Origin: Polyangiaceae bacterium
Lineage (GTDB): Bacteria; Myxococcota_A; Polyangia; Polyangiales; Polyangiaceae
NCBI GenBank assembly: GCA_025937785.1
Contig: JAICQQ010000015.1
Span: 1 to 64,000, forward strand
Reading direction: 5' to 3'
DNA: 64,000 nucleotides
The number at the start of each line of letters is the position of its first letter. The stretch's first letter is position 1. The position numbers and the translations under genes were made by a program. Shown in pieces: positions 1-64,000 of the stretch. Under the pieces are notes generated by a model. The model did no database searches, had not been told where the DNA came from, and saw only the letters and a list, made by a program, of their open reading frames with translations.

Positions 1-138
1 ATACACTTCCAATCCCTCATGATCGAGCCTCATGCTCCAGCCATCGGCCCCACCTCGGCATCGGTTGCGCTTCTTCGGGCACGGGCACGTTTACGTTCAC
101 GTTCACGGGGCCATCGTCCAATTCAGGGACAGGCCCTA
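1..138 (-). mobile_element. Right part of a TIR-bounded four-helix-bundle (IVS-protein-like) element, truncated by the window edge
   Basis: Near-identical to 58515-58648 (shared ...CACCTCGGCATCGGTTGCGCTTCTTCGGGCACGGGCACGTTTAC...AATTCAGGGACAGGCCC). Confidence 0.7.
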
Positions 139-249
139 GAATTGTGGCCATCAACCTGCAATATTCGCGGCGTCCGAGAAATCGGACGTGCCGGGGCTTC
201 GCTGGTGCTCCGGCAGAGCTCCGAAACGCGCGAGAGCCACTAGAGGTTT

Positions 250-1731
250 ATGGCAGAAGCATCTGGAAAATCGGGAAGCCCGACGATCTCTTCCATTGCG
301 GCCCCCACGGCTGACATTGACGATGAGTGGGCACTCGACGACGCCGAGCCTGCCCCGGCTCCGCAGGCAACGACCCCGGAGCGCGCGCTGATCGAGGCGG
401 CTCAGGAGGCCCAGCAGAGCGGCTCGCCCGCCACGGAAGAAATCGACTCCGAGTGGCCCGACGACGCCGTCAACGCCGACCAGTTGAGGAAGCCGAAAAT
501 TCCGCTGGCTCCCAAGCTCCCCGAAGAAGCCGCGGGGTTCGACCGCACACACGCAGCGCCCGCGCCTGCCGCCGGTCCGAGCTCACCCCCCCGAACGACG
601 AGCGCCGCCCCCGCTCCGTCGGAGCCGCCCATCAGCGAGGATTCGATAGCAAGGTTCGAGCGAGCGGCCTTCAGCACCGGCCGGGGCGCGTTCGGCGTAC
701 GCTCGTCGAGCGTGCCACCGACGCCGGTGCCGACGGCGGCCTCCGCCTCATCGATGCCGCCGACCACACCGCGGCCCGTGACCAGCCCGACCGAGAGTGC
801 GCCGCCGGCGCCCGGCGCAGCGACGCGCGAGATCCCAGCCGCAGCGCTCACTTCCGAGCCGCCGCGCCCTGCCCCCCCGAGCGAGCTCCGCCGAACCAGC
901 GAGACCCCGGCGACAGAGCTGCCAGCCACCACCGCCCCTGTCACGCGCGAGACCACGCCTCGCGCGCCCAGCACGCCGCCGTCGTCCGCAGCACCGCCGC
1001 GCGTCGCCGTTGCTTCCGACGCCGGAGCGAGCGAGCCCCCGCGCGCTGGCAAACCGAAGCAGGGCGCGGCCCTCCTCTACGGGCTCGCCGCCGCTGCTGT
1101 GGCGATCGCCGGTGTCGGGTTGGCCCTGCGAGCTCCCAGCGGCAGCGATCGAGCGAGCGAGCGCTCGCACCTGCCGCTCGAACCGGCGAGCCAACCCGAG
1201 TCCGCCAAGAGCAGCGCCCCAGCCTCGCCCATCGCCCCCGCAGCCGAGCCGAGCCCAGCCCAACCCGTCGAGCCCAGCGCAGTCGAGCCCAGCGCAGTCG
1301 AGCCCAGCCCGGCAGAATCTGGAGCCAGCGCTGGCGCTGACGCCGACCCTACCCCATCCGCCGCATCCGCCGACGCCGCAGCGGCGCCCGAAGCCCCCGC
1401 CAGCGGCACACCGGTCGTGGTGACAGTGCACATCTATCCGCCGGAAGCGGAGATCTACCATAAGGGCAAGCGGCTCGGCCGGAGCGGTCAGCAGATCGAG
1501 GTGCTCCCGGGCGAGCGCAAACTCCTGGTGCTGATCCGCGATGGCTACTGGCCCCGCAAGCTCATCCTCGACGGCCAAGAGACGACGTACAACATCGGGT
1601 TGCGCAAGCAACCGGATGGCAAGGCGGCGCCGGGGACCACCGGGGCGGCCCCTGCGCCCGGAGCTGCGCCTGCGCCCGCAGCTGCGCCTGCACCCGCAGC
1701 TGCGCCAAAGTTCACACCGCCGACTCCCTGA
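250..1731 (+). CDS. Pro/Ala-rich single-pass membrane protein with C-terminal PEGA-like domain
   Basis: TM segment GAALLYGLAAAAVAIAGVGLAL; PEGA-like VVVTVHIYPPEAEIYHKGKRLGRSGQQIEVLPGERKLLVLIRDGYWP. Confidence 0.7.
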   Translation: MAEASGKSGSPTISSIAAPTADIDDEWALDDAEPAPAPQATTPERALIEAAQEAQQSGSPATEEIDSEWPDDAVNADQLRKPKIPLAPKLPEEAAGFDRTHAAPAPAAGPSSPPRTTSAAPAPSEPPISEDSIARFERAAFSTGRGAFGVRSSSVPPTPVPTAASASSMPPTTPRPVTSPTESAPPAPGAATREIPAAALTSEPPRPAPPSELRRTSETPATELPATTAPVTRETTPRAPSTPPSSAAPPRVAVASDAGASEPPRAGKPKQGAALLYGLAAAAVAIAGVGLALRAPSGSDRASERSHLPLEPASQPESAKSSAPASPIAPAAEPSPAQPVEPSAVEPSAVEPSPAESGASAGADADPTPSAASADAAAAPEAPASGTPVVVTVHIYPPEAEIYHKGKRLGRSGQQIEVLPGERKLLVLIRDGYWPRKLILDGQETTYNIGLRKQPDGKAAPGTTGAAPAPGAAPAPAAAPAPAAAPKFTPPTP

Positions 1732-1789
1732 GCGCTCGTCACACGGGCGTTCGCCGGCTGCCAGCATACCGTGCTAGCGTCCGTGCGCC

Positions 1790-2389
1790 ATGGACTTCAG
1801 CCTTCCGACGTGGCCGGCCCCGGAGCGAAATAAGGCACCCATCCTGCAGGTGCTGACGGAGCTTTTCCATCGGGGGCTGGTGCTCGAGATCGCCGCGGGT
1901 ACGGGACAACACGCCGTGCACTTCGCGGCCGGGCTGCCCGAAGTGACGTGGCAACCCAGTGAAAAAGATCCGGAGCTGCTCGACGTCCTCAGCGCGCGGG
2001 TGACGCAGGCGCGCCTACCCAATCTCAAGGCGCCCGTAGCGCTCGACGCCGCCTCAGCCACCTGGCCCGTCAACGCGGCCGAGGGTGTGTTCTGCGCCAA
2101 TCTGTTACACATCAGTGAGTGGAGCGTCGCCGAGGGCCTGTTCTCGGGCGCGCAGCGGGTGCTATCACCCGGTGCGCTGTTGATCACCTACGGGCCCTAC
2201 CGCAGCTCTGGCGTGCACACGTCTGCCAGCAATGCCGACTTCGATGCCTCGTTGCGGGCGCAGAACCCCACCTGGGGCGTACGAGACATCGACGATCTCA
2301 GCGCGTGCGCTCGAGAGCGCGGCTTCCGCCTCGCGGACACGCTCCGGATGCCTGCCAACAATTTCACCCTCGTGTGGCAACGACTCTGA
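1790..2389 (+). CDS. DUF938-type class I SAM-dependent methyltransferase
   Basis: LEIAAGTGQHAVHFAAGLPEVTWQPSEKDPE motif and full-length DUF938-like pattern. Confidence 0.85.
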   Translation: MDFSLPTWPAPERNKAPILQVLTELFHRGLVLEIAAGTGQHAVHFAAGLPEVTWQPSEKDPELLDVLSARVTQARLPNLKAPVALDAASATWPVNAAEGVFCANLLHISEWSVAEGLFSGAQRVLSPGALLITYGPYRSSGVHTSASNADFDASLRAQNPTWGVRDIDDLSACARERGFRLADTLRMPANNFTLVWQRL

Positions 2390-2456
2390 GTACGAGCGCT
2401 CGGATGCCACCCGTGGTCCACAGTGGGCTCTCGCGCCGGCCGTTCGGGGCAGCAGC

Positions 2457-3629
2457 GTGAAGCTCGCCGGACTTGGGGGGCTGGCCGCGCTCATCGGGTG
2501 TGTCACGGCTGTCGGGTGCGCGCGCTCCCGCGAGGACGACCTGGCCGCGCGGCGTTGCGCCAGCGGCGATCGCGTCGCTTGCGCGCGGGCCTGCGAGCAC
2601 GGGGTGCACGGCAAGGCGGGTTGCATGTCCGCCGTCGACGACAAGCATCCCACGCGACGCACGAGGATGCTGACGCTCGCGTGCAATGCCGAGCAGCCCG
2701 GCGCGTGCCTGCTCGCCGCGGAGGCCAGCATTGCGCTGGGTATCGGCAATGAGCATCAGTACCAGACGCTGCTGTCGCGTGCGTGCGAGCAGCGGGACGC
2801 GCGCGGCTGCGAGAAGCTCGGCGATTTTTGGTTGCTCGACTCGCTGGCGTCCGCGAAGGCCGCTTACCAAAAGGCTTGTCACCTCGAGCCGAGCCGTGCG
2901 CGCGTGTGCCGGGACGAGGTGGCCGAGCGCATCGCCGCCGTGGACCGCGAGCGAACCGCTTGCAAGCAGGACCAGCTCGCGGCCTGCGAACGACTCCTGA
3001 AGCTGACTGCGCTCCGGAACCACGACCTCGGCTACCAAGCCGCCGAAGCTGCGTGCCGCTTGCGGGGCTTGAGCGAACACTACCGTGGCACCGAGCTCAG
3101 GCATCCCTACAAGCTCAGGAAGCGTTTCGCGAGCTACGAGCCCTGCGGTCTGTTCGCGCTGGCGCGCGCGGCGGCCGCCCCGGGAGAGGTCACGGAGTTC
3201 CAGCGCGTGCCGCTGCCCGACCCGCCCGCAGCCGCGAAGGGTGAGCCGCGCGGGCGAGTGGCGTTGGGCGACGTCACGCTGCATTTCCGCGACGCCCCCA
3301 GCGTGCAGCCCGAGCAGGTCGCCGCGTTCAAGGCCGCTGTCGAAGCGCGCATCCGAGAACGCCTCGAGCTCGGCACGCGCTGCTACGACCGCTACCTGCG
3401 GACTCACCCGCATAGCCGCGGCGAGCTGGCTGCGCTCTTCATCATCGACAAGCTCGGCGAGCCCCTGGAGCTGCGCGCCTCCGGCGACTGGGGGGATCCC
3501 GAGCTGCGATCGTGCCTGCTGAGCGCTGCGATTCCGGAACGTTTCACCGGAATGAACACGGATCTCGGCAGCATCGCGCGCGTAGAAGCCAAGCTCGAGC
3601 TCACCCCGGCGCCTGCGGGCGCCCGCTGA
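2457..3629 (+). CDS. Hypothetical lipoprotein, Cys-rich N-terminal half, TonB/AgmX-like C-terminal region
   Basis: GTG start in frame of ORF 2232..3629; signal peptide VKLAGLGGLAALIGCVTAVGC; conserved C-terminal pattern FIIDKLGEPLELRASGDWGDPELRSCLLSAA. Confidence 0.6.
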   Translation: MKLAGLGGLAALIGCVTAVGCARSREDDLAARRCASGDRVACARACEHGVHGKAGCMSAVDDKHPTRRTRMLTLACNAEQPGACLLAAEASIALGIGNEHQYQTLLSRACEQRDARGCEKLGDFWLLDSLASAKAAYQKACHLEPSRARVCRDEVAERIAAVDRERTACKQDQLAACERLLKLTALRNHDLGYQAAEAACRLRGLSEHYRGTELRHPYKLRKRFASYEPCGLFALARAAAAPGEVTEFQRVPLPDPPAAAKGEPRGRVALGDVTLHFRDAPSVQPEQVAAFKAAVEARIRERLELGTRCYDRYLRTHPHSRGELAALFIIDKLGEPLELRASGDWGDPELRSCLLSAAIPERFTGMNTDLGSIARVEAKLELTPAPAGAR

Positions 3630-3752
3630 TGTCAAGCTGGCGTTAGACGATTGGCAGAAGGGCGCGAGGATCCGGATCAGCGCGAGGCGCGACCACGCCA
3701 TCACGCTAGAAGTTTACAGTCGCAGTGACCGACAAGGTAAAAAAGACCTACA

Positions 3753-5441
3753 TTGCCAACCCGGGCAGCGCGGGTCACTCTCACGACTGGTTTGCAGCTC
3801 ACCCCTAATACGAGGCTTCGTTCCCCGAGCGGTTTCCGCGCGAAGCGAGTAGCGGTGACCCTGAGTGCCGCGCTGCACCTCGTGGCTTGTCCGCAGCTCG
3901 CCGACGACTCCTTCGACAAGGTCGGTGACGACAGCATACCCTCCAACGCCAGCTTTACGAACAGCGCGGCCTCGACCGGCGGCGGGATCGACATCGGCGT
4001 CGGCGCCTCGCTGGGAGGTAGCGGGGGTGGCCCAGGCGGCGTCACTACCACTGACGGCGCGGGCACCGGCGGCAGCATCGCGGCCGGTGCTCCAGGCATC
4101 GGCGGTGATGGTGGGACACTGGCGGGCGATACTTCGACCTCGGCGTCGACCACGGGCAGCGGTGCTACGACCGAGGTGCCCACGACCCTGGTGTACGCCA
4201 CGACGGACAACACGATCTACGCGGCGGCGTGGGACGGCACGGAGCTCGCCGCTCCCAAAGCGTTGGACACCGCCGAACACCCCATCGGCTTCATCGAAGC
4301 GCGCATGGCACCGGATCGAAGCTGGGCGCTGGTGGCGATTCAGGGCGCGGGCGACGACTCGTGCCAGTTGCGTGTGTACCGTCATTTCGGGGACCTGACC
4401 GCCCCCGCCGTGACCCTCGAGATCGGCGAACCGGACAACTGTCTCTCGGCGCGCGCTTTCGACATCGCCTTCGAGCAGGAGACCGGCCGCGCGCTCTTGG
4501 TATATGCGCTACCCGAAGGCGAACTCGCGCACCAGATCATCGATGGCAGCATCTGGTCCGAGCCGCAGGTCGTGGTGGTACCGGGGAGGAGCGTGGCGAT
4601 CAACTGGGTGCGCGCCGTGTCTGATTCCGCCTCGAACCGCATCGCCGTCGGGGTCACCGTCCAGGCCGAAACCCGAAAGTCTCTGTTCGTGCAGGAGTGG
4701 GACGGGTCGAAGTTCGACCCACCCCACGAGCTGGCGCGCAACGGCTGCATCCTCGACGCCGAGTCGTTCGACCTCGCGTATTACGAAGGTGCCCTCGTCG
4801 CACTGCGCGGACACGCGTCGAACGACGGCTTCGGTTATCATCTGCGCGGCAGCGACGGGACGTGGCCGCCCGAGGAGTTCCGCCCCGACACCCCGAGCGG
4901 CAATGCTCAGGTGATCGAGCTCAGGACCATGCCCTACGGCGTCGCAGGGGCCTTGTTCGACGCCACGGGCACGGCCGCTTCGTTCGGCACCCTGTTGTGG
5001 AAAAACGCAGGCTTCGTCGAAGAGACCCGCTTGGACAACTCACTGCCTGACGTCTCCCACTTCGAGCCGGCGAGCCTGAAGACCGACATCCAACGTCTGG
5101 GTGACGCCGCGGTGACTGTATACGTCGACGACTACGAGGGCGACGAGGACGCGATGTCGTCGCTCGGGTGGGCCGTGCTGCGACCGAACACCGAGTGGAC
5201 GGCCCAGCAGGCGACGCTGTCGATCCCCTTCGACCAGGCGTCGCGCGGCGCGGTGACCCGTTCCCTGCGGCTGGCGCGCTTTACAGCAGCAAAGGAAGGG
5301 CTGCTGCTCGCCTTCGCCGAAGACGACGGCTTGTACGTCAGCGCGCTCACGGACCTCGAAGCGGGCTTCACGGTGCCGGTGCTGGTCGAAGCCGACGTGG
5401 ACGGGTTTTCCAGCACCCCCTTCGCCTTGCTCGGGCCCTGA
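3753..5441 (+). CDS. Hypothetical secreted/lipoprotein with Gly/Ser/Thr-rich linker and propeller-like C-terminal part
   Basis: Long ORF with hydrophobic N-terminus ending ...HLVACPQ and Gly-rich linker; exact start uncertain. Confidence 0.6.
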   Translation: MPTRAARVTLTTGLQLTPNTRLRSPSGFRAKRVAVTLSAALHLVACPQLADDSFDKVGDDSIPSNASFTNSAASTGGGIDIGVGASLGGSGGGPGGVTTTDGAGTGGSIAAGAPGIGGDGGTLAGDTSTSASTTGSGATTEVPTTLVYATTDNTIYAAAWDGTELAAPKALDTAEHPIGFIEARMAPDRSWALVAIQGAGDDSCQLRVYRHFGDLTAPAVTLEIGEPDNCLSARAFDIAFEQETGRALLVYALPEGELAHQIIDGSIWSEPQVVVVPGRSVAINWVRAVSDSASNRIAVGVTVQAETRKSLFVQEWDGSKFDPPHELARNGCILDAESFDLAYYEGALVALRGHASNDGFGYHLRGSDGTWPPEEFRPDTPSGNAQVIELRTMPYGVAGALFDATGTAASFGTLLWKNAGFVEETRLDNSLPDVSHFEPASLKTDIQRLGDAAVTVYVDDYEGDEDAMSSLGWAVLRPNTEWTAQQATLSIPFDQASRGAVTRSLRLARFTAAKEGLLLAFAEDDGLYVSALTDLEAGFTVPVLVEADVDGFSSTPFALLGP

Positions 5442-5580
5442 GCAGCCCGATCGCTGGCCGCCCTCGCTGGGCGCTACTGGCCGCACCGAAGTGTGAGCAC
5501 ATGTAAGCGACAAGCGGCGTCAGTGCGCCGTTCGGCCAGCCATCGCGACCGAAACGAAGACCATGGTATCATGGTCAGTG

Positions 5581-6900
5581 ATGCGCATCGTCGTTGCCGA
5601 TGATGATCCGGTCAGCCGGCATTTGGTCGAACACGTCATCACGACCCGCACACAACACGAAGTGATCACGGTGGCCGATGGTGAGAGCGCGCTCGAGCTC
5701 GCGCTCGGCGAACCCACACCGGATGTCCTGATCCTGGACTGGATGATGCCCAGCGTCAGCGGCACCGAGGTTTGCCGGCGCGTGCGCAAGCAACCGCTGC
5801 CCGTCCAGCCCTACGTGTTGCTCATCACCGCCAAAACCAAACGCGACGAGGTGATCGAAGGCTTGAGCGTCGGCGCCGACGATCTGTTGACGAAACCGCT
5901 GCCACCAGATCTGCTGATCGCGCGTTTGAAGCTGGCATCGCGGCGCCCCACGCCGGGCAAGCCAGCGACGCGCGCGGTGCTGCAGGCGCTGGTCGACGCC
6001 GCAGCCGAAGGCGACGGCGAACTGGTGCTCCGCGAACGGGATACGACCGCGCGCGTGTTCCTGCACCGCGGCAAGGTCGCCTGGGCGCACGTCTCCGACG
6101 ATCCGAGCGGGCTGTTCGACATCCTCGATCCCGAACGGGGCATCGATTCGGACACGGTGCGCGAGATCGTGGCGGAGTGCCGGCGCACGCGCGCGCGCCT
6201 GAGCGACACACTCGTGCGTTGGGGTCTGGTCGATCGGGCGCGCCTCAGGGATTGCCTGCTCGCCTGGACCAGCCGCAAGATCGCCGGCGTACGCCAATTC
6301 TCCAATCCGCAATGGCTGTTTCTCCCGGCGGTCCGCAACTACGCCGAAGACCTGCTGTTCGATCTGGAAGAACTCGTCGATCCGGAGGAGCTGAAGGCCG
6401 TGAGCGCCTCGTCGCCCCCGCCCAGTACCACCACCGAGGCTCCCCGGAACATGTGGGAGACCGCCTTCGTCTCCGAGATCCCCGTCAGCATCGAAGACAG
6501 CGAGCTGATGGATCGCTGCATGCTGGGCTCCGGCGTCAAGGGCGTCGCCGTCATCGATCGTGCCACGGGTCGTTGCCTGGGTCAGCGCGGCGCGCGACTG
6601 AATCCCGACATCGTGTGGGCGCACATTCAGTGCCTGAACGCGGTGGCGGCACAAGAGCATGTCGCGGACACCGTCGTGGCCACGGATCGGCACTACCACC
6701 TGGTGCGACCGCTCAGCGAACGCAAGGACGCTTTCGTGTACGTGCTGGTGCGGAGCGGCGAGGTAAGGCTCGTCGACGCTCGGCGAAACCTCGCCGGTGC
6801 GCTCGGGGTGACCGACGACCCGGTAGTCGAGACCGCAGCCTCGCTGGCCACGGAAGCCGAGCTCGAAGCTCTGATCAAGGCCGTGGACGACTCTGCGTGA
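5581..6900 (+). CDS. Response regulator: REC domain + DUF4388/PATAN-like domain + C-terminal roadblock-like domain
   Basis: MRIVVADDDPVSRHLVEHV...DVLILDWMMPSVSG...LITAKTKRDEVIEGLSVGADDLLTKP; then LRERDTTARVFLHRGKVAWAHVSD. Confidence 0.85.
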   Translation: MRIVVADDDPVSRHLVEHVITTRTQHEVITVADGESALELALGEPTPDVLILDWMMPSVSGTEVCRRVRKQPLPVQPYVLLITAKTKRDEVIEGLSVGADDLLTKPLPPDLLIARLKLASRRPTPGKPATRAVLQALVDAAAEGDGELVLRERDTTARVFLHRGKVAWAHVSDDPSGLFDILDPERGIDSDTVREIVAECRRTRARLSDTLVRWGLVDRARLRDCLLAWTSRKIAGVRQFSNPQWLFLPAVRNYAEDLLFDLEELVDPEELKAVSASSPPPSTTTEAPRNMWETAFVSEIPVSIEDSELMDRCMLGSGVKGVAVIDRATGRCLGQRGARLNPDIVWAHIQCLNAVAAQEHVADTVVATDRHYHLVRPLSERKDAFVYVLVRSGEVRLVDARRNLAGALGVTDDPVVETAASLATEAELEALIKAVDDSA

Positions 6901-7038
6901 GCGGTGGCTCGTCGAACTGAACGCCCGTAAAGGCCCGTAGTGGCCAGCAAAAGGGGATGCGCGTTGACTTCGCAGGGTCGCCGGAGCAATCCTTCGTGGA
7001 ATCGGTTCTGGTCGGGTCAGCGGGGTCGCACAACAGCG

Positions 7039-7779
7039 GTGGAACGAGAACGGCGCAACAAGCTGGAGGTTCTGGGTCGGGTGGCACCGAGCGTTCGCAC
7101 CGTCGTTCGCGGTGCCGTCGCTCGCGCGCTGCCTCCGGAGCTCATGACGTGGGCCGGGCGCGAATCGCTGAGAGTCGTTTCGCGTTCGTCGGCACACACG
7201 GCCATCGCGGCGGCGCGTGACACCAACGCGGCGCTCTTGATCCTCGACACCAGCTTGATCGGTCACGACGCAGGTGTGTTCGAGATGCTGCTGATGCAAG
7301 CGCAGCTGTCGGGCGCGGTCCTGTGCGTGGGGACGCCGGAACACCGCGCCTCGTTCCTGTGCCACGGCGCTGACGTGTTCGTCAGCGAGCGCGCCAGTCT
7401 GGGCGAGCTCGTAGCTCAAGCGACGCGCTTGCTCGAGGCCGTGAAAGATCCCGCGCTCGGTGATTCTGGCTTGAGACGCCCCGCGCGCACCGTGCTCGAG
7501 CTCGGACCGATGACGATCGACCTGATCCAACGCCGAGTGTTCGTGCGCGATCAGCGGGTCATGCTCCGCCCAGCCGAGTTCGAGGTCCTGGTGTACCTGG
7601 CACTCAACCGGCACCGCCTGGTCAGCGCGCCGGAGATCGTGCGCGACGCGCTCGGGGCGTTCGGCGATGGCAGCTCCGCCCGCAACCAGCTGTTCGAGCT
7701 CAGGCGTAAGCTGCGGGACGCCGGCCTCGCCGACGCCATCGCCACCGAACGCGGCCGTGGCTATCGCCTGGTCCTGTAA
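7039..7779 (+). CDS. REC-like / winged-helix (Trans_reg_C) DNA-binding protein
   Basis: C-terminal RRVFVRDQRVMLRPAEFEVLVYLALNRHRLVSAPEIVRDALG...RNQLFELRRKLRDAGLADAIATERGRGYRLVL; in-frame GTG start within ORF 6940..7779. Confidence 0.75.
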   Translation: MERERRNKLEVLGRVAPSVRTVVRGAVARALPPELMTWAGRESLRVVSRSSAHTAIAAARDTNAALLILDTSLIGHDAGVFEMLLMQAQLSGAVLCVGTPEHRASFLCHGADVFVSERASLGELVAQATRLLEAVKDPALGDSGLRRPARTVLELGPMTIDLIQRRVFVRDQRVMLRPAEFEVLVYLALNRHRLVSAPEIVRDALGAFGDGSSARNQLFELRRKLRDAGLADAIATERGRGYRLVL

Positions 7780-7795
7780 CCGGTGTCTCGAACGA

Positions 7796-9394
7796 CTATT
7801 CAGGCTCGGTGACCTGAACGGCGCGGTAAAACATACCCGGCAGCGTCGTCGTGTACATGTAGCCGTCGGGCCCGATCTTCCACGACGTGACCTGAGTCAG
7901 GTGACCTACGGCCTCGTCACCGATCAACGTGCCCTCCTCGTCGACCTCCAAGCGTCGCACCCAACCAGTGAAGAAATCACCGAAGATCACCGCGTCGTCG
8001 AAGAGCCCGAAGTAACGATCCTGGTCTGAATGATATGCCTCGCCCACCCAGATCGCGCGCTTGGTGACGGGTTCGGTCAGCGGATCGTCGATCACGTAGG
8101 CCTCGTCGCTCAGTCGCCCGTAGTGCGTCAGCGGCTGGGTCACTCCATCGCAGTCGACGGTGCATGGGCCTTCGGCACCATCCCAGCCGAAATTTTGTCC
8201 GGGAGACAGCGCCAGATTGACCTCTTCCGTGGTGTAAAGGCCGACATCGCCGATCCAGAAACGACCGAAGCGATCGCGGGTACCGCGCCACGGAGAACGC
8301 AGGCCGTAGGCGTAGATGCTCGGGTCACCGTCAGCTGGATCGTCGAACGCATTGCCTTCGGCGGGCTCGTAGCCCGCGCCGTCGGGTTCTCGGTTGGGCA
8401 CGAAGCGCAGTAAGCTCCCTGCTTGGTCCGTGGTTGCTTGTCCTAGCTCGCGCAGGAACAGATCGCCGACGAGCGCCCACATCGTTTCACCGTCCGGTTC
8501 GAAGCCCATCGATCCGAAGCGATGCCAGTCTTCATCCGCGACCTCGGCATCGATCGAGAGGATCTCCACCTCGGTCGCAGGCAGCTCCTCGATCGCGTCG
8601 AACTCGAAGCGCGCGATGGTCGAACGGGTTTGCTCCTTGCAGCGGCTGAGATAGACGAAGCGGTTGTCCTGGAACTCCGGATCGAAGGCGAGGCTCAAGA
8701 GCCCGCAACCTTCGTCGTGAAACAGATCCGTCAGCGTGGCGCGACCAAGCTCTACGAAGCTCCCAGCTTCCGTCTTCGCATAGTGGATCACCGCGCCGCT
8801 GTGCTGCAACACCAAGAGCTCGTCGTCGGTCCCGGGCAGGAAGGCGAAATCGGTCACGCCATCGATCGAGCCCGTAAAGACGAGACCTGGCAATTGAGTG
8901 CCCTCGAACACGAGCTCGGGTTCTTCGGGGACGACGAACCCGGGGCTGCCAGCTTCGCCGCCCCCAGCCGTGGTCGCGCTCGTCGTCGTCGTGGTGCCTC
9001 CGTCGCCCCCCTGTGTGCCACCGCCCCCAACAGTGGTCCCGCTACTGCCGCCCGCACCGCCGGGACTGCCCGTCGAGCCCCCGCCCGTCGTCGCGTTCGA
9101 CCCACCGGAACTCGTTGTTGGTTTCACTACTTCGGACTCGTTGGAACAACTCAGCACTCCTGCACCCAACGCCAGCGAGCACATCCCCACGCGCGCAAAA
9201 CTCCGCATACTCCAGCCTTCGTGTCCTAGCCGCCGTTTCACCAAGTTCCTCGCCCGCCACGGTAGCATGCCGGCTTTTTTCTGCACTCCTGCGCCAGGCT
9301 GAAACGACGAACCAGCCATGAGTCGTATGCGACCGAGCCAGCCGCGCGGGCCCGAGGACCCGGCCACGTCCCCCGTTTTCTGCATCGGCGGCAT
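7796..9394 (-). CDS. PQQ-dependent sugar dehydrogenase-like (glucose/sorbosone dehydrogenase) lipoprotein
   Basis: LVFTGSIDGVTDFAFLPGTDDELLVLQHSGAVIHY...LSLAFDPEFQDNRFVYLSRC...YGLRSPWRGTRDRFGRFWIGDVG; lipoprotein signal MRSFARVGMCSLALGAGVLSC, so the true start is probably inside the ORF. Confidence 0.8.
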   Translation of the reverse strand: MPPMQKTGDVAGSSGPRGWLGRIRLMAGSSFQPGAGVQKKAGMLPWRARNLVKRRLGHEGWSMRSFARVGMCSLALGAGVLSCSNESEVVKPTTSSGGSNATTGGGSTGSPGGAGGSSGTTVGGGGTQGGDGGTTTTTSATTAGGGEAGSPGFVVPEEPELVFEGTQLPGLVFTGSIDGVTDFAFLPGTDDELLVLQHSGAVIHYAKTEAGSFVELGRATLTDLFHDEGCGLLSLAFDPEFQDNRFVYLSRCKEQTRSTIARFEFDAIEELPATEVEILSIDAEVADEDWHRFGSMGFEPDGETMWALVGDLFLRELGQATTDQAGSLLRFVPNREPDGAGYEPAEGNAFDDPADGDPSIYAYGLRSPWRGTRDRFGRFWIGDVGLYTTEEVNLALSPGQNFGWDGAEGPCTVDCDGVTQPLTHYGRLSDEAYVIDDPLTEPVTKRAIWVGEAYHSDQDRYFGLFDDAVIFGDFFTGWVRRLEVDEEGTLIGDEAVGHLTQVTSWKIGPDGYMYTTTLPGMFYRAVQVTEPE

Positions 9395-9564
9395 CGGAGG
9401 CCGGTTTGATGCTGGATCCGCAGGTCGCGATTTCGATCACGCTTTTTTCGATCTTCGTCAGTTCGACGACGCAGACCGCCGCGCCCTAGGCAGCGGGTCT
9501 CACGGTCGATCCTTCGCCAGCAATCTTTCGCCAGCATTCTCCAGCTCGTCCCCTTAGCAAGAGT

Positions 9565-10635
9565 GTGAACGTCATGCGCCAAAAACCAACGATCGCCCAG
9601 GTAGCCGAGCAAGCCCGAGTCGCCACGAGCACCGTCTCCCGAGTGCTCAACGGTGGTTACGCCAGCCCCGCAGTCAAAACACGCGTGCGCGAAGTGATCC
9701 GTGACCTGGGCTACACGCCATCTCTCACCGCCCGCAACCTGAAGCTCGGGCGCACCGGGATCATCGGTGTGGTGGTCGAGACCAGCCAGAGCGCGTGGTT
9801 CACCGAGCTGCTCGGCGGCGTCGAGCAGCGCCTCGCCGACGAGCGCACGAGTCTGGTTCTGGGCAGCCTGTCGCCGCGAGGCCAGTATCAACCCGGCTCC
9901 GTCTGGTCGTGGATCCGCGAACGTCGCGTCGACGGTCTGATCTTCGCTCGACCCGGCGTCGAGGAGTGCGCCCTCGTCGACGCAGCCAAGAGTGCTGGGG
10001 TCGCCTTTGCGTGTGTCTCGCCCGAGCAAGACTTGACCGACGGCACCACGCTCCGCGCGATGAACCGCGCTGCTGGACGCGAGCTCGCCCGCCATCTGGG
10101 CGGGCTGGGCCACGAGCGCGTCGCGTTCTTTGGTGGCAAAGAGCGCTCGCTCGCGATGCAGGACCGCCTCGCAGGGTTGGTCGAAGGCCTGCGCGCACTC
10201 GGCGTCACGCTCACGGACGCCCGGTTTGCCGAGGGCTCGGACGGCGCCGCTGGCGTCCGCCACGCCCAATACTGGTTGTCACTCGCACCCGCGCAAGCAC
10301 CGACGGCTGCCGTCCTGGGGAACGACACCATGGCGCTCGGGTTCATGCGCGCCGTGCAACAGCGCGGCATCACTATCCCGGATCAGCTCTCGGTCACGGG
10401 GTTCGAAGGTTTGCCCGAAGCAGAACTGTACTGGCCCGGCTTGACCACGATGGCCGAACCCTTGCGCCAAATGGGCGTCGATGCCTGCGAGCTCGTCCTC
10501 AACGAGCTGCGCGGCGGCGAGGGCCCAGAACGCGTCACCCGAGACTACGCCATGCAGCTCGTGGCGCGCGAAAGCACCGGGCCGGTCTCAGCCAAGCGCG
10601 CCACCAGCGAACTCCACACGCGGGCCGCTGGCTGA
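9565..10635 (+). CDS. LacI-family transcriptional regulator
   Basis: N-terminal HTH QKPTIAQVAEQARVATSTVSRVLNGGYASPAVKTRVREVIRDLGYTPS plus periplasmic-binding-like domain. Confidence 0.9.
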   Translation: MNVMRQKPTIAQVAEQARVATSTVSRVLNGGYASPAVKTRVREVIRDLGYTPSLTARNLKLGRTGIIGVVVETSQSAWFTELLGGVEQRLADERTSLVLGSLSPRGQYQPGSVWSWIRERRVDGLIFARPGVEECALVDAAKSAGVAFACVSPEQDLTDGTTLRAMNRAAGRELARHLGGLGHERVAFFGGKERSLAMQDRLAGLVEGLRALGVTLTDARFAEGSDGAAGVRHAQYWLSLAPAQAPTAAVLGNDTMALGFMRAVQQRGITIPDQLSVTGFEGLPEAELYWPGLTTMAEPLRQMGVDACELVLNELRGGEGPERVTRDYAMQLVARESTGPVSAKRATSELHTRAAG

Positions 10636-10682
10636 GGTCCGACCAGCGCGGAGCGCGCGGCCAGCGGGCTACCGCCCGTGCC

Positions 10683-11585
10683 TCAACCTTCGCTGCGATT
10701 CTTCCGGTTGCCCTTCTCGGCGTGCTTTTCGATGTACTCGACGATGGCGCCCGCGACGTCCACGCCCGTGGTCTGTTCGATGCCTTCCAGTCCGGGCGAC
10801 GAGTTGACTTCCATCACGAGCGGTCCGCGGTGCGAACGCAACATGTCCACGCCGGCGACCCGGAGCCCCAATAGCTTCGCGGAACGCACCGCCGAGCTGC
10901 GTTCTTCGGGGGTAAGCTTGACCTTCTCCGACGATCCGCCGCGGTGCAGGTTGCTCCGGAACTCGCCCTCGGGCCCTTGACGTTTCATGGCCGCGATCAC
11001 CTTGTCACCGACGACGAACGCGCGCACGTCCGCGCCCGCCGCTTCCTTGATGAACTCTTGAACCAGGATGTTCGCGTCGAGCTGGCGAAACGCGAAGATT
11101 ACCGACTCAGCGGCCTTCTTGGTTTCTGCCAGTACCACGCCCACCCCCTGCGTCCCCTCGAGCAGTTTGATGATGAGCGGGGCCCCGCCCACCACGTCGA
11201 TCAGACCATCGACGTCCTTCGTCGACCGCGCGAAGCTCGTCACCGGCAAACCGATACCGTCGCGCGCGAGCAGCTGCAGCGATCGCAGCTTGTCGCGAGA
11301 GCGCGAGATCGCTTGAGACGAGTTGAGCGAATAGACCCCCATCATCTCGAACTGCCGCACGACCGCCGTCCCGTAGAACGTCAGCGAGGCACCGATACGG
11401 GGAACGATGGCGTCGAAGATCAGCTCGTGCCCGCCCAGCAAGACACCGGGCTTGTGCGAGGTAATGTTCATGTAGCACCGCGAATAGTCGACGATGCGCA
11501 CGTCGTGGCCGCGTTGCTCGGCCGCCTGCTTCAGGCGCGTTGTCGAGTAAATATGCGAACTCCGGGAGAGGATGCCTAATTTCAC
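10683..11585 (-). CDS. rimK: RimK-family ATP-grasp alpha-L-glutamate ligase
   Basis: [41 protein letters not shown]...ATP-grasp motifs, [31 protein letters not shown] start in frame. Confidence 0.9.
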
Positions 11586-11593
11586 GTTCGCTC

Positions 11594-12028
11594 CTACGGC
11601 TTCAGCGCCTTCATCAAGAATGAACGGCCCGGATTGATCACGAACCTGCGTCGGACGGCTTCGCGTCCGAGGAGCATTCTGAACCCCATGAGATCCCGCG
11701 AAGTCAGCGTCAGATCGATGGGCCAGGCGTCCCCCCCGAAGCTCACGCTGGTTCGAATCGTGGGGCGCAATTCGCGCTTCCCATTGGAACTTCTGACCCA
11801 GCGTTCGTCCGCGAGCTCGGCGAGGCACTCGACGGTCGTGTGGTTGTCCTCTTGCAGAGGGTGCACCAGGAAGTGGACCATCGTGCGCCGCTTACGCCGC
11901 AAGAGCTCGACGTCGAAGGCATGCAAAGACGAACTGCGCGCCCCGGTGTCCACCTTGACCTTCACCCGAGGAATTTCGAGTTCCGGCAGCTGGATCCACT
12001 CGCGCCAGCCGATCATGGGCTTTTGCAT
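11594..12028 (-). CDS. RimB/DUF785-type ATP-dependent zinc protease-like protein
   Basis: [36 protein letters not shown]...[14 protein letters not shown]; directly upstream of the rimK-like gene. Confidence 0.85.
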
Positions 12029-12329
12029 GCGGTCACGATAAGGCGGGCGATCCCGTGCGAAAAGATAAATCGGGATACAGCCGAATCCTGCGCGCCGGTC
12101 ACGGATGCTAACGGCTTGCGTACTGTGATTCGACGCGCTCGAGTTCGATCGGAGCGCCGAGCAGTTTCGATGGATCGCGACATCGACGGCAGCACCGATC
12201 CGGTGCTGATCAGTGCGGCTTTCGAACGCTATCGATTCAATAATCCCGCGTAGATAGAACAGCGCAAACCTGACCGCGGCGTGCACCCGCCTCTTGCATC
12301 TGGGTATAACATCGGCTTTACATACGCCA

Positions 12330-12560
12330 ATGGCCCCCGAAAGAAGAAGCGAGCTCGTGGCGGTCCGGTTCACACCAGCGGAGCTCTCCATGTTGCACGA
12401 GCTAGCCGAGGTAGACGGACTGTATCAGTCAGACGTGATTCGGTTGCTGATCAGGCGAGCGCACGTGGCGCGCTTCAAGGGCAAGAAGAAGGTCACGAAG
12501 GCGCCTGCGCCGAGGAAGACCAACGGCAAGGCGAAAGCGAAGCGCAAAGCACGAGGCTAA
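12330..12560 (+). CDS. Small ribbon-helix-helix-like protein with Lys-rich tail
   Basis: LVAVRFTPAELSMLHELAEVDGLYQSDVIRLLIRRAHVARFKGKKK; ATG at 12330. Confidence 0.55.
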   Translation: MAPERRSELVAVRFTPAELSMLHELAEVDGLYQSDVIRLLIRRAHVARFKGKKKVTKAPAPRKTNGKAKAKRKARG

Positions 12561-13327
12561 CCCGGCAAGATCGTCGCGACCGTGAGCCAGACCATGGCCA
12601 GAATCGCAAACGAGACCGGGCCTGCCGTGATCAGCACGGCGAGTCGTCGCGCGCGAATCACACGGGCGGGCGAAAGCTCGCGCGAAAGCAACAGGTAGGC
12701 GTCCATCGCTGTGCGTGGGACGCGAGCGGCAGACATCGTATCGCGCCATGCGCGCGACGCGCCCCCTGAAACGCATCCGAACACCAGCCCCGCTGGCGAC
12801 GTCAACAGATCCCAGCCACAGCTGTAGAAAGCGAAGCGGAGTCCGCGCGCGAAGCGCCAGTCGGCGCCCGCGAGCTTCGCGCCCAGCTCGAGCGTGATGC
12901 CCCAGAAAGCGTGCAAACCGACCATGACTGCCGCGAGCACGGGCACCGCTGCAACCACGGCACACGCGAGCGGTCCGTTGCTTGCGACGGTGGTAACGAC
13001 CGCCCCCGCCACATCGGGCGCGACCAAGAATCCGAAGGCCAAGCCGACGAGCGCGAGCGACCCGAGCGCACAGAGCTCGACGACCAACGCGAAGCTGCAG
13101 GCCGCGAGCACCGGACCGTCTCGAAGCTTGCCGAACACGAGCTCGGGCACGAGCGCACTCGCACGCGCCGTCGACCACAGTCGGGCCGAGAGCGGACCCG
13201 GAGCCTCCCAAGCAATCACGCTTTTGGGGAGCGAAGCCGCGGGCGCGTAACAACCGTCGCAGATGCTGCTCCCGCAGCGAGTGCACACGCTGGCTGGGGG
13301 GACCTCGAACTCTGCGTCGGAACGCAC
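12557..13327 (-). CDS. Integral membrane protein with N-terminal CxxC...CxxC zinc-ribbon-like motif
   Basis: VCTRCGSSICDGCYAP followed by several hydrophobic segments. Confidence 0.6.
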   Translation of the reverse strand: MRSDAEFEVPPASVCTRCGSSICDGCYAPAASLPKSVIAWEAPGPLSARLWSTARASALVPELVFGKLRDGPVLAACSFALVVELCALGSLALVGLAFGFLVAPDVAGAVVTTVASNGPLACAVVAAVPVLAAVMVGLHAFWGITLELGAKLAGADWRFARGLRFAFYSCGWDLLTSPAGLVFGCVSGGASRAWRDTMSAARVPRTAMDAYLLLSRELSPARVIRARRLAVLITAGPVSFAILAMVWLTVATILPG

Positions 13328-13353
13328 CCTATCCGTTTAGCACCAAATCGCCG

Positions 13354-14832
13354 CTACGCGATGAGCGCGTCGTAGACGCCGCCCTGCATCGTCGACCCGC
13401 CCTCGCCCTCGGGGACGCCGAACCAATCCGACGGGATGCCCATTGCGTTCACGATGGTGTTGAGCAGCTTGTTGTGGGGCGCCTCTTCGTAGTCGGCCAT
13501 GTACACGTACTCGCCTTGTTTGAAGTAGCCAGCACAACTCCCGGCCAGAATATAGGGCAAATCCAGCCAGGAGTGGTCCTTACCGTCGGAGAGCTCGTTC
13601 GTGTACAAGATCACCGAGTTGTCGAGCACGCTGCTGCCGCCCGCTTCGCTGTAGCCTGCCAGTTTTTCGAGCAGGCGCGCGTACTTCTGCTGATGCCAGA
13701 CATCGATGGCGAACAGCATGTCTTCGTAGCCGGCGACGTCAGCGCAACCGTTGTCGGTGCTATCGCCGAAGCAATCATCCTTGACCTTGCCATGCGAGAG
13801 CTTGTGGTGGTTGTACTCGTGATCCATGCCGTCCCAGGCGAAAATAGGCCCGCCAGCGCCGTGATCGAACTGCAGCGTCGCGACGCGCGTGTAGTCGCAC
13901 GCCAGGGCCAACGCCATGATGTCGACCTGCAGCTCGGCGATCGCAGCGTATTGGCCATTTTCTTCCACCGCTTCTTCTGCACCCTCGTAAGGCGACACGC
14001 GCTCCGTCAGCGAAGCGTCGCCGCAGGCGATGCTCGAGTTCGTCATGCCCTGTTCCAACTCGCGAATCGACGTGAAATGGGCCTCGAGCTTGGCCTTGTC
14101 GGCGGCGCTCAGCGGCCCCTGCTGGAGCGCTTCGAACTGATCCCGAACCAGGTCGAGCACGCTCTCGCGCCGGGCCGAGACCCGCGCTGCCGCTTCGCTG
14201 GCGTCAGGGCCGTCGTTGTTGAGATTCATGAACTCGGCGTAGGCGTTCCAGGGATTGTTGATCGCAGCCACCGCCGTACCCGACGCGCTGTACGAGCTGA
14301 AGTCGAGGCCTCGGTAACGAGCATTGCGCCCGACCATGAGGTTCAGCGGCGGCCGCCGCGACCCGTCCGCGCCTGGGTTGATTTCAGCAGCGATCACGTG
14401 ATCGACGGACGGCCCCAGCGCCAACCACTCCTCGTCGTCGGCGAACCGAGCGGTGAGTTTGTGGGCCATGCCTTTGCCGTGATCGTCGCCCCCTCCGCCG
14501 TCCCGTCCCCAGCCGCGCGGGCTCATGTGCACCCCACGCGGGTACAGCAACTTGTCACGGAACGGAGTCAACGGCTCGTTCGCAGTCCCCGCCAGGTGCG
14601 CCTCCGTCAACGCCCCGAAGTCTCCGTTCGGAAACCAGCGGTCCATGTTGACGCCGTTGCACGCGAAGAACACACCGAAACGCTTGACCGTGGTGTCTTG
14701 CGCCTTCGCCGCACGGGGCGCGAGGCTCTCGAGGTATGGCAAGCCCACCAGCGCGCCGCCGAAGCCGAGCAAGAACCTGCGACGCGGCAAGCGCGACCGC
14801 ATCGCCCGCGCCGTTTCGTAACGGATTCTCAT
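13354..14832 (-). CDS. DUF1552 domain protein
   Basis: RRRFLLGFGGALVGLPYLESLAPRA...FGVFFACNGVNMDRWFP...ILYTNELSDGKDHSWLDLPYILAG; paired with a DUF1592-type gene. Confidence 0.85.
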   Translation of the reverse strand: MRIRYETARAMRSRLPRRRFLLGFGGALVGLPYLESLAPRAAKAQDTTVKRFGVFFACNGVNMDRWFPNGDFGALTEAHLAGTANEPLTPFRDKLLYPRGVHMSPRGWGRDGGGGDDHGKGMAHKLTARFADDEEWLALGPSVDHVIAAEINPGADGSRRPPLNLMVGRNARYRGLDFSSYSASGTAVAAINNPWNAYAEFMNLNNDGPDASEAAARVSARRESVLDLVRDQFEALQQGPLSAADKAKLEAHFTSIRELEQGMTNSSIACGDASLTERVSPYEGAEEAVEENGQYAAIAELQVDIMALALACDYTRVATLQFDHGAGGPIFAWDGMDHEYNHHKLSHGKVKDDCFGDSTDNGCADVAGYEDMLFAIDVWHQQKYARLLEKLAGYSEAGGSSVLDNSVILYTNELSDGKDHSWLDLPYILAGSCAGYFKQGEYVYMADYEEAPHNKLLNTIVNAMGIPSDWFGVPEGEGGSTMQGGVYDALIA

Positions 14833-16559
14833 GGTTCCACCTGGTTCGGCCTGCGATGCATGAACGCCTCGGTCGCGCTGACTCTGCCCACCAGCTCGCG
14901 CACGCTGAGCCCGCTCTCCGCGAGCTCGGCCGCGGCCGCCTCGTCACCGGCCGCGAGCGCCCGCCCATAAGAGAACTCGAGCCACTTGGAGGCGTAACAA
15001 GCGCGCGCCTCCTGGCTCGCCGCCAAGGCGTCGATCAGGTCCATGGGGCCGGTGAAGTCGATGTCCACGTCGTCGATCTCCATGGTCCCGCTGGTGTCGA
15101 CGCGCACGCCGTTCTCGGTGCTGCGTACCTGGCCGACGGCGTCGAAGCCCTCGAGCGCGAAGCCCGGCGGGTTGATCTGCACGTGGCACTGGAAGCAGCC
15201 CGCCTGGCCTGTCAAGAGCTCGATCTCTTCACGCGTCGTCTCGAGTGGCTCGTCGGTTTCAGGCAGTGGTGTCATCGAGGCGCCGGGCGGTGGGTCGTCG
15301 ATGTCGCGGCACAAAAGCCGTCGCACCACGAACAAGCCGCGATGGATCGGATCGGTGTCGACCGCGTAGGAGTGAGAAGCAAGGAAACCGACCTGCATCA
15401 AGAACCCCTTGCGCTCGTCGGCGTTCAAGTCGATGCGGCTCATGCTCGAGGGCGCATCCCCGGCGGCGATACCGTAGAGTGGGGCCAGACCGGCGTCGGC
15501 GAAGGCGTAAGGGGCAGTCAACAGTTCAGTCAGGCCACCGCCGCTCTCGATCACTTCACGAACGAAGCGTTCGCTGGCACTGCGAGCCGCCGTCACGATG
15601 TTCTCGGGCACCGTGGGAAACTCGTCGCGGTCCGGCGCGATCACCGAGAAGCGGTTGAAATCCCAAGCTTGCGCATGAAACGACACCAGTTGCGCGGTCG
15701 CGCGCTCCGAGTCGAGCAGGACCTCGACGGCGCTCGCCACTTGCTCTGGGGTTCGCAGCTCATCGCGACTCGCTCGCTCGAAAAGATCTTCGCTGGGCAT
15801 CGTGCCCTGCACGAAGTAGGACAAGCGCGTGGCCAGCTCCCAGCTCGAGAGCGCGATCAGTCCAGTATCCGACACGTCGTTGCTGAGCTCGGTACGGTAA
15901 AGAAATTGGGGCGACTGCAGCATCGCCTCGACGACCAGCCGAACACCGTCACGGAACGCGTCGCCGCTCATCACCAGCGTCGGACCTTCTCCGAAAAGGG
16001 CCTCGAATGCGGCTTGTTCGTCGGTGGTCAGCGGTCGCCGAAAAGCGCGCTGCCCGAACTCTGCGATGAACTGCTCGGCACAGCCGGCTTCGTCGCCGCT
16101 GCACGGCACGACCTCGGCGAACACTTCGCCGTCGCTCACCACCCGCTCGGCCAGCGCTTCGGCGGCTGCTCGGTATTGCGGTCCGAGGCGCGCGTCGACC
16201 TGCAGGTCGATGCTCGTCTCGAAGCCGAACCCGTTCAGCGCGTCGGGCGCGAAGGCCGTGGCCGGCGAATCCGTGATGCCGAACAAATCTTGCACCGTCG
16301 CGTCGTATTGATCGTGCGTCAGGCGCGCCACGCGGGTCACGCCCTCGGCGCCTGTCGCGTCACCTCCAGTACTAGCCCCGCCACTACTAGCCCCGTCACT
16401 GCCGTCGGTGTTCCCACTGGAGGCGCCGCCGCTGCTGCCATTGGTGCCGCTCGAAGCAGCGTTCGCGTCTCCCAGCTCGCCGCCTTTTACCGGCGACTGA
16501 CAGCCGCTGGGCGCTGCCAAGAGCGCAATGTAAGCGAGGACGCGTCCCGTGCGACTCAT
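14829..16559 (-). CDS. DUF1592/DUF1588/DUF1585-type lipoprotein
   Basis: VTRVARLTHDQYDATVQDLFGI...RRPLTTDEQAAFEALF...GFLMQVGFLASHS...RGLFVVRRLLCRDIDDPPP...FALEGFDAVGQVR; ATG at 16559. Confidence 0.85.
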   Translation of the reverse strand: MSRTGRVLAYIALLAAPSGCQSPVKGGELGDANAASSGTNGSSGGASSGNTDGSDGASSGGASTGGDATGAEGVTRVARLTHDQYDATVQDLFGITDSPATAFAPDALNGFGFETSIDLQVDARLGPQYRAAAEALAERVVSDGEVFAEVVPCSGDEAGCAEQFIAEFGQRAFRRPLTTDEQAAFEALFGEGPTLVMSGDAFRDGVRLVVEAMLQSPQFLYRTELSNDVSDTGLIALSSWELATRLSYFVQGTMPSEDLFERASRDELRTPEQVASAVEVLLDSERATAQLVSFHAQAWDFNRFSVIAPDRDEFPTVPENIVTAARSASERFVREVIESGGGLTELLTAPYAFADAGLAPLYGIAAGDAPSSMSRIDLNADERKGFLMQVGFLASHSYAVDTDPIHRGLFVVRRLLCRDIDDPPPGASMTPLPETDEPLETTREEIELLTGQAGCFQCHVQINPPGFALEGFDAVGQVRSTENGVRVDTSGTMEIDDVDIDFTGPMDLIDALAASQEARACYASKWLEFSYGRALAAGDEAAAAELAESGLSVRELVGRVSATEAFMHRRPNQVEP

Positions 16560-16761
16560 GAGCAATCGCCACGATAGCAGATTCGGTCGTCGCTCGCCCA
16601 GCCCAGCTGGCTCAGCGAGCCCGCGCGCCGCCCGAAACGACAACCCCGCACACCGTGAACGATCCCACATCCCGTAGCGAGAGGTCGCACTTCGGTGCCG
16701 TGCGCTCACGCGCAGCTGCAGCTCCGAACCCGTCGTCGAAGCACGCCCGAATTGTCGAGCG

Positions 16762-17844
16762 TCAGCGACTTGGGCGCTCGAAGACCAACAGCTGCGGGCG
16801 CACGTCCTCGGGGGCCGCGGTGCGACCGTTTCCGTTGTTGTCGAACACCAAATAGACACGGTTACCGTCGAGCGCCAATCCTTCAGCCACACCGTACCTG
16901 CGATCGAGATACCCAAAGCGGTCGTCGTTCTCGGTCGCAGCAAAGCTCCAAGCTTCTCTTTCCACCCAGCCCGCCAAAGCCCGCTCCAACGCAACGACGA
17001 GGTGCGCACCTCGGACCAACGCGAAGAGCTGGTTCTCGAAACTCGCGAGGTCGCTGAAGTCGGGCGTTCGCCCCGTAGGCAAATCGAAGGCACTGGCAGC
17101 CATGTTCCAGGCGAGCGCACGCGCCAGCTCGCCGTCCGCAGGCACTTCGATCAAACCTCGCTCGCTGCGCTCCGCAGCCACCACGATGCGTCCGTCGTCG
17201 AGGCGAGCGATGCCCTCGAGTTTGGCGTTTGGTACCGTGAACAGCCCCACGGATCCGCCCAAGCGATCGAGCGGCGGCGTCGCCCAGCTCAACGTCGAAT
17301 CACGGGTGAGCCTCGCCACTCGCACCTGAGCTTCGCTCGCCAAGAGCAGCCCCCCGGAGCCGTCGGAACACAGCCCTTCCAGGTCCAATTCCACCACCCC
17401 CGGTGGCAGCGCGAAACGCCGATAGCTTTGCACCCTGACACGCTGCGCTTCCACCACCAGCTCGAAGACCTCGTTTTCATGCTTGTCAGAAACGGTCAGG
17501 AGCTTCCCCTCGTGCCAGAGCAGCCCCGACGGTTGGAAGTTGTCGCGCCGGTCGATCGGCAGCGCCTGGACCAGCACCAGCTCCACCCGCTCGCGCGCGA
17601 GCACCACGCTGGCGGGTGGCGGCGTCGCCGGCGGCGTCGCAAGCGAAAGTACCGGCGGCGCTTCGTCGCGCGCTGAACCGCTCGCTGCTGCGACCGGATC
17701 GCGCGGGGCTCCGGTTGCTGGCGCCGCCAGATCGCGCCGTGATGCGCTCAGCCCGTCGGAGGGGGTGCCGCGCCGAGAAGGGGTGCAACCGGCGCCCACC
17801 AGTGTTATCGCCAGGATTAGCCGTGAACACCGCGCAACACGCAT
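16762..17844 (-). CDS. Esterase-like/SdiA-regulated-like lipoprotein (soluble beta-propeller)
   Basis: Lipoprotein signal MRVARCSRLILAITLVGAGC; FQPSGLLWHEGKLLTVSDKHENEVFEL...LDLEGLCSDGSGGLLLASE. Confidence 0.65.
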   Translation of the reverse strand: MRVARCSRLILAITLVGAGCTPSRRGTPSDGLSASRRDLAAPATGAPRDPVAAASGSARDEAPPVLSLATPPATPPPASVVLARERVELVLVQALPIDRRDNFQPSGLLWHEGKLLTVSDKHENEVFELVVEAQRVRVQSYRRFALPPGVVELDLEGLCSDGSGGLLLASEAQVRVARLTRDSTLSWATPPLDRLGGSVGLFTVPNAKLEGIARLDDGRIVVAAERSERGLIEVPADGELARALAWNMAASAFDLPTGRTPDFSDLASFENQLFALVRGAHLVVALERALAGWVEREAWSFAATENDDRFGYLDRRYGVAEGLALDGNRVYLVFDNNGNGRTAAPEDVRPQLLVFERPSR

Positions 17845-19190
17845 CGAGAGGGCATGGGAACCCCCCGGGGCTCGTGGTGTCAACGCTCCTGACGATGTGC
17901 CTTGCGTGCTCTGCTGCCCGCCCAACGGAGCCGCCACCCCACGCGCGGGGAATGAAGCCCGCGTCCGCAAGCGCAAACACCAGCGTCAGCTCCACGCCGA
18001 CGTCATCCACGCCGACGTCATCCACGCCGACGTCATCCACGCCGACGTCATCCACGCCGACGTCATCCACGCCGACGTCATCCACGCCGACGTCATCCAC
18101 GCCGACGTCCACCTCCACGCCCGCTTCTCGGGCGAGGCTCGGTCGCACCGAAGTCGTCAGCGCCCGCCCTCGACCCGCGCCCCTCCCGCAGCGGGCGGGA
18201 TACCCGGACGCGGTCGTCGACCCGCGGCCCTTGACGCGCGTCTTGCGCGGCGATTTCGAAGCCCCCGAGACGTTGCTCGTGGCCTACGAAGCAGAGTGGG
18301 TCGACTCCGTTCGGCAACTCATCGTCGCCGCGGCAGGCCAGGCGCGAGTGCTCCTCTTGACCACGGTCGACGAAGCCCAAACCGCGGCCCTGCGGCAGCT
18401 CGCAACAGCTCGCCACGTGGACCTGCTGACGGGCGACTTCGATTCACCGTGGGTTCGGGATTACGGACCCTTGCAGACGCACGAGCTCGCTGCCGGTCCG
18501 CTGTGGCTCGACTTCGGCTACACCTGGCATCGACCCCAGGACGACCAGCTCCCGAGCGTGCTGTCCTCACGTCTGCAGGCGCGCCTCGAGAACCCCGGCT
18601 TCGACCTCGACGGCGGCGCGGTGATCAGCAACGGACAGGGACTCTGCGCGCTCACACGCACGAGTTTGCTCGACGCAGGCTTTGCAAACCCCGCGTCCGA
18701 CGAACTCGAAGTCTTCCTGGCGGGACTGGGATGTCACGCGACAGCCGTCCTGCCCGCTGTTCCTGGCGAGCCCACCGGGCACGTCGATGTGGTCGCTCAA
18801 TTCTTGGCCACGGACCTGGCAATGGTGGCGCGGATGGATCCGAGCACCGATCCCGACCTCGCCCGTGCGCTCGACGGCGTGGCGGACCACCTGGCAGCCA
18901 CGGCGGAAGTCGCAGACTACCCGCTCCAAATCGTGCGAGTCCCGCTCGGAACCTCGGGTGACACGTTCTTCTCTTATGTCAATGCCACCCGTCTGGAGGG
19001 GCGCCTGCTGGTTCCCCGCTTCAACGAGCTGCCCGACGCGCTCGAACACGAAGCGCACGCCGCGCTGGCGCGCGCGCTGCCGGACGTCTCCATCGTGCCC
19101 ATCGACGCGGACGTGATGGTTCGCCGGGGCGGAGCCATTCATTGCGTCACCTTGGGTCTCGGACCGACCCGGGGGGAGGCGCCCCATTGA
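17823..19190 (+). CDS. Agmatine deiminase / peptidyl-arginine deiminase family lipoprotein
   Basis: DSPWVRDYGPLQTHELAAGPLWLDFGYTWHRPQDD...LDGGAVISNGQGLCALTRTSLLD...GHVDVVAQFLATDLAMV; GTG start followed by signal peptide. Confidence 0.8.
   Translation: MNTAQHASRGHGNPPGLVVSTLLTMCLACSAARPTEPPPHARGMKPASASANTSVSSTPTSSTPTSSTPTSSTPTSSTPTSSTPTSSTPTSSTPTSTSTPASRARLGRTEVVSARPRPAPLPQRAGYPDAVVDPRPLTRVLRGDFEAPETLLVAYEAEWVDSVRQLIVAAAGQARVLLLTTVDEAQTAALRQLATARHVDLLTGDFDSPWVRDYGPLQTHELAAGPLWLDFGYTWHRPQDDQLPSVLSSRLQARLENPGFDLDGGAVISNGQGLCALTRTSLLDAGFANPASDELEVFLAGLGCHATAVLPAVPGEPTGHVDVVAQFLATDLAMVARMDPSTDPDLARALDGVADHLAATAEVADYPLQIVRVPLGTSGDTFFSYVNATRLEGRLLVPRFNELPDALEHEAHAALARALPDVSIVPIDADVMVRRGGAIHCVTLGLGPTRGEAPH
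17990..18115 (+). repeat. 15-bp in-frame tandem repeat (GACGTCATCCACGCC) encoding about 8 SSTPT pentapeptides
   Basis: Direct reading of the perfect 15-bp period. Confidence 0.95.
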
Positions 19191-19220
19191 CCGCCCAACC
19201 CTCGACCCGGCGGGCCGCGC

Positions 19221-19475
19221 CCACTGTGGGTCGCCGGCTTGGGTCGGGCCGCCAACTCTGAGTTACCGCCATGACCCACTGTGGGTCGCCGGCTTGGGTC
19301 GGTCCGCCAACTCTGAGTCACCGCCATGGCCCACTGTGGGTCGCCGGCGTGGGTCGGGCCGCCAACTCTGAGTCACCGCCATGACCCACTGTGGGTCGCC
19401 GGCGTGGGTCGGGCCGCCAACTCTGAGTCACCGCCATGACCCACTGTGGGTCGCCGGCGTGGAGGGTTGGCAGCC
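19221..19475. repeat. 55-bp tandem repeat array, 5 copies, each with the palindrome GACCCAC-T-GTGGGTC or a close variant
   Basis: CCACTGTGGG occurs at 19221, 19276, 19331, 19386 and 19441 (exact 55-bp spacing); diverged copies near 19521 and 19582. Confidence 0.95.
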
Positions 19476-19677
19476 GGTCAGAGTTCCATGTGGCCGCTCG
19501 TCATCACGGATCACTGCCGTGACCCAACGGTGGGCGCTCCAGGGTGAAGGCCTGGCAGCAGGGTTCACGCATCCCTGCCACGACCCACTGTGGGCCAGAA
19601 CTTGGGGGACCTCGCTCGCGCGGGTGAACGGGCTGGAGCCGACAAACAATAAGCAGACATTGGTCATCCCGAGGGCC

Positions 19678-19788
19678 GGTTCCGTTCGAACCCGGTTCCG
19701 TTCGAACCCGGTTCCGTTCGAACCCGGTTCCGTTCGAACCCGGTTCCGTTCGAACCCGGTTCCGTTCGAACCCGGTTCCGTTCGAACG
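19678..19788. repeat. 16-bp tandem repeat GGTTCCGTTCGAACCC, about 7 copies
   Basis: Starts at 19678, 19694, 19710, 19726, 19742, 19758 and 19774; a non-multiple-of-3 period argues against coding function. Confidence 0.95.
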
Positions 19789-20109
19789 AGGCGCACTTGT
19801 TGCCTCTGGGTCCGGCTACAGCGTGTTGACAGTTTCGAACAACACCGCCCTTCTCGGGGCGTTGGCCCGAAGTCCTTTCTGCTTCACGGAGGATAGTTTC
19901 GTGCACGCTACACACGGGCGTACGCCAGCGCTCCTCTCCGCAGACGTTCCTCTCCACAGACGTTTTACGGCTCCGCGTGCTTCGCGGCGACAAGGAACAT
20001 GAAGCGATACTGAACGTGCGTCAAGGGGTAAACGTGTCCACATGCTCTAGTCCTCAACGACGGGTCCCCCTGACGACGCGACCGTTTTGTCGTACGACAC
20101 CGCGGTTGG

Positions 20110-21255
20110 ATGGATCAGCATAAACCCCAGGGGGGCGAATCCCTCGCCGACCGCGCGAGCGAGGCTTCCAGCTTGGTGCGGCCGCGGCCGAGGGTCTCCG
20201 AACGGGCTCGTTCGCATCAGCGTGCGGAGCATTTTCGACGCCGCGCCGAAGAGATCCTGTCCCTCGCGACGTTCGACGCCATCGTCGGGTCGCACCCCTC
20301 GATGCAAGACCTGCTCAAGCGGGTAGCTTATGTCGCTGCGACGCGCGCCACCGTGCTGATTCAAGGAGAAAGTGGCACCGGAAAGGAGCTGATCGCGGCA
20401 GCGCTCCACCAAAATTCCAAGCGGCGCGAGCGGCCGTACGTGCGCCTGAACTGCGCCTCCCTCGCAGAGTCGGTGCTCGAGAGCGAGCTGTTCGGCCACG
20501 AAAAGGGTGCTTTCACGGGGGCCACGATGCGCCGCGAGGGACGCTTCAAGCAAGCGGATGGCGGGACGCTGCTCCTGGACGAGATCAGTGAAATCCCCGC
20601 CTCGATTCAGGTGAAGCTGCTGCGTTTCTTGCAAGAGCGGGAGTTCGAACGGGTCGGCGGCAATGAATCGCTGCGAGTGGACGTGCGCGTGCTGGCGGCA
20701 GCTAACCGCGACTTGAAGGCGCTCGTGCGCGAGGGTCGATTCCGCGAAGACTTGTACTATCGGCTGGCAGTCGTGCGGTTGGACGTGCCGCCGTTGCGCG
20801 CGCGGCCATGCGACATCATTCCGTTGGCTCAGCAGTTCTTGAAGCAGGCCGCGCAAGAAAATGAAGTCGAAGTCACTGGGTTCACGCGGGCCGCCGAACG
20901 CGCGTTGATGAACTACGCCTGGCCGGGCAACGTGCGCGAATTGCAGAATGCCGTCGAACACGCGGTGATACTCGCGGAGTCCGAGCTGGTCGACGAACCG
21001 CAACTACCCCTCCAGACGCCCGAAACGAACTCGCAGTGGCAGCTGATGATCCCCGGAGTGACGCTGGCGGAACTCGAGCGCTACGCCATCACGGAGACGC
21101 TGAGAGCCGTGAGCGGTTCGCCCGCAAAGGCCGCCAAGCTGCTCGGCGTGAGCCGCCGCACGATCCAGTACCGCATGCGTGAGTACGGTCTGAGCGCAGG
21201 CACACGCGGCGGGGCCCTCGAGTCCGTAGATCACGACGACGACGACGACGACTGA
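20110..21255 (+). CDS. Sigma-54-dependent transcriptional activator, AAA+ plus Fis-type HTH, no recognisable N-terminal sensor
   Basis: GESGTGKELIAAALH, GAFTGA, AAKLLGVSRRTIQYRMREYGL; C-terminal DDDDDDD tail. Confidence 0.9.
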   Translation: MDQHKPQGGESLADRASEASSLVRPRPRVSERARSHQRAEHFRRRAEEILSLATFDAIVGSHPSMQDLLKRVAYVAATRATVLIQGESGTGKELIAAALHQNSKRRERPYVRLNCASLAESVLESELFGHEKGAFTGATMRREGRFKQADGGTLLLDEISEIPASIQVKLLRFLQEREFERVGGNESLRVDVRVLAAANRDLKALVREGRFREDLYYRLAVVRLDVPPLRARPCDIIPLAQQFLKQAAQENEVEVTGFTRAAERALMNYAWPGNVRELQNAVEHAVILAESELVDEPQLPLQTPETNSQWQLMIPGVTLAELERYAITETLRAVSGSPAKAAKLLGVSRRTIQYRMREYGLSAGTRGGALESVDHDDDDDD

Positions 21256-22313
21256 GACTTCCGGTTCGAGGCACGCCCAGACATGCGGCGCCGAGTCTGG
21301 ACGGCGTATGTCGCGATCACGCGCCAGTCGACGAAGAGCGCGTAGCACACCAAATAGGACGAAAAGTTGATGCTGAGCGTGAGATGGATGCCCAGGTGAA
21401 ACCCCAGGCCGCCGACGAGCGCCAGCGTCCGCGCCCGACCTCCGAGCAGCGCGATCACGAAACCGAGCTCCCACAAAAGCACTGACCACGCTAGGAGCTG
21501 GAGCAGCAGCGCTTGCTGCGAGAGCCACAGCCCTGCCGAGGTGGGACTGCCCACGTAAGCGTGGTCCACGAGGCCCCAACCCTCGCGGAAGCGCTCGGCC
21601 TCGCTCGTGCGCGAGTCCGCGACGAAGCGCTGCGTTTCAGCCGCTCCGCGCGGCGAACCTCCTCCCAGGTAAAAGGCCAGGGTCTCGCCGTCGGTCCATC
21701 GCCAGCCCGAGTAGCGCAGCTTGGACACTCCAGCGCTCAGGTACACCAAACACAAGACGAGCAGCAGCGCACGCACGGGCCAGACGCTCACCGGGCGCTC
21801 GGGAAACACCTCGGGACAGCGCGCTCGCCGAGGCTGCGTGCACCGGCCGTAGGCCGCGAGCAGCACCGCGTCGAGCGAAAATGAAGTAGCACCGGGCGCG
21901 AACGCCACGAACCACAGCACCAGGGTCGGTAGCGCGAACGCATGGGCCGTGTAGCCCCAACTGTTCGCGGCGAGCCCCAAGTAAAGGTTCAGCGCGGCGA
22001 GCGCGATCAAACTGGCACGCGTGAAGAGGCCCACGAGCGCCAGCGCTGCCAGGCCGAGCGCGAGCGGTTCGAGCCAGCCGAGCCAAGCCTCCGGGAGCGG
22101 TGGCAACGACAACCAGCGGGCGAGCGCGGGCGGCGCATAGAACTCGGGCGGGCGATCGGCGACCGAGCGAAGCCGCTCGAACAAGCGCTCCCAGTAGTAC
22201 CAGCCGATCCAACCCACCAAGATCACGCGAAACACGCCGATCTGGTAGCGGGCACTCGGCGCAAACCACCAGGCGTCGGCCGCGGCCAGCGCTCGGCGCA
22301 CAGGGCCTACCAT
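21231..22313 (-). CDS. HTTM (vitamin-K-carboxylase-like) domain membrane protein
   Basis: RYQIGVFRVILVGWIGWYYWERLF... multi-TM HTTM-like pattern; overlaps the downstream convergent gene by 25 bp. Confidence 0.75.
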   Translation of the reverse strand: MVGPVRRALAAADAWWFAPSARYQIGVFRVILVGWIGWYYWERLFERLRSVADRPPEFYAPPALARWLSLPPLPEAWLGWLEPLALGLAALALVGLFTRASLIALAALNLYLGLAANSWGYTAHAFALPTLVLWFVAFAPGATSFSLDAVLLAAYGRCTQPRRARCPEVFPERPVSVWPVRALLLVLCLVYLSAGVSKLRYSGWRWTDGETLAFYLGGGSPRGAAETQRFVADSRTSEAERFREGWGLVDHAYVGSPTSAGLWLSQQALLLQLLAWSVLLWELGFVIALLGGRARTLALVGGLGFHLGIHLTLSINFSSYLVCYALFVDWRVIATYAVQTRRRMSGRASNRKSQSSSSSS

Positions 22314-22915
22314 GTTCCCCTCGCCCTCTTGGCCCAGCGTGCGCGGGACAGCGAGCGTAGCTCACCGCTGCCCGGGTCGAACTCGAAGAGCGGCCGGCGT
22401 TCGACGCGATCCGCACTGATGCTCGAAGCCTCGAGCCAAAGCCGCCGGGGCGGATGGCCGTGCCGCTTCGAGTAGACCGCAGCGACCAAGTGCATCCAAC
22501 GGGCGATGCGCCCTCGGAAGTCAGCGTCGCTGTCGGTCCGCAAGTGCCCGCTCGGGTGCCGGGGGTCGGTCGAACCATAATAACGTGCGAAGAAGTGACG
22601 GCGGAACCCGATCTCGCCGGTCCCAAGGTGGCGCAAGGGGTCGAGCTCGACCCGGACCCCTACCGGATCCTCGAGGTAGAACGAGAGCTCGAAAACCGGA
22701 TCGCTCGGCGCCTGATAGCGGGCGAACATGGGCGCCGATGTGAAAGGCCACTCCTCGTGCGGGCCGAGCACGGCCCACAGCTCGAGCCCCACGATGGACG
22801 CGATGAGCAGCGCCGCGCCCAGTCGATGTAGCCCTCCAGGCCAGTTCGCGCGCGCTGACTCGAGGGGGGCAGCTCGCTGCTCTGCGTCCGCTTCAGCGTC
22901 AGCGCCAGAGAGCAT
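22307..22915 (-). CDS. Hypothetical membrane protein, HTTM partner
   Basis: One TM helix (LHRLGAALLIASIVGLELWAVLG); overlaps the HTTM gene by 7 bp. Confidence 0.65.
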   Translation of the reverse strand: MLSGADAEADAEQRAAPLESARANWPGGLHRLGAALLIASIVGLELWAVLGPHEEWPFTSAPMFARYQAPSDPVFELSFYLEDPVGVRVELDPLRHLGTGEIGFRRHFFARYYGSTDPRHPSGHLRTDSDADFRGRIARWMHLVAAVYSKRHGHPPRRLWLEASSISADRVERRPLFEFDPGSGELRSLSRARWAKRARGTW

Positions 22916-22931
22916 CGCCTTCCCCCGGGAG

Positions 22932-23663
22932 CTACGGACGCCGCCCGGCCAAGCGCCTCACGCCGAGCGGCAGTGTTTGCGTCAGCGCTGCGATCAGGGC
23001 GCTCTGTCCCCGGGGGTCGCGCTGCAAGAAAAAGCTTTGGTTCACTTCGAGCTCGATCCCTAGGTAGTTTCTGACCGAAAACTCCGACCTGAGCCAGGTG
23101 CAGAGTCCGTCGGCGGCGCCACGGTAGGGATAATTCCTACGGATTCGGAAGGCCGGCGCTGCACACTCGAGCCGCTCGCGCCAACCCGCCGCGAGCGCCG
23201 CTTCCGGCGGGCGAATAGGATCGTACAAGAGCCCGATGTCCGCCGTGCGCACCTGCTCGCCGAGCCGTGGCGTGAAGCTGTGCACGGATAGATGCACCGC
23301 GCGGCGCCCGCTCCGAACCGCGGATTCGACGGCCTGCCTCACCTTCAGCCGATGCGGATAGTAGTAGCTGCTCAGCACCCGTGCACGCTCGCTGGGACCG
23401 AGCCGGCGCGAGAACTCCGAATACAAGCGCACGTGGTGTGGCGAACGGTTGGTATCCACCAACAGGCGCGTCACGCTCGCTGCGAACAAGGGACAGCGAA
23501 ATGCGCGACGAAATGCGCGCGCGACGACCAGCGCTCCGATGTCGCTACCGCGATGGCTCCGGAGAGCACGCCGCGCGGCCGCGGAGGAAAACAGCTTGCG
23601 GTAGGGCGCTGGCACGTCGGCGCTGGCGTGCTCGCAGCTCAGGATCAACGCGTCAGTACTCAT
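22932..23663 (-). CDS. N-formylglutamate amidohydrolase family protein
   Basis: LSCEHASADVPAPYRKLF...HRGSDIGALVVARAFRRAF...LLVDTNRSPHH...HLSVHSFTP...YPYRGAADGLCTWLR...GIELEVNQ. Confidence 0.9.
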   Translation of the reverse strand: MSTDALILSCEHASADVPAPYRKLFSSAAARRALRSHRGSDIGALVVARAFRRAFRCPLFAASVTRLLVDTNRSPHHVRLYSEFSRRLGPSERARVLSSYYYPHRLKVRQAVESAVRSGRRAVHLSVHSFTPRLGEQVRTADIGLLYDPIRPPEAALAAGWRERLECAAPAFRIRRNYPYRGAADGLCTWLRSEFSVRNYLGIELEVNQSFFLQRDPRGQSALIAALTQTLPLGVRRLAGRRP

Positions 23664-24903
23664 GCGCGTGGAAGCTGGCGCCCTCGGCCAGGCAAGCGGC
23701 AAGCCGGTGATATACGGCGCGCTGCAGCGAGGGTTCGGGCGCTCGATTCAACGCGGCCGCGATGCGTTCTGCCAGCGTGCCTTCTTCGAGCACGACGGCG
23801 AGCGCCGCATCCCGTGGCCCCGTCGAAGGGTCACGCGGCAACAGCTCGTCGGCCAAACACGCCCAGGTTTCGCGCACGTTGAGCCGCTCGTGCTCGATAC
23901 CGAACAGCGAGAGGTACTCCCGCGTGGGCCAGGTCGCAGCGCCAGCACGCTCGACGCTGCTCTGATGAAACCGCGCGAGCCGTTCGGTATCGACGCGCTG
24001 CTGAGCCAGCGTGTCGGAGTGGCGTTGTTCGACCAGGGAGCGGACCGCGGCGACGACGAGCTCGGCCAGCGCCAGATCTGCCCGGGGGCACTCCTGGGTG
24101 TCGGCGGTGCGGATTTCGATCGCCATGCGGTCGAAGCGGGCGATGGCGCCGCGCGCGTTGACCCATTCGTGGGCGAGCACCCCTTCGGGATCGAGCTCGC
24201 CGAGGTCACGATAGATGGCCTGAAGGACCTCGGCTTCGTAGCTCTCCCGCGTGTACACGGCTTCGGGCACGACCAACCCCGTCACCGAGGGAACGCGGGC
24301 GCAGTTCGTGCGGTACGCCTCCAGTCGGTTGTCGAGCGTCCCTGTGACCCGGCCCTCGACCAGGGGCGAACTCGCCGTGAGCCCCGGGATCAGCGGAAGC
24401 ACCAGCCGAATCGCCGCATGCAACCTGCCGAACTCGTCGTCGTTCGCGAAGGGAAGGTTGATGTGCATACTCTGCAGGTTCGCGAAGCCGTGGCCGCGGC
24501 AGCCGAAAATCCGGTCGAAGGCTGCGTAAATCTCGGCGTTGTCGTGCGGCCACAGCCGGAGTTCGCGCTCGGGGACCATCCAGGGGTGCATGCCAGTCGG
24601 GAGCAGAGTGGCGCCCATCGGCGCGAGCAAGTCCAGAATGTCGCGCACCTGTTCGCCGAACGCCAAAGCCAGGCCAGGCAGCGACCGGGTCGGACCGTTG
24701 CTCTTCATCTCGATCACATGCAGCGCCAACTCGTTGCTCCACAGTACGGCTCCGCGATCGACTTCTTCGTCGTAGCCCCCGCCCACGAGATGAAGCAACC
24801 GGTCCGCGCAGGGCTTCACGGACAGCGTTTCCGCGTCGACGATCATGTACTCGAGCTCGATACCGATGCCTTCGAAGAGGGCGAGAATGGGTAGATTGGC
24901 CAT
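23653..24903 (-). CDS. GCS2-type glutamate-cysteine ligase-like carboxylate-amine ligase
   Basis: FEGIGIELEYMIVDAETLSVKPCADRLL...ELALHVIEMKSNGPTRSL...HGFANLQSMHINLPF. Confidence 0.85.
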   Translation of the reverse strand: MANLPILALFEGIGIELEYMIVDAETLSVKPCADRLLHLVGGGYDEEVDRGAVLWSNELALHVIEMKSNGPTRSLPGLALAFGEQVRDILDLLAPMGATLLPTGMHPWMVPERELRLWPHDNAEIYAAFDRIFGCRGHGFANLQSMHINLPFANDDEFGRLHAAIRLVLPLIPGLTASSPLVEGRVTGTLDNRLEAYRTNCARVPSVTGLVVPEAVYTRESYEAEVLQAIYRDLGELDPEGVLAHEWVNARGAIARFDRMAIEIRTADTQECPRADLALAELVVAAVRSLVEQRHSDTLAQQRVDTERLARFHQSSVERAGAATWPTREYLSLFGIEHERLNVRETWACLADELLPRDPSTGPRDAALAVVLEEGTLAERIAAALNRAPEPSLQRAVYHRLAACLAEGASFHAHEY

Positions 24904-24941
24904 ATTGCCTCGATACTTTGACGACTCGGTGTTGGGAGGAT

Positions 24942-26405
24942 TCAGTACTTGACGACGGAACGCCCTCGCTGCTCGAGCCTGTCGTAGAAGTACTTGAGAA
25001 TGCTGAAGTACAACTCGTCTTTCAGCACGGCGTCTTCTATCCCGGCTTCGATGCTGGGGTTGTCGTTGACCTCCATCACCATCAGCCGGCGCCCGACCTG
25101 CTTCAGATCCACGCCGTATAAGCCGTCGCCGATCAGGTCGGCGGCCTTCACTGCGAGCTTGACGACGGGGGCCGGCGCGTCCTCTACCGCCAATGTATCG
25201 GACCGACCGTACGAGCGCCGGTTGTCCACCATCTGCTTCTGAATCTGCCAATGCCCGCGCGCCATGTAGTAGCGGCAAGCATAGAGCGGGCGCCCGTCCA
25301 ACACGCCGATGCGCCAATCGAACTCGGACGGTGTGAACTCTTGCGCCACCACGAGCTCGGAGTCCTTCAAGAAGGTCGCGAGGTGGTGGGCCAACTCTGC
25401 GTCGTCGCGCGCGATCACCACCCCCGCCGAGAAGGAGCTATCGGGGCGCTTCAACACGCACGGAAAGCCCAAGTCGCGAGCGATGCGCTCCACGTTGTCG
25501 CGATGAATCACCACGGTCTTCGGGATGGCGATGCCGTGCCGCTCGAACAACTCCGCCTGATACACCTTGTTGGTGCAGCGCACGATCGACTCCGGATCGT
25601 CGATCACCACCAAGCCGTTCGCCTGTGCACGCCGAGCAAACCGGTAGGTATGGTGGTTCACCGCGGTCGTTTCGCGGATGAAGAGCGCGTCGAACTCGCC
25701 CAACCTGCCGAAATCGTCCTTTTCGATCTGCGTCACGCGCATCGAGAAACGTTTCCCGGCGCGCGCCAGCCGGCGCAGCGCGCGCTCGTCCGAGGGGCGG
25801 TCCACCTCCGCTGGGTTGACCAACACCGCCAATTCGTAGCGTGACTGCTGGATCCCCGTCAGGCGCGGGCGAGCGAAGAACCTGGCGGCCTGCTCCACTA
25901 CGAATTGTCGATGATTTTCGCCGATCTCGTTGAGGGCGATCGGGCGCAACGAGTGCAGTTGCCACTCATCGGTACGAGCGAACTCTGCGCGCAGGAACGG
26001 CGCTGGGAAATGAGCGAACAGAGACTGGCACAGGTGATCGTAGCGCTGCGCCATGTTGCGCCCGAAGTAGATGCTGAGCGTAAAGCGATCCCCGCGTAGC
26101 TGGCCCAGGGTCGACTGCAAGCGGCTGCCCAATTCTTCGGAGGCGACGCGGATGATGGCGGCGTGCTTCAGGTCCTGCAGCGTGGTCACCGAGGGCATGG
26201 GACGGTGTCCACGCGCGCGAGCCAACAGCGACACGTAGTAGCCCACCGTCTGGTAGCGATAGCTCTTCGACAGATTGAAAACGATGGCGCGCTTCAGATC
26301 GAAGTACTTGGGGTTCGTCAGGTATTCTCGAGAGGACACGATCTCGGTCCCCGGGATGTGCAGGGGCCAGTGTTTCGGATTGTCCACGACGATGAGAGCG
26401 ATCAT
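24942..26405 (-). CDS. RimK-like ATP-grasp protein with N-terminal RLAN-type domain
   Basis: NPKHWPLHIPGTEIVSSREYLTNPKYFDLKRAIVFNLSKSYRYQTVGYYVSLLARARGHRPMPS...ATP-grasp VDLKQVGRRLMVMEVNDNPSIEAG. Confidence 0.9.
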   Translation of the reverse strand: MIALIVVDNPKHWPLHIPGTEIVSSREYLTNPKYFDLKRAIVFNLSKSYRYQTVGYYVSLLARARGHRPMPSVTTLQDLKHAAIIRVASEELGSRLQSTLGQLRGDRFTLSIYFGRNMAQRYDHLCQSLFAHFPAPFLRAEFARTDEWQLHSLRPIALNEIGENHRQFVVEQAARFFARPRLTGIQQSRYELAVLVNPAEVDRPSDERALRRLARAGKRFSMRVTQIEKDDFGRLGEFDALFIRETTAVNHHTYRFARRAQANGLVVIDDPESIVRCTNKVYQAELFERHGIAIPKTVVIHRDNVERIARDLGFPCVLKRPDSSFSAGVVIARDDAELAHHLATFLKDSELVVAQEFTPSEFDWRIGVLDGRPLYACRYYMARGHWQIQKQMVDNRRSYGRSDTLAVEDAPAPVVKLAVKAADLIGDGLYGVDLKQVGRRLMVMEVNDNPSIEAGIEDAVLKDELYFSILKYFYDRLEQRGRSVVKY

Positions 26406-27124
26406 CTGGGGTGCTTCCCGTGGTTGGGCGTGATGATGAGCAGGTTCGCGTCGTACGTCACGATGCCGAGCAGGATCGAAGCCAGCAGGCGCTCGCTGCT
26501 CACACTGTAGTAGCGCTTCTTGTAGCGAGGGTTGTCGTGCAACGGATCGGAGACCAACACTTCACGCTTCTTCCTGTCGTACCCGCTCAGCACGACGAAG
26601 TGGCCGACGGGCTCACCGCGCACGTCGTCGTACTCGTCGCGGTACTCGCGCGCACAGTCGTAAAGGTGCGTCGCCAACAGGCCCGTCAGAATCGGGATCT
26701 CACGGTTGAGGTAGCGCCGGAGCAGGCCCGCGCTCAGCGGCTCGTAGCGAATCGAACCGCCGAGCCGCAAGAACTCGAGGTAGGCATGGCTCGCGAGCTG
26801 CAGCTTGGGATCCGACTTGAATCGACGCTGCGCTTGCAGGCGCCCCACCAACTGGCCCTTGGCGCGGAACCACGTGGGATCGAAGACTTGCAGGTTATAC
26901 GTGAAGATCTCGGCGGAGTAGCCGCGCGCGAGCGCGTGGCACCCCAGGAGCACGGCTAGCGTGCCTCCGTGCGGCAGCGCCAACACCTCGTCGATCACCT
27001 GCTCCAAGGGCAGGTGGTCCCCGTAGTAGCGATACACCGCGTGCAGGCAGGTGGGCCCGCACGTGGTGTTGTCCGGTTGGGGCATCACCACCAAGCGCTG
27101 GCGATGACTTCCGCGCGGGCTCAC
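26402..27124 (-). CDS. Peptidase C39-like domain protein
   Basis: MPQPDNTTCGPTCLHAVYRYYGD...GEPVGHFVVLSGYDRKKREVLVSDPL; 4-bp overlap with the RimK-like gene. ORF extends to 27316; GTG at 27124 is the likely start. Confidence 0.8.
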   Translation of the reverse strand: MSPRGSHRQRLVVMPQPDNTTCGPTCLHAVYRYYGDHLPLEQVIDEVLALPHGGTLAVLLGCHALARGYSAEIFTYNLQVFDPTWFRAKGQLVGRLQAQRRFKSDPKLQLASHAYLEFLRLGGSIRYEPLSAGLLRRYLNREIPILTGLLATHLYDCAREYRDEYDDVRGEPVGHFVVLSGYDRKKREVLVSDPLHDNPRYKKRYYSVSSERLLASILLGIVTYDANLLIITPNHGKHPR

Positions 27125-27356
27125 GGGCGAGAGCTCCCCTGCGCCGGTGGCGAGCCGGGGCGTTCGCTCCACTCGCGCGGCATTCGGCGGATGCCAGAGC
27201 CGCAGGTCCCCGAAGCATGGAGGCACACGTTGGTGCCGATAAAAGCAATGATCAGGCCAACCTCGCGCCCGGCCTGGCCCGCGCGCCGCGGGCAGCTGGG
27301 CGGGCAGCTCGTGCACGCATATCGTGCAGCATTTGCACCCGGCCGCCGGGCACCCG

Positions 27357-27980
27357 TTAGTCGGCGAGGGTCGAAAGCTCCCACAAGAGGTTCTCGCGCG
27401 CCTGGGGACCGAGGCGCTCTTGCATGGCGGGCGTCAGGAACAGCACGTCCGCGGCGATCGCCCGCTCGAGGAACGCGCGGCGACCCCGCCGATAGTCTGC
27501 TGGTAGCAAGCAGGAGTACTCGTCGGCGATGCCCCGCGCGTAGCGCGCGTAGTCCGCTGGTGCTGCCCCCAACACGGCCCGATCGCAGTCGACGAAGAGC
27601 GCCAGGTCGGAGCCGGCCTCGCGCGCCGGCGGCGAGCTCGAAAGCGCGGTGCCGTGGATCAAGGTGGCCACCAGGCTCACGTCGACGTCGGTGTGCGCGA
27701 GCGCCTCGCGTGCGAGCGCCGCGCTGCGTGCCTCGTTGTCGGCGGCGCGCGGCTCGTAGATGGCATCGTGGAACAAGACCGCCCCGAACACTTCGCAGGG
27801 CCGCTGCCAGGCGCCTTGCCAAAGGGCGAACCACTCGGCCACCGCGTGCACGTGTCGCAGGTCGTGATAGGCCCGCGGCGGGCTGGCGTAGTGCCTGGCG
27901 AGCCGCGCCCAGAAGCTCGGCGCCAGCTGCCTTCCGAGCAGAGGCGGTGCCAGCCCGCGGAGCCGGTGTAGCGTCGTCAC
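27357..27980 (-). CDS. HD-domain metal-dependent phosphohydrolase-like protein
   Basis: YHDLRHVHAVAEWF...VLFHDAIYEPRAADNEARSAALAREAL...VATLIHGT...LFVDCDRAVLGA. Confidence 0.8.
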   Translation of the reverse strand: MTTLHRLRGLAPPLLGRQLAPSFWARLARHYASPPRAYHDLRHVHAVAEWFALWQGAWQRPCEVFGAVLFHDAIYEPRAADNEARSAALAREALAHTDVDVSLVATLIHGTALSSSPPAREAGSDLALFVDCDRAVLGAAPADYARYARGIADEYSCLLPADYRRGRRAFLERAIAADVLFLTPAMQERLGPQARENLLWELSTLAD

Positions 27981-28582
27981 CAGAGCCCTCCGAGAAAGCC
28001 GCGCGCCATCTGCGTGACGGCACGCGCCCCGCTCCCCCGCGCGATGAGCCCAGGCGCTGCCACCGAAGTCAGGTACAGTCCTTCGATGGCCCCCGCGAGC
28101 GCGAGGCTCATGTCGGCCGCGCCACGCCCGCTGCCGCGCCGGGCCTTCAGCGCCCGGCGACACAGTCGCCGCAGCTCGATGGATCGCCGCCGCAGGGCGC
28201 GCGTGTACGCGCGGCGCACCTCGCCGCGGGCGATGGCTTCGACACCGATGGTCACCCAAGCGCCCACCAGCGTCGGGTCGGCGTCGGCTCCGAACGCCAG
28301 ATGAGCCTGGATGAAGGCCACGAGCTCTGCCACTGGTTCACCCCCTGCTTGTGCGACGCGCTTTCGGTAGCGCCGTTCGAGAGTTTCGGCGATCTGCTCG
28401 ATCAGGGCAAGCAAGATCTCTTGCTTGGTCTTGAAGTGGTAGTGCACGAGCCCCGGGTTCAATCCGGCAACACGCGCGACCTCAGCAATCGTCGCGCCGC
28501 TGTAGCCTTGCCACGCCATCACCCGCTCGAGTGCGTGCGTGATCTCGCGGCGCCTTTGCACAGTATTCGAGGGGCGACCCAT
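27977..28582 (-). CDS. TetR/AcrR-family transcriptional regulator
   Basis: RREITHALERVMAWQGYSGATIAEVARVAGLNPGLVHYHFKTKQEILLALIEQIAETL. Confidence 0.9.
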   Translation of the reverse strand: MGRPSNTVQRRREITHALERVMAWQGYSGATIAEVARVAGLNPGLVHYHFKTKQEILLALIEQIAETLERRYRKRVAQAGGEPVAELVAFIQAHLAFGADADPTLVGAWVTIGVEAIARGEVRRAYTRALRRRSIELRRLCRRALKARRGSGRGAADMSLALAGAIEGLYLTSVAAPGLIARGSGARAVTQMARGFLGGLW

Positions 28583-28585
28583 AAC

Positions 28586-28654
28586 TTGGTTGTGCACCCA
28601 ATTTATTGATTTGGCAAGCCCTGCACCGCAGCTATACTTTGGTTGATTGACCAA
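28586..28654. promoter_or_regulatory. Two candidate TetR operator half-palindromes in the divergent TetR/MFS promoter
   Basis: TTGGTTGTGCACCCAA (28586-28601) and TTGGTTGATTGACCAA (28639-28654), both TTGG...CCAA palindromes. Confidence 0.6.
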
Positions 28655-29891
28655 GTTAGACCCTACCCTCTCGCAGGCTGCGCCAAGCCTGCCCCTTGCG
28701 CGCAAGCTCGCATTGCTCGGGGTCTTGTACCTCGCGCAGGGCGTTCCCTTCGGGTTCTTCACCCAGGCGCTGCCGGTGGTCATGCGCCAAGCAGGCGTTG
28801 CGCTCACCTGGATCGGGCTCAGCAGCCTCCTGGCGCTGCCCTGGGCCCTGAAATGGCTGTGGGCGCCGGTTCTGGACTCGCGCTACCTACCACGGCTCGG
28901 GCGGCGCCGGACCTGGCTCCTGGCGCTGCAGGTCGTGACCGCGCTCTTGATGTTGGTGCTGGCGCTGGTGGGTCAGCGCAGCGCCATCCTCTGGCTGCTG
29001 GTGGGCAGTTTCGTCACGAACCTGCTGGCGGCGTCGCAAGACATCGCCACCGACGGCCTGGCGGTGGAACTGCTGTCGGCCCGAGAACGCGGCAGCGGCA
29101 ACGGCGTGCAAGTGGCAGCGTATCGCCTGGGCATGATTCTGGGCGGAGGGGCGTTGCTCGTGCTGTTCGATCGACAGGGCTGGAGCGCCGCGCTCGTGGC
29201 GATGGCCGGCGTCTCCTGCGCCGCGCTGATCCCGGTGTGGTTCTACCGCGAACCTGGGGTGACCGCGCCGCTGCCTCGCGTCGAATCTCCGTGGGCGCTG
29301 CTGAAGCATCCAACGGTAGGGCTCTGGTGCTGGGTGCTGCTGCTGTACAAGGCAGGTGACGCCATGGCCTCCGGCATGGTGCGGCCGTACCTGGTCGACC
29401 GCGGTCTCGGCCTCACCGAGATCGGCATGCTGGTGGGCAGCGTGGGCTCGGGCGCCGGCCTCGTGGGTGCGCTCGCCGGCGGCGTGCTGACCGCGCGCTT
29501 CGGTTCGCGACGCTGCCTGTTCGGGTTCGGCGCGTTGAACGCCGGCGCGTTGTCGAGCTACGCCGCCCTGGCTCACGGCTGGCTCGACATGAGCTGGCTC
29601 GCGCTTGCCATTGCTCTGGAGCATGTCGCCGGGGGCATGGCCACGGTCGCGCTCTTCACGTGCATGATGCAGTGGTGCCGCGCTGGGCACGAAGGCAGCG
29701 ACTACACGTTGCAGGCGAGTCTGGTGGTGGTGTCGACAGGGCTCGCTCATGCGCTCGCCGGCGTTTCCGCTCACCATTTCGGCTACGCCGCGCACTTCGC
29801 CATTGCCACGCTGGCGACGCTCGCGGCGACTCTAATCACGGGCTGGGTGTTTCCGCGGCTCAGCGCGCCAGGGCTGGTGGAGACTCGCTGA
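28647..29891 (+). CDS. MFS transporter, AmpG-like
   Basis: LALLGVLYLAQGVPFGFFTQALPVVMRQAGVALTWIGLSSLLALPWALKWLWAPVLDS; TTG start overlaps the candidate operator. Confidence 0.85.
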   Translation: MTKLDPTLSQAAPSLPLARKLALLGVLYLAQGVPFGFFTQALPVVMRQAGVALTWIGLSSLLALPWALKWLWAPVLDSRYLPRLGRRRTWLLALQVVTALLMLVLALVGQRSAILWLLVGSFVTNLLAASQDIATDGLAVELLSARERGSGNGVQVAAYRLGMILGGGALLVLFDRQGWSAALVAMAGVSCAALIPVWFYREPGVTAPLPRVESPWALLKHPTVGLWCWVLLLYKAGDAMASGMVRPYLVDRGLGLTEIGMLVGSVGSGAGLVGALAGGVLTARFGSRRCLFGFGALNAGALSSYAALAHGWLDMSWLALAIALEHVAGGMATVALFTCMMQWCRAGHEGSDYTLQASLVVVSTGLAHALAGVSAHHFGYAAHFAIATLATLAATLITGWVFPRLSAPGLVETR

Positions 29892-29893
29892 AC

Positions 29894-30754
29894 TCAAATC
29901 ACGACTTCGCCGCGGCCCACGACGACCGCCGCGCCCCCGACCCAGAGCGCGCTCGCTTGCGGAGGCGCAGCGTGCACCGCGGGCCCGCCGTCGATGCGCA
30001 CATGGGCCAGCGACGACCGCCCGAACTCTGCTCCGAGCTCGATCGAACAACTCGTGGCCGCCGGCTCACGTTCGTCGCGCATTAGATACGCGGCGATCAC
30101 CGCCGCGGTCGCGGGAACGGCGAGCGACTCGCCTGCGTCCGGAGCGGACGCAAACACGCGAGCTTGATACTCACCTCCTGCACCCGCGAACACGCAGGCC
30201 CGCGCGACGCCAAGTTGCGCGAGGGCTCGCCGATCGGGAGCGAGCGAGCGCAGCTGTTCCAAACTCGCCTGCGCCACCACCTGCTCTGCGGCGCGCAGCG
30301 GCGCCTCGCTCTGGAGCAGCGCCCGCTCCAGCCCCAGCGCATCGGTCACAGAAGCAGCGCTCGCGCCGACGCCGGCCAGCACCGGGAAGGGCTGGTAGAT
30401 CCAGCCGAACACGATGCGCGCGCCCTCGCGTTCGAGCCGGACCGAAACCGGTCCGCGCGGCGTTTCCAGCCGCACTTCTTCCGCCTGCAGCGCACCGCCA
30501 AGCACGACCGCGGTGCCAAGCAGCGAGTGTCCAGGCTCGCGCAGCTCTCGTTTGGGATCGAACACGCGCACCTTGGCATGACCACCTGCCGCGGGCGGCT
30601 GAACGAACGCGGTCTCGGGAGCGTTCAGCTCGCGCGCGAGCGCCTGCATGCGCTCATCGGACAAACCCGTGGCGCGCGTGAACACCGCCAGCGGCTGGCC
30701 TGCGAGCGGTTTGTCAGTGAACACATCACAGAGCACGAAGCGAAGCGGGGTCAT
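29894..30754 (-). CDS. PhzF-family isomerase-like protein
   Basis: FVLCDVFTDKPLAGQPLAVF...LSDERMQALARELNAPETAFV...REPGHSLLGTAVVL. Confidence 0.88.
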   Translation of the reverse strand: MTPLRFVLCDVFTDKPLAGQPLAVFTRATGLSDERMQALARELNAPETAFVQPPAAGGHAKVRVFDPKRELREPGHSLLGTAVVLGGALQAEEVRLETPRGPVSVRLEREGARIVFGWIYQPFPVLAGVGASAASVTDALGLERALLQSEAPLRAAEQVVAQASLEQLRSLAPDRRALAQLGVARACVFAGAGGEYQARVFASAPDAGESLAVPATAAVIAAYLMRDEREPAATSCSIELGAEFGRSSLAHVRIDGGPAVHAAPPQASALWVGGAAVVVGRGEVVI

Positions 30755-31230
30755 GGATCCGGGGGTAGGCAGCGCTCGCGCGAGCCTGGGGCGGAGCGGA
30801 CCTAGCACATAGTGTCGGCGATGGGGCGAGGTCTTGCTGCGCGACCGCATTTTTTACGTGGCGCAAGCGCCCGCTGCCTGTCACCACTTCGCGGTTCGCT
30901 GCAATCTCGCTGTCACGCCGCTGGCACATACCGCTCTCACCATACTCTTACGGACCTCGAAACCGCCGCGCCTCGCGAAATCGCACCAGAGCAGAATGTG
31001 GCGCTTCGCCTCAAGTTCGCGAGAATTCGTAGGTATTTGCAGCGCTCGGCACGGAGTTGGGGGAAACCGACGGCGGCTGTGGTTAACCGAGTGTTTCGGA
31101 ATTTTTTTCAGTGCTCTCGACTGCCCCAGAAAGGTAAAAGCTCCCCGCGAGCGCGAGCCCTGCCAATTGCTACTGAAGTATGGCCTTTGCCCGCTACCAC
31201 GGTAGACTCGGGCCGCGCTAGGAACTGAAC

Positions 31231-34200
31231 GTGCGAACGGACAGCGAACAGACAGACCTGATGGCCAGCGCTAGAGTCGGCACGACCATCAAGGGCAAGT
31301 GGCACATCGATCGTTTGATCGGTGTCGGAAGCATGGCGGCCGTCTACGCAGCCACGCATCGCAACCGCAAGCGCGCCGCGCTCAAGATCTTGCACCACGA
31401 GTTTTCCCGGGACGATTCGATACGCGAGCGCTTCTTACGTGAAGGCTACGTGGCCAATACAGTCGGTCACCCGGGCGTGATCCGCGTCGACGACGACGAC
31501 GTCACCGAAGACGGCGCGGTCTTTTTGGTCATGGAACTGGTGGAAGGCGAGACGCTCGACGAGCGGCTGACGCGCGAAGGTCCGCTCCCGGCTGGCGAAG
31601 TGCTCGGCTATTTCGATCAGGTGCTCGACACCGTGGCGATGGCGCACGCCCGGGGTATCGTCCACCGCGACCTCAAGCCCGAGAACATGTTGCTGTCTCA
31701 CGACGGCCGGGTTCGGGTGCTCGACTTCGGCATCGCCCGCGTGCGCGAGCTGACCATTGATCCCGCGCGGACGCTCAGCGAGGGACTCATGGGAACTCCG
31801 GCGTTCATGCCGCCTGAGCAAGCCAGCGGCAGTTGGAGCGAGGTCGACATTCGGAGCGATCTGTGGTCGCTCGGCGCGAGCATGTTCACGTTGCTCACGG
31901 GCTGCTACGTGCACGATGCGGAGACCGCCAGCGAGACCTTGGCCGTCGCCATCGCAGAACGAGCGCGGCCGCTCAATGACTTGCGCCCCGATTTGCCGAA
32001 TGCGTTGTGCCGAGTGGTCGACCGCGCGCTCGAGTACGAAAAGTCCGCGCGTTGGCCCAACGCCACGGTCATGCTGCTCGCCCTGCAAAAAGTCAGAGCC
32101 GAGCTGAAAACGGCAGAGAGCGAAGCCCAGCGCGCCGAAGCGGTCCTGCTCTCCTCACGCGCCTCCGATCCCGAGATCGAAGTGCTCGAAGGGTTGGAAG
32201 CGAGCCTGCCCAGGCCGCCGCGGACGCTGCCGACCCCCGCGCCGCGTTCAGCCCCCGAGCTGCGCGCGCTGGTCGAGATCGATGACGACGACTGGCCCGA
32301 TCCGACCCCGGTCGCCGACGCTACGTCGGTCTCGGAGGCCACTGCCGTGCTCGACGCTCCTGCCCTACCAGACTACGCGTCGCAACCATCGGAGCCTCTA
32401 GCACTCTTGGACGCGACGTCCGCGTCCGATGCTACGGCGGTGCTCGACGCGCCTGCTTTGCCGGACTACCTGCCACCCCCTCCGCACCCGTCCGCGGCGC
32501 GGGGTACCAGCGCCACGCTCGATGCCAGCGCCACGCTCGATGCCAGCGCCCCGCTCGATGCCACATCGAGCCCCGAGGTCACGACAGTCTTGGACGCGCC
32601 GCGAGCCCCGGGCGCTCCGCCGTTGCTCGATCCCCCGACCGCCAGCGCGCCGGCACCGGAGAAGCGGGCGACGCCGTCTCAGCGTGGTCCCGCCTCGCGG
32701 CGTCCCTCGTTGCCGCGCGGTCCTGGTTCGCAGCGCGGGCCTGCTTCGCAGCGCGGTCCTGCTTCGCAGCGCGGTCCTGCTTCGCAGCGCGGTCCTGCTT
32801 CGCAGCGCGGTCCTGCTTCGCAGCCTGGCCCTGCTTCGCAGCGCGCGGCTGCACCGTCGAGTTCCCCTGGCCCGCGCTCCCTCGGCGCGAATCTGCTGGC
32901 ACGCGACGTGCTCTTCGGCGCGATCACCTTCGAACCTTCGTCGGCCCCCGAGACTCTTGGCTTTGCTGTCTCGGCGACCGCGACCCCGGAGCCAGAGCTC
33001 GGGGCCTCCGCGGCCGAGAAACTGCGGCGTGCCGTCGCCGCGCTCGAGGCTTTCGAGGACCAACGGAAAGCCGACGCCCGCCTCTCCGCCGAAGAAGGCG
33101 ACACCGAAGTCTCCGCCCCCAAGCTCGAGCTGATGGCAGCCAGCCGACCCGACGCGCCCGTCGGGGACGAGAGCCCCGTTGCAGCCGGCGAGGACACCGC
33201 GTTCCGGCCGAAAGAAGCTTCGGACGAGGAGCTGACCGTGGTTCGACCGAATCCGCTCGCGGCCCAAGAGCGCGCGGCGTACCGCGATTCCCAAGTCGAG
33301 ATCGCGCGGCCCAGCCCCAGCGCCGCGCCCAGCGTCCCCACCGCAGCGCCCGCCGCGCTCGACACCTCCCCGGTCGAAGCAGCACGCGAAGCCGCAAGCG
33401 TCAGCCCGACCCCGGCCTCGACCTCGACCCCTGGCGCTGCACCGCGCGCGACCAAGAAGGCGTCGCCCCCGCGGCGCTCGCCCGCGGCCCCACGCGCCAA
33501 GTATCTAGAGCCCACGGCGCCTCCGCGTGCCGATCGGCGCGGCACGGTCGACGGCTCTTTGGGCCCCACGGTGGCCGTCGTCCAGGCGGGTGACGACGTT
33601 GACGCCGAGAACGCCGATGTGCCGCAACGCAAGCTGAGCACGGTGGCGAGCGGAGCTCCCACGATCATCACTCATCGCGCGCCGCCCCCGCCGCCTCCGC
33701 CCCGAACGTCCGCGCTCTGGTCGCTCGCCGCGACGTTGGTGGCGGTGGCCGGCGTCGTAACCGGGGTCGTGTGGTTCGTGCAAAAGAACCAGGCGACGAC
33801 GGCCACGGACGCGACCGCTGGAACCGTCGAAGCCAAACTCCAGGCGGCGCGCACGGCCACGCTCGCCGCGCCATTGCCATCGGCGGTCCCGGGCAATGCC
33901 GTCCCGGGCAATGCCGTCCCGGGCGATGCCGTCCCGGGCAGTGCCGTCCCGGGCAGTGCCGTCCCGGGCGATGCCGTCCCGGGCGATGCCGTCCCGGGCG
34001 TCCCGGTGAGTGCCCCGCAGGTGCCAGCTCCGGAAGCGAACGCCAAGGCGGAGTCCGTCGAGCTCGAAGCACTCCCCGTGCTGCCTTCGCTGCAAGTGGA
34101 TCCTGCGCGCGTGCGGCTCGAGCAGGCTCGTGAAGCCACCAAGCGCGAGCTGGCCGCGCAAGAGTCTCCCGAAGCCCTGGTTCCGAAGGCAGCGCCGGCA

Positions 34201-34236
34201 CGGGCGCCAGCACCGGCACCCGTGCCCGTGCGCTGA
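31231..34236 (+). CDS. Serine/threonine protein kinase (Pkn-type) with long Pro/Ala-rich region, TM helix and repeats
   Basis: AALKILHHEFSRDDSIRERFLREGYVANTVGHPGVIRV...GIVHRDLKPENMLLSHDGRVRVLDFGIAR...GTPAFMPPEQ; TM SALWSLAATLVAVAGVVTGVVWFV. Confidence 0.92.
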   Translation: MRTDSEQTDLMASARVGTTIKGKWHIDRLIGVGSMAAVYAATHRNRKRAALKILHHEFSRDDSIRERFLREGYVANTVGHPGVIRVDDDDVTEDGAVFLVMELVEGETLDERLTREGPLPAGEVLGYFDQVLDTVAMAHARGIVHRDLKPENMLLSHDGRVRVLDFGIARVRELTIDPARTLSEGLMGTPAFMPPEQASGSWSEVDIRSDLWSLGASMFTLLTGCYVHDAETASETLAVAIAERARPLNDLRPDLPNALCRVVDRALEYEKSARWPNATVMLLALQKVRAELKTAESEAQRAEAVLLSSRASDPEIEVLEGLEASLPRPPRTLPTPAPRSAPELRALVEIDDDDWPDPTPVADATSVSEATAVLDAPALPDYASQPSEPLALLDATSASDATAVLDAPALPDYLPPPPHPSAARGTSATLDASATLDASAPLDATSSPEVTTVLDAPRAPGAPPLLDPPTASAPAPEKRATPSQRGPASRRPSLPRGPGSQRGPASQRGPASQRGPASQRGPASQRGPASQPGPASQRAAAPSSSPGPRSLGANLLARDVLFGAITFEPSSAPETLGFAVSATATPEPELGASAAEKLRRAVAALEAFEDQRKADARLSAEEGDTEVSAPKLELMAASRPDAPVGDESPVAAGEDTAFRPKEASDEELTVVRPNPLAAQERAAYRDSQVEIARPSPSAAPSVPTAAPAALDTSPVEAAREAASVSPTPASTSTPGAAPRATKKASPPRRSPAAPRAKYLEPTAPPRADRRGTVDGSLGPTVAVVQAGDDVDAENADVPQRKLSTVASGAPTIITHRAPPPPPPPRTSALWSLAATLVAVAGVVTGVVWFVQKNQATTATDATAGTVEAKLQAARTATLAAPLPSAVPGNAVPGNAVPGDAVPGSAVPGSAVPGDAVPGDAVPGVPVSAPQVPAPEANAKAESVELEALPVLPSLQVDPARVRLEQAREATKRELAAQESPEALVPKAAPARAPAPAPVPVR
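32731..32838 (+). repeat. 18-bp in-frame tandem repeat (CAGCGCGGTCCTGCTTCG), 6 copies, QRGPAS
   Basis: Direct reading; 18-bp period. Confidence 0.95.
33886..34005 (+). repeat. 15-bp in-frame tandem repeat (GTCCCGGGCRRTGCC), 8 copies, VPG[NDS]A
   Basis: Direct reading; 15-bp period from 33886. Confidence 0.95.
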
Positions 34237-34264
34237 GGCGAAGGCATCGCACGCTGCCCCGCGC

Positions 34265-36175
34265 TCAAACGAACAGTTGGACGAGCTCGCTGGGCAGCTC
34301 GACGCTCTCGAGTTCTGCAGGATAGCCGAGCTCCGCGCGGACCACGTCGAAGAAGGCGCTGCGGCGCACGTCTTGGCCTTGCAGGCGCGCCGCCAGGACG
34401 TCGGTCGCAGCCAGGCTGCTGCCCAGACACACGACGCGCGGGCTTTCCACCAAGTCGTAGTTGCCCCAGCGGCTTCGGTACAGCCCCTTGCGATCCCAGC
34501 GCACTGCGAAGCTCAGGCTTTCGACCAAGCCGTGCAAGCGAAACAGCGTCCCGTAAAGCTTCGCAAGGTCGCAGCAAACGCTGGCAAAGTAGGTGATATT
34601 GGGCCCGTGCCACGCCGAACGTAGCGGCTCGGGGAGCAGGCCGAACAAATTCGAGATCGCCAAGCGCGTCGGCCCCTTGAAGCGCGCGAACGAGACGAGC
34701 GGCGCGCCCTGGAGCTCGAGCAGCGCTGCCGGCACATAAGCCAAGAGCTCTTCGAAGCGAAGCTCGACCCCTCGTTCGAGCAGGAGCTCGCGCACGCGTT
34801 CGGGCGGCGCGCAGTGTCCGTCCCACCAGCACTCGGTGACGTTCAAGAACCCCGCGCCGTGACGGTGCAGCACGGACTTGATCCCGGTCTTCTCCAGGTA
34901 CAGCTGCTCTTGCTCCCGGATCCACACTCGCTCGGCCTCGGACTCCGTCTCCCAGTCGAAGCCGCGATCGCCGGAATTCTTGCTGGCAGTGTGCCCCTCG
35001 AGGAGCAGCGCGTGCGGCGACGCCGCAGTGAGCAGCGCGTCGAGCGCCACCGGATCGCTATAGGTGCCGCGGGCGTATCCATGCCAAGTCGGCTTCACCA
35101 AGCAGCGTTCGGCGTCGAGGCCGAAGGCGTGGAGCAGCGGACCGAGCTCGCTGGCTGCGCCGATCCGCGCGAGCAGCGTATCACCCAAACGGGAGCTCGC
35201 GTCGTGCGGATCCCAGTCGGCGATCGGCGTCGAGCCGTCTCGTCGGTACACGCGCCCGACCGGGTCCGGCGCTCGTTTCGCGGAGGGAACGCGTGTCCGG
35301 AGTCGCGCGCGGCGCTCGCGGTACAGTTCGAGCATGCGCTGTTCGAGCCACGCGCGCACGTTCGGATGATCCGCGATCTCGTCGGTCAAACGCCAACCCG
35401 AAACCTCGAACTGTGCGACGCAATCTCGAAAGATCACGCGCGCGTAGTCGAGCTGTTCCGCGGACCACAAGAACTGCGCCACGCACAGCCAGGTGAGACC
35501 CGAGCGCGCGCATGCCGAAAGTCGTTCGGGGAGCGGCAGCGTCGGGTGACGCACGAAGGCCACCTCGCCCTTCGAGGCCCCGAGCTGCTCCCACACGAGG
35601 CGCATCAGCTTGTACGAGTCACTGCGGGTGTCGGGATCGCCCGCGCCGTTGGCGATCAACAAGAGCCCGAGATCGTTCGGTGCACCAAGCTGCATTTCGG
35701 CGAGCTTTCGGGCGGCGCTGTCGATGAACGCCTGGAGCAACAACGGGTGGCTCGTGTTCATCGCGTCGTAGTGCACCGCAAGCTCGGGCCGGGCGCGGCG
35801 TGCTGCTCGGACGAGTTCGCTGAGCCACTGCTTCTGTTCGAGTCCGAAGTCGAAGGAAACCGGCAACACGAACAGGGTCGACACACCGCGCCCGACCAGT
35901 TCCTCCAGGCAGCCTTCGGCCATGCCGGCGTCCGCGCTCGGCCGAAGTCCCAACCGCGGAGGCGGGAGGGCTGCCCAGGCGACGGTCGGCGAGAAGCCGA
36001 GCACGCGCGCGCACCCCGAGGCGAGCTCCCGGACGAGCGTGTCGAAAGCATGACCCACGCTCGCGAGCGTGGGTGCATCGAACAAGAGCAGGAAAGCAGC
36101 CTCGCTCGCTGCCGGCGCGTTCAACGGCTCAGCCGGTGGTGTTCGATGCGGGAGCGTCGCGCTGGGCCGCGTCAC
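34265..36175 (-). CDS. Fusion protein: two degenerate CbiX/sirohydrochlorin-chelatase-like repeats + DUF362-like domain
   Basis: LGLLLIANGAGDPDTRSDSYKLMRLVWEQLG...VAFVRHPTLPLPERL (CbiX-like); CLVKPTWHG...VSFARFKGPTRLAISNLFGLLPEPLRSAWHG...DVLAARLQGQD (DUF362-like). Confidence 0.65.
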   Translation of the reverse strand: MTRPSATLPHRTPPAEPLNAPAASEAAFLLLFDAPTLASVGHAFDTLVRELASGCARVLGFSPTVAWAALPPPRLGLRPSADAGMAEGCLEELVGRGVSTLFVLPVSFDFGLEQKQWLSELVRAARRARPELAVHYDAMNTSHPLLLQAFIDSAARKLAEMQLGAPNDLGLLLIANGAGDPDTRSDSYKLMRLVWEQLGASKGEVAFVRHPTLPLPERLSACARSGLTWLCVAQFLWSAEQLDYARVIFRDCVAQFEVSGWRLTDEIADHPNVRAWLEQRMLELYRERRARLRTRVPSAKRAPDPVGRVYRRDGSTPIADWDPHDASSRLGDTLLARIGAASELGPLLHAFGLDAERCLVKPTWHGYARGTYSDPVALDALLTAASPHALLLEGHTASKNSGDRGFDWETESEAERVWIREQEQLYLEKTGIKSVLHRHGAGFLNVTECWWDGHCAPPERVRELLLERGVELRFEELLAYVPAALLELQGAPLVSFARFKGPTRLAISNLFGLLPEPLRSAWHGPNITYFASVCCDLAKLYGTLFRLHGLVESLSFAVRWDRKGLYRSRWGNYDLVESPRVVCLGSSLAATDVLAARLQGQDVRRSAFFDVVRAELGYPAELESVELPSELVQLFV

Positions 36176-36178
36176 GAT

Positions 36179-37330
36179 TCACAGACGCCCTCCGACGCGA
36201 TCGTGCTTCACCAGGGTGCCGAGCACGTCACAGATGGCCCGCACGGCCAACAGCGACGTGATGTCCGAGATGTCGTAAGGCGGCGAGACTTCGACCACTT
36301 CCATCCCGGCGATGCCTTCTTTGGCGATGCCGCGCACCAGCGCCAGCATTTCGCGCGGCAGAAAGCCGCCTGGCTCGGGCCAGCCCGTGCCCGGCACGAA
36401 CCCGGCATCGACGCAATCGATGTCGACCGACAAGAACACTGCGCTCGCGCCCTTCCAAGCAACCTCGAGCGCGATTTCGAGCGTCTTCTCGATGCCAATG
36501 CGCTCGATGTCGTCGATCGTGAGGATCGTGGTGCGCATCGAGCGGCCGTGCTTGACCCCCGGCCGTGGGCACTGCCAGCCGCCGATGCCGAGCTGCACCA
36601 GGTTCGCGGGCGGGCAGTTCGGGATGTTGGTCGCGTGGAACCATGGACACGTGTGCATGATCTCGTCCATGTCCTTCTCTTGGGTGTCGACGTGCCGATC
36701 GAGGTGGATGATCCCGACGTTGCCCTCGATACACTGCGCGATTCCGCGCGCGGTGGGGTAGCCGATGGAGTGGTCGCCGCCCAGGATGATGGGGAGGGTC
36801 CCCGCGGCCAGGATGTGCGCGACGCCCTTGGTGATCTGATCGTGTGACTTGGTGATGTTAGCGGGACAGTAAATGTCGCCCAGATCGCAGATCTTGATGC
36901 GCTCGCGCAGGTCGATGCCGAGCTCGAAGCTGTATGGGGTGTAGAGCGACGAGATGCGCCGGATGCCTTGGGGCCCGAAGCGCGTCCCCGAGCGATACGT
37001 GGTGCCGATGTCGAAGGGGGCCCCGACGATGGCGACGTCGTAGTCACCGACCTTGCGCACGTCTTCGACGTAGGGAGCCTTCAGGAAGGTGTTGATGCCG
37101 GACCAATGCGGCAGCTCGCCGCGCTGGAAGCAACTGATCTCCCGCTTGTCCTCGATCGAGTCGGCCGGTTCGAGGCCCAGCTCTTTCGCCCGCTTGCATT
37201 CCCCCTCCCACTGCGTGGTCGGGATCACCGCCTCGGTGTCCTGCGCCTTGTAGCCTTCGAAGGCGGAGACATCGGGCAAGTCGCGCGTGTGGTTCCGGTG
37301 ATTAGGAGCGTGCCTGTCGTAAAAAACCAT
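36179..37330 (-). CDS. Ureohydrolase (arginase/agmatinase) superfamily; candidate guanidine hydrolase
   Basis: GAPFDIGTTYRSGTRFGPQGIR...GGDHSIGYP...HLDRHVDTQEKDMDE...LSVDIDCVDAGFVPGTGWPEPGGF; GAGGAC RBS ahead of ATG 37330. Confidence 0.88.
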   Translation of the reverse strand: MVFYDRHAPNHRNHTRDLPDVSAFEGYKAQDTEAVIPTTQWEGECKRAKELGLEPADSIEDKREISCFQRGELPHWSGINTFLKAPYVEDVRKVGDYDVAIVGAPFDIGTTYRSGTRFGPQGIRRISSLYTPYSFELGIDLRERIKICDLGDIYCPANITKSHDQITKGVAHILAAGTLPIILGGDHSIGYPTARGIAQCIEGNVGIIHLDRHVDTQEKDMDEIMHTCPWFHATNIPNCPPANLVQLGIGGWQCPRPGVKHGRSMRTTILTIDDIERIGIEKTLEIALEVAWKGASAVFLSVDIDCVDAGFVPGTGWPEPGGFLPREMLALVRGIAKEGIAGMEVVEVSPPYDISDITSLLAVRAICDVLGTLVKHDRVGGRL

Positions 37331-37530
37331 CTCAAGTCCTCGTTTGCGAGCCCCAGGGTCGGCTCGGTTTGTACGCCAAGCATCCGCAGCATGGGAAGAC
37401 GCAAGCGTCCGGCCAGACAATCACCGAACGAACCTGCTGGTTTGTCCGCTCACCTCCCACCTGGCGAGTTTTCTACATTGTTTCCAAACCCTCCTGGCGC
37501 GTGTCTCGCGGCCACGCGCGCCCGCTACAC

Positions 37531-37547
37531 GCTGAAAGATTTTCAGC
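37531..37547. promoter_or_regulatory. Inverted repeat GCTGAAA-GAT-TTTCAGC, candidate operator
   Basis: Perfect 7-bp arms, 4 nt upstream of the GTG start at 37552. Confidence 0.5.
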
Positions 37548-37551
37548 TATC

Positions 37552-39486
37552 GTGAAGTGTTTGTCGACACCGAGGGTACGCAGGACCGCACGCGGAGCGA
37601 GCCAACTCTGGGGGTGCTTGCTCGCGCTCGCCGCGTGCACGAGCGAGCGTATCCTGGGAGAACCCTCGACCGGCGTCAGCGACGACTCAGCGAGCGCCGA
37701 CGCCGGCGGCAGCGAGAGTGGCGGCGGCGAGGGCGGTGCGGGCGAGGGCGGTGCGGGCGAGGGCGGCATGGATGGTAGCGGCGCCACTACGGCGAGCGGA
37801 GGTTCGCTGACGGCAGGCGGCAACCACGGCACCGGCGGCGGCGCGGGGGCCGAGCCGGTCTCGTGCGCGCGCGGCACCCTCGAGTGCGGCGGGGAGTGCA
37901 TCGATCCGAGCTCCGCTCCGGAGCACTGCGGGGCGTGCGACAGCCCATGCCCCGCCGACCAGATCTGTAGGGGCGGAGCCTGCGCCTGCGCCGATCCGAG
38001 CCAGACGCGCTGCGACGAAGCCTGCGTCGATCTCGCCGCCGACGCCAGCCATTGCGGAGCTTGCGGGGCGGCGTGCCCGGCGGGTGAGACGTGTATGACC
38101 GGCATCTGCTCGGGCCTGTTGCACGACGGCTGCAGCGAAGCCCTCGCCCATAGCGTCAGCATCAGCGAGATTGCCGTCTATCAGTCGGGCAAGGTCAGCG
38201 TGATGCGAGACGGGCACGCCATCGCCGCCGCCGAGCGCCCCGTCGACGTCGTGAGCGGCAAAGACGCGCTAGTTCGGGTCTCGGTCACCCCCGAGTCCGG
38301 CTGGGTCGATCGCACGCTCTCGGCGCGCCTCGAATTGCCTCGGGGTCAGCCGGCGAGGCCGCTCTTCGACAAGAAGGCGATGAGCGGCGCCTCTGACGAC
38401 GCCACGCTGTCGTCCACGTTCAACATCGAAGTTCCTGGCGAGCTCATCACCACGAGCGCGAGCTACTCCGTCCGCATCGTGGAATGCAGCGACTCGAGCG
38501 GCACCGCGCAACGCGCGGCGTTTCCGGAGACCGGCACAGAACCGCTCGCTGCGCGAGCCGCCGGTGCGCTGCGGCTGCGCTTCATTCCCGTCGTCGCCAA
38601 CGGCAACACGCCGGACACCAGCGAAGCACGCCTCACGCCGATCGTGGAGTACCTGAGGGCGCTCTACCCATTCCCGGCGATCGAGATCTCGGTCGGAGCG
38701 CCGATGACCGCGAATTGGACCATCGAAGAGTACGGCGCCGGCTGGACGGAAGTGCTGCAACAACTGGCCATCCGCCACCTCCAGGACGACGCGCCCAACG
38801 ACCTCTACTACTACGGGCTGCTCGAACCGGCAGCTAGCCTCGCAGCCTACTGCCCGAACGGGTGCGTCGGCGGCATCGGCTACATCGCCGAAGCCAGCCC
38901 CGACTACCAGCACCTACGGGTGGCAATGGGGATCTCGTTCGCGGAACCGGTGACCGCGGAGACGGCGGCGCACGAGCTCGGCCATGCGCAAGGGAGGCGG
39001 CATGCGCCCTGCGGCGGCGGTGCGGACCTCGATCACGATTTTCCGCATCCGGACGGATCGATCGGTTGGTGGGGGCTCGCCTACCCCGACATGCTCTACC
39101 CCCCGCCGACGACCAGCGACGTCATGGGTTACTGTGCCCATCGCTGGATCAGTGACCACACCTACCAAGCGCTGATCGAACGAGCGCACAGCCTCGACAG
39201 CGCTCTCGGCTACCGAAAGTCCAACCCCAGCGGTCGCTTCCGGGTGATCGTGCAGAGCCGTTTCGGCGCCGCCTGGGGCGTGGCACCCAGCAGCGAAGTG
39301 ACGGCGATGGGCGTGCCCGAAGCCGCCACGATCCTCGACGCTCGAGGCAGGGAGCTCGGTCAGGCGACGGTATACCGCGCGCGCATGGGCGCCCTCGGGG
39401 GCGCGTCCCTCATGGTGCCAGAGCCGGAGCCGGGCTGGCACGCCATCCGCATCCAGGGGTCGCCCGCGCTGGCCTTCGCGCCGTAG
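37552..39486 (+). CDS. Lipoprotein zinc metalloprotease-like protein with Cys-rich (stigma-like) N-terminal repeats
   Basis: ECGGECIDPSSAPEHCGACDSPCPADQICRGGAC...; HELGHAQGRRHAPC metzincin-like motif; signal LWGCLLALAAC. Confidence 0.75.
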   Translation: MKCLSTPRVRRTARGASQLWGCLLALAACTSERILGEPSTGVSDDSASADAGGSESGGGEGGAGEGGAGEGGMDGSGATTASGGSLTAGGNHGTGGGAGAEPVSCARGTLECGGECIDPSSAPEHCGACDSPCPADQICRGGACACADPSQTRCDEACVDLAADASHCGACGAACPAGETCMTGICSGLLHDGCSEALAHSVSISEIAVYQSGKVSVMRDGHAIAAAERPVDVVSGKDALVRVSVTPESGWVDRTLSARLELPRGQPARPLFDKKAMSGASDDATLSSTFNIEVPGELITTSASYSVRIVECSDSSGTAQRAAFPETGTEPLAARAAGALRLRFIPVVANGNTPDTSEARLTPIVEYLRALYPFPAIEISVGAPMTANWTIEEYGAGWTEVLQQLAIRHLQDDAPNDLYYYGLLEPAASLAAYCPNGCVGGIGYIAEASPDYQHLRVAMGISFAEPVTAETAAHELGHAQGRRHAPCGGGADLDHDFPHPDGSIGWWGLAYPDMLYPPPTTSDVMGYCAHRWISDHTYQALIERAHSLDSALGYRKSNPSGRFRVIVQSRFGAAWGVAPSSEVTAMGVPEAATILDARGRELGQATVYRARMGALGGASLMVPEPEPGWHAIRIQGSPALAFAP

Positions 39487-39558
39487 CAGGAATGCAAGCA
39501 TGCACACCACTGCGCCGTGCCTTGCTCCCGACCGATGAGTGTCTCGTGATGCCTATTC

Positions 39559-39766
39559 AACCGCCAAGACACGAACAGCGCCAAGTTCGCGAAGATCCAA
39601 TTTCTTCCTTGTCGCTTAATCCAAGCGCCTACTCGCGTTTCCGGAGTGTCCTTGACGAGCAATGCTTGGCCTGCACGGGCTCAGCGATTCCGAAACCCAA
39701 ACCCTGCGATCTGCGACCGGCAGCAAGTAAATGCATTCCTTGGCGTGAACTTGGCGTTCCTGGCGG
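39559..39766. repeat. Small inverted-repeat-bounded element (GCCAAG-type termini)
   Basis: Left CCGCCAAGACACGAACAGCGCCAAGTTCGC and right TGGCGTGAACTTGGCGTTCCTGGCGG are imperfect inverted repeats around ~150 bp. Confidence 0.6.
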
Positions 39767-39869
39767 CTCTGGGTTGTGATGCGCCTCCAGTTGGACGAAG
39801 CGCGATGTGGTGAATCATCAGGCGGGCACGTGCACGTTTACGGGCCGGAACCATTCAGGAAAACAGGTT

Positions 39870-41135
39870 CTAGTCGGAGTCGGGCACGATGCCCCAGATG
39901 GGCACATCGTCGACGTTCATCGCCACGATGTTTTCACACGGGGCCGGCATCGCGCCCGTAGCCGTGGGTGTGCCTTCGAACGAGTAATCGTTGCCGCGCT
40001 GATATGGAGCGTTGCCGGCGATCGAGAACCGAATCGAACCCGTGTTCTGGCCGGGTCCCAGCGTGCCCGCAGAAAACCAGAAGGCCACCTCGTCGGTCGC
40101 GCTGGGGTCCTCGTATTCCGTGGCGAGCAGCTCCGCATCGAAGATGTCACAGGTGCCGCCCGTGAAATTGACCTGATTGCACATCACCTCGTCGACGCCG
40201 CTGCCCTCGGCGCTGTAGAAGTAGCGGAACCGGAAGCCTTCGAGCGAGATGGGCGCGCTGGTCGTGTTCCAGAGCTGTATGTCCACGACAGTCGCCTGCG
40301 GATTTTGATTACAGGCGCCCGCCGAGTTGCAAAGGCAGCGCACCACCACCGTGGGTTGGCAGCGTTCGCCGCTCGAGCAATCGAGGGTCCCGCAGTCGCT
40401 GTCGACGACACAGTGCTGGTCGTAGCCACAGGCTCGACAGTCCGGGCCGCCGCAGTCCGTGTCCGTCTCCAGCTCGTCGGGCACCCCGTTGCCGCAATGG
40501 TCGGCACGGCACCAACCGTCGTCGCACTGGCCCGATCGACATTGCGTGTCGTTGCCGCAGGGGCCCACGCCGCCACTGCCGCCGGACCCCGCGCTGGTAC
40601 CTCCGTTGCCGGCGTTGCCGCCGTTGCCGGCGCTGCCGGCGCTGCCGCCAGAGCCACCGTTCGTGGCCGAACCTCCCGTTCCCAGAGTGCCGCCAGTCCC
40701 TCCAGAGTCGGCACCCGCATCCGCGCCCTCTCCGGCGGAGCCTGCCAGGTTGCCGGAGCCAGCGCTGCCGCCGCCACCGCCGGAGCCATCGGTCGTGGTG
40801 CTCGCGCTGATCGACGAGCCAGCGTCGCTGTTCGAGGTGCCCGTGGAGGTGATTCCCCCCAGCGCAGTGGCCGTCGCGTCCAGCGTCGAGCCGGTGCCCG
40901 CGACCCCTCCGATCCCCGCCGCCGGCCCTTGGAACGTGTAGTCTGGGAACGCACACGCACCGACCACCCCGAGGGCCGTCACCGCAGGCGCGAGTTGGCG
41001 ACTACGACGCAAAAAGTGAACGAGGTTGGACAACGCGGGGGCGACGGCGAGAAAGAGGGCGAATGTACCAGGTTCTGCGCGGTCAAGCACGGCCTCAGCG
41101 TTCGCTGATGCCGGCAGCTCTCGACTTTTAACCAC
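39870..41135 (-). CDS. Gly/Ser-rich lipoprotein with C-terminal CBM3-like (cellulose-binding) domain
   Basis: VDIQLWNTTSAPISLEGFRFRYFYS...NFTGGTCDIFDAELLATEYEDPSATDEVAFWFSAGTLGPGQNTGSIRFSI. Confidence 0.65.
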   Translation of the reverse strand: MVKSRELPASANAEAVLDRAEPGTFALFLAVAPALSNLVHFLRRSRQLAPAVTALGVVGACAFPDYTFQGPAAGIGGVAGTGSTLDATATALGGITSTGTSNSDAGSSISASTTTDGSGGGGGSAGSGNLAGSAGEGADAGADSGGTGGTLGTGGSATNGGSGGSAGSAGNGGNAGNGGTSAGSGGSGGVGPCGNDTQCRSGQCDDGWCRADHCGNGVPDELETDTDCGGPDCRACGYDQHCVVDSDCGTLDCSSGERCQPTVVVRCLCNSAGACNQNPQATVVDIQLWNTTSAPISLEGFRFRYFYSAEGSGVDEVMCNQVNFTGGTCDIFDAELLATEYEDPSATDEVAFWFSAGTLGPGQNTGSIRFSIAGNAPYQRGNDYSFEGTPTATGAMPAPCENIVAMNVDDVPIWGIVPDSD

Positions 41136-41192
41136 GCAACAAACATCGACCCGCGCCGCGCTCGCGGCGCGACCGCCGCGACCTGGCGCGCG

Positions 41193-43283
41193 TCAAGCAA
41201 GGTAGACGCGTTCGAGCGCTCCGCGCGTGGTATTGCCGCGTCGATCGATGGCCTCGATGAAGTAGCGAACGTCTCCCAGCGCTGGCGGCAGCTCGACGGT
41301 GAAATAGTGAGCCGTCCTGACAGCCCCCGTGCGCGAGGGATAGGGCCCGCGGTCGAGCATCGGCAACCGCTGCTCATGGCCACCCGCACGCAGCACGAGG
41401 GTGACCGCGCGCACGCCTGCGACGTCGCTCACGAACGTGTGCACCGTCCCCACCGCTTCGGCAGCGCGGAGCCCTTGCTGCGCCCAGGTGAGACCGCCTG
41501 GGTTTTCGGGGGTAACCCACGCTGGAAAGATCGTGGGTCCGCTGCGATCGATCTCGGCGAGCGCCTCCAACTCTCCGGCGACCAAGGACACGGCCAGGTT
41601 GGCAGCATTGGTGACCTGTCGATCCCAGACCTCCTGGCCCGTCCAATACCAGTAGCAGCTCGTCTCCGCGGTGAGCAGCAGTCGCTCGAGTTGCCGGGAG
41701 CGGGGAGCCTCCGGATGCACGTCCTCCAGACTGTGCACCAGGTTCTGGAGCGCCGTGAGCACGGCCCAGCTGTTGAGATCCGGGGAGTACGAGTCCCGGT
41801 AGCGGCCGAACCATTTCATGAACTGGGGGTCGCCATTGTCAGCGCCGCTCCAAGACCCCGGTTCGATATGAACGCTGCGCGACGGGTCTGGCGGAAAACG
41901 CGCAAGGTAGTCTTGCACCGTGCTGAGCTCGAAGCGCGCGTCCGTCTTGAGCCACTCGACCAGTTTGCCGGTGTTGTGATGGTAGTACGAGTCGGCGCCG
42001 CCGCCGTAGTTGTCGCCGTCCGAATGCAGCACGAAGAACGGGGGGTGCGCGGGATCGTAGGAGCCCGTGGCCGCGATGTGATCGTAGAGCTGCCCGAGCA
42101 CGCTCGGATACTGCAGGGCTCCGAAGCCGCCGCGCGCATCCTCGTTGCCGAGGTAGCGTTCGCACGGCACTGCGATCAAGCGCGACTGCTCGCCGTCTGC
42201 GTCCTGGTACGCCACGTACTCGGGTTTGAGCAAACTGGGACTGATCTTGCTGCCCGCCCAGACGTTCTGGAGCTGAAGCCAATCGGCGACGGGGGGGTTC
42301 ACTTGTTCTGCGGGGTTCGGCGGGAGCATCCCCTCGGGTGGCCCCGCGTAAGGGTAACCCTGCGCCGTGCGGAACCTGTGGATCGAGTCGTACATCACGA
42401 CCTCCACGCCGGCCTCGACCAACGCCGGCAGCATGCGCACGTGGAACGCCGTTTCTGGAGGAAACAATACACGCGACGACGGCACGCCGAACGCTTCCTC
42501 GACGATGCGCCGGTGCCACTGGATGCCCCGGACGATGTCGCGGCGCGGAATCAATGGCATTAGCGGATGGAAGAAGCCGAACGCGACGAAGTCGACGCGC
42601 GGGTTGCCGAGCGCGGTCGTGGCCCGTGCCAGTTCCCTGAGCTCGCGGTTCCAACCGGTGAACGCACCGCCACAGCGCCCGTCGCGCGCGCATCGATTCA
42701 GCTGTTCGATGAGCGTCCCGCTGAAGCTGGCGGAGAGCCCGGCGTGCGGCAAGCCGCCGGCGATGTACTGCTGCACCGCCGCGGGAATGAAGCTGGTGTA
42801 GGCGCCGTGGCGGGTTCTGAAGATGTCGTCCTTCTCGCCATCCCAATACTCCGCGTCGGTGGTGTCGTAGTAGGGCTGGTGCATGTGCTTGTGGATGCCG
42901 AAGTACAGCTTCATGCCTGCCACGCTCGCCCCCACCAGCGGCGCCGCGGCGGGGGCCTCGACCTTCAGCGCCCGGTACTGTTTGACCCAGTCCTCGGGCC
43001 CGGCGTGTGCGACGTCGAGGCGGCGGCAGCCTTCGATCTGAACCGAACACTCGCCCAAGCCCAGCGTGCCCTCCGGCACGACCACGGCGTAGTACCCATC
43101 CCCCAAATCCTCGACCAGGGCCCCGCTGAACAAGTGCGCCTGGCCGTGCTCCCAGACGATGACCTGCGGAAACGGGATCTCTCCGTCAGCCTCGAAGCTG
43201 ATGCGAAAAGCCGGTGAGCGGCCGCTCCGAGCGCTCAACACCTCGGGAACGTCGACATGAACGATGTTCGAAAAAACGGGCAT
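41193..43283 (-). CDS. Glycoside hydrolase family 57-like protein
   Basis: MKLYFGIHKHMHQPYYDTTDAEYWDGEKDDIF...FGFFHPLMPLIPRRDIVRGIQWHRRIVEEAFGVPSSRVLFPPETAF. Confidence 0.85.
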   Translation of the reverse strand: MPVFSNIVHVDVPEVLSARSGRSPAFRISFEADGEIPFPQVIVWEHGQAHLFSGALVEDLGDGYYAVVVPEGTLGLGECSVQIEGCRRLDVAHAGPEDWVKQYRALKVEAPAAAPLVGASVAGMKLYFGIHKHMHQPYYDTTDAEYWDGEKDDIFRTRHGAYTSFIPAAVQQYIAGGLPHAGLSASFSGTLIEQLNRCARDGRCGGAFTGWNRELRELARATTALGNPRVDFVAFGFFHPLMPLIPRRDIVRGIQWHRRIVEEAFGVPSSRVLFPPETAFHVRMLPALVEAGVEVVMYDSIHRFRTAQGYPYAGPPEGMLPPNPAEQVNPPVADWLQLQNVWAGSKISPSLLKPEYVAYQDADGEQSRLIAVPCERYLGNEDARGGFGALQYPSVLGQLYDHIAATGSYDPAHPPFFVLHSDGDNYGGGADSYYHHNTGKLVEWLKTDARFELSTVQDYLARFPPDPSRSVHIEPGSWSGADNGDPQFMKWFGRYRDSYSPDLNSWAVLTALQNLVHSLEDVHPEAPRSRQLERLLLTAETSCYWYWTGQEVWDRQVTNAANLAVSLVAGELEALAEIDRSGPTIFPAWVTPENPGGLTWAQQGLRAAEAVGTVHTFVSDVAGVRAVTLVLRAGGHEQRLPMLDRGPYPSRTGAVRTAHYFTVELPPALGDVRYFIEAIDRRGNTTRGALERVYLA

Positions 43284-43423
43284 GGGACCTCGGGACACAG
43301 GGGGTCCCGAAAGCGCACAGCATGCACCCCCGCCCTGTCAACGCCCGAAGCTGTGCGTCCTGGCTCCGGCCGCATTCGCCCGGGCCAGGCCCTCGCGCGA
43401 CTGAAATGTGAACAGTGTTCGCG

Positions 43424-44239
43424 CTACTCGGCGACGAGCGCCACGTTGTCGATGCACACCTCGCTGCCTGACGGCCCGTCGATGGTGAAGCGGATCCCCG
43501 CCTGGTCGTCACCATCCATATCGAAGCTCTGCATGAACTTCGCCGGAGACGTCGAGACGTCGATCTCCCCTTCCGCGAACGCGTTGTACGGTTCGACGGG
43601 TTGGCCGAGCTTGACGCTGACCGTCGGTTCTTCGCCCGAATAGTACACGACGTAGCTGAAGACGTAGGACGAGCCGGCGGCCAAACTGGCAGGCGCGAAT
43701 TCGGTCGGCCAGTCCAGGTGGACCGTGCCTTGATTGTTCAGCGTGATGCAATACTCGCCACCCGAGACGTCCACGCTGCCATCGCCCTCGATCTCCCAGC
43801 CGGTTTCGCCCGCGGAGAAGTCACCATTGTCGATCAAGGAGCCCTCAGGCACCCCGCCCGTGCCCCCCATGCCCGTGGTGCTGCTGGTGTCCGTCGTCGA
43901 ATCCGAGGCGCTACCGCCGGCCGCATCCGTCGTGCTGTCGCTGGTGTCGTCGCTGGTCGTGTCCGTGGTGCTTTCGCTGCTCGCCCCGCCGCCACCCGTG
44001 GAACCCGAACCGCCACCACTCGTCACGCCGTCGGAGGTGCCACCACCGCTCGTCGCCGTCGCCGCGCTGGTAACGGTAGTGGGGCCAACCGCGGTGGGGG
44101 TGTTGCTCACGGTGCTGCCTCCGGACGTCGAGCCCGTCTGCGCCGGGTCTACCCAATCCTCGCCGGGTACCTGGCACGCGGACGCGCCCAGCAGCAGCGG
44201 CAGCCACAGGCGCCGGTCGAACCTAAGTAAGGAGAACAT
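43424..44239 (-). CDS. Lipoprotein with Ser/Thr/Gly-rich linker and CBM4/CenC-like domain
   Basis: LIDNGDFSAGETGWEIEGDGSVDVSGGEYCITLNNQG...SYVFSYVVYYSGEEPTVSVKLG...VCIDNVALV. Confidence 0.7.
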   Translation of the reverse strand: MFSLLRFDRRLWLPLLLGASACQVPGEDWVDPAQTGSTSGGSTVSNTPTAVGPTTVTSAATATSGGGTSDGVTSGGGSGSTGGGGASSESTTDTTSDDTSDSTTDAAGGSASDSTTDTSSTTGMGGTGGVPEGSLIDNGDFSAGETGWEIEGDGSVDVSGGEYCITLNNQGTVHLDWPTEFAPASLAAGSSYVFSYVVYYSGEEPTVSVKLGQPVEPYNAFAEGEIDVSTSPAKFMQSFDMDGDDQAGIRFTIDGPSGSEVCIDNVALVAE

Positions 44240-44327
44240 AGAGGGAGCTTTTCGCACGAGCAGGCCGGGACGCAACGCGTTTTAGCGCCCCGCCCCCGAG
44301 CCCAGCGGGCGACGCTACAATTTTCGC

Positions 44328-44341
44328 AAATGGCGCCATTT
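44328..44341. promoter_or_regulatory. Perfect 14-bp palindrome AAATGGCGCCATTT in a divergent intergenic region
   Basis: Direct reading; between divergent genes 43424-44239(-) and 44412-46034(+). Confidence 0.5.
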
Positions 44342-44411
44342 TCACTACGATCGCCCGACTTGCTGAGCCTGGATCGAGAAACGGATCGGGCCCGGGTACT
44401 TGTGCTAGTGG

Positions 44412-46034
44412 ATGCCCACCGAGAGCCTCGTGGAGACGCAAACCGGTCCGGAAAGTACAACCCCTGGCGCAACTGCCGGCGCGACCGCCGCTGCACCTCT
44501 CACCTGGGTCTCGCGGGCATTTCGCTGGTGCGAAGCCCACTACGGTCTCGATCTTCGATCGCTGGCCGTGTTCCGCGCGGGCATGGGCACCCTGCTGCTA
44601 GCGGACCTCGTCACCCGCGCGCTCGATCTAAGTGCACACTACACGGACGCGGGCGTTCTGACGCGCGAACGCTTGGTGGGCGGCTGGGGCCAGCCGCTGT
44701 CCTACTCGTTGCACATGGTCGGTGGCGACACGCTGAGCCAGGTGCTGCTGTTCGTGCTAGCAGGCGTGTTCGCGTCGATGTTGCTGGTGGGCTACCGCAC
44801 GCGACTCGCCAGCGTAGTCTCGTGGATCCTCCTGTGTTCCTTGCAAAACCGCAACACGCTGGTGTTGCACGCCGGCGATGACCTGCTGCGGCTGATGCTG
44901 TTCTGGTCGATGTTCGTCCCGCTCGGTGCGCGCTGGTCCGTGGACACCGCCGCGGGCGACCGAGTGCCAGGCCGAGCCGGCGCTTCCCGGAGCTTGCTGT
45001 CACTCGGCACGCTGGCCCTGGTGATGCAGCTACTGTCGATGTACCTCATTTCAGCCGCGTTGCAGAGCGGGCCGTCGTGGCACCGCGACGGCAGCGCGCT
45101 GCAACTCGTCCTCGGGCATCACGCCTTCGTAACGGCTTTCGGCCAGTGGTTTCGCCAGTTGCCGCCCCACGTGCTGCAAGGGTTGACCTGGCAGCTCTGG
45201 TGGCTCGAGCGTTGCGGCCCGCTCCTGTTCTTCGTGCCTTGGAACACGTACTGGTGGCGCACGCTCGCGGTGCTCGCGTTCACGGGGTTGAACCTTTGGC
45301 TGTTCCTGACGCTGGAGCTCGGGCTCCTCCCCTGGGTCGCGATGGTGTACTGGCTCGCCATTTTGCCCAGCTGGTTCTGGGACGGGCCCGCTTACCGGCT
45401 TTGCGTCAGAGCTGGCGTCCTCGGCAAGCTGCGCACGCTGGCACAGGGAACCCAAGCGTTCTGCGCCCGGCAACGAAAGTGGCTTGGTCCACTGCGATCG
45501 CCGGGGCGCATCCGCCCCACGTGGATCGGGTCGGTGGTGGTCCTGGTGCTCGCCAGCGTCGCCGGCTACGGCAGCGCGCACGCGATGACGCACGGGGGCA
45601 GCCTCACGGCCCCGAGGTTTGCGCCCCTGCTCATGACCGGCCTCTCCGCTAACTGGGGACTGTTCGCGCCGGATCCGCCGACCACGAGCGGCTGGCTCGT
45701 CAGCGTCGCCAAGCAAAAGAGCGGTGAAGAAATCGACGTGTGGAACGACGGGCGTTCCGTCAGCTTCGACCAGCCGGAGCTGCCGTCGGCAACGTACCGG
45801 CGCTCGCGCTGGCGCAAGCTCGCGGACACCATGGCGTCCGAGGACCACGCTGGCGTCCGAAGTCATTTCGCCCGCTGGCTGTGCCGCGAATGGAATGAAG
45901 ACCACACGGGACTTCAGCGAGTCCAGAGCATCACGCTGTACCAGATGGCCCAAACTGCGAACTTCGACGGCACCGGCAACGCATCGGTGTCGAAGCATCA
46001 GCTCGCGCGCGAAAACTGCCCCGCTACCCCCTGA
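44412..46034 (+). CDS. HTTM domain membrane protein
   Basis: LRSLAVFRAGMGTLLLADLVTRALDLSAHYTDAGVLTRE...ILLCSLQNRNTLVLHAGDDLLRLMLFWSMFVPLG. Confidence 0.85.
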   Translation: MPTESLVETQTGPESTTPGATAGATAAAPLTWVSRAFRWCEAHYGLDLRSLAVFRAGMGTLLLADLVTRALDLSAHYTDAGVLTRERLVGGWGQPLSYSLHMVGGDTLSQVLLFVLAGVFASMLLVGYRTRLASVVSWILLCSLQNRNTLVLHAGDDLLRLMLFWSMFVPLGARWSVDTAAGDRVPGRAGASRSLLSLGTLALVMQLLSMYLISAALQSGPSWHRDGSALQLVLGHHAFVTAFGQWFRQLPPHVLQGLTWQLWWLERCGPLLFFVPWNTYWWRTLAVLAFTGLNLWLFLTLELGLLPWVAMVYWLAILPSWFWDGPAYRLCVRAGVLGKLRTLAQGTQAFCARQRKWLGPLRSPGRIRPTWIGSVVVLVLASVAGYGSAHAMTHGGSLTAPRFAPLLMTGLSANWGLFAPDPPTTSGWLVSVAKQKSGEEIDVWNDGRSVSFDQPELPSATYRRSRWRKLADTMASEDHAGVRSHFARWLCREWNEDHTGLQRVQSITLYQMAQTANFDGTGNASVSKHQLARENCPATP

Positions 46035-46150
46035 CCTCGAAACGTCCGACGCCGCGCGAGCGCGCCGTCCCACCTTGGCGCCGGGGCACTCACACAGAGC
46101 CTGTCAACTCAGTGGGCACGCACAGCGAAACACCGATGTGGCCCGGCTGA

Positions 46151-46999
46151 GTGCGTATGGCATGTTTCCGAGACCGCCTCGAGGAACCTCCTCCAGTGAG
46201 CAGATCACACGACTCCTCGCGCTTGCGCCGGACAAGCTCCCGCCTACTCGCCTTCCACGGCCTCTGCTGGCTCGTTGCCTGCGCCACCGCCGTCGAAGAG
46301 CCGACTTCGCTGGGCACAATGAACACCGACACAGGGCTCGCCTCCACTACCGATGGTTCCGCCGTCACGACGACCGCGACGAGCAACGCGGCGCCTACGG
46401 CTACCAGCGCCGCGTCGAGCAGCCTCAGCTCCACCAGCGGTGCGTCGAGCAACACCGGCGTCAGTTCAGGCGAAGCTGCGACGACCACCAGCACGAGTTC
46501 GTCCAGCGTGACCAACATTGCGACCGCGAACAGCTCCAGCTCCAGCTCGGCGAGCGCGAGCACCTCGAGCTCCACCAGCGCGGGCGGCGCGGGTGGCGCG
46601 ACGACCGGCAGCTTCGCGACCACCGTCACCGATGGTGGGGGTGGGACCAGCGCGACCAACACGACCAGCACCCTGACCAACTCGACTACCGGCGGTGCCA
46701 GCGAGTATTGCGACGATGCGCTGACCCCCGCCGAAAACGTCGCCGCTGAAGGCACGACCGGCGCGTTCGACACGACCGACGGCTTGTGTTTCAGACTCGA
46801 TTTCGTGCCGGCGGACTTCGCCGGCTGGGGTTGCTCGAACTTTCAAGCGAGCATGGGAAACCGCACGATCCTCGTCAATGGCACCAGCGTCAGCTGCGGC
46901 GAGTTGCCGCTGCCCGAGCCGGTCGACGGCGGCTACTACTTCGACTTCGGCCCCGGAACGAACGTCTCGGCGGCCGTGTATTGGTGGAACTGGGAATGA
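46151..46999 (+). CDS. Hypothetical Ser/Thr-rich lipoprotein
   Basis: Signal-like LLAFHGLCWLVACATA; long Ser/Thr linker; C-terminal globular part LCFRLDFVPADFAGWGCSNFQASMG. Confidence 0.65.
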   Translation: MRMACFRDRLEEPPPVSRSHDSSRLRRTSSRLLAFHGLCWLVACATAVEEPTSLGTMNTDTGLASTTDGSAVTTTATSNAAPTATSAASSSLSSTSGASSNTGVSSGEAATTTSTSSSSVTNIATANSSSSSSASASTSSSTSAGGAGGATTGSFATTVTDGGGGTSATNTTSTLTNSTTGGASEYCDDALTPAENVAAEGTTGAFDTTDGLCFRLDFVPADFAGWGCSNFQASMGNRTILVNGTSVSCGELPLPEPVDGGYYFDFGPGTNVSAAVYWWNWE

Positions 47000-47056
47000 C
47001 ATTTTCGCCCCGAGCGGCGGCGTGACGAAAGAACCCGACGCCGCCCCGGAGGCGTA

Positions 47057-47875
47057 GTGTATCTTCGGAGCGTGTTGGGGTCCGGTCGCGACGACATCGA
47101 AGAACGCCTGGCTCGGCTGGAGTTGCCCTTCGAAGCCAGCGGCTACGATGCGTATGGGACCTCTCGCCATGCGCTGGCCGTCGCCTTCCGCTGGCTCGCG
47201 CCACTGTATCGAAGCTACTTCCGGGTGCGCTGCCACGGCATCGAACACGTACCAGCTCACACGCGCGCGATGCTGGTCGCCAATCACTCTGGCGGGGTGG
47301 GCATCGATGCGGCCATGACCATCTGCGCGTGTTTCTTCGAGCTGGAGCCGCCCCGGCTCGCTCAAGGCATGGCAGACCGCTTTCTGAACCGGCTGCCGCT
47401 CGCCTCACTGGTGGCGAGTCGCACCGGGCAGCTCACGGGTTTGCCGGAACACGCCGCGCGCTTGCTCGAGGACGACCGCCTGCTCCTGGTGTTTCCCGAA
47501 GGCGTGCGCGGAACTGCCAAGCTGTACTCCGAGCGCAGGGTCGTCGCGTCCTTTCCGTTGGGCTTCATGCGGCTTTGCATGCAAACCGCGACGCCGATCG
47601 TCCCGGTCGGTATCCTAGGCGCCGGCGAAGCGCTGCCTACGATCGTGAACCTCGAGCGAGCGGGTCGCTGGCTCGGCGTGCCCTACCTGCCGTTGACCCC
47701 CTACTTGGTGCCCTGGCCCCTCCCCGCACGCTTCGAGCTGTACTTCGGCGAGCCCTTGGTGTTCGAAGGGACTGGGCACGAAGAGAGCGACGAGGTGCGC
47801 GCCAACGTGGAGCGCGTGCGCACGTCAATCGAGTCGCTCGTCGACGCCGGCGCGTCGAAGTACAGGCCGGTCTGA
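47057..47875 (+). CDS. PlsC-type lysophospholipid acyltransferase
   Basis: MLVANHSGGVGIDAAM...LLLVFPEGVRGTAKLYSER...PIVPVGILGAGEA; NHSGG replaces the usual NHxxxxD spacing. Confidence 0.85.
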   Translation: MYLRSVLGSGRDDIEERLARLELPFEASGYDAYGTSRHALAVAFRWLAPLYRSYFRVRCHGIEHVPAHTRAMLVANHSGGVGIDAAMTICACFFELEPPRLAQGMADRFLNRLPLASLVASRTGQLTGLPEHAARLLEDDRLLLVFPEGVRGTAKLYSERRVVASFPLGFMRLCMQTATPIVPVGILGAGEALPTIVNLERAGRWLGVPYLPLTPYLVPWPLPARFELYFGEPLVFEGTGHEESDEVRANVERVRTSIESLVDAGASKYRPV

Positions 47876-48799
47876 GTGCGGATCTTGGTCACGGGTGCCG
47901 CCGGGCGCATGGCGCGGACTTTCGTCGAGGTCTTGCAGCAAGCGGGCCACGAGGTGGTCGGCCTCGATCGCCGAAGCTGGGCTGGCGCCCCCGCGACGAT
48001 GTATCAGGTCGACCTGCTCAAGCGCGCGGCCGAAGACGTGTTCCGCGAGACGGCACCCGAAGTCGTGGTCCACTCGGCGTCCGTCACGCAGCTCGCTCAA
48101 GATCGAGGCGATCGCTATCGCGTGAACCTGGTGGGGACCAAGGCGGTCTTCGACTACTGCCGGCGTTACCACGTGCGTCAGACCATCTTCGTCGGGCGGC
48201 ACACCTACTATGGAGCGACGTCCGACGCGCCGCTCTACCACGTCGAAGACGACCCTCCCTTGGGCCTCGAAACCTTCCCGGAGCTCGCCGACCTGGTAGC
48301 CGCCGACCTGTTCTCGGGCAGCATGTTGTGGCGGGCACCCGAGATGACCACGGCCGTACTGCGCTTCGTTTACACGCTCGGGCCGAGCCGCACCGGCACC
48401 TTGGCGGACTTTCTGGGCGGCGCACGCGTCCCCATGGTGCTCGGCTTCGACCCGTTGTTTCAATTCATGCACGAACGCGACGCGGGCGCTGCGCTCTCGG
48501 TCGCCATCGAGCGCCGGCTGAACGGTGTCTTCAACGTCGCCGGCCCGAGTCCGCTGCCGCTGTCGGCGCTAATCCGAAACAGTCGGCGGCCGCGCGTGGT
48601 GCTACCAGAGCCGCTGCTCAGAGCCAGCCTCGGAAGATTCGGCCTGCCCCGGCTGCAGCGCTCCGCCGTAGACCACATCAAGTACTCCCTGGTCGTCGAC
48701 GACACGGCCTTCCGCAACGCCACTCAGTTTGCCCCCAGACACGGCCAGCTCGACACCATCCGCGATTTCGCCGAGAGCGCGCCACCCGATCGAATCTGA
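47876..48799 (+). CDS. NAD-dependent epimerase/dehydratase (extended SDR)
   Basis: [32 protein letters not shown]...HSASVTQL; start immediately follows the acyltransferase stop. Confidence 0.88.
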
Positions 48800-48981
48800 T
48801 GGCCGTCTCTTGGAGGGGGGGGGTACGACCGACCCGCATCGAGCGTCTGCACACGCCACCTACCCTGCGAGCGCTCTAAAGTTGCTTGGCCCCCGTCCCG
48901 TCTCGGGAACGAGATGCCCGGCCTTCGTCCAATGTTCGAGCATGTCGGTGTTTGTGAGACCGACGCTGCGGTGACAGCCGC

Positions 48982-51444
48982 GTGATTCGCGCCCGTCGCC
49001 TGAGGCTCGGACTGCTCCAGCGCGGTGGGGCCTATGGCTACCAGACCGCGATCATCCGAGGTGCTCACGAACAATGCGAGGAAGAGGGAGCCGACCTGCT
49101 GTGCTTCGCTGGCGGCATGCTGACCACGCACGACCCGCGCAACTTCGTATACCAGCTGGCTGATTTCGCGGAGCTCGACGCGGTGATTCTGGTGCCCAGC
49201 ACCATGGGTGACGCCGCCGGCGGGCCGGAGTTCCGGCGCCTGGTCGATCGCTTTCGCGAAATCCCGATGTGTACCATCGGCAACAAACACGACGGTGTTC
49301 CCGCGGTGCGCGTGGACAACGCGACCGGCGTGCACGATCTTACCTGCCACCTGGTCGAGCAACACCACCGGCGCCGGATCGCCTTCATCGGCGCATTCAG
49401 CTTCGAGGCGCGCCAGCGCCAAAACGGCTACCTGGCGGCTCTGGCCGCGTCGGGCATCGAACCCGACGAGAACCTGATCTTTCCCGGTGACTTTACCCCC
49501 GACGCGGGCAAACATGCGGTGTCCCTCATGGCTCAGGGCGGGCGCCTCGCCTGCGATGCGATCGTCGCGGCCAACGACTGGACCGCGATCGGGGCGCTCG
49601 AAGAGCTGGAACGGCGGGGCTACCGGGTGCCCGACGATGTCTCGGTAGTTGGCTTCGACGACATCGAAAAGGCGCGCTTTTTGACGCCGCCGCTCACGAC
49701 GATCAGTCAGCCTCCGAAAGAGCTCGGCAAGCAGGCCGTGAAGCTACTGCTGCACATGCTCGACGGCGACAAGAGCCCGGCCGATGTCTTCATTTCGACG
49801 GAAGCTCGGGTTCGCCAGTCGTGTGGGTGTTTCTCTGCACCGACGAGCATCGTGCCGCAGAGCGTGCGGCCGGCGAATTCACGGGCGGAGCTCGTGTTGA
49901 ATCATCGACCACGCTGGATCGTCGCCGTGCAAGCCGCTGGCTGCAGCACGACGCCCGCGCTGCAAGACCAGTGGCCAGCGCTGCTGGTCGACGCCTTCAT
50001 CAGTAACCTGGCGGACAAACGGCGCGGAGCCTTCCTGCACGCCCTGGGAGACGTCATCACTCGAAGCGCGCACCTCGGCAACATCACCTCCTGGCATGCT
50101 GCCGTGGGGGCTCTGCGCAAAGCGAGCGTGGCGGATCTAATGGTCACCCCCGAGCAATGGGTGCTGGCGGAGTCCATCTTCGAACAGGCGCACATCTTGG
50201 TCGGCGACCAGGCGGAGCGGGTGCAAGCGCGGCGGCGCCTCGACAAGGAAGCGCTGCTGCGCGATCTGGAGGAAATGAGCGCTCAGGTGCGCACCTCGCT
50301 CGATGACTTGAGCTTGCAGCACGCCGTCGTCAGCCACCTGCCACGCTTCAAAATCCCGAGTTGCTTCGTCGCCGCCAAGAGCGAACACGAAGGCGGGAAC
50401 TCGCGCATCATCTTGGCCTACGACCGGCAACGCGGGCTCAACGTGAACCAGAACGACCAACGCTTTCGGCGCGAGCTAGTACCGGCCTGCGTGCTGCCGG
50501 AGTGGCGACACTCGTTGATGATTCAGCCTCTGTTCTTCGATGACGAACCCCTCGGCTACGTCAGCCTGGAACTCGGCCCGGAGGATGGTACCGTCTACGA
50601 ATTCATCGCGGAGATCTTGAGCACGGCAGTCAAGGCCGGAAAGCTAACGCGCGCCATCGCCGACGAGGTCACCAAGCGCGAGCGCGCAGAACGCGCGCGT
50701 TTGGCACAAGAGCTGGAGATTGCTGCCCGTATTCAGACGGGCATTCTGCCCAAACACACCCGTGTCAGCGGCCTGGAGATCGCCTCGACGATGCTGCCGA
50801 CGGACGAAGTCGGTGGAGACTACTTCGACGTGATTCCCGTCGAGCGCGGCTGTTGGCTAGCGATCGGCGACGTCGCTGGCCATGGTCTCAAGACCGGCCT
50901 GGTGATGCTGATGATCCAGAGCATCATCGCCGCCACGACGCACGCGGATCCTACCGCGCGCCCCGCCAAGGTGTGGCAAGCGCTGAACCACGTGTTGTGC
51001 GACAACGTGCGTTCGCGCTTGGGCCAGGACGAGCATGCCACGCTGTCACTGCTCCGCTACGACAGCGGCGGCAACGTCGTCGTCGCCGGCGCGCACGAAG
51101 ACATCGTGGTCTATCGCGCGCGGGTCGGGCGCTGCGAGGTGATCCCGACTCAGGGGGTGTGGGCAGGCATCACCCAAGACCTGCCCCCCGACCCGAACCC
51201 CGAAAGCGAGTTCGAGCTCGAACCGGGCGACCTGCTCGTGCTCTACACGGACGGGATCGTGGAGGCCATGAGCGCCAGCGGTGACCAGTTCGGCCTCGAC
51301 CGCCTGTGCCGCCTCGTCGAAAAGGTCTGCATGCTACCGGTGTCGGACATCTGCGAGCAGATCAATCGGTCCGTGCTCGCCCACATGCACGAGCAAAAGG
51401 ACGACCTGACCCTGCTCATCACCCGCTACGTCGGGCGCGAGTAG
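48982..51444 (+). CDS. LacI-type periplasmic-binding-like sensor fused to SpoIIE/PP2C phosphatase
   Basis: RRIAFIGAFSFEARQRQNGYLAALAASGI...DAIVAANDWTAIGALEELERRGYRVPDDVSVVGFDDIEKARFLTPPLTTISQP; ELEIAARIQTGILPKHT...PTDEVGGDYFDVIPVERGCWLAIGDVAGHGLKTGL. Confidence 0.9.
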   Translation: MIRARRLRLGLLQRGGAYGYQTAIIRGAHEQCEEEGADLLCFAGGMLTTHDPRNFVYQLADFAELDAVILVPSTMGDAAGGPEFRRLVDRFREIPMCTIGNKHDGVPAVRVDNATGVHDLTCHLVEQHHRRRIAFIGAFSFEARQRQNGYLAALAASGIEPDENLIFPGDFTPDAGKHAVSLMAQGGRLACDAIVAANDWTAIGALEELERRGYRVPDDVSVVGFDDIEKARFLTPPLTTISQPPKELGKQAVKLLLHMLDGDKSPADVFISTEARVRQSCGCFSAPTSIVPQSVRPANSRAELVLNHRPRWIVAVQAAGCSTTPALQDQWPALLVDAFISNLADKRRGAFLHALGDVITRSAHLGNITSWHAAVGALRKASVADLMVTPEQWVLAESIFEQAHILVGDQAERVQARRRLDKEALLRDLEEMSAQVRTSLDDLSLQHAVVSHLPRFKIPSCFVAAKSEHEGGNSRIILAYDRQRGLNVNQNDQRFRRELVPACVLPEWRHSLMIQPLFFDDEPLGYVSLELGPEDGTVYEFIAEILSTAVKAGKLTRAIADEVTKRERAERARLAQELEIAARIQTGILPKHTRVSGLEIASTMLPTDEVGGDYFDVIPVERGCWLAIGDVAGHGLKTGLVMLMIQSIIAATTHADPTARPAKVWQALNHVLCDNVRSRLGQDEHATLSLLRYDSGGNVVVAGAHEDIVVYRARVGRCEVIPTQGVWAGITQDLPPDPNPESEFELEPGDLLVLYTDGIVEAMSASGDQFGLDRLCRLVEKVCMLPVSDICEQINRSVLAHMHEQKDDLTLLITRYVGRE

Positions 51445-51525
51445 CCCGCCTGGCGCCGGGCGCGGCGCCGGCGTTGACTGCGCGGGCAGCGGCGATCCAC
51501 GCTGCCCGTTGCGCCTAAAGCAGCG

Positions 51526-54500
51526 TCATTTCGGGATCTTGATCGTACAGTTCGCGGAGCAGTTCGGGCCCGTGACAGGGTCGGCCGGGTCGCACTGCTC
51601 ACCAGGGTCCACCTTGCCGTCACCGCACCATGCTTCCCTGCGGCATTGGCTGCTGCAGCCGTCGCCGTTGGTCTTGTTGCCGTCGTCGCACTGCTCGCTG
51701 CCTTCCTTCTTGCCGTCGCCGCAGATCGGCTCCGTCCGACACGTCGAGCTGCAGCCGTCGCCCGACATGTTGTTGCCGTCGTCGCATTGTTCGGTGTAGG
51801 CGCCGCTCGCGTTCTGGTCGCGCACACCGTTGCCGCAGTACTCCCAGCGACACACGGCGCTGCAACCGTCGCCGTTCTGCGCCGGCAGTTGCCCGTCGTC
51901 GCACTCTTCCGTCGCTTCGCGGGTACCGTCACCGCACACCGTCTCGAGCTGGCAGGTCGCGTCGCAACCGTCACCGGCGGTCAGGTTGTCGTCATCGCAC
52001 TCTTCGCCGGGGTCGAAGACACCGTCTCCGCACTCACGCACGGTACAGTCGAGCCTGCAGTTGCCACCGGTCACCGGGTCGTTCGGATCACAGGCTTCGC
52101 CCGGATCGCGGGTGCCGTCGCCGCAGCTCTCCCAGCGACAGAGCGAGCTGCACCCGTCACCGTTGGTCGGGTTACCGTCGTCGCACTCTTCGCCCGGCTC
52201 CGGCTTGCCGTTGCCGCAGATGGACTCGTTGGTGCAGAACCTGCTGCAGCCGTCGTTGCTGGTCGAGTTGCCGTCGTCGCACTGTTCGCCGCGCGAGGCG
52301 TCCTTCACACCGTCGCCGCAGCGCGGAATCTGGCAGTCGCTGCGGCAGCCGTCGCTATCGTCGGCGTTGCCGTCATCGCACTGCTCACCCAGTTCGACGG
52401 CGCCGTTGCCGCAACCTTCGATACGGCAGTTCCACGAGCAACCGTCGTTGTCGAGGTTGTTGCCGTCGTCGCACTCTTCGGGCAAGTCGGGGATACCATC
52501 ACCGCAGAAGGTCTCCAGGCTGCAGACCGAGCTGCAACCGTCGCCGTCGTTCGCGTTGCCGTCGTCGCAGCCTTCGGCTGCATCGGCCACGCCGTCACCG
52601 CAGAGGGGCTCGGTGCAGTCGTTGCGACAACCATTGGTGTCGTTGCTATCGCCGTCGTCGCACGCCTCGCCGAAGTCCTCGACGCCATTACCGCACCTTT
52701 CGATGGCGCAGCTGTCGCTGCAGCCGTCGCCGTCGTTCTGGTTGCCGTCATCGCAGTCTTCGCCTGGGTCGATGGCGCCGTTGCCGCAACCCTCGGTCCT
52801 GCAATCCCACGAGCAATTGTCGCCCGAGGTATTGTCACCGTCGTCGCACTCTTCCCCGGCGTCGGGCACCCCGTCGCCGCAACGAGGCACGCTGCAATCA
52901 TTGCGACAACCGTTGGAATCGTCGTTGTCGCCGTCGTCGCACTCCTCGACACCTTCCTTGCGTCCGTCGCCACAGAACGGCTCGATCGTGCAACTGGCGC
53001 TGCAACTCTGGCCGCTCATGCCATTGGAGTCGCCGTTGTCGCACTCCTCACCCGCGTCGAGCACTCCATCGCCGCACTCGATGATGCTGCAGTTATCGCG
53101 ACAGTTCCCGCTCAACGCCGGGTCGCACTCCTCACCGCTGTCGAGCACACCGTTGCCGCAACCCTCGAGCACGCAGTCCCAGGAGCAGCCGTCACCAGAA
53201 ACCTGGCCACCGTCGTCGCACTCTTCGGTGCCCTGCACCTCGCCGTCACCGCAACTGGCTTCGACGACGCAACTCGAGCTGCAGCCGTCGCCGCTGCTCG
53301 TATTCGAGTCGTCGCATTGCTCGCCGGGGTCGATGTCGCCGTTACCACAACCGCAGCCTATCGTGACGAACACCGTCGCGGTTTCCTCTTCGTCGCCGCC
53401 CAAGAGCGCGGTGTAGTCGAAGCGATCGATGACGTTGCAGGTGCCGTCTTGTGGCGGCGTGTAGGTCACGCAGGACGAGGGACCACCGCAGGCGGCGGGG
53501 TCGTCGATGATGATGTTGACGGTACCGCCGTACTCGGTCTCGGTCACTCCGGTGATTTCCACGGTACCGTCGCGGCAGCTGCCTTCGCTCAGGGTGTCGT
53601 TCACGAGCACGTCGACCGGGACGTCGACGTCGCTGAGATCCGCGCGGCTGAAGTCATCGCGTGCGCGCGCCGGCGACCAGCAGTACGACACCGGCAAGTC
53701 CGCGCCGTTCTCGTCCGTCTGGCGGCACGTGGTGCCGGGGAGGCGCTCTTGGCAGTCCTCGTCGGTCTCACACGCCATCCCGAACAGGTAGCAGGGCTGC
53801 GAGGGGTTTCGCGAGCACACCACGAAACCGGAGCCGTCGGTGGCTGCCTCCGAGGCACCCGCCTCTTTGTCCCAGATCACGAGCGGGTCGCCGTTCACGT
53901 CCGTGGAACGAATCAACTCGCCCGGCATGGTGGAGCGCCCCCACGGATCGGGGTCGCTGGAGGTCGTCTCGTCGTCGAAGAAGCGGAACTCGAGCGAGCC
54001 CACGTTCGGGTCGCGTGTGAAGATACCCACCGAGCTGAATCCGGGCAGGCTGAACACCGAATCGAGCGGCATGTTGGCCGGCGCGATCCAGTCCGCGACC
54101 GACCCGCTCAAGTCGAAGCCGGTGATGGTGCTCGCGTCACGCTCGTACACCCTGAACCGGTCGCTGTTGTTCGAGGTGTTGAAGACGGCATAGAGCCGGC
54201 CGTCTTCGCCAACGGCGATTCCGTCTGCGTTCAGCACCGAGCTCGGCGGTTCCCCCGTGCTCGAGTCGAGCGTCGGGTTCTCCAAGTCGTCGACCAGGTA
54301 CAGGCGGTTATTGCCTTGCTTGGCGCTCAAGAACAGCCAGGTATCGGTGAACGGATCGTAAGTCGCGCCGTCCATGCCGCCAGCAGCGTAGGGCCAGGGA
54401 CGCGCGATTTCGCTGTCCCACGCAACATCGTCACAGGCACCATCGCCGAACGTGGCACCTGGCGGGCAGACTTCGCCGTCGGCCTGGCCGTCGATGTCCG

Positions 54501-57500
54501 GATGGTTGATGATGGTGCCGTCGAGGCACAGCTCCACCGGAGGCTGCGCGTCGTTCGACTTGAACGCCAGGAACGAGCGTGTGACGGGGTCGAACAGCAA
54601 CGCCTCGGGGTTCACGTTCGAGACGTTGAACTCGCGCACCGCCACCCACTCGATGGCCTTGTCGCACTCGCTCTCGGCACCGACGTCGCCGTCGCACTCG
54701 TAGAATGCCGTGATGCTGCACGCTTCGCAGCCGTCACCCGTGGCGCTGTTACCGTCGTCGCACTCTTCCAGATTGCCGAGCTTGCCGTCCCCACAGGTGG
54801 TAGCGGTGCAGGTATAAGCCCCGGCGGCGCCGGTGCACGCCCAACCGGGCACCCATTTGCAACTGCCGTCACAGCCGTTGACCGGACTCGCCCCTTCGTC
54901 ACACTCCTCGGTGCCGCCCACGATCCCATCGCCACAGGTGGTATCGATCACGCAGGCGGTGCACCCGTCGCCTCCGAGCGCATTACCGTCGTCACACTGC
55001 TCGCTGCCCCCGACGATACCGTCACCGCAGCTGTTGAGCACGCACGCTCCGCCCCGGCTCGGGCAATTCCAGTTCTTCTCGGTCCGGCAGAGCACGTTGC
55101 AGCCGTCGCCCGAGAGCTTGTTGCCGTCGTCACACTGCTCGGAGCCGGCGACCAGTCCGTCACCGCAGCCGTTCGAGTCGCAGGGTCCGCCGAGCTCGCA
55201 GTTGTAACCGGGCTCGAGCCGGCACGCGGCATCGCAGCCGTCACCGCTCGCGGTGTTGCCGTCGTCGCAGCTCTCTACGCCCTCGAGCTGGCTGTTACCG
55301 CACTGGTTACAAGCGATGCCGGGGATGGGACAAGACCAGCCGCTGTTGATGTTTTTACAGGTCGCGTTGCAACCATCGGCGCCGACGGTGTTGCCGTCGT
55401 CGCAGGCTTCACCCGACTCTTTGATGCGGTTGCCGCACTTTTCGCAGGGCAAGCCCACGCGCACACAGTCGTACGGAGCACCTTCCTCCTGGCAAGTCGC
55501 CGAACAACCGTCGCCACCGACGGCCGGATAAGCGCCGTCGTCGCACTCTTCACCTTGCGCAGCGTCGAGCCGCCCGTTGCCGCACGTCGTGCAGCCACCG
55601 GCCGAACAGAGCCAACCTTCTTCGATCTGCTTGCAGTCGTTGCGGCAGCCATCTCCGCTCGCGGTGTTGCCGTCGTCGCACACCTCACCGGTCTCGACGC
55701 TGCCATTGCCGCACTCGACGCAGGGGCCGCCGGCGCGGGGACACGACCAGTGAACTTGCACCGACTTGCAGTCGGCAGCGCAACCGGTACCGTTGGAGAC
55801 GCCCGCGTCGCACACCTCGGAACCTTCCACGGTGCCGTTGCCGCAGTTGTTGCAGGCGCCGCCCGTCGCAGGGCAGGTCCAGCCGCTCTGTTCCAAGCAC
55901 GAGACGCAGCCGTCGCCCGAGTTCGTGTTGCCGTCGTCACACTCCTCGTCACCCGCGACCACGCGGTTTCCGCAGCGGTCACAGACCGAGCGGTTGGGGC
56001 TGGTCGGTGACGCGAAGCAGCTCCACCCGGCCTCCTCCTGGCAGGCGTCGCAGCCGTCGCCCGACGCCGAGTTGGCGTCGTCGCACGCTTCCCCCGCGTC
56101 GAGCACGCCGTTGCCGCATTTGGTGCAGTTGCCGTCCGTGCAGATGAATCCGGGGTCGATCGCGCGGCAGTCCCCGCGGCAGCCGTCGCCGCTCGTCGTA
56201 TTACCGTCGTCGCACGTTTCGTGGGGGTCCTGCTGACCATCGCCGCAGAGTTCACAGTCGACGCCGGGCGCCGAGCAGTACCAATCGTCGTCGATGCTGA
56301 GGCAGTCCGCGGCGCAGCCCGTGCCGTTGCTCGCGCCCGCGTCGCAGACCTCGCGTCCCTCACGCACTCCGTTGCCGCAGTTGTTGCAGGGGATTCCGCC
56401 GGGCGCCGGGCACAGCCAACCATCCTCGAGCGTGCAGCTTTCGGTGCACCCGTCGCTCGCAGCGTTGACACCGTCGTCACATTCCTCCGCTGGACCCTTC
56501 AAGCCGTTGCCGCAGGTATCGCACGAGCTGCGGGAAGAACCCGCCGGCTCCGTGCAGTTCCAACCATCCTCGATCTCGCAGGTCGCCGAACAGCCGTCGC
56601 CCGCCTGGTTGTTGCGGTCATCGCACTCTTCGAGCGGGTTGTCGGCGTCATCGCCGATCTCACGCACGCCGTTGCCGCAGTTGAAGCAAGCCCCACCTTC
56701 TGCGGGGCAGGTCCAACCCGTCTCCGGCTGGCAGGTGCTGCTGCAGCCGTCGCGATCGTAGCGGTTGCCGTCGTCGCAAACTTCACCGCCCGACGCGGTG
56801 ACGACCGAGTCGCCGCACAGAATGCAGGGCTCGCCGGCTGCGGGGCAGATGGCGCCGGGTTCGATCTGACAGGTGGCGGAGCAGCCGTCGCCGTCGATCT
56901 GATTCTCGTCATCGCACTCCTCGCCGATCAGGGCACCCGACTCGATGCTGCCGTTGCCGCACGCGAGGCACGACTGCCCGGGCAGTGGGCAGGCCCAGGA
57001 TCCAGCCTCGATCGAGCAGCTCGCCGAACAGCCGTCGCCTACTTCCGTATTGCCGTCGTCGCACTCCTCGTGAAGGCCCTCAAAGGAACCCTCTTGCACA
57101 CTGTTGCCGCACGCATAGCAGGGCCGCCCGGGGACGACGCACAAGAACCCGACTTCCACCTCGGAGCAGTCGGCGCTGCAGCCGTCATCGTCCTCTTGAT
57201 TGCCATCGTCGCAAGCTTCGGAGCCCTCGAGGAACCCGTTGCCGCAGCCCTGGCATTGACCGCCGTCGGACGGGCAGCTGTAGCCGTCTTCGACCAAAGA
57301 GCAATTGAAGAGGCAGCCGTCTCCCGAGTAGCGGTTGCCGTCGTCACAGGCCTCGTGCGCATCTACGCTGCCGTCGCCGCACTGTTCGCACGGTTCGCCG
57401 GCGACTGGGCACGAAAACCCGGTATCTATCGAGGCGCAGTCCGCCGAGCAGCCGTCGCCGGCGTCGTTGTTCTCGTCGTCGCAGAGCTCCGCGCCTTCCA

Positions 57501-58041
57501 GGATGCCGTTGCCGCAATTGCTGCATTTTTGACCGGGCACGTCGCAGCTGAACCCGTCTTCGACGCGGCAGCGCGAGTCACAGCCGTCGCCGGCGTCGTC
57601 GTTGTCGTCGTCGCACTCTTCAGTGCTTTCTTTGACGCCGTTGCCGCACTGCTCGCACGCCGCCCCCGGCACGGGACACGAGAAGCCGTCCTCGATTCGG
57701 CACTCGGCCGTGCAGCCGTCGCCGTCCTCCTGATTCCCGTCGTCGCACTCTTCTCCGTCCGAGCCGTCGAGCTCCCCGTCACTGCAGCCCTCGAACGGAG
57801 GCGCACCGCCCGACCCGCCAGACCCCGTCGTGGTCGTGAGGTCGACCAAACCGGTGGTGCTGGTGTTGCCGCTGGGTGGCGCGCCGGCCCCACCTCCGAA
57901 TGCGGTGGTGGCCGAGCCATCGTTGCGGATGACTTGCGGATAGTCCTCGCACGCCACGGAAAACACCGCAAACAACGCGGCGGACATCAGCGACAGCAAA
58001 CGGATCGTGCACATCGGTGTGCGTGACGGAGGAAGGTGCAT
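51526..58041 (-). CDS. Giant DUF4215/Myxococcus cysteine-rich repeat lipoprotein with central propeller-like segment
   Basis: About 42 CG[ND]G...EECDDGN...GDGC...C repeats counted by eye; signal LLSLMSAALFAVFSVAC. Confidence 0.92.
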   Translation of the reverse strand: MHLPPSRTPMCTIRLLSLMSAALFAVFSVACEDYPQVIRNDGSATTAFGGGAGAPPSGNTSTTGLVDLTTTTGSGGSGGAPPFEGCSDGELDGSDGEECDDGNQEDGDGCTAECRIEDGFSCPVPGAACEQCGNGVKESTEECDDDNDDAGDGCDSRCRVEDGFSCDVPGQKCSNCGNGILEGAELCDDENNDAGDGCSADCASIDTGFSCPVAGEPCEQCGDGSVDAHEACDDGNRYSGDGCLFNCSLVEDGYSCPSDGGQCQGCGNGFLEGSEACDDGNQEDDDGCSADCSEVEVGFLCVVPGRPCYACGNSVQEGSFEGLHEECDDGNTEVGDGCSASCSIEAGSWACPLPGQSCLACGNGSIESGALIGEECDDENQIDGDGCSATCQIEPGAICPAAGEPCILCGDSVVTASGGEVCDDGNRYDRDGCSSTCQPETGWTCPAEGGACFNCGNGVREIGDDADNPLEECDDRNNQAGDGCSATCEIEDGWNCTEPAGSSRSSCDTCGNGLKGPAEECDDGVNAASDGCTESCTLEDGWLCPAPGGIPCNNCGNGVREGREVCDAGASNGTGCAADCLSIDDDWYCSAPGVDCELCGDGQQDPHETCDDGNTTSGDGCRGDCRAIDPGFICTDGNCTKCGNGVLDAGEACDDANSASGDGCDACQEEAGWSCFASPTSPNRSVCDRCGNRVVAGDEECDDGNTNSGDGCVSCLEQSGWTCPATGGACNNCGNGTVEGSEVCDAGVSNGTGCAADCKSVQVHWSCPRAGGPCVECGNGSVETGEVCDDGNTASGDGCRNDCKQIEEGWLCSAGGCTTCGNGRLDAAQGEECDDGAYPAVGGDGCSATCQEEGAPYDCVRVGLPCEKCGNRIKESGEACDDGNTVGADGCNATCKNINSGWSCPIPGIACNQCGNSQLEGVESCDDGNTASGDGCDAACRLEPGYNCELGGPCDSNGCGDGLVAGSEQCDDGNKLSGDGCNVLCRTEKNWNCPSRGGACVLNSCGDGIVGGSEQCDDGNALGGDGCTACVIDTTCGDGIVGGTEECDEGASPVNGCDGSCKWVPGWACTGAAGAYTCTATTCGDGKLGNLEECDDGNSATGDGCEACSITAFYECDGDVGAESECDKAIEWVAVREFNVSNVNPEALLFDPVTRSFLAFKSNDAQPPVELCLDGTIINHPDIDGQADGEVCPPGATFGDGACDDVAWDSEIARPWPYAAGGMDGATYDPFTDTWLFLSAKQGNNRLYLVDDLENPTLDSSTGEPPSSVLNADGIAVGEDGRLYAVFNTSNNSDRFRVYERDASTITGFDLSGSVADWIAPANMPLDSVFSLPGFSSVGIFTRDPNVGSLEFRFFDDETTSSDPDPWGRSTMPGELIRSTDVNGDPLVIWDKEAGASEAATDGSGFVVCSRNPSQPCYLFGMACETDEDCQERLPGTTCRQTDENGADLPVSYCWSPARARDDFSRADLSDVDVPVDVLVNDTLSEGSCRDGTVEITGVTETEYGGTVNIIIDDPAACGGPSSCVTYTPPQDGTCNVIDRFDYTALLGGDEEETATVFVTIGCGCGNGDIDPGEQCDDSNTSSGDGCSSSCVVEASCGDGEVQGTEECDDGGQVSGDGCSWDCVLEGCGNGVLDSGEECDPALSGNCRDNCSIIECGDGVLDAGEECDNGDSNGMSGQSCSASCTIEPFCGDGRKEGVEECDDGDNDDSNGCRNDCSVPRCGDGVPDAGEECDDGDNTSGDNCSWDCRTEGCGNGAIDPGEDCDDGNQNDGDGCSDSCAIERCGNGVEDFGEACDDGDSNDTNGCRNDCTEPLCGDGVADAAEGCDDGNANDGDGCSSVCSLETFCGDGIPDLPEECDDGNNLDNDGCSWNCRIEGCGNGAVELGEQCDDGNADDSDGCRSDCQIPRCGDGVKDASRGEQCDDGNSTSNDGCSRFCTNESICGNGKPEPGEECDDGNPTNGDGCSSLCRWESCGDGTRDPGEACDPNDPVTGGNCRLDCTVRECGDGVFDPGEECDDDNLTAGDGCDATCQLETVCGDGTREATEECDDGQLPAQNGDGCSAVCRWEYCGNGVRDQNASGAYTEQCDDGNNMSGDGCSSTCRTEPICGDGKKEGSEQCDDGNKTNGDGCSSQCRREAWCGDGKVDPGEQCDPADPVTGPNCSANCTIKIPK

Positions 58042-58055
58042 GTGGGTGGTGCCCC

Positions 58056-58520
58056 CTATTCAATCTGGGCGGATCGACGACGCTCGCCGGATAACCCGCG
58101 CGACCCCAAACGCCCACGCCTAACCCGCGTTAATAGCAGCGTCCCCAAAAATGATTCGCCTGAAAAGGTGCAGTACCTGAGCCCGGTTGCACGACGCGTG
58201 GCTGCGCCCGACACACCGCTCACCCGGGGCCTGTCCCTGAATTGGTCCGGCCCGTGAACGTGAACGTGAACGTGTGCGTGCCCGTGCCCGAGAAGTCGAG
58301 GAAAGAACTGTCCATGGCGGTCGAACTCCGTCGCCGAGCCTCTCGCGGTCAGGTAACAGCGTCGGTTGTCCGGCTTGGAGTGTTTCCCGGCGCCCTCGGC
58401 GATGTTCACAATCGACAAGGACGCCCGGGTGAACTGATCCGACAGGTGCCCTCGTCCTCGCGGTAGTCCTTCTAGGATCGCGTTCGCGATAACGAGAAAA
58501 TCCAACGCGACTTGATACAT
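58056..58520 (-). pseudogene. Four-helix-bundle / 23S rRNA intervening-sequence-protein-like ORF, probably frameshifted
   Basis: MYQVALDFLVIANAILEGLPRGRGHLSDQFTRASLSIVNIAEGAGKHSKPDNRRCYLTARGSATE matches the family pattern; downstream residues read into the TIR, with a better continuation in another frame (TAMDSSFLD). Confidence 0.65.
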
Positions 58521-58648
58521 TCCAATCCCTCCTGATCGAGCGTCATGCTCCAGCCATCCCCACCTCGGCATCGGTTGCGCTTCTTCGGGCACGGGCACGT
58601 TTACATTCACGTTTACGGAGCCATCATCCGAATTCAGGGACAGGCCCC
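58226..58648. mobile_element. TIR-bounded small element containing a four-helix-bundle (IVS-protein-like) ORF
   Basis: Left GGGGCCTGTCCCTGAATT...GTGCCCGTGCCCGAGAAG (58226-58294) and inverted right CTTCTTCGGGCACGGGCAC...AATTCAGGGACAGGCCCC (58580-58648); outer 18 bp identical. Confidence 0.7.
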
Positions 58649-58724
58649 CGTCAGCGAAGCGCTAGGCGCACCTCGTCGGCGCGCCGCCCTGTGGCATCCA
58701 GGTAGTGGATGGACCGGCCCGAAG

Positions 58725-60719
58725 TTATTCGAGCCGCACGCGGATCACAGCGGGATCGTGGTCGCTGCGACCGTCGTGAAACTCGGCGTTGACATGGACC
58801 ACATCGTAGGCGAACCCGTGCTGGGCCGCGCTTCCCGAGAGAAAGACGTGGTCGAGAGCCTGCGAATTCCCTGCGAAGACGTAGGTATAACGCTCGACCA
58901 CCGGTAAGCTCGACACCGCGTTGATCAGCCCCGCGCTTTCGAAGGCGGCGAGCGGCCGCGAGAACTCGAAGTCATTGAAGTCGCCGGCCACCAGCACGGC
59001 GAGCGCTGGGTCGGCAGCCCGGAGGGCACCCACGAAGTTAGCGACCACTTGGGCTTCCGCGTGCCGCTTCGCCTCGGACACGAGCGTCGGCGGCTGCCAC
59101 CTCCCGAACAGCGGCTCGTCAGCGGTCTTCGAGCGCAGGTGATTGGCAATCACGACCAGGCGGCTTCCTCTGAACGCGATCTCGGCCGCCAAGGGCTTGC
59201 GGCCGTTGACGAATGCCGCGTTCGCAGGGTCGATGCGACCCGGGCTGAATCGCAGCCGTGCCCGGGAGTCGTCGACGACGATCTCGTTCGCGACATCGGC
59301 CGACGCGCCGTCCCGCCTGACCAGACTCGCTCCGCGCAGAGCCGAGACCATGAGAGCGACGCGGATGTTACCACCCGGTTGTCCGCCATCGGCGCCATCC
59401 GCGGGTGCAACGTCCGCGAACTCGTATAACGGCCCGCCGACCGCCGCGATCGAGTGAGCCAACGAGGAGAGCGTTGCGACGGAGGTCACCACGCCATCGT
59501 CAGCGGCCCCCGAGTCGTCCTGCACCTCTTGCAGCACGAGCACATCTGGGGCCTTCAGTGATCGCACCACGATCTCTGCAAGCCCGTCGAAACGCTCTGC
59601 AGCATCGACGGCGCTCAGGTTCTCCACGTTGAACGTCGCGATATCCAGCTGGTTCGTCGCCCGATCACCCAGCCCGAGCGTCTCACGACGTAGGTCATTC
59701 GCCCCCTCCACGATCAGCGGCACCGAATTGAAGAGCTTGAAGTTCCCGTGTGAGTAGCCCATGACGCCCACGATCGGCTCGACGAACCGAGCCCCGACAT
59801 CCACCTTGGGGCTTTCGGAAACGAGAGCGTCGTCGATCAGAATGCGCTCTGGATTCGAGTCGCCGGGCCGCAACAGCATGCCTCCGCGCGGCGTCCGCGG
59901 GGTCGCCGCACGGCCGTCGTCACCCACGACTGCAATCTCACCTGACGCCGTCGTGGGACCCACTGCGCGCGCGTCGTCGACTCGAATCAACATGTGCTCC
60001 AAGGACTCGTAAAAGTCGATCGCGTCAGCGCAGGGGTCGAAGTCCTGGTTCTTGGGATCTTCGACGTCGCCCTCGGGGTGGCTGTCGATCCGTGCCGCCG
60101 GCGGGCGGCGGCCCGCCCACCCGATCACGACCGGAGCTGGCAGTTGCGCGCGCCCTGACTCGATAACGACACTGTGAGCGACGATCTCCGTCACCGACAA
60201 GTAGTCGAAGGCCGGGTCGCCGGGGCCGCAGTCGCCGCACCCGGGTCGCGCTTCCGTCACGCGACCTACGATCGTCAGCCTATTTCCTCGCGCCACCTGG
60301 GCTCCGTCACTGGCGGTGACGAACACTGCCTCACTCGTCGCGGGGTTCGAGTCCGGCGTCTCCGATTGCAAGTAGAAGCCTGTACCCCGAGCGATGGTCA
60401 CCACGCCGGTGACGCGTACCGTGCGATCGACGAGGCTCGAGCGGTGCCCGGCCCCTTGGATCTGCGCAATCGTCGCTGTGAGGGGGAGCGTGGCATCCCC
60501 ATCCGCGCCCCCACCCCCACCCGCGAACGCCGATCGGTCCGGGTCGGGGTTGCAAACAGCTGGGCTCCCATCGAGCCGCTGCGGTGTACAACCCATGCCC
60601 AGAAAGACCACGCTGGCGATCCCTGCGCTCGACGCGCAGACGCAGGCGGCTCGACGTCGTAGAAACCCTCGGTTGACGCGCACGGACCCAGCTCCTGAAT
60701 CAGAATGGTTCAGCGTCAT
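58725..60719 (-). CDS. Endonuclease/exonuclease/phosphatase-family extracellular nuclease-like lipoprotein
   Basis: LDIATFNVENLSAVDAAERFDGLAEIVVRSLKAPDVLVLQEVQDDSG...VIANHLRSK...VLVAGDFNDFE...DHVFLSG...DGRSDHDPAVIRV. Confidence 0.88.
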   Translation of the reverse strand: MTLNHSDSGAGSVRVNRGFLRRRAACVCASSAGIASVVFLGMGCTPQRLDGSPAVCNPDPDRSAFAGGGGGADGDATLPLTATIAQIQGAGHRSSLVDRTVRVTGVVTIARGTGFYLQSETPDSNPATSEAVFVTASDGAQVARGNRLTIVGRVTEARPGCGDCGPGDPAFDYLSVTEIVAHSVVIESGRAQLPAPVVIGWAGRRPPAARIDSHPEGDVEDPKNQDFDPCADAIDFYESLEHMLIRVDDARAVGPTTASGEIAVVGDDGRAATPRTPRGGMLLRPGDSNPERILIDDALVSESPKVDVGARFVEPIVGVMGYSHGNFKLFNSVPLIVEGANDLRRETLGLGDRATNQLDIATFNVENLSAVDAAERFDGLAEIVVRSLKAPDVLVLQEVQDDSGAADDGVVTSVATLSSLAHSIAAVGGPLYEFADVAPADGADGGQPGGNIRVALMVSALRGASLVRRDGASADVANEIVVDDSRARLRFSPGRIDPANAAFVNGRKPLAAEIAFRGSRLVVIANHLRSKTADEPLFGRWQPPTLVSEAKRHAEAQVVANFVGALRAADPALAVLVAGDFNDFEFSRPLAAFESAGLINAVSSLPVVERYTYVFAGNSQALDHVFLSGSAAQHGFAYDVVHVNAEFHDGRSDHDPAVIRVRLE

Positions 60720-60927
60720 CGGCTCAGTCGGCGCGACAGTTGTGTGCAACGCAGCGCCGGCCACCGGGCCCACAGAACGCGTGAACCGCCAGGACCGGGT
60801 TCGGAAGCCCGCTCTTCCCTGAACTTACGGAAGGCGGCGCCGACCGAACCGTTATACACAGGCTATCCGCAGCCTGTTGACGACCTGTGCGCGGCGACCA
60901 CCCAGACCATCGGCGACCGGTCGGTGG

Positions 60928-62460
60928 TCAGTCGTACTGCGTGTAGTCCAGGAAATTGCCGGTCATCATCAGGATCGACATCATCAACCACGATTCGTCG
61001 TAGTACTGCCCACCTGCCCAAGCGTTGTTCTCGCGCACTAGCGCGTAGGCGGTGTCAACGAAGGTGGCGAAAGCGCCATCGTGCATGGCACCCACCGCTG
61101 CCGGCCCGATGAATGCGCCCGAGAGTCCACCGAAGGAGTCGGGGAACTCTGGTCGCGGCGTACCATTCAGCTCGTAGCCGTCGACGATGTTCGGAGCGCC
61201 GATCCCGCTGAAAAAGCTACTGGTCTTGGCGACGTATGCGCGCGCCCGCTCATCGCCGTGCCAGCAGGCGTCTTGTCCAACGCGGAACGGCGTACGGCAC
61301 GAGTCGTACTGGTAGTGAAACGGGAGCGAGCTCGTGTGGCTGGCAGGTGTGCCATTGCTCTGGGACCAGGCGGGGACCAGGCCGGTCTGCTCGTTGCCGT
61401 TCTCGGCGTTCAGGTTATTGTCGATCACGGTGTAAACGTACGCGACGACGTTGTCGACCCAGCGACTGTCGCCGCTCACCTCGGCGAACACACGGTAGTA
61501 AGCCGGCGCGAAGTAAGAGATGTTCAAGTTGTTGTCTCCGCCCCAACCAGAGCCGTTCTTCGGCAGGCGCTCATCGGCGATTTCGTAGGCCCAAATGTCG
61601 CCGATCAGCTCTTGGGCGTACTCGAGGTAGCTCCGCTCGAGGGCCCCCCCGCCGCCCCATTGCCGATCGGCCATGACCAGGGAAAATGCGATGTCCTCGT
61701 CCGCGTCGGTGGCGGCACCGTGGCCGGCCGGATCGCCGTCGCCACCACCCGAGACGTTCCCGTCGGCATGGATGTACCAGTTCATCAAGAGCGTTGGGTC
61801 GCCATTCTCGGAAGTCCACGCGTACTTGAGGGCGTAACGCCAGAGGTCGTCGAATAACGCCTGATCATCCATGTATACGGAGATCAGCATGCCGTAGGCG
61901 ATCCCCTCGGAGACCGTGGAGTTGGGCTGAAGCCCAGGTTCTGCCACGCGCGCCACCCTGCGAAACCCGCCGGCACCGTCGGCGGTCACGAGGTGAGTCT
62001 TCCAAGCGTCATAGAGCGCTCGTACGTCCGCGTTGCTGTAGGCGGCCGGATAAACGCAATGCTCGCTCTCGCGGTTCTGCGGGAACGGAAAGTTGGCGGT
62101 GGCCGACGGTGGCGTGGGGCCGCGACCGCCCGTGCCCATCGTCGTGCCGCCGTCGGTCGTGTTCCCAGTACCCCCGACGCCCGCGCTGGATGCAGTCGGC
62201 TGACTGGTCGTGGCGCCCGACTGGGTGCTGGTCACCGCGGTGCCCACGGCGCCCGATCCGGTGCTGCCAACGCTGACGGCGTTCCCCGAAGTGTTGGTGG
62301 CCGATGTCTGCCCTAACCCCCCTGCCGTACCCGTTCCCACGGTGGCGGTCGAACCGCTGCCCAGCACCGCGTCCTCGGGCGTTTGGTTGGAGCAGCCGGC
62401 TTCCGCCAGGAATGGCAGCATGCAGCTCAGGGTGATCAGCGCGAGACGACCTCGATTCAT
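60928..62460 (-). CDS. Glycoside hydrolase family 8 (endoglucanase-like) lipoprotein
   Basis: VSEGIAYGMLISVYMDDQALFDDLWRYALKY...LLMNWYIHADG...ATDADEDIAFSLVMADRQWG. Confidence 0.88.
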   Translation of the reverse strand: MNRGRLALITLSCMLPFLAEAGCSNQTPEDAVLGSGSTATVGTGTAGGLGQTSATNTSGNAVSVGSTGSGAVGTAVTSTQSGATTSQPTASSAGVGGTGNTTDGGTTMGTGGRGPTPPSATANFPFPQNRESEHCVYPAAYSNADVRALYDAWKTHLVTADGAGGFRRVARVAEPGLQPNSTVSEGIAYGMLISVYMDDQALFDDLWRYALKYAWTSENGDPTLLMNWYIHADGNVSGGGDGDPAGHGAATDADEDIAFSLVMADRQWGGGGALERSYLEYAQELIGDIWAYEIADERLPKNGSGWGGDNNLNISYFAPAYYRVFAEVSGDSRWVDNVVAYVYTVIDNNLNAENGNEQTGLVPAWSQSNGTPASHTSSLPFHYQYDSCRTPFRVGQDACWHGDERARAYVAKTSSFFSGIGAPNIVDGYELNGTPRPEFPDSFGGLSGAFIGPAAVGAMHDGAFATFVDTAYALVRENNAWAGGQYYDESWLMMSILMMTGNFLDYTQYD

Positions 62461-62943
62461 CAAGGCAGAGTCTTTTCTGTAAACCTTCAATCTCCAAACC
62501 AAAAACTGACAACGCACCTGTGCTCTGGGTTGGAATCTTCAGCGCAGGGTGCGTGCGTGCGCTGCCGGGCACGCTTGGATCGGAAAGTTTCAGAGGCAGG
62601 GGACACCGGCGATCGCGGTTCGCATTTTGTTCCGTGCTCGTTCGTGCTGATCCATGCTCATTCGTCTTCTCCGTCGGTGGCTCGAAGCCCGGCCCAGCTC
62701 TCGCCGCGCGAGCTTGCGTTCCCTACGCCGCGGTCTTGGCCTGTGGCGACGAGGCGCGTGCCCGTGTCCCTGTCTTCTACTCGATAGCCGAGGTCGAGGA
62801 GGCGTCGATGAGGCGCAGGCGCAGCTGGTCCGCGAGCTCCCAGGGCTCGCGCCTCCCGCGCGCGATCTCGCCAAAGGAAACTCACCCGACACGTGCGCGA
62901 TACGCCCGAGTCGAGGGCTCGATGAATAGTCGTTCAGGTTGCT

Positions 62944-64000
62944 GTGCAGCTCGACGCACTCCAAACCTTGGCGCTCAGCGTGGCCCAGGCCACCTCGCCT
63001 GCGCAAGTGCTCGACGAGATGGTGCGCGGGCTGGGCATGACCGAGGGAGTCGCGCTCGCGCGCGTCTGGCTGATCGAAGACGAGGGAGACAAGCGCAGCT
63101 TGCGGCTTCGCGCCAGCGTCGGCTTCTCCATCGTCGATCCCGGTGTGCGCTGGTCGCGCACAGACGGCGGCCACCAGCACATCCCGCTCTCGTACGGCAA
63201 GGTGGGGACGATCGCCTCGACGGGCCGGCCCCTGCTCCTGCAGCGGGGGCCCCGTGACTGGCTCTTACAACCCGAGTGGGCCGAGCGCGAGCGGATCGAA
63301 TCCTTCGCGGGGCAGCCGCTCGCGTTCAAGGGTGAAACGCTGGGAGTGGTCGCCCTGTTCTCGCGAAAACGCCTGGGGAAGGACGACCTGGACTGGCTGC
63401 GCGTCTTCGCCGACCATGCGGCGGTCGCCATCGCCAATGCGCGAGCCTTCGAGGAGATAGCGGGGCTCAAGGAGCGGCTGGAGCGCGAGAACGCTTACCT
63501 GAGGCGAGAGATACGCTGGGCGGTGCACCCGGGGCCGCTGATCGCGGAGAGCCGCGCGATGCAGCGCGTGCTGGACGAGGTTCACGCCGTGGCTCGCACC
63601 AACGCCAACGTCTTGATTCTGGGCGAAAGCGGTGTCGGCAAAGAGCTGGTCGCCGCCGCCATCCACGAAGAGAGCGCTCGCTCCGAGCAACCGCTCGTCA
63701 AGGTCAACTGCGCCTCCATCCCTCGCGAGCTCTTCGAAAGCGAGTTCTTCGGACACGTCAGGGGAGCGTTCAGCGGCGCCTCGCGCCAGCGCGCGGGCAG
63801 GTTCGCGCTGGCCGACGGCGGCACGTTGTTCCTCGACGAAGTCGGTGAGATCCCCCTCGAGTTGCAAGGCAAGCTGCTGCGCGTGCTGCAGGAAGGGCAG
63901 TTCGAACCCGTCGGAGACGACCGCACCCGCCGCGTGGACGTCCGCATCATCGCTGCGACCAACCGCGACCTGGAGACCGAGATCCGCGCCGGCAGGTTTC
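62944..64000 (+). CDS. Sigma-54-dependent activator with N-terminal GAF domain, truncated by the window edge
   Basis: Frame read by eye (not in ORF track): [31 protein letters not shown]...[54 protein letters not shown]...; GTG 62944 is the first start after an in-frame TGA. Confidence 0.9.

Follow-up and report, generated by a model that had tools for sequence, protein, structure and literature searches.

A transposase-less repeat unit in a myxobacterial genome is very probably a MITE-like remnant of an IS5-family insertion sequence carrying an S23 gene

A 423-bp unit in the window, the 64,000-nt stretch of myxobacterial DNA that was analysed, is very probably what remains of an IS5-family insertion sequence (IS; NF033580/IS5_3) with an S23 gene as passenger, reduced to a non-autonomous, MITE-like form. 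The full element appears to be ~1.4 kb long and to comprise an 18-22-bp terminal inverted repeat (TIR), a CGTGNN array, S23, convergent orfB and orfA, an inverted array and the second TIR, with orfA and orfB probably joined by programmed frameshifting over an A3-4G5-7 slippery run. Its insertion target is CTAG, and TA flanks it at both ends. Copies without a transposase would be moved in trans by the transposase of the full copies, because the TIRs are common to both, and the window copy could move only in this way, if at all, since its transposase is gone. This ties the puzzling S23 family to a recognisable transposable element, in which it seems to be retained under purifying selection.

The original prediction was of a unit framed by inverted repeats with a four-helix-bundle gene of the S23/IVP family, outside rRNA. 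The frame is real, as the outer ends are perfect (18/18 identical), and inside them lies a 33-nt inverted repeat (85%, 58259-58291/58585-58617) built of CGTGNN hexamers (Table 1). The unit is intergenic, located between ORFs of 2171 aa and 682 aa, and is not in 23S rRNA. The S23 gene was also borne out, though in truncated form: the ORF at 58056-58610 (- strand) matched PF05635 (23S-rRNA-IVP/S23) above the gathering score (E 9e-10) but only at profile positions 6-75 of 106. Alignment with 35 other ends revealed that one nucleotide is missing (GAA-TG for GAAGTG), which puts the ORF out of frame upstream of the conserved part. The C-terminus is a deletion junction (~58325/58326), with the ...ARGSATE codons fused to the orfA leader of the transposase-side end, and the protein therefore lacks its last helix. 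The N-terminal extension and the C-terminus that had been read as running into the TIRs are thus artefacts of a broken copy. The flanks of this copy (TCACCC/GGGG ... CCCC/CGTCAG) show neither TA nor a target duplication. Multiple copies had been noted within the same window, and a right-end fragment and a decayed end were found, a modest number.

Table 1. Features of the 423-bp unit and of related ends in the window
Feature	Position	Strand	Basis
MITE-like internal-deletion derivative of S23-carrying IS5-family element (very probable), 423 bp	58226..58648	.	ends shared by 12 further complete copies and by dozens of copies at contig ends
Left (transposase-side) TIR, GGGGCCTGTCCCTGAATT	58226..58243	+	perfect 18-bp inverted repeat; equivalent end in other copies leads to IS5 orfA
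CGTGNN hexamer array, transposase side	58254..58291	+	inverted repeat, direct repeat, alignment of copies
Leftover upstream of IS5 orfA (AAGTCGAGGAAAGAACTGTCCATGGCGGTCGAA), transposase ORF deleted	58290..58325	+	precedes orfA in L084, L085, L092; alignment
Truncated, frameshifted S23 (PF05635/TIGR02436) pseudogene, native ATG 58546-58544	58326..58546	-	PF05635 match; 36-right-end alignment
Inverted CGTGNN hexamer array, S23 side	58585..58617	-	inverted-repeat search
Right (S23-side) TIR	58631..58648	-	inverted-repeat search
Second copy (L035), right (S23-side) end only; contig begins within element; TA outside (CTAG)	1..137	-	
Decayed transposase-side end (GGCCGGAACCATTCAGGAAAACAGGTTCTAG)	39823..39871	-	blastn within window and sequence

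The host genome searched is a 9.4-Mb myxobacterial MAG (501 contigs, 95% completeness, 8.6% contamination). With at most one mismatch allowed, the end motif GGCCTGTCCCTGAAT was found 89 times genome-wide and its reversed-pattern control not once, while blastn of the unit against its own genome returned 96 pieces with coinciding ends, confirming the predicted multi-copy unit with matching boundaries. Many of the copies are at contig ends, as expected for a near-identical repeat that breaks short-read assembly. In alignments, homology stops abruptly at the TIRs, and beyond them the copies have unrelated flanks. Immediately outside the GGGCC core, TA was present at 53 of the 67 distinct ends sampled and CTAG at 47. 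Most of the 13 complete aligned copies have TA at both sides (for example L002, L007, L008, L010 and L028), and one (L009) has it at one side only. The proposed check for target duplications therefore came out in favour of the unit for most complete copies but not for the window copy itself. A plausible empty site, CGCTTTCCTAGTCTCAA (L084) versus CGCTTTCCTA/GGGCC (L040) and GGCCC/TAGTCTCAA (L090), is supportive evidence that depends on a repeated flank at contig ends.

The two ends of the unit lead to different genes. Transposase-side ends at contig edges continue into MVRQQLDERQWQKVRAVL..., an IS5-type orfA, and in four copies (L084, L085, L089 and L092) GGGCCTGTCCCTGAATT leads to orfA, such that the TIR is common to transposase-bearing copies and the window unit. 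The host genome has 20 IS5 transposase pieces. A composite query made from own-genome pieces of different copies matched the IS5 family transposase model NF033580 (E 7e-48) and PF13340 (E 4e-22), with a weak match to PF01609; the L154/L217 ORFs described below serve as an independent check. The opposite, S23-side ends continue into the start of S23, which was intact in 25 of 32 sampled cases, and three of the seven non-intact starts differ by missense changes only. All complete assembled host copies are short deletion derivatives with a broken S23. On contig C14, a TIR is followed by an intact S23 ORF (PF05635 E 4e-20, TIGR02436 E 8e-19) and then by a degenerate IS5 transposase convergent with it. 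Contigs break within the repeat, so the host assembly has no complete transposase-bearing copy, and relatives from other Polyangia were used in its place.

Complete relatives of ~1.4 kb in other Polyangia have the order TIR, hexamer array, S23, convergent orfB-orfA, array, TIR. The L154 element (= L217) has a perfect 22-bp TIR (AGCTAGGGCGTGTCCCTGAACG), CTAG at its ends and a 149-aa S23 ORF convergent with intact orfA and orfB. L221 is a complete element of the same kind, and L162 has kept both ends and S23 while its transposase is reduced to the last dozen codons. The same transposase clade is also found without S23, as a simple IS of ~845-856 bp (L219, L220, L227, L230 and L232; TIR CTAGGGCCTGTCCCTAAATT), of which the single-contig genome G032 has four copies and G011 has one; more distant simple ISs have CTAGGGGGTGTCCCTAGTTC ends. 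The transposase stop codon of the simple IS is within the right TIR (...CGAATTTAGGGACA), and in the S23-bearing IS the S23 gene is placed between the transposase stop and the TIR. A Kofleriaceae element (L173) has ends of the same kind, but here the transposase and S23 are in tandem rather than convergent, a separate 54-bp inverted array surrounds S23, and the transposase stop is followed by a decayed TIR-like stretch (CGAATCTAGGCACCTG). A tree of 37 S23 proteins, in which L200 and L214 diverge too far to be placed, groups the convergent IS-borne S23s together (support 99/95), with the L173 protein outside. As the L173 arrangement differs and its S23 falls outside the convergent group, the S23 gene would, on this evidence, have entered the IS clade at least twice.

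These features place the parent in the IS5 family (NF033580 transpos_IS5_3; subgroups IS5/IS427/IS1031), with a DDE transposase of the corresponding domains, orfA and orfB with a G-run between them, a short TIR common with the window unit, a TA/CTAG target and a length of 0.85 kb in the simple relatives. Unlike known members, the S23 element has a convergent S23 and inverted hexamer arrays inside its TIRs and is longer (1.4 kb). The window unit resembles IS-derived MITEs in being short, transposase-less and present in many copies with the TIRs of a transposase-bearing partner, but differs in retaining the remnant of a passenger protein gene and, in the window copy, in the absence of a target duplication. 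This last point, the absence of a complete transposase-bearing copy from the host assembly, the degenerate C14 transposase and the 8.6% contamination of the MAG count against identification as an IS5 remnant. The predicted mobility of the unit therefore holds insofar as the unit is discrete, TIR-bounded and probably moved in trans, yet the unit is not an independent IVP element but a deletion derivative of a larger IS.

Pairwise dN/dS values for the IS-borne S23 were 0.07-0.22, and 0.10-0.16 for the closest trio, in a comparison that covers a handful of sequences, several of the larger dS values being near saturation. These values point to purifying selection and indicate that the protein stayed functional as it spread from genus to genus.

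We then considered S23 loci more broadly. Among 77 loci found by similarity to one S23 and partly related by descent, 37 (48%) had a strong inverted repeat joining the 300-bp flanks, compared with 2% when flanks were mismatched and 0.3% for random intervals. In a second sample, collected with the PF05635 profile only from 12 genomes of Bacteroidota, Planctomycetota, Chloroflexota, Acidobacteriota, Actinomycetota and Verrucomicrobiota, such a repeat was present at 16 of 27 loci (59%; controls 0.14% and 0%). The arrays at the loci covered by these surveys (L122-L216 and L264-L293) have a period of 6 or 7 and as a rule match between the two sides, and their sequences differ between lineages.

An unrelated S23 element was found in G184 (L155, L156, L157, L164, L166, L234-L263 and L294-L323), a MAG labelled Klebsiella pneumoniae LH-05nov19-24, a species label that is doubtful because GC is 65% in the loci read. 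This element has GGGCGCGAT ends (GGGCGCGATGATCGAAAGCCG/GGGCGCGATCCCCACAAGCCG), which matched 117 times in 4.4 Mb (control 0), and its copies are ~560 bp with S23 and ~400 bp without. Perfect 9-bp duplications (ACCCCAGTG and AGGGTGGAT) flank two of the 15 complete copies. No transposase for the G184 element was found.

These observations bear on a reading in which S23 with its inverted arrays is itself the mobile unit, IVS-like and widespread, with IS5 as just one among several transposases to have become associated with it and S23 as a working part of its mobility or persistence. We regard this as a serious possibility, although the balance tips somewhat against it. The arrays around about half of the S23 genes in two samples, the G184 family without IS5 ends, the differently arrayed S23 in tandem with a same-type IS5 transposase in L173 and the purifying selection on S23 all speak for it. 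However, in Gemmatimonadota (L209, L213 and L214, around 2200-3000) S23 and a conserved inverted repeat of up to 86 bp are found at one conserved locus, apparently inherited vertically, so the arrays are no proof of recent movement. In addition, no S23 unit was seen moving without TIRs of a known type, and the arrays might arise from S23 loci instead of being transposon ends.

More tentative still is a broader proposal, that S23/IVP could be the hallmark of small cross-phylum elements, consisting of S23 between inverted 6-7-bp arrays, that have paired repeatedly with different transposases (an IS5 type with TA here and another type with 9-bp duplications in G184), with the 23S IVSs as rRNA-inserted members and with S23 working on the array hairpins. 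The inverted 6-7-bp arrays around about half of the S23 genes provide a new, testable handle on what the large, uncharacterised S23 family binds.

If instead one IS5 copy had taken up S23 neutrally, by chance, the ORF would now merely be decaying, as the broken S23 in every complete assembled host copy might suggest. The dN/dS values well under 1 across genera, the S23 start that is open in most sampled ends and the existence of a second IS5+S23 arrangement make such hitchhiking improbable.

Single-strand transposition of the RAYT/REP type had been put forward as the mobiliser on account of the ends, which are palindromic and hairpin-forming; a long hairpin is indeed predicted for RNA of the window unit (fold z -7.0), as expected for any long TIR. 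We consider this extremely unlikely, as the identical TIRs bound a DDE transposase of the IS5 family, TA/CTAG lies at both sides, and the suggested check for RAYT-type genes returned a single Y1_Tnp match in the genome, on C371, which does not figure among the places listed as bearing the element. A host repeat or segmental duplication, the latter named beforehand as refuting the original prediction, is as good as ruled out because homology past the TIRs was looked for and is absent, the flanks being unrelated and the ends sharp, and by the TA at the ends and the plausible empty site.

More than 30 years have passed since IVS elements with S23 genes became known. The IVS of Coxiella, 428 nt long, has an S23p ORF and a terminal stem of 28 bp (PMC4990558), and the window unit resembles it in its similar length and in having an S23 ORF within terminal inverted repeats that form a long stem, but is intergenic and multi-copy, with TIRs of transposase type and a TA target. 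An origin of IVSs by transposition, with a role of the ORF in mobility, was proposed decades ago and is described as unresolved (PMC4990558, citing Burgin 1990, Ralph & McClelland 1993). A search of the literature outside subscription journals revealed no report that connects S23 with an IS or with inverted arrays of short repeats. The IS-derived, MITE-like remnant that we favour thus belongs to a known class of element, an IS with a passenger gene or a MITE, and it is the S23 passenger and the link to IVS genes that are new as far as checked.

With respect to what S23 does in the element, our confidence is low. The S23 sequence matched only one solved structure, 2gsc, and a search for S23 in plasmids gave no match. 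PF05635 has a homologue in Avd of diversity-generating retroelements, which has a homologous four-helix-bundle fold (PMC10053308). Neither a reverse transcriptase nor template/variable repeats were noticed in the complete S23-bearing elements. By analogy with Avd, our working guess, weakly supported, is that S23 could serve as an accessory protein that binds nucleic acid, either DNA or RNA, at the array ends, which form hairpins.

We also noted other sequences near these elements. The 2171-aa ORF that adjoins the window unit (51526-58041, - strand) has many Cys-rich repeats (CGDG.../ECDDGN...) and looks like an ordinary large protein of secreted type. The host genome has a second IS5 subfamily (L106/L116 = G000:C306, L107, L110, L114 and L115) with a transposase ~45% identical; S23 was not nearby in the copy read, and relatives (L222-L224) end in CTAGGGGGTGTCCCTAG. 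Finally, S23-IS copies are inserted beside a further repeat, GTGTGGTGAATCTTCGATTCGCCACGAAAATAAACAACGCTTTC (L084, L093, L040, L112 and L031), and a related sequence, GTGGTGAATC, is found near position 39807 of the window (39780-39820).
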